From a virus, in IMG/VR virus record IMGVR_UViG_3300021519_001203, positions 1 through 36,082 of that record: 36,082 nt of DNA. One strand, 5' to 3'. The notes beneath the pieces are model-generated. The model worked only from the letters and a program-made list of their open reading frames with translations, did not search any database and had not been told where the DNA came from. Of this stretch, positions 1-36,082 are shown one piece after another; the first letter of the stretch is position 1, and every line of letters begins with the position of its first letter. Both the position numbers and the translations under genes were made by a program.

Positions 1-1
1 C

Positions 2-148
2 TATATTAACAGCAGTAGACAGAATGGCAGTATTTCAAATACCATTGTTACTAATACAATATTAAACACTCCTGTTAGAAAACTTGTTGGGCCAAACTTT
101 AATTCAACTTCAAGTTCATCAATTGGTAACTTATATAAGAAAATTTAA
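2..148 (+). CDS. C-terminal end of an unidentified phage protein (5' truncated)
   Basis: An open frame enters from the left edge and ends at TAA 146-148, giving 48 residues. They are rich in Ser, Asn and Thr and end with ...SSSSIGNLYKKI. No start is present in the window. The following gene begins 12 bases later on the same strand, so this is probably the upstream member of the same late head/tail operon. The fragment is too short and low-complexity to assign to a family; a structural or tail-completion protein would fit the position next to gp4, but that is inference. Confidence 0.5.
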   Translation, partial: YINSSRQNGSISNTIVTNTILNTPVRKLVGPNFNSTSSSSIGNLYKKI

Positions 149-160
149 TTAAATATATAC

Positions 161-523
161 ATGGCAACAAATTCTTTACAGGTTACATCTTCACCAACAA
201 CTCAAAGTTTTTTTGACAATTATTATAGTCAGTCTATTCCAGTAGATTCTGCTATATATGATCGTGTATTAACATTTTTTAAGTCTAAGACAACTAGTAC
301 ACTTGCAGCAGAACAACTAACTCAAACAGTTATAGCATTAACTTACAAAAATAAGTTGGATCCAATTGCAATAATTAACGATTTTGATAAAGCTGCTAAT
401 TCATCTGAACTTAAACCTTTGTTTATAACTTTTTTTAATAGTCTGCGAAATCCAACTAGTAAAATTGGATTTGGAAATCCATTAAAAACTAACCAATGGA
501 TTCAAAGGAATATTATTCAATGA
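161..523 (+). CDS. conserved small T4-like phage protein, probably virion-associated
   Basis: A 120-residue soluble protein with no signal peptide or membrane segment. The N-terminal 25 residues are Ser/Thr/Gln rich; the middle is predicted helical (IYDRVLTFFKSK, LAAEQLTQTVIALTY), and the C-terminus has a phage-like ending around LGF/IGFGNP and QRNIIQ. I recall similar short proteins beside gp3/gp4 in marine T4-like phages, where they are annotated as structural or hypothetical. Its TGA stop overlaps the proposed ATG of gp4 (ATGA at 520-523), which indicates translational coupling with head completion. No catalytic motif is visible. Function is unassigned. Confidence 0.7.
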   Translation: MATNSLQVTSSPTTQSFFDNYYSQSIPVDSAIYDRVLTFFKSKTTSTLAAEQLTQTVIALTYKNKLDPIAIINDFDKAANSSELKPLFITFFNSLRNPTSKIGFGNPLKTNQWIQRNIIQ

Positions 524-972
524 GTACATATGCAAAAGGAAAGTATAGATTAAAAAATCCAGCAAAGTACACAGGAAAGAAAATTCCCACATATCGCAGT
601 AGCTGGGAATGGGCATTTATGAACTTCTGCGATAATAATTCAAGCGTATTGCATTGGGCAAGCGAATCAATCAACATTCCTTATTTCAATCCATTTACTA
701 ATAGACAAACAATATATGTGCCTGACTTCTTTGTATTGTATCAAGATAAAAATGGTAAAAATCATGCTGAGATGATTGAAATTAAACCCAGCGGGGAAGT
801 AATGGAAACTGTTGGTAAGGGTATTAGAAATCAAGCAATGGCAGCACTAAATGCTATTAAGTGGGATGCAGCTAGAAAATGGTGTGCAAATAATGGCGTT
901 ATTTTTAGAGTTATTACTGAAGCTGATATGTTTCAAAATAGTAAAAAACCTAAGAAGTTTAAAGTTAGGTAA
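520..972 (+). CDS. 4: head completion protein, T4 gp4 family (PD-(D/E)xK nuclease fold)
   Basis: 150 residues from ATG 520, the same length as T4 gp4 as I recall it. T4 gp4 acts at the end of DNA packaging, preparing the filled head for tail joining. The fold is that of TnsA/PD-(D/E)xK nucleases, and the expected residues are visible: E30 in RSSWE, D69 in VPDF, and the E87-I-K89 pair after a beta strand. An upstream in-frame ATG at 496 would add eight residues (MDSKEYYS). I prefer 520 because it forms an ATGA overlap with the upstream stop and has AAGGA about ten bases before it. The gene is followed after eight bases by the small terminase. Family assignment is strong; nuclease activity is inferred from motif conservation. 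Confidence 0.88.
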   Translation: MSTYAKGKYRLKNPAKYTGKKIPTYRSSWEWAFMNFCDNNSSVLHWASESINIPYFNPFTNRQTIYVPDFFVLYQDKNGKNHAEMIEIKPSGEVMETVGKGIRNQAMAALNAIKWDAARKWCANNGVIFRVITEADMFQNSKKPKKFKVR

Positions 973-980
973 TTACTAGT

Positions 981-1412
981 ATGAAGAAACTCGAAGAACT
1001 ATTCAATCTCCCTGAAGTATCAACTGAAGATGTTTCCAAAGAAGACATAAAGCAAGCATTAACTGCTGCTAATAACATTGATTCTATACTACCAAGTGAA
1101 CCAGATAATACAACTGATCGTGAACTTGATGAGTTAACTGACAAGGCAATGGAAAGTTTTGAGAACTTAATGAGCCTTGGTATGAATGTTGAAGCACGAT
1201 TTAGTGCTCCTATATTTGATAGTGCAAGTAAAATGCTGGGACATGCCGTTACAGCTAAGTTGGGTAAAGCACAGAAAAAGCTCAAAGAAACTGAACTTAA
1301 GATGCGTTTAATGAAGATGCAAGCTGATAAGAAGCCTGAAGATGAAACTGTTAGCGTAGAAGCTCGTGTTTGGGACAGAAATGAATTGATAAGAAATCTC
1401 AAACAACAATAA
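981..1412 (+). CDS. 16: terminase small subunit, gp16-like
   Basis: 143 residues, largely helical and charged. The N-terminal third is acidic (about residues 1-50) and the central part carries long amphipathic helices (ESFENLMSLGMNVEARF, KMLGHAVTAKLGKAQKKL) typical of the oligomerising core of T4 gp16. The C-terminus ends in a short hydrophilic tail. T4 gp16 forms a ring that regulates the gp17 motor and recognises DNA for packaging. It lies just after gp4. Unlike in T4, the large subunit is not the next gene but about 3.3 kb downstream. The call rests on recalled sequence pattern, length and position, as small terminases are poorly conserved. A general coiled-coil head protein is the alternative. 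Confidence 0.72.
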   Translation: MKKLEELFNLPEVSTEDVSKEDIKQALTAANNIDSILPSEPDNTTDRELDELTDKAMESFENLMSLGMNVEARFSAPIFDSASKMLGHAVTAKLGKAQKKLKETELKMRLMKMQADKKPEDETVSVEARVWDRNELIRNLKQQ

Positions 1413-1415
1413 ATA
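1408..1415 (+). promoter_or_regulatory. T4-type late promoter motif AATAAATA
   Basis: AATAAATA matches the NATAAATA late-promoter core (T4 consensus TATAAATA, read by the sliding-clamp/gp55 late system). It overlaps the stop codon of the small terminase and lies 20 bases before the ATG at 1436, leaving room for the AAGG ribosome-binding site at 1423-1426. The match is short and the region AT-rich, so chance is possible. Confidence 0.45.
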
Positions 1416-1435
1416 TAGTATAAAGGTATGCCAAC

Positions 1436-2005
1436 ATGAGATCTTTAAAAGAGTATCTTACAGAGAATGCGAAACAGTACATGTTTCGAGTTAGAGTTGC
1501 TTGTGACTGTGATACAGCCAAGTTAAAAGCAGCACTTGCAAAATATGATGTTGATGACATTAGTGAACCAAAGCGTATTCCAATTACACAAAAGGCATAT
1601 GGTTTTGATCACCTAGATAATCCACAGATACATATTATTGATATAGTAACAAACTATCCTTGCACACCAACTGAATTGTCTTCTGTATTCAATGAAGTTG
1701 GTATTCCTGCTAGTATGGTAATGGTAACTACTCCAAATCAAGAAGTATTGATTGCACCAATTGCCTCTGAAGCAGGTGAAGGTAAAGCAATTCTTGGCAA
1801 GGATCTTCCCAATAACACTTATCCTCAAATACTAGCTGACTTAGAACAAGCTATAGCTAAGAAAGAACCAGGTAAGTATCAATATACATATGCTGCTAAG
1901 AAAACCTCAACAGGTCAAACTTCAAATGATCTTCCTCAGGGCAACATGAGTCCAGTTGGTTCAAAACAGAATAAATTACCTACACCTAAAAAGAGACAAG
2001 GATAA
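1436..2005 (+). CDS. putative internal head protein with T4-style capsid-targeting N-terminus
   Basis: 189 residues. The first ten, MRSLKEYLTE, closely resemble the capsid-targeting sequence of T4 internal proteins (MKTYQEFIAE), including the (L/I)-x-E site where gp21 protease cuts in the prohead. I infer cleavage after E10. The body (about 15-105) looks like two alpha-beta units: YMFRVRVACDCDTAKLKAAL and QIHIIDIVTNYPCTPTELSS. It is followed by a low-complexity tail rich in Lys, Pro, Ser and Gln that ends PTPKKRQG. A basic, disordered tail would suit a DNA-associated packaged protein. It follows a late-promoter motif and precedes two more genes with similar N-termini. No enzyme family was recognised. 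Confidence 0.7.
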   Translation: MRSLKEYLTENAKQYMFRVRVACDCDTAKLKAALAKYDVDDISEPKRIPITQKAYGFDHLDNPQIHIIDIVTNYPCTPTELSSVFNEVGIPASMVMVTTPNQEVLIAPIASEAGEGKAILGKDLPNNTYPQILADLEQAIAKKEPGKYQYTYAAKKTSTGQTSNDLPQGNMSPVGSKQNKLPTPKKRQG

Positions 2006-2010
2006 TAACC

Positions 2011-2916
2011 ATGCAAATGATTGACGTATTAACAAAGCTAAGAGAGATTGCAGAGCGCAGTCCAGAAGAAATTGGTCGTGCTATTGCTGCTGCTGAAAAG
2101 ATGTCAGGTAATCCTGTGTCTGAGGCTTCTGAAGCACAGAAGGCTGCTCGTGAGAAGTTTAAGAACATGCTCAATGGCAAAAAGGATGACAAGGACGGCG
2201 AAAAGAAGACTGAGTCCTCAGGTAAGAAGCCAGACTATCTAGATTTTGATAAGGATGGCGATAAGAAGGAGCCAATGACTAAGGCTCTTAAGGACAAGGA
2301 AGAAAAGAAGGTTGAGGAAGCTAAGGGCAAGAAGCCTGATTTCCTTGATATGGACAAGGATGGCGACAAAGAAGAGCCAATGACTAAGGCTGTTAAGGAC
2401 AAGGAAGATAAGAAGGTTGACGAGGATGTGCAGATTACACTAAGTGGTAGTGATGCTGTTCTTGCTGAAATTCTAAAGCTTGCTGGTCAGATTGGTGCTA
2501 AGACTACTAAGGGTCCTGAGGCTGCTGGCCCAATGGGCGGACCTGCACCAATGGGTGCTCCTGCTCCTGCACTACCTGCTCCAACTGGAATGCCTCCAAC
2601 TGGTCCAATTCCAAGTCTTGCATCAATGATGGGTGATGAACCAAGTATGCCAAGTGTTGGCGACGGCATGGCAATGGACACTCCAATGGATGTTGACATT
2701 GGTGGACCATCAATGGGCCCCGGTGGAGAAGAGCCTGGAATGGGCGATGATCCAATGATGGACGGCGCATTTGATGCTTCAACAACGCCAAACCCAACTA
2801 CAATGGGAATGGGTGCTGCTATCCCTTCAGGTAATGATCTTTCAAAGCCTAAGATGACTGCCCCAAGAGTTGCACCTGGAGATAATCCACTCCATAGTGC
2901 GATGTCATTTGGTTAA
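2011..2916 (+). CDS. acidic repeat protein with Asp-rich EF-hand-like loops and a Pro/Met/Gly-rich tail; possible scaffold or cargo
   Basis: 301 residues with three parts. Residues 1-55 are helical and charged. Residues 60-140 are Lys/Asp/Glu-rich and hold two tandem copies of a ~31-residue unit built around DFDKDGDKKEPMTKA and DMDKDGDKEEPMTKA. Residues 165-301 are disordered and rich in Pro, Met, Gly and Ala. The D-x-D-x-D-G core resembles an EF-hand or dockerin calcium loop, but the final Glu ligand is not at its usual place, so metal binding is only suggested. The 623-aa protein at 6345 carries a third copy. The charge and position between terminase genes suggest a prohead core or internal protein; I do not recognise a named family. 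ATG 2011 lies five bases after the upstream stop; ATG 2017 (MIDVLTK) is an alternative. Confidence 0.68.
   Translation: MQMIDVLTKLREIAERSPEEIGRAIAAAEKMSGNPVSEASEAQKAAREKFKNMLNGKKDDKDGEKKTESSGKKPDYLDFDKDGDKKEPMTKALKDKEEKKVEEAKGKKPDFLDMDKDGDKEEPMTKAVKDKEDKKVDEDVQITLSGSDAVLAEILKLAGQIGAKTTKGPEAAGPMGGPAPMGAPAPALPAPTGMPPTGPIPSLASMMGDEPSMPSVGDGMAMDTPMDVDIGGPSMGPGGEEPGMGDDPMMDGAFDASTTPNPTTMGMGAAIPSGNDLSKPKMTAPRVAPGDNPLHSAMSFG
2224..2316 (+). repeat. Asp-rich repeat unit, copy 1
   Basis: It encodes KKPDYLDFDKDGDKKEP followed by MTKALKDKEEKK. It is nearly identical in DNA to copy 3 at 8058-8150 (a 26-base exact run inside a longer close match), and similar in protein to copy 2 at 2329. Confidence 0.85.
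2329..2421 (+). repeat. Asp-rich repeat unit, copy 2
   Basis: It encodes KKPDFLDMDKDGDKEEP followed by MTKAVKDKEDKK. It is tandem to copy 1 with a 12-base spacer and more diverged at the DNA level than copies 1 and 3 are from each other. Confidence 0.85.
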
Positions 2917-2921
2917 TTAGA

Positions 2922-3275
2922 ATGAGAGCAAAGGAATTCATATCAGAATCATTAGCTAAGGCTCACGCAGAACATATCTGCGCTATGAGCCCTAGCATGG
3001 TTATGCATGATATGGATCCTGGGTATGAGTATTATAGATTTATGAGTATTGTTGCAGGTGATGGTGAATCAGAAATGAATCCACGACATGAACACTTTAA
3101 TGCAACTCCGTTTGCTCTAGCTTACACTGCTGAAGAACACGAAATGCTTATACGTGGATTGAAAAGAATGGGTAAGCGACATAAAAAAGTATCTAAGAAT
3201 AAAAGCTCGGAGCACGGAAATACTCACAGTGCCAGCCCTGTAGCTGTTACTAAACGCAACAAATATGGGGTCTAA
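2922..3275 (+). CDS. putative internal head protein with capsid-targeting-like N-terminus
   Basis: 117 residues starting MRAKEFISES. The first nine residues match the pattern of T4 internal-protein targeting peptides (MKTYQEFIAE) with I-S-E as the likely gp21 protease site. The mature part is unusual: His- and Met-rich (HAEHICAMSPSMVMHDMD), a central helical stretch with YTAEEHEMLIRGLKRMG, and a basic tail (KRHKKVSKNKSSEHG). The stretch DEELAIINAA in the next gene parallels EEHEMLIRGL here, and both tails end in Ser/Asn and basic residues, so the two are probably paralogues. The Shine-Dalgarno is weak, suggesting coupling to the preceding gene five bases upstream. Function in the host, if ejected, is unknown. 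Confidence 0.68.
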   Translation: MRAKEFISESLAKAHAEHICAMSPSMVMHDMDPGYEYYRFMSIVAGDGESEMNPRHEHFNATPFALAYTAEEHEMLIRGLKRMGKRHKKVSKNKSSEHGNTHSASPVAVTKRNKYGV

Positions 3276-3276
3276 T

Positions 3277-3669
3277 ATGAGAGCAAAAGAATTCGTTATC
3301 GAAACTGATATTGGAGCTAACCCTAACGATCTTCCAACTGATCAAGTAGCTGCTATTAAAGGTGCTGTTAGTATGCCTGATGTTAGCATAAACAAGAGTA
3401 ATGGTAATCCATATACAAATTATCGTTTTGGAATTGCATTAGCCGGCGCCCCCGACTTTCCAACAAAAGCAGCAGGCGCATTTGCTGGCGACCCTTTATT
3501 ATCCACTTATACCGATGAAGAATTAGCAATAATCAATGCTGCTGCTGATATGGTTGGTGCAGGAAGAGTAAAGCAATTAAGTAGCAATCGTAGTACAGAA
3601 TTAAGTAATACTCAAAAAGTAAGTCCAGTACCACAAAACAGCGGTAAGCATATCAAACGACGTTCATGA
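3277..3669 (+). CDS. putative internal head protein, paralogue of the preceding gene
   Basis: 130 residues starting MRAKEFVIET. An in-frame ATG at 3265 lies inside the previous gene and would add MGSN. I choose 3277 because it puts MRAKEF at the very N-terminus, as in the neighbour, and sits one base after the upstream stop. The V-I-E triplet fits a gp21-type prohead protease site. The mature part contains an Asn/Asp-rich stretch (TDIGANPNDLPTDQ), a YTDEELAIINAAADMVGAG helix like that of the previous gene, and a tail ending with basic residues (KHIKRRS). The stop overlaps the next ATG (ATGA at 3666-3669). No known domain was recognised. Confidence 0.68.
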   Translation: MRAKEFVIETDIGANPNDLPTDQVAAIKGAVSMPDVSINKSNGNPYTNYRFGIALAGAPDFPTKAAGAFAGDPLLSTYTDEELAIINAAADMVGAGRVKQLSSNRSTELSNTQKVSPVPQNSGKHIKRRS

Positions 3670-3935
3670 AACAATATCGAATCAACACAAATAATTACTT
3701 GCCCGATACTGAATGCACCTTAAGCCCTGGTGATCCGATACATGATATGATTGCTGCTCAATACATGGATGGCTTAAATGCTGTTACAAGAAGCAATGAA
3801 CGTAAACTCCAAATACAAGCAGAAGCAGAGGAAACTAAAGCCCCTCTGCTACAATATGCTAAAGAATATGGAATTAAACCAGGTAGCCCTGCTTGGTACG
3901 CACTACACGGAACAACCACTACAAGACGTCGTTAA
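3666..3935 (+). CDS. small hypothetical phage protein
   Basis: 89 residues, start coupled to the upstream stop by an ATGA overlap. The middle is helical (NAVTRSNERKLQIQAEAEETKAPLLQYAKE) and the end reads GIKPGSPAWYALHGTTTTRRR, a basic tail. It has no capsid-targeting-like N-terminus, unlike its two upstream neighbours. It ends convergently with the HNH gene; the two stops share TTAA at 3932-3935. I do not recognise a family. Confidence 0.6.
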   Translation: MKQYRINTNNYLPDTECTLSPGDPIHDMIAAQYMDGLNAVTRSNERKLQIQAEAEETKAPLLQYAKEYGIKPGSPAWYALHGTTTTRRR

Positions 3936-4441
3936 GATAAGAATGGCACCCAGCTTGGATGTTTAATCTCATAATTATGATTCTTACGCCTAGCTGACAA
4001 CTGCCAATAATCAGGTTTAAATGGTTCCCTAATTGGCTTTTGATAGTTGTCCTTCTTCTCTTGGTTACATGGCACACAAGCAGCAACACAATTTTCCCAA
4101 TTGGTTTTACCGCCCTTAGATCTAGGTCTAACATGGTCAATTGTTAATTCGTGATGATCGCATATTTCACCACAATATTGACACTGATACAGATCACGAA
4201 GATACATATTAACACGACTGAATCTTACACCTTTTTTAAAGGCATGATAATCTTTGGTTATTGCCAGTGCTGGAACCATTAGTGTGGTGCTGGGGCTATG
4301 TACTACCCAATCATCATAGTATTCGATGATTTGTATTCGATCCATAAACTGGAGCTTGATAGCCTGTTGCCAATTAATAACTGACAAGGGTAACCAACTA
4401 AGAGGCTGCCAGTTAGCATTGAGTATTAGAGTTGCTGACAT
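3932..4441 (-). CDS. HNH endonuclease
   Basis: 169 residues. The N-terminal half (1-80) matches the pattern of a common bacterial stand-alone HNH family (start LILNANWQPLSWLPLS, then a VVHSPS segment and FSRVNMYLRD). The nuclease core follows: zinc cysteines C87-x2-C90 (CQYC), the His of LTIDHVRPRSKGG at H103, the Asn-rich TNWENCV at 114-119, and C122-x2-C125 (CVPC) then N126. Such enzymes nick or cut DNA using the HNH His and a divalent metal. It lies on the opposite strand between the small and large terminase genes with its own sigma70-like promoter, which suits a mobile homing endonuclease. HNH proteins beside terminases can also assist packaging. A restriction-type role cannot be excluded. 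Confidence 0.88.
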   Translation of the reverse strand: MSATLILNANWQPLSWLPLSVINWQQAIKLQFMDRIQIIEYYDDWVVHSPSTTLMVPALAITKDYHAFKKGVRFSRVNMYLRDLYQCQYCGEICDHHELTIDHVRPRSKGGKTNWENCVAACVPCNQEKKDNYQKPIREPFKPDYWQLSARRKNHNYEIKHPSWVPFLS

Positions 4442-4474
4442 CGTTCATATTTACCAATTGAAAACCTATATTAT

Positions 4475-4502
4475 ATTGTAACTTATTTTTAAGTTTTGTC
4501 AA
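4475..4502 (-). promoter_or_regulatory. sigma70-like promoter for the HNH gene
   Basis: On the minus strand a perfect -35 TTGACA (4502-4497) is followed by a 16-base spacer and TACAAT (4480-4475). The HNH ATG is about 34 bases downstream of the -10. This is one of the best host-type promoters in the window and would allow early expression. Confidence 0.65.
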
Positions 4503-4513
4503 TAAATATTTGT

Positions 4514-4762
4514 ATGAGACGTTGGAGCGATTGGCGAGTTACTACCCTTCACATATACTACTATATGCCTGACCATCTGTTGCTATTGCAAGAGTTTCTT
4601 TGGCAAACAGAGGATCTTGTCCCTGAATTTCCCCGTATACATAAATTCTTAAATCATTGGAAAGTGAATATCGAAGCCCCGATCCAAACAGTAAATGTCT
4701 CATATACTGATCCATTTGATAAAACTAGATATATAAATTGCAACCAAATGTTTGATATATGA
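4514..4762 (+). CDS. conserved small protein preceding gp17 in marine T4-like phages
   Basis: 82 residues from ATG 4514 (MRRWSDWRV). An upstream TTG at 4496 is less likely. The core YYMPDHLLLLQEFLWQTEDL and FPRIHKFLNHWKVNIEA is a pattern I recall from small unannotated proteins immediately upstream of gp17 in cyanophage-like T4 relatives. It is hydrophobic and helical but has no clear membrane segment. Its TGA overlaps the gp17 ATG (ATGA, 4759-4762), so the two are translationally coupled and likely cooperate in packaging. Function is unknown. AATAAATA at 4501-4508 lies only five bases before the ATG. Confidence 0.72.
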   Translation: MRRWSDWRVTTLHIYYYMPDHLLLLQEFLWQTEDLVPEFPRIHKFLNHWKVNIEAPIQTVNVSYTDPFDKTRYINCNQMFDI

Positions 4763-6318
4763 GCGGCGTAGATGATCTAATTAAAAAACCATATATGAGA
4801 ATGTCATATACTGATGCACAGAAGTTGCATCTGCTTGAGTGTGCTGATATGACAACAGGTCCAATGTACTTTATGGAACACTTTTTCTATATTCAGCACC
4901 CATTGCGTGGTCGTATACAATTTGTACCATTTGATTACCAAATTGAACTAATTGCAAACTACCATGGTAATCGTTTTAGTATTAATATGCTTGGACGTCA
5001 AATGGGTAAAACTACCTGCGCAGCTGGATATCTACTTTGGTATGCAATGTTTATACCTGATTGCACTATCCTTATTGCTGCTCACAAGTATACTGGCGCA
5101 CAGGAAATCATGCAGCGTATTAGATATGCTTATGAAGCTGTACCTGATTTTATTCGTTGTGGTGTTACAAGTTACAATAAAGGATCAATTGAATTTGATA
5201 ACGGTTCACGTATTGTAAGTGCTACAACAACTGAAACTACTGGTCGTGGTATGAGTATTTCGCTACTGTACTGCGACGAGTTTGCCTTCGTCCGACCGAC
5301 TATTGCTCGTGAATTTTGGACTTCTATTAGTCCAACACTGTCAACTGGTGGTAAAGCAATTGTTACAAGTACTCCAAACAGCGATGAAGATCAATTTGCT
5401 GATATTTGGCGTGTTGCTAATCATAAGTTTGATGAATTTGGCAATGAAACCAAGTTAGGTAAGAATGGGTTTGCACCAATCATGTTCCCATGGGATAGAC
5501 ATCCAGAACGTACTCGAGCATGGGCAGAGCAAGAACGTGCAAGTATTGGTGATGATAGATTTAAACGTGAACATGAATGTAAATTCATTATCTTTGATGA
5601 GACACTTATTGCTCCAAGTAAACTAGCAATCATGGATGGTGTTAATCCAATTGAAAAGCAAGGACAGGTGCGTTGGTATGAAAAACCAGTTAGAGGTAAT
5701 ATATATGGTGTGGCCCTTGATCCTAGTTTGGGTACTGGCGGCGACCCAGCTGCTATACAAGTATGGAATCTTACTACCTTAACTCAAGCTGCTGAATGGC
5801 AACACAATCTAACTGTTATTCAACGACAAGTTGGAATAATGAGTGAGATATGTAGATACATTGTAGAAATAACAGATGAGTCTGAAAACTTATACTATAG
5901 TGTTGAAAACAATACAATTGGCGAAGCAGCACTTAATGCAATATACGACATTGGTGAAGAAAGAATTGCAGGAAACTTTCTAAGTGAACCGGGTGTTCCT
6001 GGAAATGGACGTAGATATCGCAAAGGATTTAATACAAGTCATCGCAGTAAAATTGCAGCTTGTGCTAAATTAAAACTGTGGGTAGAGCAGGATAAAATGA
6101 TTATTAGAAGTAAAAGTCTAATAAGTGAACTTAAAAACTTTGTTGCATTAGGCAACACATATAAGGCTAAGATCGGCGAAACTGATGATCTTGTAATGAG
6201 TACGCTACTAGCAGTTAGAATGGCAATGATGTTACGTCAATATGATTCAGATTTAAGTGAAACATTAACAGATAGCTTGGAAGATATCATTGAACCTATG
6301 CCATTTCTTATTGCCTAA
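4759..6318 (+). CDS. 17: terminase large subunit, packaging ATPase-nuclease gp17
   Basis: 519 residues, slightly shorter than T4 gp17 (about 610). This is the motor that pumps DNA into the prohead and cuts the concatemer. ATPase domain: Walker A GRQMGKTT at 79-86, Walker B SLLYCDEFAF at about 168-177 with D173/E174, and the coupling motif TSTP at 203-206. Nuclease domain (RNase H-like): D321 in YGVALDPSLG, E383 in SVENN and D476/D477 in TDDLVMSTLLAVRM supply the expected acidic triad. The start is fixed by the ATGA overlap with the upstream small gene. It is complete with no missing catalytic residue. The downstream gene begins 26 bases later on the same strand. Confidence 0.96.
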   Translation: MSGVDDLIKKPYMRMSYTDAQKLHLLECADMTTGPMYFMEHFFYIQHPLRGRIQFVPFDYQIELIANYHGNRFSINMLGRQMGKTTCAAGYLLWYAMFIPDCTILIAAHKYTGAQEIMQRIRYAYEAVPDFIRCGVTSYNKGSIEFDNGSRIVSATTTETTGRGMSISLLYCDEFAFVRPTIAREFWTSISPTLSTGGKAIVTSTPNSDEDQFADIWRVANHKFDEFGNETKLGKNGFAPIMFPWDRHPERTRAWAEQERASIGDDRFKREHECKFIIFDETLIAPSKLAIMDGVNPIEKQGQVRWYEKPVRGNIYGVALDPSLGTGGDPAAIQVWNLTTLTQAAEWQHNLTVIQRQVGIMSEICRYIVEITDESENLYYSVENNTIGEAALNAIYDIGEERIAGNFLSEPGVPGNGRRYRKGFNTSHRSKIAACAKLKLWVEQDKMIIRSKSLISELKNFVALGNTYKAKIGETDDLVMSTLLAVRMAMMLRQYDSDLSETLTDSLEDIIEPMPFLIA

Positions 6319-6344
6319 CATTTTCAAATCAAACTAAATACAGT

Positions 6345-8216
6345 ATGGCCGGTATAGAACAAGCAGCAAACGATTTATTCTTTAAACTTAGGAATCGCTT
6401 CCCTAAGATCAACATGGGTGATCAGGAAGGTAATTCCACTAGCAATCCTGCGGATGCAAAATTCTTTAACTTTGATTTTGAAATTGATGGTGTTAAATTT
6501 GGTAATATTACCGCCAGTCTCATTGATACTCAAAAGCTTAAAGTTTATTATTCGTTAGATGTTACACAGTATATGGACAAAGATGATAAGAATGCATGGT
6601 ATAGATTTCTTCAGGAAATTAGAAAGTTTGCCAAATCTCACTTGTTAGGACTGGATGTAAGAGATATTAATAAAGATATACTAACTCATGAGGATTTAAA
6701 ATTCGTGACAAGTCAAAATAAAGAAAAGTCCCTAGTTGGCGAAAGCAAAGTACTATGGGCACGTCGTGGAAAGGTCAGCGAAGGCGATCTAAACAACGTA
6801 AGAATCCATGTTGTTCACAGTGAAAGAATGGATGAAAATACTAATAATAGACTGTTGCGTGTTGACAGAATTTTCCTTGTAAATGAATCAGGTGAAAGAT
6901 TCCTTTTGCCATTTAAAAGTGTAATGGCTGCTAAAGCAATGGCTAATCATGTTAGCAATGGTGGCACACCATATGATAATAATGGTAAGTTAATTAGTAC
7001 AGCAGTTAATGAGATGTCCAATCTACGTCGCTTTGCTAGTGCTACACGTCGTAAGACTTTTGAAAGTGAAGATGCTGTTCATGTTATCGAAGCAGCAGCA
7101 GCAATTAAAGAAAGCATCAAGCGTAGTTTGTTTAGACTTGCAAACAATAGCCGTTTTGATGAGAACATTGAAGATCTTGGCAAAATAATGGCAGAACAGA
7201 CTGATGTGGAAGATATTAAGCCAATGTTTGTTCAACAGGTATATAATGAGAATTTGGATAATTGGATCAATAGCGCCGCAAAGGCTTACAAGCAATATAA
7301 GGGAAATATTATGGAAGCACTCAAAGAATCAGCTGGCGCTGTAGCCTCAAAGTTGAAAGATCCAAGTTGGAGAATGGTACTTAAGGATGATCCAGCAGAA
7401 GATCGTTTGATTGCTAGTAGTAAGTACACTGATGGTAAAGCATTACTTCGTCGTGTACTAGGCACAGTGGCTGATCGTATTGGTATGGATAACAGTGATG
7501 TTGCAAATTGGGCAAGTCAAATTGGTCAAGATATGGATCATGGTAAGGCTTCTCCAGAAGATATGCAGATTGCACTTCAGTTAGCAAAGCGTTATCAGGA
7601 TGACCTAAAGCAAGTTATGGCTAATCCAGATGCGAAGAAAGAACTACGTGTCGCGGCATTTGGACAAAGAAAAGATCTACATGGCAAAGTTAAAGGTGGT
7701 GAAGAAGCAGAGTTTGAAAGCTTTGTTAATGGCATCGGCGAAGGCGACGAAGCAGACATGATGGACGAAATTGACGCTGATGAAGAAGGAATGGGTCAAA
7801 TGAAAGTAAATGAAGTCGACATTGAAGAAACTCCAATGGATAGAATTAGAGAAAGAGCTGCTTCAAGAGAAGTTACTAGTACACCAGCAGAACGTGTAGC
7901 AGAAAGAGTTGCTACTCGTACTGGTGGCACCACAGCAGCAGAACGTGTAGCAGAACGTGTATCAGCTAGACATCCAATGACTAAGGTTGCTGAAAGAGTG
8001 GCAGCAAGAGCAAATCAAGGCGACGAAGTTGTTTCAGAAGTTGGCGACGAAGAAACTAAAAAGCCAGACTATCTAGATTTTGATAAAGATGGTGATGAAA
8101 AAGAGCCAATGACTAAGGCTCTTGACGATAAAGAAGAAAAAGTTGCAGAAGGCATTGAAGTAAATCCAATTAATGATAGTCTAGCTCTTATGAAGAAGTT
8201 AGCAGGCTTAAAATAA
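6345..8216 (+). CDS. large phage protein of unknown function with C-terminal repeats, possibly prohead or virion-associated
   Basis: 623 residues. The N-terminal ~120 residues form a compact alpha-beta domain (LFFKLRNRFPKINMGD, FFNFDFEIDGVKFGNITASL, WYRFLQEIRKFAKSHL) that I recall from conserved hypothetical proteins of marine myophages. Residues about 120-250 hold a second beta-rich domain; 250-460 are mostly helical. The C-terminal third is acidic and disordered, with AERVAERV-type repeats (about 513-556), one Asp-rich DFDKDGDEKEP unit (about 572-602) shared with the protein at 2011, and a last helix NDSLALMKKLAGLK. It lies directly after gp17 and ends before a strong terminator. No N-terminal targeting peptide or enzyme motif was found. 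A virion or scaffold role is inferred from context and the shared repeat. Confidence 0.75.
   Translation: MAGIEQAANDLFFKLRNRFPKINMGDQEGNSTSNPADAKFFNFDFEIDGVKFGNITASLIDTQKLKVYYSLDVTQYMDKDDKNAWYRFLQEIRKFAKSHLLGLDVRDINKDILTHEDLKFVTSQNKEKSLVGESKVLWARRGKVSEGDLNNVRIHVVHSERMDENTNNRLLRVDRIFLVNESGERFLLPFKSVMAAKAMANHVSNGGTPYDNNGKLISTAVNEMSNLRRFASATRRKTFESEDAVHVIEAAAAIKESIKRSLFRLANNSRFDENIEDLGKIMAEQTDVEDIKPMFVQQVYNENLDNWINSAAKAYKQYKGNIMEALKESAGAVASKLKDPSWRMVLKDDPAEDRLIASSKYTDGKALLRRVLGTVADRIGMDNSDVANWASQIGQDMDHGKASPEDMQIALQLAKRYQDDLKQVMANPDAKKELRVAAFGQRKDLHGKVKGGEEAEFESFVNGIGEGDEADMMDEIDADEEGMGQMKVNEVDIEETPMDRIRERAASREVTSTPAERVAERVATRTGGTTAAERVAERVSARHPMTKVAERVAARANQGDEVVSEVGDEETKKPDYLDFDKDGDEKEPMTKALDDKEEKVAEGIEVNPINDSLALMKKLAGLK
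7881..8012 (+). repeat. degenerate AERVAERV coding repeats
   Basis: Three imperfect tandem units encode TPAERVAERVATR, TAAERVAERVSAR and TKVAERVAARA, each with alternating charged and hydrophobic residues consistent with short amphipathic helices. The DNA core gcagaacgtgtagcagaa recurs with few changes, indicating local slippage or duplication. Confidence 0.75.
8058..8150 (+). repeat. Asp-rich repeat unit, copy 3
   Basis: It encodes KKPDYLDFDKDGDEKEP followed by MTKALDDKEEK within the 623-aa protein. The DNA is closest to copy 1 at 2224-2316, 5.8 kb away. Confidence 0.85.
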
Positions 8217-8247
8217 TATAGACTTAAAGAACAGAATATAATAAATT

Positions 8248-8280
8248 AGCAACATGCCTGAACAACATGTTGCTTTTTTA
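8248..8280 (+). terminator. rho-independent terminator
   Basis: A perfect 9-bp stem AGCAACATG / CATGTTGCT with a 9-base loop is followed directly by TTTTTT. It closes the packaging transcript 31 bases after the stop of the 623-aa gene and insulates gp32. Confidence 0.88.
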
Positions 8281-8303
8281 TTGACTATAATCGAGCAATC
8301 AAG

Positions 8304-8311
8304 TATAAATA
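8304..8311 (+). promoter_or_regulatory. T4-type late promoter TATAAATA for gp32
   Basis: This is an exact match to the T4 late-promoter consensus, placed between the terminator and gp32. Initiation 6-7 bases downstream would start the mRNA at about 8317-8318, immediately before the proposed pseudoknot. Confidence 0.7.
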
Positions 8312-8318
8312 ACTATGA

Positions 8319-8352
8319 CGTTGAGAGTAGTTGCTCACAACGATCAGGCAAC
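8319..8352 (+). promoter_or_regulatory. candidate H-type pseudoknot in the gp32 leader (autogenous operator)
   Basis: Stem 1 pairs CGTTG (8319-8323) with CAACG (8338-8342). Stem 2 pairs GTTGC (8330-8334), which lies in the loop of stem 1, with GCAAC (8348-8352). Loops of 6, 3 and 5 bases are sterically reasonable. It ends 16 bases before the ATG and is followed by an unstructured A-rich stretch that contains the AAAGGA ribosome-binding site. T4 gp32 represses its own translation by binding from a leader pseudoknot across an unstructured A/U-rich site, so the arrangement fits. The sequence itself differs from T4. This is a hand prediction without energy calculation. Confidence 0.5.
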
Positions 8353-8368
8353 ATAAAGGAAAATTAAA

Positions 8369-9364
8369 ATGGCTTCATTGGCAGAAATTAGAGCAAAACT
8401 AGCAGAGATGGAAAACCGCGGTGGCGGCAACAACTCAAACAGCGGACGAGATAATTCCGTCTACGCACACTGGAACATTCCAGAACTTTCAACAGCAAGA
8501 TTTCGTTTTCTTCCAGATGGTGACACATCTAACATGTTCTTTTGGGTAGAACGTGCAATGATTCGTCTCCCATTTAGTGGTATTAAGGGTCAGCCTGGCA
8601 GTAAGCCAGTTGTTGTACAGGTTCCATGTATGGAAATGTATAACGAAACCTGCCCAGTACTCACTGAAGTACGCACATGGTTTAAGGACAAGAGTCTCGA
8701 AGACATGGGTCGTAAGTATTGGAAGAAGCGTTCATATCTATTTCAGGGCTTTGTACGTGAATCACCAATGAGTGAGGACAGTGTACCTGAGAACCCAATT
8801 CGCAGGTTTGTGGTGTCCCCCAGCATCTATCCTGTGATTACCGCAGTGTTGAAGGACACTGAGGTCGAAGAGATGCCTACTGATTATGATCGTGGATTGG
8901 ATTTCTCCATTACCAAGACTACGAAGGGTCAGTATGCAGACTACAGCACTAGCAAGTGGGCTCGTAAAGAGTCTGCATTAACAGCCGCTGAACGTGCAGC
9001 AATCGAAACATATGGTTTGTTTAACCTCAAGGACTTCCTTCCAAAGAAGCCTGGAGACACTGAGCTCAAGATTATTAAAGAGATGTTTGAAGCATCCGTT
9101 GACGGTCAGACTTATGATGCTGATCGTTGGGGCCAGTACTACAAGCCACCTGGCACAGGTAACAGCAATCCCGATGCGGATGATGTTCCAGCCCCGGCAC
9201 CTGCTGCTCGTCCCGCACCTGTTGCAGCCGCTCCTAAGGTAGAGACTGCTCCGTGGGAGGACAATGAGTCTGCTGCTAGTGCGCCAGTTGTAACTGAAGC
9301 ACCTAAGTCGAATCAACGTGCAGAAGACATTCTTGCAATGATTCGCAATCGTAAGACTTCTTAA
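8369..9364 (+). CDS. 32: single-stranded DNA-binding protein gp32
   Basis: 331 residues. gp32 coats single-stranded DNA during replication, recombination and repair and works with UvsX and UvsY, both encoded next. The N-terminal segment (MASLAEIRAKLAEMENR) is the cooperative-binding helix; the core (about 30-245) has the OB-fold pattern with ARFRFLPDG, FFWVERAMIRLPFSG and YLFQGFVRESP. The zinc region is reduced: C87 and C95 are seen, whereas T4 has His plus three Cys, so zinc binding may be lost or altered. Residues 270-315 are a Pro/Ala-rich linker with acidic patches, and the end RAEDILAMIRNR is a short amphipathic helix for partner binding. AAAGGA lies about seven bases before the ATG. The richer GC and preferred codons compared with neighbours suggest high expression. 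Confidence 0.93.
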   Translation: MASLAEIRAKLAEMENRGGGNNSNSGRDNSVYAHWNIPELSTARFRFLPDGDTSNMFFWVERAMIRLPFSGIKGQPGSKPVVVQVPCMEMYNETCPVLTEVRTWFKDKSLEDMGRKYWKKRSYLFQGFVRESPMSEDSVPENPIRRFVVSPSIYPVITAVLKDTEVEEMPTDYDRGLDFSITKTTKGQYADYSTSKWARKESALTAAERAAIETYGLFNLKDFLPKKPGDTELKIIKEMFEASVDGQTYDADRWGQYYKPPGTGNSNPDADDVPAPAPAARPAPVAAAPKVETAPWEDNESAASAPVVTEAPKSNQRAEDILAMIRNRKTS

Positions 9365-9371
9365 TACTAAA

Positions 9372-9399
9372 AGGGTAGTGGCATAATTGTCGCTACCCT
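9372..9399 (+). terminator. 12-bp hairpin after gp32, possible mRNA end or processing site
   Basis: AGGGTAGTGGCA pairs with TGTCGCTACCCT across a TAAT loop (two G-U pairs). It starts seven bases after the gp32 stop. There is no uninterrupted T-run afterwards (ACTCTTACATTT), so it may be a weak or partial terminator, or a 3'-end stabiliser that sets gp32 above uvsX levels. Confidence 0.55.
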
Positions 9400-9429
9400 A
9401 CTCTTACATTTAAATGGATAGGAAAAATT

Positions 9430-10494
9430 ATGGCTAAACCTTTTGATATTTCAAAGTTCCGAAAGGACTTGACGAAGAGCATTGACGGACTCAGTTTTGG
9501 GTTCAATGATCCAACAGATTGGATCTCAACTGGAAATTATACACTTAACTATCTTATTAGCGGCGACTTCCATAGGGGTATTCCACTTGGTAAGGTTACA
9601 GTATTTGCAGGCGAATCTGGTGCTGGCAAATCTTATATTTGTTCCGGTAATATTGTTAAGAACGCACAGCAACAGGATATCTTTTGTATCCTAATTGATA
9701 GCGAGAATGCCCTTGATGAATCTTGGCTACATGCACTTGGTGTTGATACTAGTGCAGATAAGCTATTGAAGATGAACATGGCAATGATTGATGACGTTGC
9801 TCGTACTATCAGTGAGTTTATGAAGCAATATAAGACAATTCCCGATGGCGAAACTAAGCCAAAGGTATTGTTTGTTATTGATTCGCTAGGTATGTTGCTT
9901 ACTCCAACTGACGTTAATCAGTTCGAAGCTGGTGAAATGAAGGGTGACATGGGTCGTAAGCCTAAGGCACTAACAGCACTGGTTCGTAACTGTGTTAATA
10001 TGTTTGGTGCAGCAAATGTAGGTATGGTCTGTACTAACCACACTTATGCATCGCAGGATATGTTTGATCCAGACGATAAGATCAGTGGTGGGCAAGGATT
10101 TATCTATGCAAGTTCCATCGTTGTAGCTATGCGTAAGCTTAAGCTAAAGACTGATGCTGATGGCAATAAGACCAGCCAAGTACATGGTATCCGTAGTGCT
10201 TGTAAGGTTATGAAGACACGTTATAGTAAGCCATTTGAATCAGTACAGGTTGAAATCCCATATGAGACTGGTATGAGTCCCACCAGTGGATTGCTTGATA
10301 TGTTTGAAGCAAAGGGCATTCTAGTTAAGGAAGGCAACAGACTTGCTTATACAAGTTCAACTACCGGTGAGATCATTAAAGAATTCCGTAAAGGATGGAC
10401 AGATGATAAATTAATGGTAATCATTGACGAATGGAATGAATCTTCTACTAAGTCTATTGTTAATGTGCAAGCAGAGGAAGTTGCAGATGAGTGA
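9430..10494 (+). CDS. uvsX: UvsX, RecA-like recombinase
   Basis: 354 residues. UvsX forms helical filaments on single-stranded DNA and carries out ATP-dependent strand exchange, driving recombination-dependent replication. The Walker A motif GESGAGKS is at 61-68 and Walker B VLFVID at 146-151, with the LDMFEAKGILVKEGN region near the C-terminus as expected for the phage RecA branch. The N-terminal part (FRKDLTKSIDGLSFGFNDPTDWISTGNYTLNYL) is the typical start, and the C-terminus is acidic (VQAEEVADE). AGGA lies eight bases before the ATG. It follows gp32 and overlaps the next gene by eight bases, forming a recombination operon with uvsY. Confidence 0.96.
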   Translation: MAKPFDISKFRKDLTKSIDGLSFGFNDPTDWISTGNYTLNYLISGDFHRGIPLGKVTVFAGESGAGKSYICSGNIVKNAQQQDIFCILIDSENALDESWLHALGVDTSADKLLKMNMAMIDDVARTISEFMKQYKTIPDGETKPKVLFVIDSLGMLLTPTDVNQFEAGEMKGDMGRKPKALTALVRNCVNMFGAANVGMVCTNHTYASQDMFDPDDKISGGQGFIYASSIVVAMRKLKLKTDADGNKTSQVHGIRSACKVMKTRYSKPFESVQVEIPYETGMSPTSGLLDMFEAKGILVKEGNRLAYTSSTTGEIIKEFRKGWTDDKLMVIIDEWNESSTKSIVNVQAEEVADE

Positions 10495-10702
10495 TACTGA
10501 ATATTTGGTAGCCATGTGGCAGACTGTTAAGGAATATGTCCCTGTTAAGGATAGGCAGTCAGCAGCAGATCATGTTATCAATGAACTAGTTGAATTGGGC
10601 CTAGATGATAGTGACCTTGAAGATCTAGCTGTTGATAAAGCTATGCTTAATGCCATAAAAGAACATATTGACGTTCAAGACAAAGATGAAGATGACGAAT
10701 AA
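10487..10702 (+). CDS. small conserved acidic protein between uvsX and uvsY
   Basis: 71 residues from ATG 10487, which overlaps the uvsX stop by eight bases. The motif YLVAMWQTVKEYVPVKDRQSAADHVINELVELG is a pattern I recall from the unnamed gene at this same place in marine T4-like phages. The C-terminus is strongly acidic (DVQDKDEDDE). It is helical, has no known catalytic motif and is tightly coupled on both sides (TAATG with uvsY), so a role in the gp32/UvsX/UvsY machinery or in transcription is likely but unproven. A gp33-like late transcription coactivator is a weak alternative. Confidence 0.75.
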   Translation: MSDTEYLVAMWQTVKEYVPVKDRQSAADHVINELVELGLDDSDLEDLAVDKAMLNAIKEHIDVQDKDEDDE

Positions 10703-11154
10703 TGTGGTATGCCAAGGTAACGGCCAATTTGGGAAGTATTCCTGGATTTATTCAGTATTACGAAGATGAATTGAACAATGCTAAGATAGACATCTCCATT
10801 AAAGGAAATGTAGAAAAGTCTATCAGTTCGTTACCTGGCATAACAGAACATCGTTTTAATCAATTACAAGAGATTGAAGCAGTTTTGAATTATCTTAACA
10901 TTCAAATTCGTGTTATTAGGCGTAAGCACTTCCAAAAGTATTTGGAACATTACGCCCGAGCACTTAGTTCGCGTGACGCTGAAAAGTATGTTGACGGTGA
11001 ACAAGAAGTTGTTGATTACGAAACTATAATTAATGAAGTTGCACTACTTCGTAATAAATGGCTTGGTGTCATGAAAGGAATCGACAGTAAGCAATGGCAA
11101 CTTAGCAATCTGGTTAAGCTAAAGGTTGCTGGCATGGAAGACTTCAGTATCTAA
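10702..11154 (+). CDS. uvsY: UvsY recombination mediator
   Basis: 150 residues, close to T4 UvsY (137). UvsY loads UvsX on gp32-coated single-stranded DNA. The pattern is typical: a helical, charged protein with RFNQLQEIEAVLNYL and a conserved central RRKHFQKYLEHYARALSSRDAEKYVDG, then a hydrophobic C-terminal helix involved in hexamer formation (WQLSNLVKLKVAGMEDFSI). The start is fixed by the TAATG overlap with the upstream gene. Its 3' end overlaps the convergent sugar epimerase by 11 bases, which marks the boundary between the core recombination genes and the glycan island. Confidence 0.92.
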   Translation: MWYAKVTANLGSIPGFIQYYEDELNNAKIDISIKGNVEKSISSLPGITEHRFNQLQEIEAVLNYLNIQIRVIRRKHFQKYLEHYARALSSRDAEKYVDGEQEVVDYETIINEVALLRNKWLGVMKGIDSKQWQLSNLVKLKVAGMEDFSI

Positions 11155-11947
11155 GAAATCCAAGTGGTAGTCCCATCTTCATTGTTCCATAGCTGCTGAA
11201 TCGACGATGGTCACCTGTATATGATAATCCAGTTGGTTCATCAATTATAATCTTAGCATTGTTCATGGTAATAGCATTAAACATACGAGCCATTTCGCTT
11301 AACATTAACTTTTCTTGGTATACCATATTAATGTCATGATGTTTTGCTTCGCCGTTAATGATAATATCAACCATTGGGAAGATGTCTTCAAGATTGATAT
11401 AATCAACATATCTATCCTGATCAATATGAAATTCTTTTGTACTGCTTCTTGCAATCTTTCTGAAAAACCGATTTTGTCCTTCAGTATAATGAAATATTCC
11501 AAATATTCTTAGATTGTAGAAGTTCTCATACTGTAGTAAGTCTCGAGCAATCATATTCTTAACTTTGCCATATGATATTTCAGGTTCAACTGAGAGTATA
11601 TCTAGTTCTTCTGCAAAGTTAATATCTTTTGTAACATCAAACTCATGACCACTACCAAAGTTAATTAACTTCCTGTAACGATGTCTGTTGTTAACTAGGT
11701 TATCCCACATTCTAATATTATCTTTAACAATACTTTCATTGATTGAGTATAGGTCTTCTCTACCAACTAATGCACAGTGAATAACAACATCAAAAAAGTT
11801 ACTGTTAAAAAATGTTTTTACTGCGTTGGCATCCTGAAGATCTAGTGTTGATCTATTACAATCAAATACTCTATGACCATATTCTTTAAGATATGCTGAT
11901 AGCTGACTACCAATAAATCCATTTGATCCCGTTACCATAATACGCAT
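11144..11947 (-). CDS. NAD(P)-dependent sugar epimerase/reductase, extended SDR family
   Basis: 267 residues. The Rossmann motif GSNGFIG lies at 7-13 and the catalytic Y126-x3-K130 in ISYGKVK, with the preceding INFGSG strand holding the Ser/Gly position (about 95-100). The NAD(P)-sugar C-terminal domain is short, and a YVDYINLEDI segment fits the usual substrate-site strand. It probably epimerises or reduces the keto-sugar made by the adjacent GDP-mannose 4,6-dehydratase; GDP-fucose synthase, GDP-4-keto-6-deoxymannose reductase and dTDP-rhamnose synthase-like enzymes are alternatives that sequence alone does not separate. It is divergent from gmd across a 125-base gap and convergent with uvsY. 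Confidence 0.85.
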   Translation of the reverse strand: MRIMVTGSNGFIGSQLSAYLKEYGHRVFDCNRSTLDLQDANAVKTFFNSNFFDVVIHCALVGREDLYSINESIVKDNIRMWDNLVNNRHRYRKLINFGSGHEFDVTKDINFAEELDILSVEPEISYGKVKNMIARDLLQYENFYNLRIFGIFHYTEGQNRFFRKIARSSTKEFHIDQDRYVDYINLEDIFPMVDIIINGEAKHHDINMVYQEKLMLSEMARMFNAITMNNAKIIIDEPTGLSYTGDHRRFSSYGTMKMGLPLGFLRY

Positions 11948-12014
11948 GTTTGTTCCATATTTTAATTGATTGTTTTTTTATAATGTAGTAATATTTACAA
12001 GAATAGAAATTTAA

Positions 12015-12032
12015 TTGCCAAATAGTTGGCAA
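12015..12032. promoter_or_regulatory. short perfect inverted repeat between divergent sugar genes
   Basis: TTGCCAA-ATAG-TTGGCAA, 7 bp per arm. It lies in the 125-base divergent spacer, where a terminator makes no sense, so it could be an operator or an mRNA leader hairpin for gmd. The rest of the spacer is AT-rich, with a TATAAT at 11979-11984 lacking a well-spaced -35. Confidence 0.3.
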
Positions 12033-12072
12033 CACAAACTAAAGTAAAATATATAGTATCACAGGGGTAGTA

Positions 12073-13092
12073 ATGAAGAAAGCATTAATCACAGGTATTG
12101 CAGGGCAAGACGGTAGTTATCTTGCAGAATTTCTATTAGATAAGGGATATGAAGTACACGGTTTGATTCGCCGTAGTTCAAATTTTCTTCATCCCAATAC
12201 TATTAATATTAGGGAAGCTGTAACTTTTCACCATGGTGATCTAAGCGACAGTAATAACATTAGAAACTTAATTGAAAAAATTCAACCTGCCGAGATTTAT
12301 AATCTTGCTGCACAGAGCCATGTTAAGGTAAGTTTTGAGATGCCTGAATGCACAGGTGATATTAACGCTCTCGGCCCGTTGCGTATACTTGATAGTATCC
12401 GTGCATTGAAGATGGAGGAGCATACAAGATTTTATCAAGCAAGCACAAGTGAAATGTTTGGTATTACACCTCATATACCTCAAAATGAACAAACACCATT
12501 CTATCCAGGAAGTCCTTATAGTGTTGCAAAGCTTTATGCATATTGGATCACTGTGAATTATCGTGAAAGTTACAATATATTTGGATGTAATGGTATCTTA
12601 TTCAATCACGAAAGCCCACGACGTGGGGAGCTATTTGTTACTAGAAAGATTACCAATGCATTTGCTAATATGATGTTAGGTAAGCAAAAAGTACTTGAAC
12701 TTGGAAACATGGATAGTTTACGTGATTGGGGACATGCTAAGGACTATGTAAGATCAATGTGGATGATGCTTCAACAAGATAAGCCAGATGATTATGTTGT
12801 ATCTGCTGGCACACAGACTAGTATTAGAGAATTTTGTAATTTCACAGCTGATTATTTTAATATTAAGTTAGAGTGGGAAGGAACAGGAGTCGACGAAGTT
12901 GCTCGTAATGCAGTAACAGGCTCTGTTATGATTCAAGTAAATCCAGATTTTTATCGACCAGTTGACGTTGTTAATTTGTGCGGTGACTCATCTAAAGCAA
13001 GAGATGTACTTGGTTGGAAACCTGAATTCACACTTCAAGACTTAGTCAATGATATGTGTAGATCTGATATGGAGATAGCATACCAGTCATGA
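12073..13092 (+). CDS. gmd: GDP-mannose 4,6-dehydratase
   Basis: 339 residues, the usual Gmd length. The enzyme converts GDP-D-mannose to GDP-4-keto-6-deoxy-D-mannose, the precursor of GDP-fucose, GDP-rhamnose and perosamine. The NADP-binding GIAGQDG is at 8-14. Active-site features: STSEMFG at 124-130, Y149-x3-K153 in SPYSVAK, the NHESPRRGE loop at about 178-186 and the [10 protein letters not shown] strand at about 217-226, all hallmarks of Gmd. GGGG upstream of the ATG gives a Shine-Dalgarno (caggggtagtaATG). The stop overlaps the next ATG (ATGA). Phage-borne Gmd is known from other tailed phages; here it starts the plus-strand glycan genes. Confidence 0.94.
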
Positions 13093-13472
13093 TTGTACTT
13101 GCCCCTATTAGTGTTGGTGAATTGTTTGACAAGATCACTATATTAGAAATTAAATTGGAACAGTATACAGATTCTGTTAAAGTTGCACATGTTACTAATG
13201 AACTTGATCAATTGAAAGCACTTACTGTTGCTATTTTAATTGATTTAACTGAAGAAGTTAATGAATTAAAAGAAGTTAATAAGATCATTTGGGATAACGA
13301 AGACATAGCTAGAGAGTATGGATCCGACAAATCTTATGACCTTGCGTTTATGGCTCTTGCTGCAAACACATACAGAATGAATACACGTCGAGCAGAAGTA
13401 AAACAAATTATTAATAAGAAATGCAATAGTAATATCGTAGAAACAAAATCATATACAAACGGAGAATTTTAA
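13089..13472 (+). CDS. DUF6165-like protein
   Basis: 127 residues. The pattern [19 protein letters not shown], then [23 protein letters not shown] and a late [25 protein letters not shown] matches a small helical family I recall as DUF6165, found in bacteria beside sugar-transferase and LPS genes. No catalytic residues are known. It starts inside the Gmd stop and its own stop is TAATG-coupled to the next methyltransferase (13472), so it is translated as part of the glycan operon. Its role may be structural or chaperone-like; that is a guess. Confidence 0.72.
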
Positions 13473-14695
13473 TGAAGAAGTTACTTGAACTAGGCGATCA
13501 CTATGTAAGTGATTTCATGAAGCCAGATGCAGAAATGCGTGAGACTAAGCCTTGGAGTTTGGATCTATATCTAGACGAAGAAATTGGTGCAGCTAGACTG
13601 GACGGTGTTGCTCCTCTTGATAAGATGTATGGGCAATATTGGTATCGTAGTGGAATTAATGCTAGTATGACTAAGCAGTTGGGTGATATTGTTGATGAAA
13701 TCACCAGTCGTGTTAAGATTGAAAATGGTGATGTTTGGCTTGATATTGCTTGCAATGATGGAACCCTACTACGTCAAGTTCCTGGCAATATGGTAAAGCT
13801 TGGAATTGATCCAGCTGATGATAGCTACTTTGCAGAAAGTATTAAGGTTGCAAATTCAGTAGTACAGGATTTCTTCTCAGCAGATGCTTATCAACGCACA
13901 GGGTATGGCGATTATAAGGCAAAGGTAGTTACTTGTATTGCTATGTTCTATGATTTGGATAATCCACGTCCATTTATTCGTGATGTGCATAGTATTCTTG
14001 AAGACGATGGTGTGTTTGTTGTACAGATGAGTTATACTCCTTTGATGCTTAAGCAGCTTGCTTTTGATAACATCTGTCATGAACACGTTTACTACTACAG
14101 CCTCAGCAGTATCAAGAAGCTGTTTGAAGCAGAAGGATTTGTTATCCGTGATTGCAGTCTAAATGATACAAATGGCGGCAGTTTTCGTGTGTATTTCCAG
14201 AAGGCTTCCGCTGATAAGACTACGTTTGGTACTGCTCCTCTCCGTGATGTCTGCAACTTCCGTGTTGCCAGCACACTTGAACTTGAAAAGAATAAGTGGG
14301 ATATCAGTAGTGCTGCACTTTGGGAAGATTTTGGTGCTAACATCAACAGCTTGAAGACACAGGTATTGGATTTCCTACATCAAGCTAAAGCAGAAGATAA
14401 GAAGGTATATGGGTATGGCGCCAGCACTAAAGGCAATACGTTACTTCAGTTATTTGGTATTACTCCAGATCTAGTTACTGCCATTGCTGAACGTAGCCCA
14501 TATAAGTTTGGACTTGTTACAGTTGGAACGAACATTCCAATTTGTAGTGAAGAAGAGATGAGAGCAGCAAAGCCTGATTACTTGCTTGTTCTTCCCTGGC
14601 ACTTCATCGACGAGTTCGTAAAGCGTGAAAGTGAATTCATTGCAGGGGGCGGCAAGCTTGTAGTCCCATGTCCCGCATTTCAAATTATAGGATAA
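13472..14695 (+). CDS. sugar C-methyltransferase-like protein (TylC3/NovU type)
   Basis: 407 residues. A class I SAM-dependent core has motif I WLDIACNDGTLL at 89-100, followed by the family marks DNICHEHVYYYSL at about 195-207 and NDTNGGSFRVYF at about 230-241. The C-terminal Rossmann-like half contains YGYGASTKGNTLL at about 311-323. This is the architecture of nucleotide-sugar C-methyltransferases. The usual N-terminal zinc domain (two CxxC pairs) appears cut short: the protein starts at LLELGDHYVSDF, which corresponds to the middle of that domain, and the first Cys pair is absent. It probably methylates a keto-sugar from Gmd. GGAG seven bases before the ATG supports the start. Confidence 0.82.
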   Translation: MKKLLELGDHYVSDFMKPDAEMRETKPWSLDLYLDEEIGAARLDGVAPLDKMYGQYWYRSGINASMTKQLGDIVDEITSRVKIENGDVWLDIACNDGTLLRQVPGNMVKLGIDPADDSYFAESIKVANSVVQDFFSADAYQRTGYGDYKAKVVTCIAMFYDLDNPRPFIRDVHSILEDDGVFVVQMSYTPLMLKQLAFDNICHEHVYYYSLSSIKKLFEAEGFVIRDCSLNDTNGGSFRVYFQKASADKTTFGTAPLRDVCNFRVASTLELEKNKWDISSAALWEDFGANINSLKTQVLDFLHQAKAEDKKVYGYGASTKGNTLLQLFGITPDLVTAIAERSPYKFGLVTVGTNIPICSEEEMRAAKPDYLLVLPWHFIDEFVKRESEFIAGGGKLVVPCPAFQIIG

Positions 14696-14697
14696 AC

Positions 14698-15582
14698 ATG
14701 AAAAATATAGTATTTTTTAACCATTGGCATTATGGAGATTTGTTTAGTACTCGAGGGTTGGTAACTGATATTCAACGTCAGTTACCAGACTTTCGTTATT
14801 CTTATGCTCATCGCAATAATCCACTTGCAACTCGAGATCTTGTGACATTTACCCTATCTCCAAATAAAATTGATCAAATTTTAAATAGTATTGATCAGCG
14901 TACTCGGTTTGCACAAAGCGATGATACAATTTTTATTAATACTTGGATTGGTGCATATGAAGGAATGTGGGAAGGTTTTCACCCACCATATCTAGATCAT
15001 TATGTAATCTTTAAGACTATGCATAGTCTTTTAAATCAGCATTTCAATTTGAATTTGAATATTCTAGAATCAGTTTGGGATTATATTCCTGATATTGATT
15101 ATTCTAAGATTGACACAAGTAAAATAGATCAAATTGTAAGCGAAATTACAGGTTCATTGTACTTAATTTGCAACAACCTAGTAAAAAGCGCACAAAGTGA
15201 TATGGGCTTTATGGAGAACACTGTTGAAATTTTAGCTCGTCAGTATCCAAATGATACATTCATTGTAACACATGGCATTAACTCAACATTAAGTAACATT
15301 AGATGTACATATAATATATTTCAAATGGAAAATGATCTGCTTGAAATATCATATCTGAGTAAGTTTGCCAAAGTTATTGTTGGAAAGAATAGTAGTCCAT
15401 ATACCTATACACAAACTAAATCTAACTTATTAGATGCTAATAAACGATTTGTATGTTTTAGTCGTGTTGAATCAGACATATTAACATATGGACTACAATG
15501 TGAAGCAAGTTTTATATTCAGTGATACAGTTGATGACATTGACGCTGCATATTTTATAAATCAAGTAATAAAAAAAAAGTGA
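14698..15582 (+). CDS. putative glycosyltransferase (heptosyltransferase-like)
   Basis: 294 residues from ATG 14698, which has AGGA seven bases upstream and lies two bases after the previous stop. An earlier in-frame ATG (14668) would overlap the methyltransferase. The N-terminus NIVFFNHWHYGDLFSTRGLV resembles the acceptor-side start of GT-B heptosyltransferases (family 9), and the C-terminal half has FIVTHG and SKFAKVIVGKNSSPYTYTQ, similar to the nucleotide-sugar side of that fold. It lacks transmembrane helices. Sequence evidence is moderate; a non-catalytic relative is possible. Confidence 0.55.
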   Translation: MKNIVFFNHWHYGDLFSTRGLVTDIQRQLPDFRYSYAHRNNPLATRDLVTFTLSPNKIDQILNSIDQRTRFAQSDDTIFINTWIGAYEGMWEGFHPPYLDHYVIFKTMHSLLNQHFNLNLNILESVWDYIPDIDYSKIDTSKIDQIVSEITGSLYLICNNLVKSAQSDMGFMENTVEILARQYPNDTFIVTHGINSTLSNIRCTYNIFQMENDLLEISYLSKFAKVIVGKNSSPYTYTQTKSNLLDANKRFVCFSRVESDILTYGLQCEASFIFSDTVDDIDAAYFINQVIKKK

Positions 15583-16553
15583 AAGATAAAAAGAATTTAT
15601 TGTTTGTTAATACCAATGCTGCACAATGCAGTATTTACCAGTCTGGAAAAATGATTTATGAATCCATTAAAGATACTGATTCATTAAACATAGAATATTG
15701 TGAACTCAATGATTTAAATATTGATAAGCTCTATTCTGGAAAAATAGTAATCAACCAACAAGAAAAATCAAACTATGAATACTATATTTTCAATTATCAT
15801 CATGCAACCATGAGAGGATTTGAAAATATTAAATCAGAAAATTTTAAAAATTTAGTTGGTAAAAAGTATAGCATTATATTAGAAATGTCCAAGAATAATC
15901 CTACTGTCAGACTTGAGAGCGACGATTTTGACGGATATATTGTTATGGACCCAACGATGCAATACTTAGATAATAGATTTCATTGGTTTCCACGTCCACT
16001 GGATATTACAAATGCAAATCAGAATAATGTTGTATCCGATATTCCTATTATCGGAAGCTTCGGATATCCAACAGTTGATAAAGGTTTTGATTTAGTAATT
16101 AAAGCAGCAAGTAAAGAATTTGAAAAGTCAATAGTTAGGATTAATATCCCGACAGCTACATATGGAGATAACGAAGTATATAGTCAAATTATCAATTCTT
16201 GCAGATCAATTTATGCACCTAATGTTAAACTTGAAATTACAACTAATTTTTTTAGTGATAAAGAACTATTAGAATGGTGTTCTAATAATACTTTAAATTG
16301 TTTCTTTTATCATCGTAATTCATATATAGAATTTCCTGGACTTGCTGCTGCAACAGATCAAGCAATTATTAGTGGAAGACCACTTGCAGTGTCAACGGAT
16401 GTTACATTCAGACATTTACATCAATATATAACTCCATATCCACAACGTAGTCTTAAAGAAAGCATCCAAATTTCTGCAGACGAAGTTAAGAAGATTCAAC
16501 AAAATTGGAATTTTGAAAAATGTCAACAACGACTGAAAGAGATTCTAATTTGA
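15579..16553 (+). CDS. putative GT-B glycosyltransferase
   Basis: 324 residues, GTG start overlapping the upstream TGA (GTGA at 15579-15582). A run of nine A precedes it, so both coupling and slippage could affect its level. The C-terminal half has features of GT-B transferases: IIGSFGYPTVDKGFDLVIKA (about 152-171), a long alpha-beta stretch, and AIISGRPLAVSTDVTFRHL near the C-terminus, which resembles the donor-site acidic loop and the variable end. The N-terminal half is Asn- and Tyr-rich and not recognisable. It probably works with the next GT, which overlaps it by 34 bases. Confidence 0.6.
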   Translation: MKDKKNLLFVNTNAAQCSIYQSGKMIYESIKDTDSLNIEYCELNDLNIDKLYSGKIVINQQEKSNYEYYIFNYHHATMRGFENIKSENFKNLVGKKYSIILEMSKNNPTVRLESDDFDGYIVMDPTMQYLDNRFHWFPRPLDITNANQNNVVSDIPIIGSFGYPTVDKGFDLVIKAASKEFEKSIVRINIPTATYGDNEVYSQIINSCRSIYAPNVKLEITTNFFSDKELLEWCSNNTLNCFFYHRNSYIEFPGLAAATDQAIISGRPLAVSTDVTFRHLHQYITPYPQRSLKESIQISADEVKKIQQNWNFEKCQQRLKEILI

Positions 16554-17602
16554 AAATAGGGTGGGTTAGTACATATAATACTCAATGTGGGATAGCTGCG
16601 TATAGTAAACATTTGATTGACACATTCAATCAACCAATAATTATATTGGCTGCTAATACTAATAATAAGATAGTACCAGACGATAAGAATATATCTAGAT
16701 GTTGGAATACTGGATTTGATTCATTTGAAAATTTAGCAGCACACATACATAAATTTGATTTAAACTGCGTTGTTATACAATATCATTATGGATTGTTCAA
16801 TAGTCAATCACTGAATAATTTAATTAATTGGTTATCGAGTAATAAGAAAATTATTTTGATGATTCATAGCTTAGGCGAAAAAACCAATGAGATTATCTAC
16901 TTTGCAAAACTATGTAACCTGGTAACTGTGCAGACATTAGCTGACTATAAAAAACTCTCCTCGTTAACAAATTGTATTGTTTTTCCACTTCCTATAATTG
17001 AGCAAGAATTTAAAAAGATTCCAAAAATAGACGACAGTATACTAGTAGGTAGTTATGGATTTTTCTTTCCAAATAAAGGAATTTTAGAACTTATAAATGC
17101 AATAAAGCTATTACGAGATGATGGTCATAACTATCGCTTGCGATTAGTTAACGCTAAACATCCATCTGACATTTCCGATAGCACAGTATTACAAGCATTA
17201 GAATTAACATCGAGATTAAATCTAGAGGATTATGTTGAATTTTATACAGATTTTCTAACGGATTTGGAAAGTTTAAATTTGCTATCCAGTTGCGATATAA
17301 TTGTAAACAGTTATCAAATGACTACAGAACCAACAAGTGCAAGCGTCCGACTTAGTATTTCTACTGGCATCCCTGTTGTAGTAACTCCCAACAGTATATT
17401 TGATGATATAAATGACATTGTATTTAAAATGCCGGGATTTGATCCATTATCATTGGCAATGGGTATACAGGATACAATTATAGAAATAAACTCGTTGAGT
17501 GATGAATATCTCAGAATAATGAATCAAGCAGCTAAATGGCGGGTGGAACATAGCTATAATATGCAAGGCCCTAAACTATTAAACTTATTACAGGATCTTT
17601 AA
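16520..17602 (+). CDS. glycosyltransferase, GT-B fold (family 4-like)
   Basis: 360 residues from ATG 16520, overlapping the previous gene by 34 bases. The family-typical start IGWVSTYNTQCGIAAYSKHL begins at residue 13, so the in-frame TTG at 16550, which forms a TTGA overlap with the upstream stop, is a possible alternative. The donor domain holds VGSYGFFFPNKGILELINAIKLL (about 173-195), DIIVNSYQMTTEPTSASVRLSISTGIPVVVTP (about 256-287, with the E-x7-E-like zone) and a C-terminal helix WRVEHSYNM. It probably transfers a sugar from an NDP-sugar to a growing glycan in the cytosol. Confidence 0.8.
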   Translation: MSTTTERDSNLKIGWVSTYNTQCGIAAYSKHLIDTFNQPIIILAANTNNKIVPDDKNISRCWNTGFDSFENLAAHIHKFDLNCVVIQYHYGLFNSQSLNNLINWLSSNKKIILMIHSLGEKTNEIIYFAKLCNLVTVQTLADYKKLSSLTNCIVFPLPIIEQEFKKIPKIDDSILVGSYGFFFPNKGILELINAIKLLRDDGHNYRLRLVNAKHPSDISDSTVLQALELTSRLNLEDYVEFYTDFLTDLESLNLLSSCDIIVNSYQMTTEPTSASVRLSISTGIPVVVTPNSIFDDINDIVFKMPGFDPLSLAMGIQDTIIEINSLSDEYLRIMNQAAKWRVEHSYNMQGPKLLNLLQDL

Positions 17603-18397
17603 ATGAAAGTAGATATATTAGTTCAAGGAAGCAGTACTTTAACAACTTTTGACGCATTAAAAATCTATAGAAGTCTAGACTTTGTTGACAAAGTCATTTT
17701 AAGTTCATATGATAGTACTATCCCTTTTAGGATACCTGAGGGTGTTACGTTTGTCAATAATGATTTAGTTGCTCCTGGTATTGGTAATAGAAATCTGCAG
17801 ATAAACACAACTAAGAATGGTCTTGAAAAGGTAGAATCAAAGTACTGCATTAAAATAAGGTCGGATTTAGTTGTATCTGCACTAGCATTAAAATTAATGA
17901 TTGATTACTGGATCAAACACGATAATCCAGAAACTAGAATTAAAACTGTTGGGGAGCCAATGGGAAGACTCTACGTCTTAAGTTTAGCAACAAAATTCGT
18001 TTATCATCCGCGTGATCATATTTTTTGTGGATTCACTGAGGATATGCGTAAATTCTTTGATTGCCCATTTGATACATTTGTTAATACAACAAGCGATAAT
18101 GTTCAAGATCCATACAGTGCTGTTTACGATCATCAAACTCAAACTGAAATGTGGCTGGGTATGCATTATTAAGCCAGATATGATGCAGACGCTGCTAATC
18201 ACAAAACTAATTTCCAACAGTATATAACTAACAAAGCACCAATGAAAGATGAAGCGTGGGCAACGGAAAAGAAGAATCTAGATAGATTATTTGTAAGTTT
18301 TCCAGAGATAAAGGGTATCAGTTGGCCAAAGCATAATTTAACTGAATACCCTTATGATTGGATTGCTATTAATGGTGAATATTGGTCTAAAGATTAG
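17603..18397 (+). pseudogene. WavE-like glycan-synthesis gene interrupted by an in-frame TAA
   Basis: The first part (189 residues, ATG immediately after the upstream stop) has the pattern of the WavE lipopolysaccharide-synthesis family: LVQGSS, then NRNLQINTTKNGLEKVESKYCIKIRSDL, with a KIRSDL element in place of a DxD-type strand. TAA at 18170-18172 stops it. The same frame continues for 74 more codons to TAG 18395-18397, beginning ARYDADAANHKTNFQQYITN and containing WPKHNLTEYPYDWIAINGEYW, which fits the C-terminal end of this family. The distal stop shares TTAG with the convergent methyltransferase stop, as at other junctions here, so the full-length gene of 264 residues is the ancestral form. 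A nonsense mutation, readthrough or a sequence error are the alternatives. Confidence 0.72.
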
Positions 18398-18945
18398 CGA
18401 AAAATTCTAAAGCACTTTCTAAAGAATGGGTGTGGTTCTATACCTCCTAAATATTCATAATGCCAATTATATGTTTTTAGAAATTCATTGAATGCAAGAT
18501 ATTCGTGTTTTTCCCATCCTGCATATCCATAAAATTCGTCGAATATAATTATAGTATTATTTAGAAGACGGTCATTTAGTAAGTCCAATACAGTTTTAGT
18601 ACTACTGTATAGATCACAATCAATATGTACAAAACCAACTTGGTCTGTATGTGTTTTTAAAAATTTAGGAAGACTGTCATTGAATAACCCAACTACTAAT
18701 TCTACATTACTTGGCATATCAGTAGGAAGGTCGCAGGCAAAATGTCCTTTATTATGCCCATCAGTCCAATCCTCAGGTAGTCCGGTAAAACTATCAAACC
18801 CGTAGATTTTATTTGTTGTTAATGAAGATAAGTGTTTAATACTTGTACCATTTCCTACGCCAAACTCTAGAAATAATCCCGGTGGCGACATAATTAAAGC
18901 ATATTCATATGAGATTGGATTTTGATTTTGAATTTTTTCAAGCAT
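18394..18945 (-). CDS. SAM-dependent methyltransferase, TylF/MycF-like
   Basis: 183 residues. Motif I LEFGVGNGTS is at 26-35, followed by IYGFDSFTGLPEDW at about 47-60 and IDCDLYSST at about 108-116, the metal- and substrate-site pattern of TylF-type O-methyltransferases and related Methyltransf_24 members. It is shorter than TylF (about 255), lacking the N-terminal lid. It probably O-methylates a sugar or glycan end. It is the only minus-strand gene between the epimerase and the fibre block; its start is 28 bases from the divergent kinase start, too little room for two strong promoters that I could identify. Confidence 0.78.
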   Translation of the reverse strand: MLEKIQNQNPISYEYALIMSPPGLFLEFGVGNGTSIKHLSSLTTNKIYGFDSFTGLPEDWTDGHNKGHFACDLPTDMPSNVELVVGLFNDSLPKFLKTHTDQVGFVHIDCDLYSSTKTVLDLLNDRLLNNTIIIFDEFYGYAGWEKHEYLAFNEFLKTYNWHYEYLGGIEPHPFFRKCFRIFR

Positions 18946-18973
18946 TACATTTTCCTTGACTAACTACTTAGTG

Positions 18974-19726
18974 ATGAGTGATTTGATAACAATAAAAAAC
19001 TTTACTGGATACAGTGGAAGCAAAGTTAAACTTCTACAATTTGATGATATTACATTTGTTAGAAAAATTGGACAAGTAGATCGTAATATTGAGCGATTAG
19101 ATGCACTACGTAATTTAGGATTGTTAGTTCCTAAAATTCTATATCAATGTGAAGAGTATTATGATATGGAATACATTCGACACGTTGATATGGTAAACTG
19201 GTTAACACAAAATTCAATTGATTCCTTTGCTAGTTGGTTGTTAGACCTGATAGGTAAGTTTACGCAATCATATCAAATTAAAGATTATACAACAATATAT
19301 GAAAATAAATTGCATAAAAATATAACTTTTGAATACTTGTCGTTTGATTCAGATGAATTATTTGATAAGCTACCAAAGCTACTTCCGTCAAGTGAGTATC
19401 ACGGTGATCTAACTCTTGACAATTGTTTGTATGGTATAAATGATAAGTTTTATCTAATAGATCCATTGACCAGTGAGTTTGACAGTTGGGTATTTGATTT
19501 AGCAAAGCTAATGCAAGATTTAGAATGTAATTGGGCAATACGTAATAAATCAGTGCTAATACAAGGAAAGCTACTAGACATTAAGAATGTTATTTTAAAG
19601 AAATATCCAATCGTTGGTAATTATTCACTGACAATATTAATGTTGCTACGTGTTTTTCCTTATGCTAATAATAAACAAGACAAAGAATTTTTACTACGGG
19701 AGATTGAAAGATTATGGATATTATAA
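18974..19726 (+). CDS. APH/choline-kinase-fold small-molecule kinase
   Basis: 250 residues from ATG 18974; a TTG 18 bases upstream is less likely. The kinase-like fold marks are present: a lysine after the beta hairpin (FVRKIG, K31), E67 in MEYIRH, the catalytic loop HGDLTLDN at 143-150 and the metal-binding Asp in LIDP (D163). This family phosphorylates aminoglycosides, choline, homoserine and sugars. The overlap with the next gene (a nucleotidyltransferase-HAD fusion) by 13 bases suggests it makes the phospho-substrate that the next protein activates with a nucleotide. The chemical identity of the substrate cannot be read from the sequence. Confidence 0.78.
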   Translation: MSDLITIKNFTGYSGSKVKLLQFDDITFVRKIGQVDRNIERLDALRNLGLLVPKILYQCEEYYDMEYIRHVDMVNWLTQNSIDSFASWLLDLIGKFTQSYQIKDYTTIYENKLHKNITFEYLSFDSDELFDKLPKLLPSSEYHGDLTLDNCLYGINDKFYLIDPLTSEFDSWVFDLAKLMQDLECNWAIRNKSVLIQGKLLDIKNVILKKYPIVGNYSLTILMLLRVFPYANNKQDKEFLLREIERLWIL

Positions 19727-20760
19727 TCCCTTGTGCAGGGCTCAGTACACGTTTTCATAATATGAGGCCAAAGTTTCTTCTTACTGATTATCAGGGAAGA
19801 ATGATGTTGGAGTTAGCAGCACAGCCGTATATAGGCAAACATAGAATTCACATCGTCGTTTTACAACAGCACGAAGATGATTTTAATATTAAAAAAACAA
19901 TGGCAACAGTATTTGGTGATAAAATTAATGTTGTAATACTTCCAAAGTTAACGTCGGGTCCAGCTGAAACTATAAATCAAGCATTAAAACAAATTGGTTT
20001 AACTGATAGTACCTTTTTAGTTCATGACTGTGACAGTGTATTTGATCATACAAATTTATCAACAGGTAATCGTATTTGTGTAGACATATTAGATAAACAT
20101 CCAACATTACGAGCACCTGCAAATAAAAGCTATGTTGAAGTAAATGATCAAGATATCGTGTTATGCACTATTGAAAAGAAGATTATAAGCGATTTGTTTT
20201 GTGTTGGCGGATATCAATTTGCTTCTGCTATTGAGTATCGAGCAGCATTTGAAGAACTTAAAAAATCTAGGCTAGACGAAATTTATATAAGTTCAGTAGT
20301 AGATCATATGATATCAAATGGATCAATATTTGTCGCAGATAGAATTGATAATTTCATTGATTTAGGCACTAAAGAAGATTGGCAAAGATTCAATGATAAG
20401 CCAACTATTTTTTGTGACATTGACGGAACATTGATTAAAAATCAAGCAGCATTTGGGAAGAATACATATGACACTGCTCCAGTTGTCTTACAAAACAATG
20501 TCGATATACTACAGAAATATCTATTAGATGGAGCAGAAATTATTTTTATTTCTGCTAGGCCAAAGATTTGGTTTGAACAAACAAGAGCAATGTTAAATAA
20601 TTTGGGCTTTGCAAATTGTCAATTATTAATTGGGTTGCATCATTCTAAGCGAATATTGATAAATGACTTTGCACCTAGTAATCCGTATCCATCTGCTATT
20701 GCAATCAACATTAATAGAAATTCTAATACATTGGATAATTTCTTACAAGGGAAAAATTAA
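19714..20760 (+). CDS. nucleotidyltransferase fused to HAD-type phosphatase
   Basis: 348 residues in two domains. Residues 1-225 are a sugar-phosphate/choline-phosphate nucleotidyltransferase (GT-A-like): MDIIIPCAGLSTRF and RPKFLL for nucleotide binding, VHDCDSVF (D105/D107) for the metal, and IDLGTKEDW at 215-223. Residues 229-340 are a HAD phosphatase: DIDGT at 235-239 with nucleophile D235, S280 in ISARP, K312, and N317-D318 in LINDFAPSNPYPSA. The first domain would couple NTP to a phosphorylated substrate and the second would remove or edit a phosphate. It follows the APH-like kinase with a 13-base overlap, so kinase, phosphatase and nucleotidyltransferase form one activation module. CDP-choline-like and NDP-sugar routes are both possible. 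Confidence 0.82.
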   Translation: MDIIIPCAGLSTRFHNMRPKFLLTDYQGRMMLELAAQPYIGKHRIHIVVLQQHEDDFNIKKTMATVFGDKINVVILPKLTSGPAETINQALKQIGLTDSTFLVHDCDSVFDHTNLSTGNRICVDILDKHPTLRAPANKSYVEVNDQDIVLCTIEKKIISDLFCVGGYQFASAIEYRAAFEELKKSRLDEIYISSVVDHMISNGSIFVADRIDNFIDLGTKEDWQRFNDKPTIFCDIDGTLIKNQAAFGKNTYDTAPVVLQNNVDILQKYLLDGAEIIFISARPKIWFEQTRAMLNNLGFANCQLLIGLHHSKRILINDFAPSNPYPSAIAININRNSNTLDNFLQGKN

Positions 20761-20761
20761 T

Positions 20762-21487
20762 ATGCAAGATAATAATCTTAAGACATTAACTGTGTTAAGT
20801 CAATTTTACGACTTCATTGACAACATTGAAATTGTAGCAGATATGGGCTGTGGAATTGGTACTGATGCATTATGGTGGGCAAATTTAACAGATCTAAGTG
20901 GCGAAGTTCGAGAAATTAAAGTGAACGCTGTTGACCGTAAAATTGATATGCTTAGAAATAAACGTCATCCAAACATAATTTATAAAGAGTGCGATTTTTC
21001 CAATACAGGACTAGAATCTAATAGTCATGATTTTGTTTGGGCATACAACAGTTTACAATATAGTTTAAATCCCATACAAACATTATCACACTGGCAAGAT
21101 ATATTAAAGCCTGAAGGAATGTTGTTAGTTACTGTTCCATATAATTTCTATGTTGATAATCATCGAAATGTAAAAGTTGATGCTGAATATCAACATAGTT
21201 GTTATTTTAATTGGACAATGGGTAATCTCATAATGAGTTTAGCTGTAACTGGATTTGATTGCAGAAATAGTCATTTTAAAATTGATAAAAATAACAAGTA
21301 CATTCAAGCAGCAGTTTACAAGCTGCCAGGAAAATTAAATGTTAATTTAGACTGGTATGAGATGTGTGATAAAAAAATGCTTCCCCTTTGTTTAGAGGAA
21401 GCAATTATGAAGAATGGTAATTTTAAAGAGTCTGACATTATCTGTGAGTGGATAGATAGAACACAGTATATACTTAGGGTGTTGTAG
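20762..21487 (+). CDS. SAM-dependent methyltransferase, class I
   Basis: 241 residues from ATG 20762, one base after the preceding stop and with AAGGG nine bases before. Motif I is VADMGCGIGTDALWWA (25-40), then the acidic strand NAVDRKIDML, the motif FSNTGLESNSHDFVWAYNSLQYSLNP (post I/II) and LKPEGMLLVTVPYNFYVD (motif III). The C-terminal region is unlike any I know and may hold the acceptor site. It sits at the end of the glycan operon, overlapping convergently by 14 bases with the tail-fibre chaperone. The target is probably a glycan or its precursor; a lipid or protein target cannot be excluded. Confidence 0.82.
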   Translation: MQDNNLKTLTVLSQFYDFIDNIEIVADMGCGIGTDALWWANLTDLSGEVREIKVNAVDRKIDMLRNKRHPNIIYKECDFSNTGLESNSHDFVWAYNSLQYSLNPIQTLSHWQDILKPEGMLLVTVPYNFYVDNHRNVKVDAEYQHSCYFNWTMGNLIMSLAVTGFDCRNSHFKIDKNNKYIQAAVYKLPGKLNVNLDWYEMCDKKMLPLCLEEAIMKNGNFKESDIICEWIDRTQYILRVL

Positions 21488-21959
21488 GTGTTAAATCTTC
21501 AAATATTATATTCTCGTCTTCAGGTGCTCTGTTAATAACTATTCCTTTTTCTGGAGGGCTAGGTAGAAATTCTGTTGCCTGCGCAGGATCATTGGTCATT
21601 GTAGGTAAAGACCTTAATAATGATCTGTAGTTTGCCCAACTTTCCTTTTCATCATCAGTTAAAGTTGATTGAATATCAGGAAACTGACTAAAATCACTTT
21701 CTCTAAGTAACTTATTTCTTTTAACTCTAAATTCAATCCATTCTTTGTCTAAGTCACGAGCAGGCGCAACATATTCGTCGATTGTACCAAAATCTCCATT
21801 GACAGCACGTTCGAAAATTTCACGACTATGTGCTTCGTTATCATCAGCAGTAGCAGTGAATGGTAGTTCTGCGTTATGATCTGGAAAGGTAATCATACAG
21901 TCTAGGATAGTATGATCTGCATTACCCCATTTCATTGTTCGTACTATTCCGTAATCCAT
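21474..21959 (-). CDS. tail-fibre assembly chaperone-like protein (Phage_tail_APC type)
   Basis: 161 residues. The region about 85-130 has the pattern of the phage tail assembly chaperone family: an RNKLLRESDFSQFPDIQ core, then LTDDEKESWANYRSLLRSLPT with the conserved W-x-x-Y-R. The N-terminal half is a small beta-rich part with charged loops; the C-terminal 25 residues are acidic. It is the last gene of the minus-strand fibre operon, 12 bases after the 995-aa fibre, as fibre-assembly genes usually are. It probably helps fold or attach the fibre or is a structural accessory. Homologues range widely in function, so exact role is open. Confidence 0.75.
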   Translation of the reverse strand: MDYGIVRTMKWGNADHTILDCMITFPDHNAELPFTATADDNEAHSREIFERAVNGDFGTIDEYVAPARDLDKEWIEFRVKRNKLLRESDFSQFPDIQSTLTDDEKESWANYRSLLRSLPTMTNDPAQATEFLPSPPEKGIVINRAPEDENIIFEDLTPTTP

Positions 21960-21971
21960 TTAAATCTTTCC

Positions 21972-24959
21972 TTAAGCTATTCTAACTAGTGTATGTAAGT
22001 AATTGCTATAACCATCTGTTGATCCTGCATTATTAATATTTAAAATTTTCCAACTTCCAGACCAAGTTTTTCCATAAATTGAATTTGGTATGGAGGTCCC
22101 GCCAATCACTGAATTTTCCTGACCAAGTGTTTGACTATAATTTGTCATTACTGCTAGATACATGCCAACCCAACTACCATTTGTATCGCCTACCCATGGA
22201 CTGTTTGAAGTAGAACTTATTGTTCCATCTACTGCAATGGAAACACCGCTGCCAGCTTTAACACCGCCAAGTACACTACCTGTTGCTATTGGTAGTGTAT
22301 ATGCACTGGGTATTGTTGGTTTATTAGTTAAGTCATTATAACTTCCGCTGAATAAAATTGGCTTGTTAGATAACGTATCATAGTTTCCGTTAAAGCTACT
22401 ACCACCACTACCGCCACCTGTTCCAGTCCATTCTAGGTATACTGCACCACCAACGCCGCCATGACCAGTCGATCCAGGTGATCCAGGTATACAACCTAAG
22501 CTTACATTCCAACTAATTGGATTAACGTCGGCACTGGGTGATAAAGATGTTCCAACAAATATGCCAGACAACCCAGATGACATAGCACTATTTCTTAGTG
22601 TGCCGCCTGTTCCAGTTCCAGCTGTTCCAATAATTGCATTGCCAACACCACTAAACCAGCCAAAACCACCACTACTACCACTGCCACTACCGCCGGAAGC
22701 TGAGCAGAATGATCCAAAAGATGATGCTCCACCAGTGGTTGATACTGCTGATATTGAACCAGCACTGCCTGCACCGACTACTATATTGTATGAAGTTCCC
22801 GGTACAACAGTATAAACTCCAATGGCAGCACCGCCGGCACCTCCATAGGTATCAGTTGTGCCTCCTTCGCTATCATAATATGCTCTGCCACCTCCTGCTC
22901 CCCCACCAATAACATAAGCTTTTACCTTAGTTACGCCTGAAGGTGCAGTCCATGTAGTAGTTCCAACTGTGGTGAAAACTTGACTTTCAGCTGAGCCAAT
23001 AACAGTAATTGTACTACCACTACCACCACCACCGCCAGTAACAGTTAAGAAGCCATCTTGATCTATGCTTAGACCACCGCCAACTTTAATGCCACCTAAT
23101 CTATCTGTACTTGCATAGGGTAATGAATAAGTACCAACACCACCACCCGAATTAGCTGAAGTTTGTACTGTGCCATCTGGGAATTTAAAACCACCAGTTG
23201 TTGATTCAATGAGGCCAGCAACTGCAAGCCTTGAACTTGTTTGTGTTCCGATACCTACTAGCCCGCTACCACTAATAACTAAATGATCATTTAAACTAAG
23301 TCCGCCTGTACCATACTTTAAAGTCATTTTTTTAGTTGCATCAACTTGAATATATCCAAGCTCGACAGAATCTGCATTATCAACAAATTGTAATATTGGA
23401 CCGACAGTATCGTTAGAGCTAGCCGTTAAGATTGCTGCTCCAGTTGTGCTGTCACTTGCTGGTTGTACAAATATCCCTGAGCCGTTAACATCTAACATAC
23501 GACGAGGCTGTTGACGACCGATACCAACACCACCCGGACTTACAAGATTAATACTATCTTGAGCAGTTCCAAAACCGTCATTACTAACACCAATTTCTAA
23601 ATTAGTCTTCTCACCACTGTAAGCAAAATACTTTATCCAGGCGGCATCGCCACCACCTCCACCTGGATTCTCAGGAAAACTAAGTCCATTGGGTCCAACA
23701 AGGTTTGCAAATCCTCCACTGATGCCACCACCTAAGTTGTCGTGTTCTGTCATAATTCTAGACCACGGCGACCATCCATTACCATCAGGAGCATCATCAT
23801 CGTTAACTCTAAAGTACATTTTTGTAGGAGCACCTGTTCCAGCAACACCTGCTGAACCACCAAGTTCTCCTGGGGCACCAATATCCCAACCCATGCCAAT
23901 TTGTGCACCAACTCCTGCACCAACAACTGTAAATCCAGTGTAATATTTGTTTGGGAAATCTGGAGAATCGTATGCATTAAATCCTGAAATTTTACCTAAG
24001 CTTGCATCAGGTGTATTATCAGAACCCAATAGTATTGGTGAGTCTGGCACTGGACTTGCATTGCCTGTTGCAAAATTAAAAAATGTTGGAATCTTAACTG
24101 ACAATGCACCGGATGTACTATTAATTGATAACCCAGTGCCAACTTTAATACCACCAAGTTGTGTATCAGTGGCTGTAACTAACTTTAATGCATTACTTTC
24201 ATCTAATGCAATACCATTTAAATTTGAAACTTTAACACCACCCAATGATAAGTTTGTGGCAGTTGGTAAGTTGTAATTTAACACATTACTGCCACTCATT
24301 GTCAACGTGGCACCAATCTTAACACCGCCTAGTATACTTCCACTTGCAGGGGGTAATTCATATGGTTTACTAGCTATTTTTGACCCTCTAGTCAAATCTT
24401 GAACGTGAAAATTTAATCCATTATCAACTGTGATAAATTCAAGTATATATGTACCAAGTTCTGAAAACGTAATAGCTTTATTAAATTCATCGTAATCAAC
24501 TAATCCATCAATTCCCTGAGTAACAGAGTCTGGAATGGTAATCTTATGATATGTATTAGTGACAGTTACTTTTAATCTAAAACGACCAACTTTACCTAAG
24601 TCTGGAAGATTAGTAAATGATAAAGTAATGGAACCATTGGTTCTCAATGAGTGATAATGAGCAACAGCATGATCGAGTATTACTGCACCAGATACTATAC
24701 CAATATTATGTTCAGTTTCGCGAAGATCATATATCTCTGCACCATTAAATGTAGCACCATTCATATTATTATCAATGACAGTACCACTTAATGCACTTTT
24801 TACAATGCTTTTATTTTGTAAATCTTCAATTTCTCGTTTGGCGTAACCAAGGTTATCTTTAATATTGGTAAAGTTATTTCTAAACCCTTGGCTGTCATTA
24901 CTAACTCCAGCAACCGGAAATGTACCATCTATATTGTTAATGTTTATATTACTGGTCAT
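21972..24959 (-). CDS. tail fibre protein with LGGVKVG repeats and a glycine-rich adhesin module
   Basis: 995 residues. The N-terminal ~195 residues (start MTSNININNIDGTFPVAG; through VQDLTRG) are paralogous to the fibre at 29374, so both probably attach to the same tail protein. The shaft carries repeats of LGGVKVGxGLSIxxxGxL (about 200-290, 605-645 and 880-915). Middle parts include AQIGMGWDIGAPGELGG and a VGIGRQQPRRMLDVNGSG repeat. Residues about 675-855 form a glycine-rich module (VIGGGAGGGRAYY, YGGAGGAAIGVY, NIVVGAGSAGS). A final small domain ends LHTLVRIA. GGAG lies eight bases before the ATG. The variable C-terminal region is the likely host-contact part. Confidence 0.88.
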   Translation of the reverse strand: MTSNININNIDGTFPVAGVSNDSQGFRNNFTNIKDNLGYAKREIEDLQNKSIVKSALSGTVIDNNMNGATFNGAEIYDLRETEHNIGIVSGAVILDHAVAHYHSLRTNGSITLSFTNLPDLGKVGRFRLKVTVTNTYHKITIPDSVTQGIDGLVDYDEFNKAITFSELGTYILEFITVDNGLNFHVQDLTRGSKIASKPYELPPASGSILGGVKIGATLTMSGSNVLNYNLPTATNLSLGGVKVSNLNGIALDESNALKLVTATDTQLGGIKVGTGLSINSTSGALSVKIPTFFNFATGNASPVPDSPILLGSDNTPDASLGKISGFNAYDSPDFPNKYYTGFTVVGAGVGAQIGMGWDIGAPGELGGSAGVAGTGAPTKMYFRVNDDDAPDGNGWSPWSRIMTEHDNLGGGISGGFANLVGPNGLSFPENPGGGGGDAAWIKYFAYSGEKTNLEIGVSNDGFGTAQDSINLVSPGGVGIGRQQPRRMLDVNGSGIFVQPASDSTTGAAILTASSNDTVGPILQFVDNADSVELGYIQVDATKKMTLKYGTGGLSLNDHLVISGSGLVGIGTQTSSRLAVAGLIESTTGGFKFPDGTVQTSANSGGGVGTYSLPYASTDRLGGIKVGGGLSIDQDGFLTVTGGGGGSGSTITVIGSAESQVFTTVGTTTWTAPSGVTKVKAYVIGGGAGGGRAYYDSEGGTTDTYGGAGGAAIGVYTVVPGTSYNIVVGAGSAGSISAVSTTGGASSFGSFCSASGGSGSGSSGGFGWFSGVGNAIIGTAGTGTGGTLRNSAMSSGLSGIFVGTSLSPSADVNPISWNVSLGCIPGSPGSTGHGGVGGAVYLEWTGTGGGSGGSSFNGNYDTLSNKPILFSGSYNDLTNKPTIPSAYTLPIATGSVLGGVKAGSGVSIAVDGTISSTSNSPWVGDTNGSWVGMYLAVMTNYSQTLGQENSVIGGTSIPNSIYGKTWSGSWKILNINNAGSTDGYSNYLHTLVRIA

Positions 24960-24980
24960 CAGTAAACTCCGCTATCGTTA

Positions 24981-24988
24981 TATTTATT
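24981..24988 (-). promoter_or_regulatory. late promoter motif AATAAATA for the 995-aa fibre
   Basis: AATAAATA on the minus strand, 21 bases upstream of the ATG at 24959 and followed by a GGAG ribosome-binding site. Same core as at 1408 and 31790. Confidence 0.45.
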
Positions 24989-25000
24989 GATACAAATATT

Positions 25001-28000
25001 TTAAAAAGTAATTGTTCCGCTGTTCACAAATTTATAAATTTTGTTACCACCAGAAGTTGTAGTCTCAGGACTACCGGTTACAGCACTGGGATCTGGATAA
25101 GAATCAGGATAAGATAGTATAACTACACCGGAGCCGCCTGCGCTGCCAACACCTGGAGCTGGTCCGCCGCCACCGCCGCCGCCAGTATTTGCCTCTCCAG
25201 CAGTCGGTGCTCCTTGATTTCCACCATATCCTTTAGCACCAGTTCCGCCACCGCCAATTCCGCCTACTCCGCCAGTGGTTCCCCAGGAGTAAACTACATA
25301 TACGCAGCCGCCGCCACCACCTGCATAATAAACTAAAGATCCGGTTATTGAAGAACCAATTCCAGCGCCGCCATTGCCGCCTATACCGCTATAGCCGCCA
25401 CCAGAACCATCACCGCCGGTGCCCCCTGCGCCGCCACCGCCACCACCTGCCCATGATTGTGGTGTTCCGCCTGCGCCGCCATTATTTCCCTGACCAATTA
25501 TACCTGCGCCGCCTTGTCCTTGATGCCCTGTATCGCTTGGGCTACCGCCGCCGCCTGAGCCACCGGAATTTGCGTCATGACCAGTGAAGGCATCGTAATA
25601 CCACCCTCTAGTTCCACCACCACCACCGCCTATTGCTGTAAAGGTAGCTGTTGAAGCACTTATTGACGAGTTTTCACCATTATTTCCATTACTACCAGTA
25701 CCATAATATGGCGATTCAGCACCACCACTTCCCACAGTGATAACAATAGATTCTGCCATACTAAAGCCGTAACTACCGGACAATACGCCACCACCACCAC
25801 CGCCACCACCAAATGCTCCGCCGCCGCCGCCGCCTGCGACAATGAGATAGTTTACTGTTCTATTTGTTTTGAATATAACAGAACCGCTGGAATTCCATTG
25901 GTAAACTCTATAGATACCAGCAGTAGTAATAATTGGATCACCAGTTACGATTGGAGTAAGAGCATATTTTGTCTCATGTCTAATTACAACAACGCCAGAT
26001 CCACCTGGATATCCAGTGGCTACATTTAGTGTGCTGCCAAGACCGCCACCACCACCACCGCCTTGATCTCCAAAAGATCCGCCGCCACTTCCGCCAGCAG
26101 CTCCACCTGATGCACTAGTATCGCCTGTGATAGTATATTTCCCACCAGGTGCTCTAGTCCCGTTATTATAGTATCCACCAGATCCAGCTTTACCTGTTAT
26201 AGTTGTACCATTGTATGTAAAGTAAGTATCACTGCCATTTGCTCCATTGTTAGCTCCAGAACCAGCAGTACCGCTTGCACCTAAAACCATGGTAGCTGTT
26301 CCGGCTGCTGGACTAGTCCAAGTTTTATAAGCACAGCCGCCAGCACCACCGCCACCGCCCGCAGAAATATCTTCAGCAGGCGATCCAGCACCGCCACCAC
26401 CACCGCCAATAACCCATACTTTCATTGATGTTGTGTTAGCTGGTATAGTATATGTAGAACCAGAGGCTAATCTTTCATTTGTTGTTGTTCCATTTGTGAC
26501 TCTTTGGATAAAGATTAATCCAGCGCCTCCAGTACCCCCAGTAACCACTCCTGTATATCCAGCTGCGCCGCCGCCGCCGCCCCCGCCTGTTCCTCCTCCG
26601 CCATTGCCTCCGTAATAGCCAGCGCCGCCACCACCTCCGCCTACACCAGTGGCACCTCCGCCATGGTTTACATTTGCACTTTCAGAACTTCCTTGACTGG
26701 CACCAGTACCGCCTATTCCGACTGGGTAACCAGAAGCTACCATTATTGCAAACAAACCGGAGATATCAATTGGATTCCCACCATCTTGCCCTTTAGGCCC
26801 AGCAGCAGATTTTCCATCAGATGTTCCAATAGCAACGATGGTATCAGTATTAGTTCCTAATCCGCCTGCGCCGCCGCCTGTGTTTGGATCTCCTGCAATA
26901 CCAGCTGCCGAAGAGGACATCAGTGCTGAAATTTGACTTACTGTAAGAGCACGTTTCCAAATTTGTACATCGCCAATATAACCGTCAAATTGTTGACTGT
27001 TTCCAGGTCTGTTGCCTATTACAACTGGATTATTAGTAGGTTCAGCTACGCGATACATATCTACTTTAGTATATTGTAAACTGCCGTTGGTATAAATTTT
27101 CATTACTGTATTATCTATAACAACTGCAACATGTATTGCTTGATATAATGGGATAGATACTGGTGTGACTACCCAGCCGGACCCACTCCAATTAATAGCA
27201 ACAGCAATAAATCCATCTTGTCTAACACAAACTTCATATTCAGTATCTTTGTTTATGATAATGCCACCCCACGTTGGGTATGTTCCAGGGCCTGTTCTAT
27301 AGACCCATGCAGTAATAGTATAAGATGAACCCGCAACTGAAGCTAACTGTAATCTTGGTGCAGAGGTTTCAGAAACATAACCAGTACCGTTGGAGCCACC
27401 AACTTTGATTCCATTTATATTTGTAGTTGGTATCTTTGAAAATGCAGCGTTAGATACTGTTAAGGCAGCATTACTGACACTATCAGCTATTGCGGTTCTG
27501 TTACCATTGACTATAAAATGAGCAACACAATCAGGATCATCGACTGTTGATCCAGTTAAGTTAAATGGTAAGTTTGTACTAAGTCCAACTTCATTGGAAT
27601 TATCAATGTTATAATTTCCAGACAAGTCTTGAGTTGTACCTGGAGCTTTACCAATTACATTTAATACTGTATTGGCTATTGTTGGTAACACACGATTAGT
27701 TGGCGTAAAGTTAGAAGTATAAACAATACTTTTTACAATACGCCAATTGAATATAGATCCTGCAAATCCAGAACCTAACTGCAATGTTCTTGGAGGAGAC
27801 CCAGATGAGAAAACATCATACCAACCTAAGCTTGGAGTTTTTGTAAGTGATTTGGCTATTCCATTGGTAAAAATATTAACAACTTTAGTACTGGCATTGA
27901 ATGTAACTGCCATATGATTCCATACATTTGGCGTCCATGAATTTGCTGGTGTACTCCATACACACCATGCACCACCAGCCATAATATACAATTCTACAGT

Positions 28001-29374
28001 TGCAGTTGCATCGCCGGACCATGAGTTTGGATCATTTAAACCCAACCAAAATCCCGATTCGTACCCTGACCCAGTTGTATAGAACATTGTCCCTTCACTT
28101 AGTGGAGTAGTATAAGGTGCGTTAAACCAACACTCCATAGTCCAATTGGTTGTTCCATTATGTAGGAAATTCCAATCACTTGGAGGGGAGGTTACTGTCA
28201 TTGCACCCTTGGGCTGCCTAGTTTGTATTTTTACATGCGACAAATACATTGCTTCGTCAGATTGTGCTTGATCAGCACCAAAATAATGACTTGCTGTAAA
28301 TGTAGTACTAGTGTGGTCAATCCAACCTGTATCAAACACTATATAACCTGGCGCAGCAAATATTCCTGTTGCAGTAGACCATGGTGCATAACTATATTCT
28401 GCACGAACCCATTTGGATGTAGCCATTCTATTGGTATAGAATGTTGGTTCACCTTGATTTTGAGCTAAGTATCCCTGCTTTCTAAAATCAGCGAATAGTT
28501 CACCATTTATTGTAAGTGTACTATATTCAGAATCTAAGCTGTCAACACAATGCCAATATACTTGATATCTAGCTTGTGAGTGTGTAGGTAATTGACTATG
28601 TGTAATTGTATAAGTGGTACGGGGACTATACCCATGCAGTACCACTGCACCCAAAGAACCAATATCGGTCATTGAAAATGTTTGTTGATTATCCCAACGA
28701 GAAGGATCTGCTGTTGCACCTTCATCATATGTCCACGTACCAAAAAAGTCATGACTGGCCACTGACATTCTGCCACCGCCGCCACCAAGACCACCTTGTC
28801 CATCTTGATCAATGCCACCGCCGCCACCACCGCCAGCATAATATCGTGAAGTACCTGTAATATCACTGCTTATCCCGTCACCGCCACCACCGCCATAATT
28901 ACTTTTAACAACACTTTGTCCTATTGTAGCGGAACCACCACCACCGCCAGCAGCATTTATTAAACCTGCTCCAACGCCGCCGCCGTCAAACCCTTGAAGA
29001 GAAGTTCCAGCACCGCCAACAGCGCCAGCACCACGGCCACCACCGCCTGAAGCACCTGCACGACCGTTTCTAACAGATCCTACTCCAGCACCGCCACCAC
29101 CACCGCCGGTAACTGACATATTATAAAATCCAGATGAATTTCCATCACTTCCATCGAGATCACCTATTCCGCCAAGTCCTGCTGAACCAACAGTTACAGT
29201 ATACGAATTATCAAAATATAAACTAGTCTTTCCATATGCAACGCCGCCTGCGCCACCGCCGCCACTAATATAATTGGTTACAGTTGCGCCACCACTGCCG
29301 CCGCCGCCGCCAACAATAAGATAATCTATTTTAATAGCTCCACCTTCGCCATGCATTACATTATAGAATGACAT
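25001..29374 (-). CDS. giant glycine-rich adhesin with two LamG-like domains
   Basis: 1,457 residues. The N-terminal ~205 residues are glycine-rich (KIDYLIVGGGGGSGGAT...), resembling the Gly-rich domain family found in phage receptor-binding proteins. Residues 205-390 form a beta-rich region. LamG/jelly-roll domains follow at about 395-560 (WTMECWFNAP, WNHMAVTFNAS, GFAGSIFNWRIV) and 615-820 (YTITAWVYRTG, HVAVVIDNTVMKIYTNG, DGYIGDVQIWKRAL). Three more glycine-rich blocks lie at about 825-950, 955-1150 and 1165-1440, and the end is KIYKFVNSGTITF. The start is TAATG-coupled to the upstream fibre stop. The LamG domains suggest carbohydrate binding; the Gly blocks could fold as polyglycine II sandwiches as in T-even gp38-type adhesins. 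It is the likely receptor-binding subunit; the exact fold is inferred. Confidence 0.85.
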   Translation of the reverse strand: MSFYNVMHGEGGAIKIDYLIVGGGGGSGGATVTNYISGGGGAGGVAYGKTSLYFDNSYTVTVGSAGLGGIGDLDGSDGNSSGFYNMSVTGGGGGGAGVGSVRNGRAGASGGGGRGAGAVGGAGTSLQGFDGGGVGAGLINAAGGGGGSATIGQSVVKSNYGGGGGDGISSDITGTSRYYAGGGGGGGIDQDGQGGLGGGGGRMSVASHDFFGTWTYDEGATADPSRWDNQQTFSMTDIGSLGAVVLHGYSPRTTYTITHSQLPTHSQARYQVYWHCVDSLDSEYSTLTINGELFADFRKQGYLAQNQGEPTFYTNRMATSKWVRAEYSYAPWSTATGIFAAPGYIVFDTGWIDHTSTTFTASHYFGADQAQSDEAMYLSHVKIQTRQPKGAMTVTSPPSDWNFLHNGTTNWTMECWFNAPYTTPLSEGTMFYTTGSGYESGFWLGLNDPNSWSGDATATVELYIMAGGAWCVWSTPANSWTPNVWNHMAVTFNASTKVVNIFTNGIAKSLTKTPSLGWYDVFSSGSPPRTLQLGSGFAGSIFNWRIVKSIVYTSNFTPTNRVLPTIANTVLNVIGKAPGTTQDLSGNYNIDNSNEVGLSTNLPFNLTGSTVDDPDCVAHFIVNGNRTAIADSVSNAALTVSNAAFSKIPTTNINGIKVGGSNGTGYVSETSAPRLQLASVAGSSYTITAWVYRTGPGTYPTWGGIIINKDTEYEVCVRQDGFIAVAINWSGSGWVVTPVSIPLYQAIHVAVVIDNTVMKIYTNGSLQYTKVDMYRVAEPTNNPVVIGNRPGNSQQFDGYIGDVQIWKRALTVSQISALMSSSAAGIAGDPNTGGGAGGLGTNTDTIVAIGTSDGKSAAGPKGQDGGNPIDISGLFAIMVASGYPVGIGGTGASQGSSESANVNHGGGATGVGGGGGGAGYYGGNGGGGTGGGGGGGAAGYTGVVTGGTGGAGLIFIQRVTNGTTTNERLASGSTYTIPANTTSMKVWVIGGGGGGAGSPAEDISAGGGGGAGGCAYKTWTSPAAGTATMVLGASGTAGSGANNGANGSDTYFTYNGTTITGKAGSGGYYNNGTRAPGGKYTITGDTSASGGAAGGSGGGSFGDQGGGGGGGLGSTLNVATGYPGGSGVVVIRHETKYALTPIVTGDPIITTAGIYRVYQWNSSGSVIFKTNRTVNYLIVAGGGGGGAFGGGGGGGGVLSGSYGFSMAESIVITVGSGGAESPYYGTGSNGNNGENSSISASTATFTAIGGGGGGTRGWYYDAFTGHDANSGGSGGGGSPSDTGHQGQGGAGIIGQGNNGGAGGTPQSWAGGGGGGAGGTGGDGSGGGYSGIGGNGGAGIGSSITGSLVYYAGGGGGCVYVVYSWGTTGGVGGIGGGGTGAKGYGGNQGAPTAGEANTGGGGGGGPAPGVGSAGGSGVVILSYPDSYPDPSAVTGSPETTTSGGNKIYKFVNSGTITF

Positions 29375-31758
29375 TATGACAGGCCTCCGCCAGTAAGAAC
29401 AAATGTATCAGTGTCAACACATACAAGTGATGCAAGTCCTCGTTGTGCCAAAGTTCGATTTCCGGTATTTGCAGTTCCAACTTGGTACATTGTTACGCCT
29501 GATCCCTGTGTAATAGTTTGGGAGAAAGAAGAACTATTATAAATGGTAACAGTCTGTCCTGGAGTAAACACTCCACTGGGTACAGTTAATCCGCCGCTTG
29601 TCATTGATATTGTTCGACCGCTGTCTGCTAAAATTAATGTATACGAAGATCTTGTTTTAATGGGAATATCTCTGAGATTTCCGAGAGAATCAATAAAGTT
29701 ATTCTGAGCAACTACATTACCTGAGGATGTTACTCTTGCACGTTCGGTGGTCCCAACATTAAAACCAATGTAAGCAGCAGTATTAGTTTCAAAATTAATA
29801 AGTTGTGCAGCACCATTTTTACGTTTTACTATATCAAATGATGTATTACCAGTTCCTGCTGTATCAGATGTGATGATTCTTATATCAGCACCTGAAGTTG
29901 GTAATCCTGTGTCTAGGTTATATACATCAAAATAACGAAGACTACTAGATACTCCATTTGTCGAACCGATGGAAACATTACCAGTGGGGGAAATTTGTAT
30001 TCTGTCTGACCCACTAGTAGAAAGTAATAATGTTCCGTTACCTGTATCACCAATACTAGAAAGTTCTGTTAGTTGATTTCTATCAACGAAACGAATACGT
30101 GAATTATTTGTTGATGCTTGCCCAATAACAGTAATAGCTGGATTAAGAGCAGCATTTTGTTGCACATATAGTGAATCAGCCCCTGATGTACCTAAAATTC
30201 TAGTAGTACCATTAACATCTAATGTATAAGTTGGATCGGTTCTGCCAATTCCAACATTGCCGCTGTCATTTATAGTCATATAATCAGTATATGTTCCGGA
30301 AACATTTTTAGCGAAACGCATCTGCCAACCTGTATTGTCTGAACCAAACGATAATCTAGTAGAAACTGGAGTTCCTGGAAATGTAGCTTCAAAAGATGAA
30401 GCCATTCCATAACTGTTCCCGTTTCTAATACCAAACGAAGATCCATATATATCTAATGTTTTTAATGGAGAACTTGTACCAACGCCAACATTTCCAATGG
30501 CATATAAATTTCTATCAATATATAAATCATGACTAATATTAAGTTGTCCGTCAGTATCGCAGTATAGATTTACACTTCCACTATTATCAGCATTTTTTAG
30601 ATTTATGTCACCACCATCTCTAATATCAACAGCAGTTCCACCACCGCCACTTACAACTAATCTAGAATGAGGTGCTGTATTGCCAATACCTACATTACCT
30701 GTTGTACTAATTGTTAATGCTGTTAGTGTACCTGTTCCAACAGGTGTATCTCTATTAATAAAAAAATTGTCAGTTGCAAGGTCATGCACTATGGCATAAC
30801 CATTAACATTGCCCATCTGTATTACAGGATTCATACCTTCAAAGCCGTTAATTCTAACTAAACTATCACTGAGAAATACTGTTGTATCATCACTGCCAAC
30901 AGTAACATTAGTAAATGTGCCGGTATTTGGGGTAATATGACCTAGTCTGCCATTCAACTCACCACTGGTGATAAGCCCAATATCTTGTTTAACTGATAAC
31001 ACACCGTTTGAAATTGACAGCTTGTCCCCTACTTTAATTAATCCTGGGACAGTATCACTTGCAAATGGCAGTATATTTGCACTGATCAAACCTTCTTCTG
31101 TAACACTAATGCCATCACCAATTCGTACCCAACCCAATTCAGTTCTGGATGCGGGCAGTAGAATGGGTAATGTTCCTCTTGTTAAATCCTGTACGTTAAA
31201 TGTAGCACCCTGATCATCACTTGAAAATTCAAAAATGTAAGTACCAAGCCCGTCTAGATTAGTAAAAGTTATCTTGCGAGTAATGGGATTAAACCCTTTA
31301 AGGAACTGTGAGCCACCTTGAACTGAACTGGGTAATGTTATTGTATGGCTTAAACTATTCAATCTTACTCTTAATCTAACTCTGCCAACTTTTCCATTTG
31401 GCGGCATTCTTGTAAACGCAACAGTAATTGGACCATTTGTATTAACACTGTGATTATGTCCTCGAGTAAAATCCAATGTGATAACACCCGAAACGGTTCC
31501 AAAATCAACTTGAGTTTCTCTAATGGCAATCATGTCAGCTGCAATAAGCAGAGACCCATCCATGTTATTATTAATTAAATCGTCAGTTAACGCAGATTTT
31601 AATACAGCCTTTCTTTGTAAATCTTCAATTTCAGCTTTGGCATTATTAAAATTGGTTTGAATATTGGTAAAATTATCTCGAAATCCTTGGCTGCTGTTAT
31701 CTTGACCAGGAATTGGGAAAGTGGTAATTATATTGTTTACGTTTATATTGCTAGCCAT
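29374..31758 (-). CDS. tail fibre protein, paralogue of the 995-aa fibre
   Basis: 794 residues from ATG 31758 (MASNINVNN), chosen to match the paralogue start MTSNININN; an in-frame ATG at 31773 would add MEFHN. The N-terminal ~195 residues share SSQGFRDNFTNIQTN, KAEIEDLQ and FNVQDLTRG with the fibre at 21972. LGWVRIGDGISV and PGLIKVGDKLSI repeats follow, then a long part built from VGIG-x-T-x-P-type repeats (GNVGIGNTAPHSRLVV, VGVGTSSPLKTLDIYG, NVGIGRTDPTYTLDVNG, GNVSIGSTNGVSS). It ends with a beta-rich tip (GQTVTIYNSSSFSQTI, CVDTDTFVLTGGGLS). It lacks a glycine-rich block or LamG. The next adhesin starts one base inside its stop, so the two are translated together. Confidence 0.88.
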   Translation of the reverse strand: MASNINVNNIITTFPIPGQDNSSQGFRDNFTNIQTNFNNAKAEIEDLQRKAVLKSALTDDLINNNMDGSLLIAADMIAIRETQVDFGTVSGVITLDFTRGHNHSVNTNGPITVAFTRMPPNGKVGRVRLRVRLNSLSHTITLPSSVQGGSQFLKGFNPITRKITFTNLDGLGTYIFEFSSDDQGATFNVQDLTRGTLPILLPASRTELGWVRIGDGISVTEEGLISANILPFASDTVPGLIKVGDKLSISNGVLSVKQDIGLITSGELNGRLGHITPNTGTFTNVTVGSDDTTVFLSDSLVRINGFEGMNPVIQMGNVNGYAIVHDLATDNFFINRDTPVGTGTLTALTISTTGNVGIGNTAPHSRLVVSGGGGTAVDIRDGGDINLKNADNSGSVNLYCDTDGQLNISHDLYIDRNLYAIGNVGVGTSSPLKTLDIYGSSFGIRNGNSYGMASSFEATFPGTPVSTRLSFGSDNTGWQMRFAKNVSGTYTDYMTINDSGNVGIGRTDPTYTLDVNGTTRILGTSGADSLYVQQNAALNPAITVIGQASTNNSRIRFVDRNQLTELSSIGDTGNGTLLLSTSGSDRIQISPTGNVSIGSTNGVSSSLRYFDVYNLDTGLPTSGADIRIITSDTAGTGNTSFDIVKRKNGAAQLINFETNTAAYIGFNVGTTERARVTSSGNVVAQNNFIDSLGNLRDIPIKTRSSYTLILADSGRTISMTSGGLTVPSGVFTPGQTVTIYNSSSFSQTITQGSGVTMYQVGTANTGNRTLAQRGLASLVCVDTDTFVLTGGGLS

Positions 31759-31789
31759 ATTATGGAACTCCAAACCCGTGGGACTACAA

Positions 31790-31797
31790 TATTTATT
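31790..31797 (-). promoter_or_regulatory. late promoter motif AATAAATA for the fibre operon
   Basis: AATAAATA on the minus strand, 31 bases upstream of the ATG at 31758. The leader holds GGAG 9-10 bases before the start. It probably drives both the fibre and the coupled glycine-rich adhesin. Confidence 0.5.
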
Positions 31798-31830
31798 GAA
31801 TTCACAATATATTGAATGCCAAAATATAGG

Positions 31831-31859
31831 TTGATTTATATTAACATAGGCTGTATATT
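31831..31859 (+). promoter_or_regulatory. sigma70-like promoter of the outer-membrane-protein gene
   Basis: TTGATT (31831-31836), a 17-base spacer and TATATT (31854-31859) on the plus strand. It would give a leader of about 115 bases before the ATG at 31982. Confidence 0.5.
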
Positions 31860-31874
31860 AGCTAAATAATAGAC

Positions 31875-31959
31875 GGTTGTTGGAATGCTTAACAGTACAG
31901 TATCTAGCATTCAGTCTATTTTACAACCCAGCTGATACAGGAATAATCCTGTTATTCAG
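31875..31959 (+). promoter_or_regulatory. structured 5' leader of the outer-membrane-protein mRNA
   Basis: Nested pairing: GGTTGT (31875-31880) with ACAACC (31923-31928), and inside it GAATGC (31883-31888) with GCATTC (31907-31912). A second hairpin has CTGA (31932-31935) with TCAG (31956-31959) around ACAGGA-ATAA-TCCTGT (31937-31952). The ribosome-binding site AAAGGAAAG follows at about 31969-31977, outside the stems. The word ATTCAGT occurs twice (31909-31915 and 31954-31960). Such a leader could control stability or translation. Pairings were found by eye, not by energy calculation. Confidence 0.5.
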
Positions 31960-31981
31960 TGCAGAACAAAAGGAAAGAGAA

Positions 31982-32554
31982 ATGAAGAAACTTTTTACAG
32001 CAATGTTTGCCCTCGTGGCAGGCGCATCAGTAGCAGTTGCTGCTGATCTTCCATCCAAGAGTGCAGCCGCTGCTCCGGCAGTTTCAACAAGTGCTTTTAA
32101 CCTAGGTGGATGGTACGCAGGTGGTTTTGTCGGTGGTAACTTCGACGATACCAACAAGTTCAAGTACGATAATACTCCCAAGGTGCTTGGTGGTGTTGTT
32201 GGTTACGAGTGGAACAAGTACATCCGTACTGAAGCAACTTTGGATTATAATACTAAAGCAGCTCCAACTACTACTAAGACTGGTGAAACAGCTTTTGCCA
32301 ATGCAGTAGTTAGCTATCCAGTATTTGGTGTAACTCCTTATCTTGTAGCCGGTGTAGGCTATGGTTGGGGTGCATGGGACAAGGTTGTTGGCACAAACAA
32401 GGATCGCACCCTTTATAACATCGGTGGCGGTGTTCGATATGACATCACTAAGTCATTTGAACTCGATGGTCGTTATCGTTACATTGACGGTTTGACCGGC
32501 AGAAAGTTTGACAACAATCACGTTGTAACACTTGGCGTAAATTACAAGTTCTAA
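31982..32554 (+). CDS. outer-membrane beta-barrel protein, Omp25/opacity-like
   Basis: 190 residues. MKKLFTAMFALVAGASVAVA is a clear Sec signal peptide, probably cut before ADLPSK, the start style of alphaproteobacterial Omp25/Omp31 proteins. After a Ser/Ala-rich linker (22-38) come the barrel strands: GGWYAGGFVGGNF, VLGGVVGYEWNKYIRTEATLDY, YPVFGVTPYLVAGVGYGWGAW, YNIGGGVRYDITKSFELDGRYRYI and NNHVVTLGVNYKF. The last strand ends with the C-terminal Phe recognised by the BAM machinery. It would insert in the host outer membrane. It has its own promoter and terminator and richer GC than its neighbours, looking host-derived. A receptor-masking, porin or superinfection role is inference. Confidence 0.85.
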   Translation: MKKLFTAMFALVAGASVAVAADLPSKSAAAAPAVSTSAFNLGGWYAGGFVGGNFDDTNKFKYDNTPKVLGGVVGYEWNKYIRTEATLDYNTKAAPTTTKTGETAFANAVVSYPVFGVTPYLVAGVGYGWGAWDKVVGTNKDRTLYNIGGGVRYDITKSFELDGRYRYIDGLTGRKFDNNHVVTLGVNYKF

Positions 32555-32570
32555 TAGAACTGTATTTGTT

Positions 32571-32602
32571 AAAAGGTGCTGCTTATTTGTAGCACCTTTT
32601 TT
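32571..32602 (+). terminator. rho-independent terminator after the outer-membrane-protein gene
   Basis: AAAAGGTGCT pairs with AGCACCTTTT across a 10-base loop and runs into TTTTTT. It is strong and ends the single-gene transcript. Confidence 0.9.
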
Positions 32603-32625
32603 CATGACTTGCAGAAAGGATCTCA

Positions 32626-33492
32626 ATGAGTAATAAAGTTTTATTCTATTCTATCTACATAGCAGATACCTTAGGGTTAGATTACTATTCAATGTTATAT
32701 TACTCTTTGGAAACACTTATGCAACATAAGAAAAGTGATTTCGATGTTGTAGTATTCTATCAAATTACATTGTTTGATATACATGAATATAAGTTTTTAG
32801 ATCAATATAATTTGATAAATGACTTTCCCACTGTTAAATTTATTGAACTTCCAAAAGTTGAATGCCCTGTTCCTTTTCTATCAAAATGGGCCGCAATTGA
32901 AAACTCATTGAAACTGGATTATACTCAATTTTATTATGTTGATTGTGATGTTATGTTCATTACAGATCCAGGATACCAATTTGACAAGTATGGTGGCGAT
33001 AAAGTCTGGGCAATTTTTGAAGGAACTACTAATCATGTTATAATGCTACTTGGAGTAGAAAATGGGCAATCCAGTGGACAGTTTATATACAGTAAAACTG
33101 CAATGTCACGTATTCCAGAAATCTATAAAAAGGTTGATATTGCATACAAACAATTATGGAAAGATTGGGATCGATTTATTGAGATTCACCCAATGGATCA
33201 CCACGTTTGGGTTCGAAGTTTATTGGAACAATATGCAGCACAACGAGTATTCATTGAAGCATTTCTAGATGTTGACAGAATGAGTATTATTGATATACGT
33301 TATGGGATTTATACGTGTGATGCTACCTTTAAGGATGGAGAAATTACAATTTCAAATATCACAACTAGTATAATTCATTATACCAGGAACAATGCTCCAT
33401 TGTTCATTCCAAATAGGTTACGAACGCCATTGCTACAGCGAAAATTTAACATACTAGTTAAGAATGATATTTTAACTAGAGATCTATGGTAA
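32626..33492 (+). CDS. glycosyltransferase-like protein (GT-A, DxD motif)
   Basis: 288 residues. An initial hydrophobic strand (VLFYSIYIADT) is followed by WAAIENSLKLDYTQFYYVDCDVMFITDP at about 89-116, with DCD as the DxD metal site of a GT-A transferase, then a long alpha-beta region with GQSSGQFIYSKTAMSRI and HPMDHHVWVRSLLEQY (about 188-203), in place of the usual late acidic motif. It resembles family 8-type enzymes and galactosyl/glucosyl transferases of phages and bacteria. AAAGGA lies seven bases before the ATG. It follows the terminator closely, so it needs its own promoter, which I could not identify. It may decorate the virion or host glycans. Confidence 0.72.
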   Translation: MSNKVLFYSIYIADTLGLDYYSMLYYSLETLMQHKKSDFDVVVFYQITLFDIHEYKFLDQYNLINDFPTVKFIELPKVECPVPFLSKWAAIENSLKLDYTQFYYVDCDVMFITDPGYQFDKYGGDKVWAIFEGTTNHVIMLLGVENGQSSGQFIYSKTAMSRIPEIYKKVDIAYKQLWKDWDRFIEIHPMDHHVWVRSLLEQYAAQRVFIEAFLDVDRMSIIDIRYGIYTCDATFKDGEITISNITTSIIHYTRNNAPLFIPNRLRTPLLQRKFNILVKNDILTRDLW

Positions 33493-33495
33493 AAA

Positions 33496-33523
33496 TTGAC
33501 ATTAAAATGAAATATGTTATATT
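33496..33523 (+). promoter_or_regulatory. sigma70-like promoter with extended -10
   Basis: Perfect TTGACA (33496-33501), 16-base spacer, TATATT (33518-33523) preceded by TGT (extended -10). GAGGTA and the ATG at 33546 follow. It begins three bases after the stop of the GT gene and would drive the two small genes, probably early. Confidence 0.65.
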
Positions 33524-33545
33524 ACTAACAATGAGGTAAAAAAAC

Positions 33546-33773
33546 ATGAATCAATTTGATAAGTTTTTAGAAGCACTTGAAGATTTTGTTGATGCTCGTG
33601 ATGATGCGTGGATTGAAGAAGAGAATTGTAATTATAAGTTAGCCAATAAGATTAAAGAAGATCGAGCTGAGCCTGCTAAAGAGCGTATGAGAGCAGCGTT
33701 TAATATGGCTGTCAGAGCTGCAATTGATGAGTATCCTGCTGTAAGAAAGACTTACTTTAAAATGGAGGCTTAA
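33546..33773 (+). CDS. small hypothetical protein, helical and charged
   Basis: 75 residues, acidic and strongly helical (FDKFLEALEDFVDARDDAWIEEE, KLANKIKEDRAEPAKERMRAAFNMAVRAAIDEY). GAGGTA gives a good ribosome-binding site at ten bases. It has its own promoter and is followed with no gap by the next gene. Early small T4-like proteins of this type often modify host functions; no family is recognised. Confidence 0.72.
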   Translation: MNQFDKFLEALEDFVDARDDAWIEEENCNYKLANKIKEDRAEPAKERMRAAFNMAVRAAIDEYPAVRKTYFKMEA

Positions 33774-34079
33774 ATGAAATTTGTTACCGTTATGGACATG
33801 TGGCTGCTGATTTGCAATATTGGTTTGCTAGGTTGTCTAATTTATGTTGTGCGTCAAATGATAGCTTTGGCAAAAGAATTTCAAGCATGGAAATATGCAG
33901 AAGTTATTGACAAAGAGATGAAGTATGTTATACAATTGATTAAAGATGAAAGAGATAATCTCACAAGCAGCATGAAAAATGCTGATATTGATATTAAAAC
34001 TGAATTCTGCGATGATATAATTGCTCAAATTGAACGTCGACGTACTAAAAATATTATTGCGGCTACTCAGGTAAAGTGA
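33774..34079 (+). CDS. small single-pass membrane protein with a coiled-coil-like tail
   Basis: 101 residues. One predicted transmembrane helix (MWLLICNIGLLGCLIYVV, about 9-26) near the N-terminus is followed by a helical charged tail (about 30-92: KEFQAWKYAEVIDKEMKYVI, DERDNLTSSM, DDIIAQIERRRTKN). No signal peptidase site is visible, so it probably stays in the inner membrane with the tail in the cytosol. The ATG follows the previous stop directly. It could be a membrane-anchored partner of the preceding protein. Function unknown. Confidence 0.72.
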   Translation: MKFVTVMDMWLLICNIGLLGCLIYVVRQMIALAKEFQAWKYAEVIDKEMKYVIQLIKDERDNLTSSMKNADIDIKTEFCDDIIAQIERRRTKNIIAATQVK

Positions 34080-34097
34080 TATATACTATGTGTTTTC

Positions 34098-34171
34098 GGG
34101 GGTCTAAGCTAACGGGAAACTGGCGCCTTTGCATGGCGCACTTCGGGGTTCGATTCCCCGGGCCTCCACCA
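34098..34171 (+). tRNA. tRNA-Ala (anticodon UGC)
   Basis: Acceptor stem GGGGGTC (34098-34104) with GGCCTCC (34161-34167; two G-U pairs), discriminator A, and an encoded CCA at 34169-34171. The anticodon stem GCGCC/GGCGC holds the loop TTTGCAT, so the anticodon is TGC (reads GCA and GCG). The T-arm is CGGGG-TTCGATT-CCCCG, with a 4-base variable loop. The D-arm AGCT/AACT has one C-A mismatch and the loop AACGGGA, so it is less regular. The GCA codon is frequent in the phage genes here, so the tRNA may support that usage. Confidence 0.85.
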
Positions 34172-34175
34172 TCCT

Positions 34176-34247
34176 TTTACAAGCAGATATAATAGAAAAT
34201 AGGCCTCGCCAAATGTTACGACAAATGGCACCCCGTCTGCTTGTAAA
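34176..34247 (+). ncRNA. 12-bp inverted repeat with inner hairpin downstream of the tRNA
   Basis: TTTACAAGCAGA (34176-34187) is the perfect inverse of TCTGCTTGTAAA (34236-34247), enclosing 48 bases. Inside, GCCA-AA-TGT-TACG-ACA-AA-TGGC (34208-34229) forms a hairpin with an A-A internal loop and a TACG tetraloop. The structure begins four bases after the tRNA CCA and ends 18 bases before the next ATG. It has no T-run, so it is not a classical terminator. It could be an RNA processed with the tRNA or a leader element. Hand-folded only. Confidence 0.4.
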
Positions 34248-34265
34248 TTCAATTGAAAGAAGATA

Positions 34266-34970
34266 ATGAGAAAAATCAAAATATTTTGGAATGTTAACGA
34301 ATTAGCCCACTGGCAGGAAATATTTGACCAACAATGGGATTGTATGGTTAAAAGTGGATTAGATCGTGCAGCAGAAGAAATTATTATTATGGGAAGTGGC
34401 AGACCAAGAACATTTATGCCTCTCATCAACAGTCGAGATACACACGATAATATAGTTCTTGTTAATGTATCTGAAAGTGCTGTTTGGCATGAGTATCCTG
34501 GATTAGCATGTCTTCAAAAAGAATGTATAGAGTCTGACGAACCATTTGATGCTTGCTATATTCATATGAAAGGCATTTCAAGATGGGGAAATCCTAATGT
34601 TGAAGATTGGAAAGCTTGGCTTAATTGGTGCGTTATCGAACGATGGCAGGATAACGTAAAAGCATTAGAAACTCACGATACAAGCGGCCCAAATTGGGAT
34701 GTTGAGCCTTGGCCACATTACAGCAGTAATTTTTGGTGGGCACGTAGTGAATACATTGTGGGACTAACGCCATTAATTCATCCCCATCACAAGATGAAGA
34801 CAAATACAACACAGTTTAAACCTCATCCTGAAATTAATCATTGGCGATTTGATCACGAAGCGTGGATTGGCAGTGGAAATCCAAATTCATTTGAAATTGC
34901 TCGTAGTTTTGAAAAGGGTGATGGGCATTATACAACACCTTATCCTAGATCATTGTATAGACAGGATTAA
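34266..34970 (+). CDS. putative glycosyltransferase-related protein
   Basis: 234 residues. Motifs: CYIHMKGISRWGNPNVEDWKAWLNWCVIE (about 98-126) and YSSNFWWARSEYIVGL (about 151-166), a combination (HxKG followed by W-rich segments and NFWWA) that I recall from sugar-transferase-like proteins in phages and bacteria. GAAAGAAG precedes the ATG, giving a modest ribosome-binding site. No DxD is obvious. It shares TTAA at its 3' end with the convergent glycine-rich protein. Its role may be linked to the other GT genes; confidence in enzyme function is moderate. Confidence 0.6.
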   Translation: MRKIKIFWNVNELAHWQEIFDQQWDCMVKSGLDRAAEEIIIMGSGRPRTFMPLINSRDTHDNIVLVNVSESAVWHEYPGLACLQKECIESDEPFDACYIHMKGISRWGNPNVEDWKAWLNWCVIERWQDNVKALETHDTSGPNWDVEPWPHYSSNFWWARSEYIVGLTPLIHPHHKMKTNTTQFKPHPEINHWRFDHEAWIGSGNPNSFEIARSFEKGDGHYTTPYPRSLYRQD

Positions 34971-36082
34971 GTCCAGGTAATCGTTACTTTTCCGTCGGCG
35001 CCATTACCACCAACAATATCAGTGTTTACAATGCCGCCTTCGCCGCCTGCACCCACAACTATTGTTAAGATAGTTCCATTGGCTAATGCTGATGGAACTA
35101 CAGGGCCATAAGAAGTGTAAGCTCCACCCCCACCACCACCGCCAATTTGGACACCAGAAGTCTTATTAATATGAGTGCCACCCCCACCCCCACCTGGTGA
35201 ATCTCCAGTGGTTCCATTGTATAGTGTATTAGCAACTTTTGGTGAAAATGCACTGCCACCCTCGCCACCAGCGCCTCCATATATTCCTCCACCATCACCG
35301 CCTGCATTGTTGCCCTCGACAGTAAATGATTGCCCATTTTTACCAGTATTTGTACCAACTTTATTTCCAGTTACAACCGTTCCGCCAAAACCGCCTATAC
35401 CAATTTCAGTAGCTCCACTGCCACCACCGCTGCCACCTTTAACATTTAATAATGTAAAGCTTGGTGCTGATACTATTGTATCTCCGCCTTTTCTTCCGGA
35501 GTCATCACTGCTGCCGCCGCCACCTCCTGCACCCCATGCCACAATTGAAAATGTATTTTTGTAAACAGGTACTGTGAATGCAAATGTGCCAGCTGTATCA
35601 AAAGTTTCAGTACCTGTAGTGGCTAACGGAGACATATCTTTATTGAAAAAATCACTGAATTTTACATTGTTCTCACCAAAATTTCCAGTTACTAATGAAT
35701 TTGCAACAAGAGTAAATTTAACATATCCATCGCCACCATCATTTTGGTTAAGTGATGTTGGAGAAGTTGCTTGCTTCCCACCATTAATAATGTTATCTGA
35801 ACTTGTACCTTCTACAAAGTTTCCTATTTCGTCTTGATATTTAAATTTACCCGTTCCATCTAAATCAGTATAAATTAATTTCCAACCACCTAATATATTC
35901 CCACCAGGACTTCCAGCACTTCCGCCCACATTACCAATTCCAGCTTCACCGCCTGCTCCGCCAAAGTTGCCGCCTCCACCACCACCGCCGCCAGCGCCTT
36001 TACTTAAGTTGGTTCCTCCAACGCCGCCAGTAGTAGTAGTTGAATATGATGTAGTTGTTAAGTCTAGTCCACTACTAGAATT
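34967..36082 (-). CDS. glycine-rich adhesin, 3' part (5' end beyond window)
   Basis: The frame is open from the right edge (NSSSGLDLTTTSYS...) to the stop, 371 residues so far, so the gene is truncated at its N-terminus. It is made of glycine-rich runs (GAGGGGGGGG near the edge, then VAWGAGGGGGSSDDSG, GGGIYGGAGGEGGSAF and GGGGGGGAYTSYG) alternating with beta-rich parts (GGWKLIYTDLDGTGKFKYQD, TGTETFDTAGTFAFTVPV). It ends GNGADGKVTITWT. The style matches the glycine-rich blocks of the 1,457-aa adhesin. It is probably a further receptor-binding or fibre protein. A GTG at 35929 is an internal codon, not a convincing start. Confidence 0.75.
   Translation of the reverse strand, partial: NSSSGLDLTTTSYSTTTTGGVGGTNLSKGAGGGGGGGGNFGGAGGEAGIGNVGGSAGSPGGNILGGWKLIYTDLDGTGKFKYQDEIGNFVEGTSSDNIINGGKQATSPTSLNQNDGGDGYVKFTLVANSLVTGNFGENNVKFSDFFNKDMSPLATTGTETFDTAGTFAFTVPVYKNTFSIVAWGAGGGGGSSDDSGRKGGDTIVSAPSFTLLNVKGGSGGGSGATEIGIGGFGGTVVTGNKVGTNTGKNGQSFTVEGNNAGGDGGGIYGGAGGEGGSAFSPKVANTLYNGTTGDSPGGGGGGTHINKTSGVQIGGGGGGGAYTSYGPVVPSALANGTILTIVVGAGGEGGIVNTDIVGGNGADGKVTITWT

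Follow-up and report, generated by a model that had tools for sequence, protein, structure and literature searches.

What proteins fill the heads of giant phages and are injected into their hosts is a long-standing question, one that normally requires cultured phage and mass spectrometry. The window analyzed here, a complete IMG/VR record of 36,082 bases that is a fragment of a larger phage, raises this question through three genes whose products begin with short, similar peptides. Are these peptides capsid-targeting sequences (CTS) of the T4 type, and what would they bring into the head?

Genes between the terminase subunits

The left part of the window is a T4-like head, packaging and replication block, in which gp17 is followed by gp32, UvsX and UvsY. 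The features needed for the argument are as follows.

496–972, + strand: gp4-like head-completion (head closure) protein (PHROG_218 head closure, E = 1.1e-39; Pfam TnsA-like N, E = 6.6e-20)
981–1412, + strand: putative gp16-like small terminase subunit, called only from its place and conserved synteny
1436–2005, + strand: ORF1, tagged, 189 aa, start MRSLKEYLTE
1436–1465, + strand: ORF1 tag MRSLKEYLTE, capsid-targeting-like, predicted cut after E10
2011–2916, + strand: acidic gene, untagged, pI 4.7, with DxDxDG repeats (KKPDYLDFDKDGDKKEPMTKAL)
2922–3275, + strand: ORF2, tagged, small, basic-tailed, 117 aa, paralogue of ORF3
2922–2948, + strand: ORF2 tag MRAKEFISE, predicted cut after E9
3277–3669, + strand: ORF3, tagged, small, basic-tailed, 130 aa
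3277–3303, + strand: ORF3 tag MRAKEFVIE, predicted cut after E9
3666–3935, + strand: small untagged product whose end is of the KPGxxxWxxL type, kept beside the tagged pair
3932–4441, − strand: HNH gene
4759–6318, + strand: large terminase subunit gp17 (PHROG terminase, E = 1.9e-116; Pfam Terminase_6N, E = 1.6e-18)

The first-pass annotation had placed three genes with these starts between the terminase genes. All three starts are present, at 1436, 2922 and 3277, and the gp16-like gene, identified by position only, and gp17 flank them. It had the tagged N-terminus of the third gene right, but the ORF start had to be moved: relatives conserve the tag at 3277, so translation of ORF3 most likely begins there and not at the mechanical ORF start, the ATG at 3265. 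The paralogy suggested for the last two genes is borne out by an identity of 30% between ORF2 and ORF3 (E = 6e-11), and ORF1 belongs to a different family. Within the same span lies the untagged acidic gene, which had gone unmentioned. Its product is likely virion-associated; EST35_0203 of Pseudomonas phage PA5oct, its equivalent by position only, is confirmed by mass spectrometry (MS).

This gene order is common to the window and its nearest large relative, the 338 kb genome G009, where it runs gp4, gp16, ORF1, acidic gene, ORF2/3 family, gp17, gp32. The two are 71% identical in TerL and 73% in gp32. The gp16-like gene matched no named family in Pfam or PHROG, and its counterpart at the same place in G009 is 54% identical. 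The gp4-like gene marks a T4-like head/neck gene block.

The tag peptide compared with T4, chance and DNA elements

The three tags share their layout with those of the T4 internal proteins IPI, IPII and IPIII, which are likewise N-terminal, 9–19 residues long and terminated by hydrophobic-x-Glu. The predicted propeptides of ORF1, ORF2 and ORF3, all N-terminal, are 10, 9 and 9 residues long, and the (L/I)-x-E logo of gp21 is found at their ends as LTE, ISE and VIE. The valine at P3 of ORF3 recurs in 17 of 98 non-redundant members of its family. IPII and IPIII, used as the positive control, start MKTYQEFIAE↓A (the arrow marks the cut), and the T4 core [EQ]-F-I-x-E is the same as in the window tags. 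Tyr4 and Phe7 of IPIII matter for targeting (PMC9026906); the Phe7 position is conserved as Phe (or Tyr/Ile) in the tags, and nothing in the MRAKEF form corresponds to Tyr4. Two differences from T4 stand beside these likenesses. The consensus here, M[RK][AI]x[ED][FIL][ILV]xE, is unlike the T4 internal-protein tag, and its bearers are environmental giant phages that are only distant kin of T4.

A strict form of the motif, M[RK]x(2,3)[EDQ][FILY][ILV]xE, was shaped after the sequences had been seen, so independent tests weigh more. Run on the window, the strict motif picks out 3 of its 23 genes; 20,000 shuffles of these N-termini gave a mean of 0.006 matches and a maximum of 1. Six large contigs, each tag-bearing and encoding Peptidase_S77, provided 2,009 kb and 2,411 crude genes. 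Strict matches number 39 there, against a shuffled mean of 0.99 and a maximum of 5 (500 shuffles); these contigs were picked via at least one tagged gene each, and subtraction of one per genome leaves 33. Glutamate is selected at P1: it gives 39 matches, and all other residues summed give 25 (aspartate 4, lysine 2). Shifting the glutamate one residue earlier or later yields 7 matches each. Across IMG/VR, MRAKEF[FLIMV]xE at an ATG occurs in at least 119 contigs, compared with 7 for a scrambled peptide of equal codon degeneracy, and nearly all of the peptide matches are true gene starts with a stop codon close upstream.

Conservation at the start of a gene could also stem from a DNA or RNA element such as a promoter, a ribosome-binding site or a recombination site, a reading favored by TAAATA near many of the starts and by the short intergenic gaps between tandem copies. 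The codons of the tag argue strongly against it. The same peptide is encoded by 117 distinct 27-mers, with wobble changes at every degenerate codon; because synonymous codons vary in this way within the tag, the peptide and not the DNA is under selection. Furthermore, the late-promoter-like TAAATA sequence is about equally common upstream of tagged (31%) and untagged (23%) genes. Its frequency is not clearly above the genome background, and it was dropped as evidence for the tag. The probability that a nucleic acid element explains the conserved starts is therefore close to nil.

Predicted cleavage and the prohead protease

The 9–10-residue N-terminal peptides of ORF1, ORF2 and ORF3 are very probably T4-type capsid-targeting sequences that a gp21-type S77 protease would remove, with the mature proteins staying in the head. 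On the T4 model (PMC9026906, PMC3012670), each precursor would be led into the prohead core by its tag, which the S77 protease would remove during head maturation, and the mature basic-tailed proteins would remain in the head alongside the DNA. The cut would fall after [FIY]-[ILV]-x-E and coincide with gp23 maturation. From sequence comparison we infer with high confidence that packaging and cutting take place in the window phage. Ejection of the mature proteins into the host would be plausible. SPN3US, a phiKZ-like phage of a different lineage from the tagged phages, is described in two reports as having a large bolus of ejected head proteins, which its prohead protease processes (PMC5694885, PMC10052503).

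The behavior of the tag within the ORF2/ORF3 family bears directly on cleavage. Profile searches of the fetched loci gave 143 distinct family members with a start, mostly 115–135 aa long. The tag scan had played no part in selecting the N-terminus of 56 members, and in 55 of these an [ILVMF]xE closes somewhere in residues 8–13, compared with 1.75% of equal windows in protein bodies. Tag variants in the family include MRACEFIIE, MRANEFIAE, MKIHEIILE and MKVFEIINE. In five members the site has been relocated four residues downstream, to residue 13, with LxE kept (FIRKQLAE, FIKKQLSE, FARKQLSE, FVRRQLNE and FMRKKLAE); T4 IPI also has a shifted site. The tag varies as a protease site would.

A suitable protease is encoded by the relatives, as it is by T4. 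Peptidase_S77 (gp21) is present in seven tag-bearing contigs, including six of the seven that are at least 190 kb long. Since the record is a 36-kb fragment without gp21, the protease of the window phage is deduced from relatives, namely G009 and other large genomes that encode S77. In these genomes gp23 comes directly behind gp21 and a scaffold gene, and its cut was placed by the position of the T4 gp23 cut, which we take to lie ahead of the conserved mature start. The predicted gp23 sites, QLLAE↓S, KYLAE↓S and RYLAE↓S, are matched by tag ends such as EFITE↓S and EYLTE↓S, and the ORF1 tag has YLxE in common with the KYLAE↓S site of related genomes. The whole junction is even common to some small tagged proteins and gp23, as in the genome G012, with IITE↓TATAGSTSASNIAS in the former and YLAE↓SATAGSTSAGNVAT in the latter.

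Virion evidence comes from PA5oct, whose close relative Paride encodes S77. The PA5oct protein EST35_0202, an ORF1 homologue (hhalign E = 6e-18) that sits where ORF1 does, after the gp4 and gp16-like genes, is annotated "structural protein, ESI-MS/MS". It differs from ORF1 in having DYYDA and no LxE site. Another PA5oct product, the small and different protein EST35_0150, starts MKINDIITE, lies between the portal and core genes, and is annotated from MS as structural. A further strict-tagged protein, EST35_0271, carries no MS note in the annotation.

The ORF1 family itself shows both conservation and loss of the site. In an 11-member alignment, L8 and E10 are invariant and T9 is present in at least 90% of members. 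The G009 homologue has YLLD, with aspartate at P1, a substitution that blocks processing but not targeting in T4 (PMC9026906). Together with DYYDA in PA5oct, this means that not every ORF1 homologue has a cleavage site. The first-pass proposal of a T4-type CTS cut by a gp21-type protease has good comparative support, although these two homologues lack the site. A structural model of ORF1 (pLDDT 62, low confidence) has a ferredoxin-like domain at residues 15–98 and a disordered basic tail, and its best Foldseek matches are uncharacterized phage proteins.

The conserved peptide has a second possible reading: this N-terminal segment may do another job, such as binding a host or phage factor or stabilizing the protein, and stay uncut. 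Some ORF1 homologues that have lost the glutamate retain the MKSF..Y part, as such a role would allow. Against this stand the strong preference for glutamate at one position, the survival of LxE four residues farther on in members without the first site, the identity of the tag residues with the predicted gp23 cut site, the presence of S77 in most large tag-bearing contigs, and the tagged PA5oct protein annotated from MS as part of the virion. An uncut segment with another function is accordingly considered very unlikely, and removal of a targeting peptide is preferred.

Roles of the tagged proteins

If the tags are capsid-targeting sequences, the bodies behind them are the putative cargo. The mature parts of ORF1, ORF2 and ORF3 had been called unrelated to any recognized family. 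PHROG and Pfam gave no match of ORF1–3 to a named internal protein; ORF2 and ORF3, which also matched no enzymatic or defence-related family there, nevertheless belong to a family with more than 140 distinct members in IMG/VR. A scan of IMG/VR using ORF2 alone gave no relatives, and tblastn found none of ORF2 or ORF3 among cultured phages. ORF1–3 also had no tblastn match in T4 records. Orthology with IPI, IPII or IPIII was rejected, as PHROGs, Pfam and tblastn against T4 revealed no homologous mature domain.

The ORF2/3 family has a YRxGxAxA core and an SxExxxTNxxSPV motif, and its tail is basic: 85% of members carry a net charge of +3 or more over their final 12 residues, versus 14% of the background. 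A reading of the C-terminal SPV motif as another gp21 site was discarded, its P3 residue not being hydrophobic. An AF2 model of an ORF3-family protein is helical and weak (pLDDT 78, pTM 0.47), and its sole notable Foldseek match is one uncharacterized phage protein. In two loci the family body is fused behind a nucleotidyltransferase-like domain with its own start, MRLRELFE. Of 46 gp17-containing loci, 45 have the family 1.1 to about 6.8 kb upstream of that gene, usually as two tandem copies, and some of the phages that share it have a TerL only about 57–60% identical to that of the window.

These features bear on whether ORF2 and ORF3 help to take over the host as capsid-targeted effectors, countering defences or modifying transcription in the manner of T4 IPI or Alt. 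IPI, a small CTS-tagged anti-restriction protein, is a precedent (PMC9026906, PMC3012670), and related phages have plausible tagged effectors, among them an ADP-ribosyltransferase and a NUDIX protein. A fixed position upstream of gp17 across such divergent terminases argues against an effector role, as does the lack of an enzymatic or defence-related match for ORF2 and ORF3; moreover, the family-wide SPV motif and basic tail look like those of a core head component. An effector role for ORF2 and ORF3 is judged unlikely. Because of their conserved place, duplication and basic tails, they are more likely to be internal head proteins that contact DNA than host-specific effectors.

Better effector candidates are found among the tagged proteins of related phages, outside the window. 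The fetched loci contain 277 tagged proteins in 62 body clusters, a few of which are there by chance; a thymidylate synthase-like cluster is one example of a chance member. An ADP-ribosyltransferase exoenzyme domain stands behind MRAKEFIPE in locus L078 (Pfam E = 9.5e-13). It resembles T4 Alt, a virion ADP-ribosyltransferase, by domain class, and had no relative in the cultured-phage collection. Other Pfam matches are to NUDIX (1e-25), GH19 (1.9e-15 to 8e-12), 5'-nucleotidase (4e-6) and amidoligase (1e-5), with weak GNAT-like and kinase-like ones. The ADP-ribosyltransferase, NUDIX, kinase-like and GNAT proteins are the candidates in question. Tagged genes also adjoin one another in runs (L137, L123, L080 and L078).

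Diverse bodies behind a common CTS are already known from T-even internal proteins, which have the CTS alone in common (PMC3012670, PMC9026906). The tagged set is alike in placing unrelated bodies behind one tag, and unlike the T4 internal proteins in the location of ORF1–3 between gp16 and gp17 and in its far larger number of cargo families. Novel features are the separate tag consensus, its occurrence across environmental giant phages, and how large and how rich in enzymes the tagged set is; a search of the literature for MRAKEF returned no match. The tag is thus a candidate packaging peptide from beyond the T4 laboratory lineage. Being readable from sequence, it yields a searchable catalogue of possible cargo, about 60 body clusters, many of them with no assigned function and some with clear enzyme domains, and it offers proteomics exact, falsifiable cut sites.

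Double labels are possibly new as well. In L132, L095 and G009 a twin-arginine (Tat) signal comes immediately after the tag, and in two cases a GH19-like domain comes next. The prohead protease would expose the Tat signal in such proteins, and the host would then export the injected enzyme to its envelope. More broadly, it is a tentative possibility that a clade of giant T4-like phages uses the tag as its general address label to fill the head with a large set of exchangeable enzymes, with Tat cargo exported by the host. Cyanophage relatives of two tagged bodies carry a different start in Bellamy (MKSFKQFQE) and no tag in S-RSM4, and therefore support modularity. Finally, an IMG/VR protein from L013, whose end is similar to that of the untagged 3666–3935 product, has a tag of its own, MKIRDIITE.

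Runs of tagged genes

Adjoining genes for proteins with a predicted capsid-targeting N-terminal tag form what look like cargo islands in four other IMG/VR phage loci:

L078, 5135-7946, minus strand, tagged-gene run
L137, 6650-10317, minus strand, tagged-gene run
L123, 472-3824, minus strand, tagged-gene run
L080, 278-5690, minus strand, tagged-gene run

One protein of the L078 run matches ADP-ribosyltransferase exoenzyme and one of the L137 run matches NUDIX. YHxT-like motifs, assessed by eye only, occur in other tagged proteins from these runs.

What follows the tag

Three proteins carry a twin-arginine (Tat) motif directly after a capsid-targeting-like tag:

L132, 4042-4701, minus strand, SRRGFLG
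L095, start 6890, minus strand, TRRGFLG
L239, 17068-17961, plus strand, SRRGFLK

The L132 protein, with which the L095 protein clusters, matches GH19 (E 8e-12). The Pfam TAT_signal model matches the L239 protein weakly (E 7e-4). Elsewhere, the first mature residues of small tagged proteins, TATAGATSAGNIAS, are similar to the N-terminus predicted for mature gp23, the major capsid protein:

G011, 174115-174372, small tagged protein
G012, 118340-118576, small tagged protein
L005, 11917, small tagged protein

In the family of window ORF2 and ORF3, a nucleotidyltransferase-like domain (motifs GRFNPPHKGH, HKGH) is fused N-terminal to the family body in three proteins, two of which begin with the tag-like MRLRELFE:

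L017, 294-1304, fusion
L019, 9314-10321, fusion
L020, 9296-10396, fusion

Other features of the window

3932-4441, minus strand, HNH endonuclease gene
34098-34171, plus strand, single tRNA-Ala (TGC) gene

The HNH gene, located after the tagged genes and before gp17, is encoded on the strand opposite to theirs; a similar gene is equivalently located in the nearest large relative (G009, 59015-59522). The otherwise dissimilar proteins of 2011-2916 and 6345-8216 share an EF-hand-like motif, KKPDYLDFDKDGD..EPMTKAL (DxDxDG).
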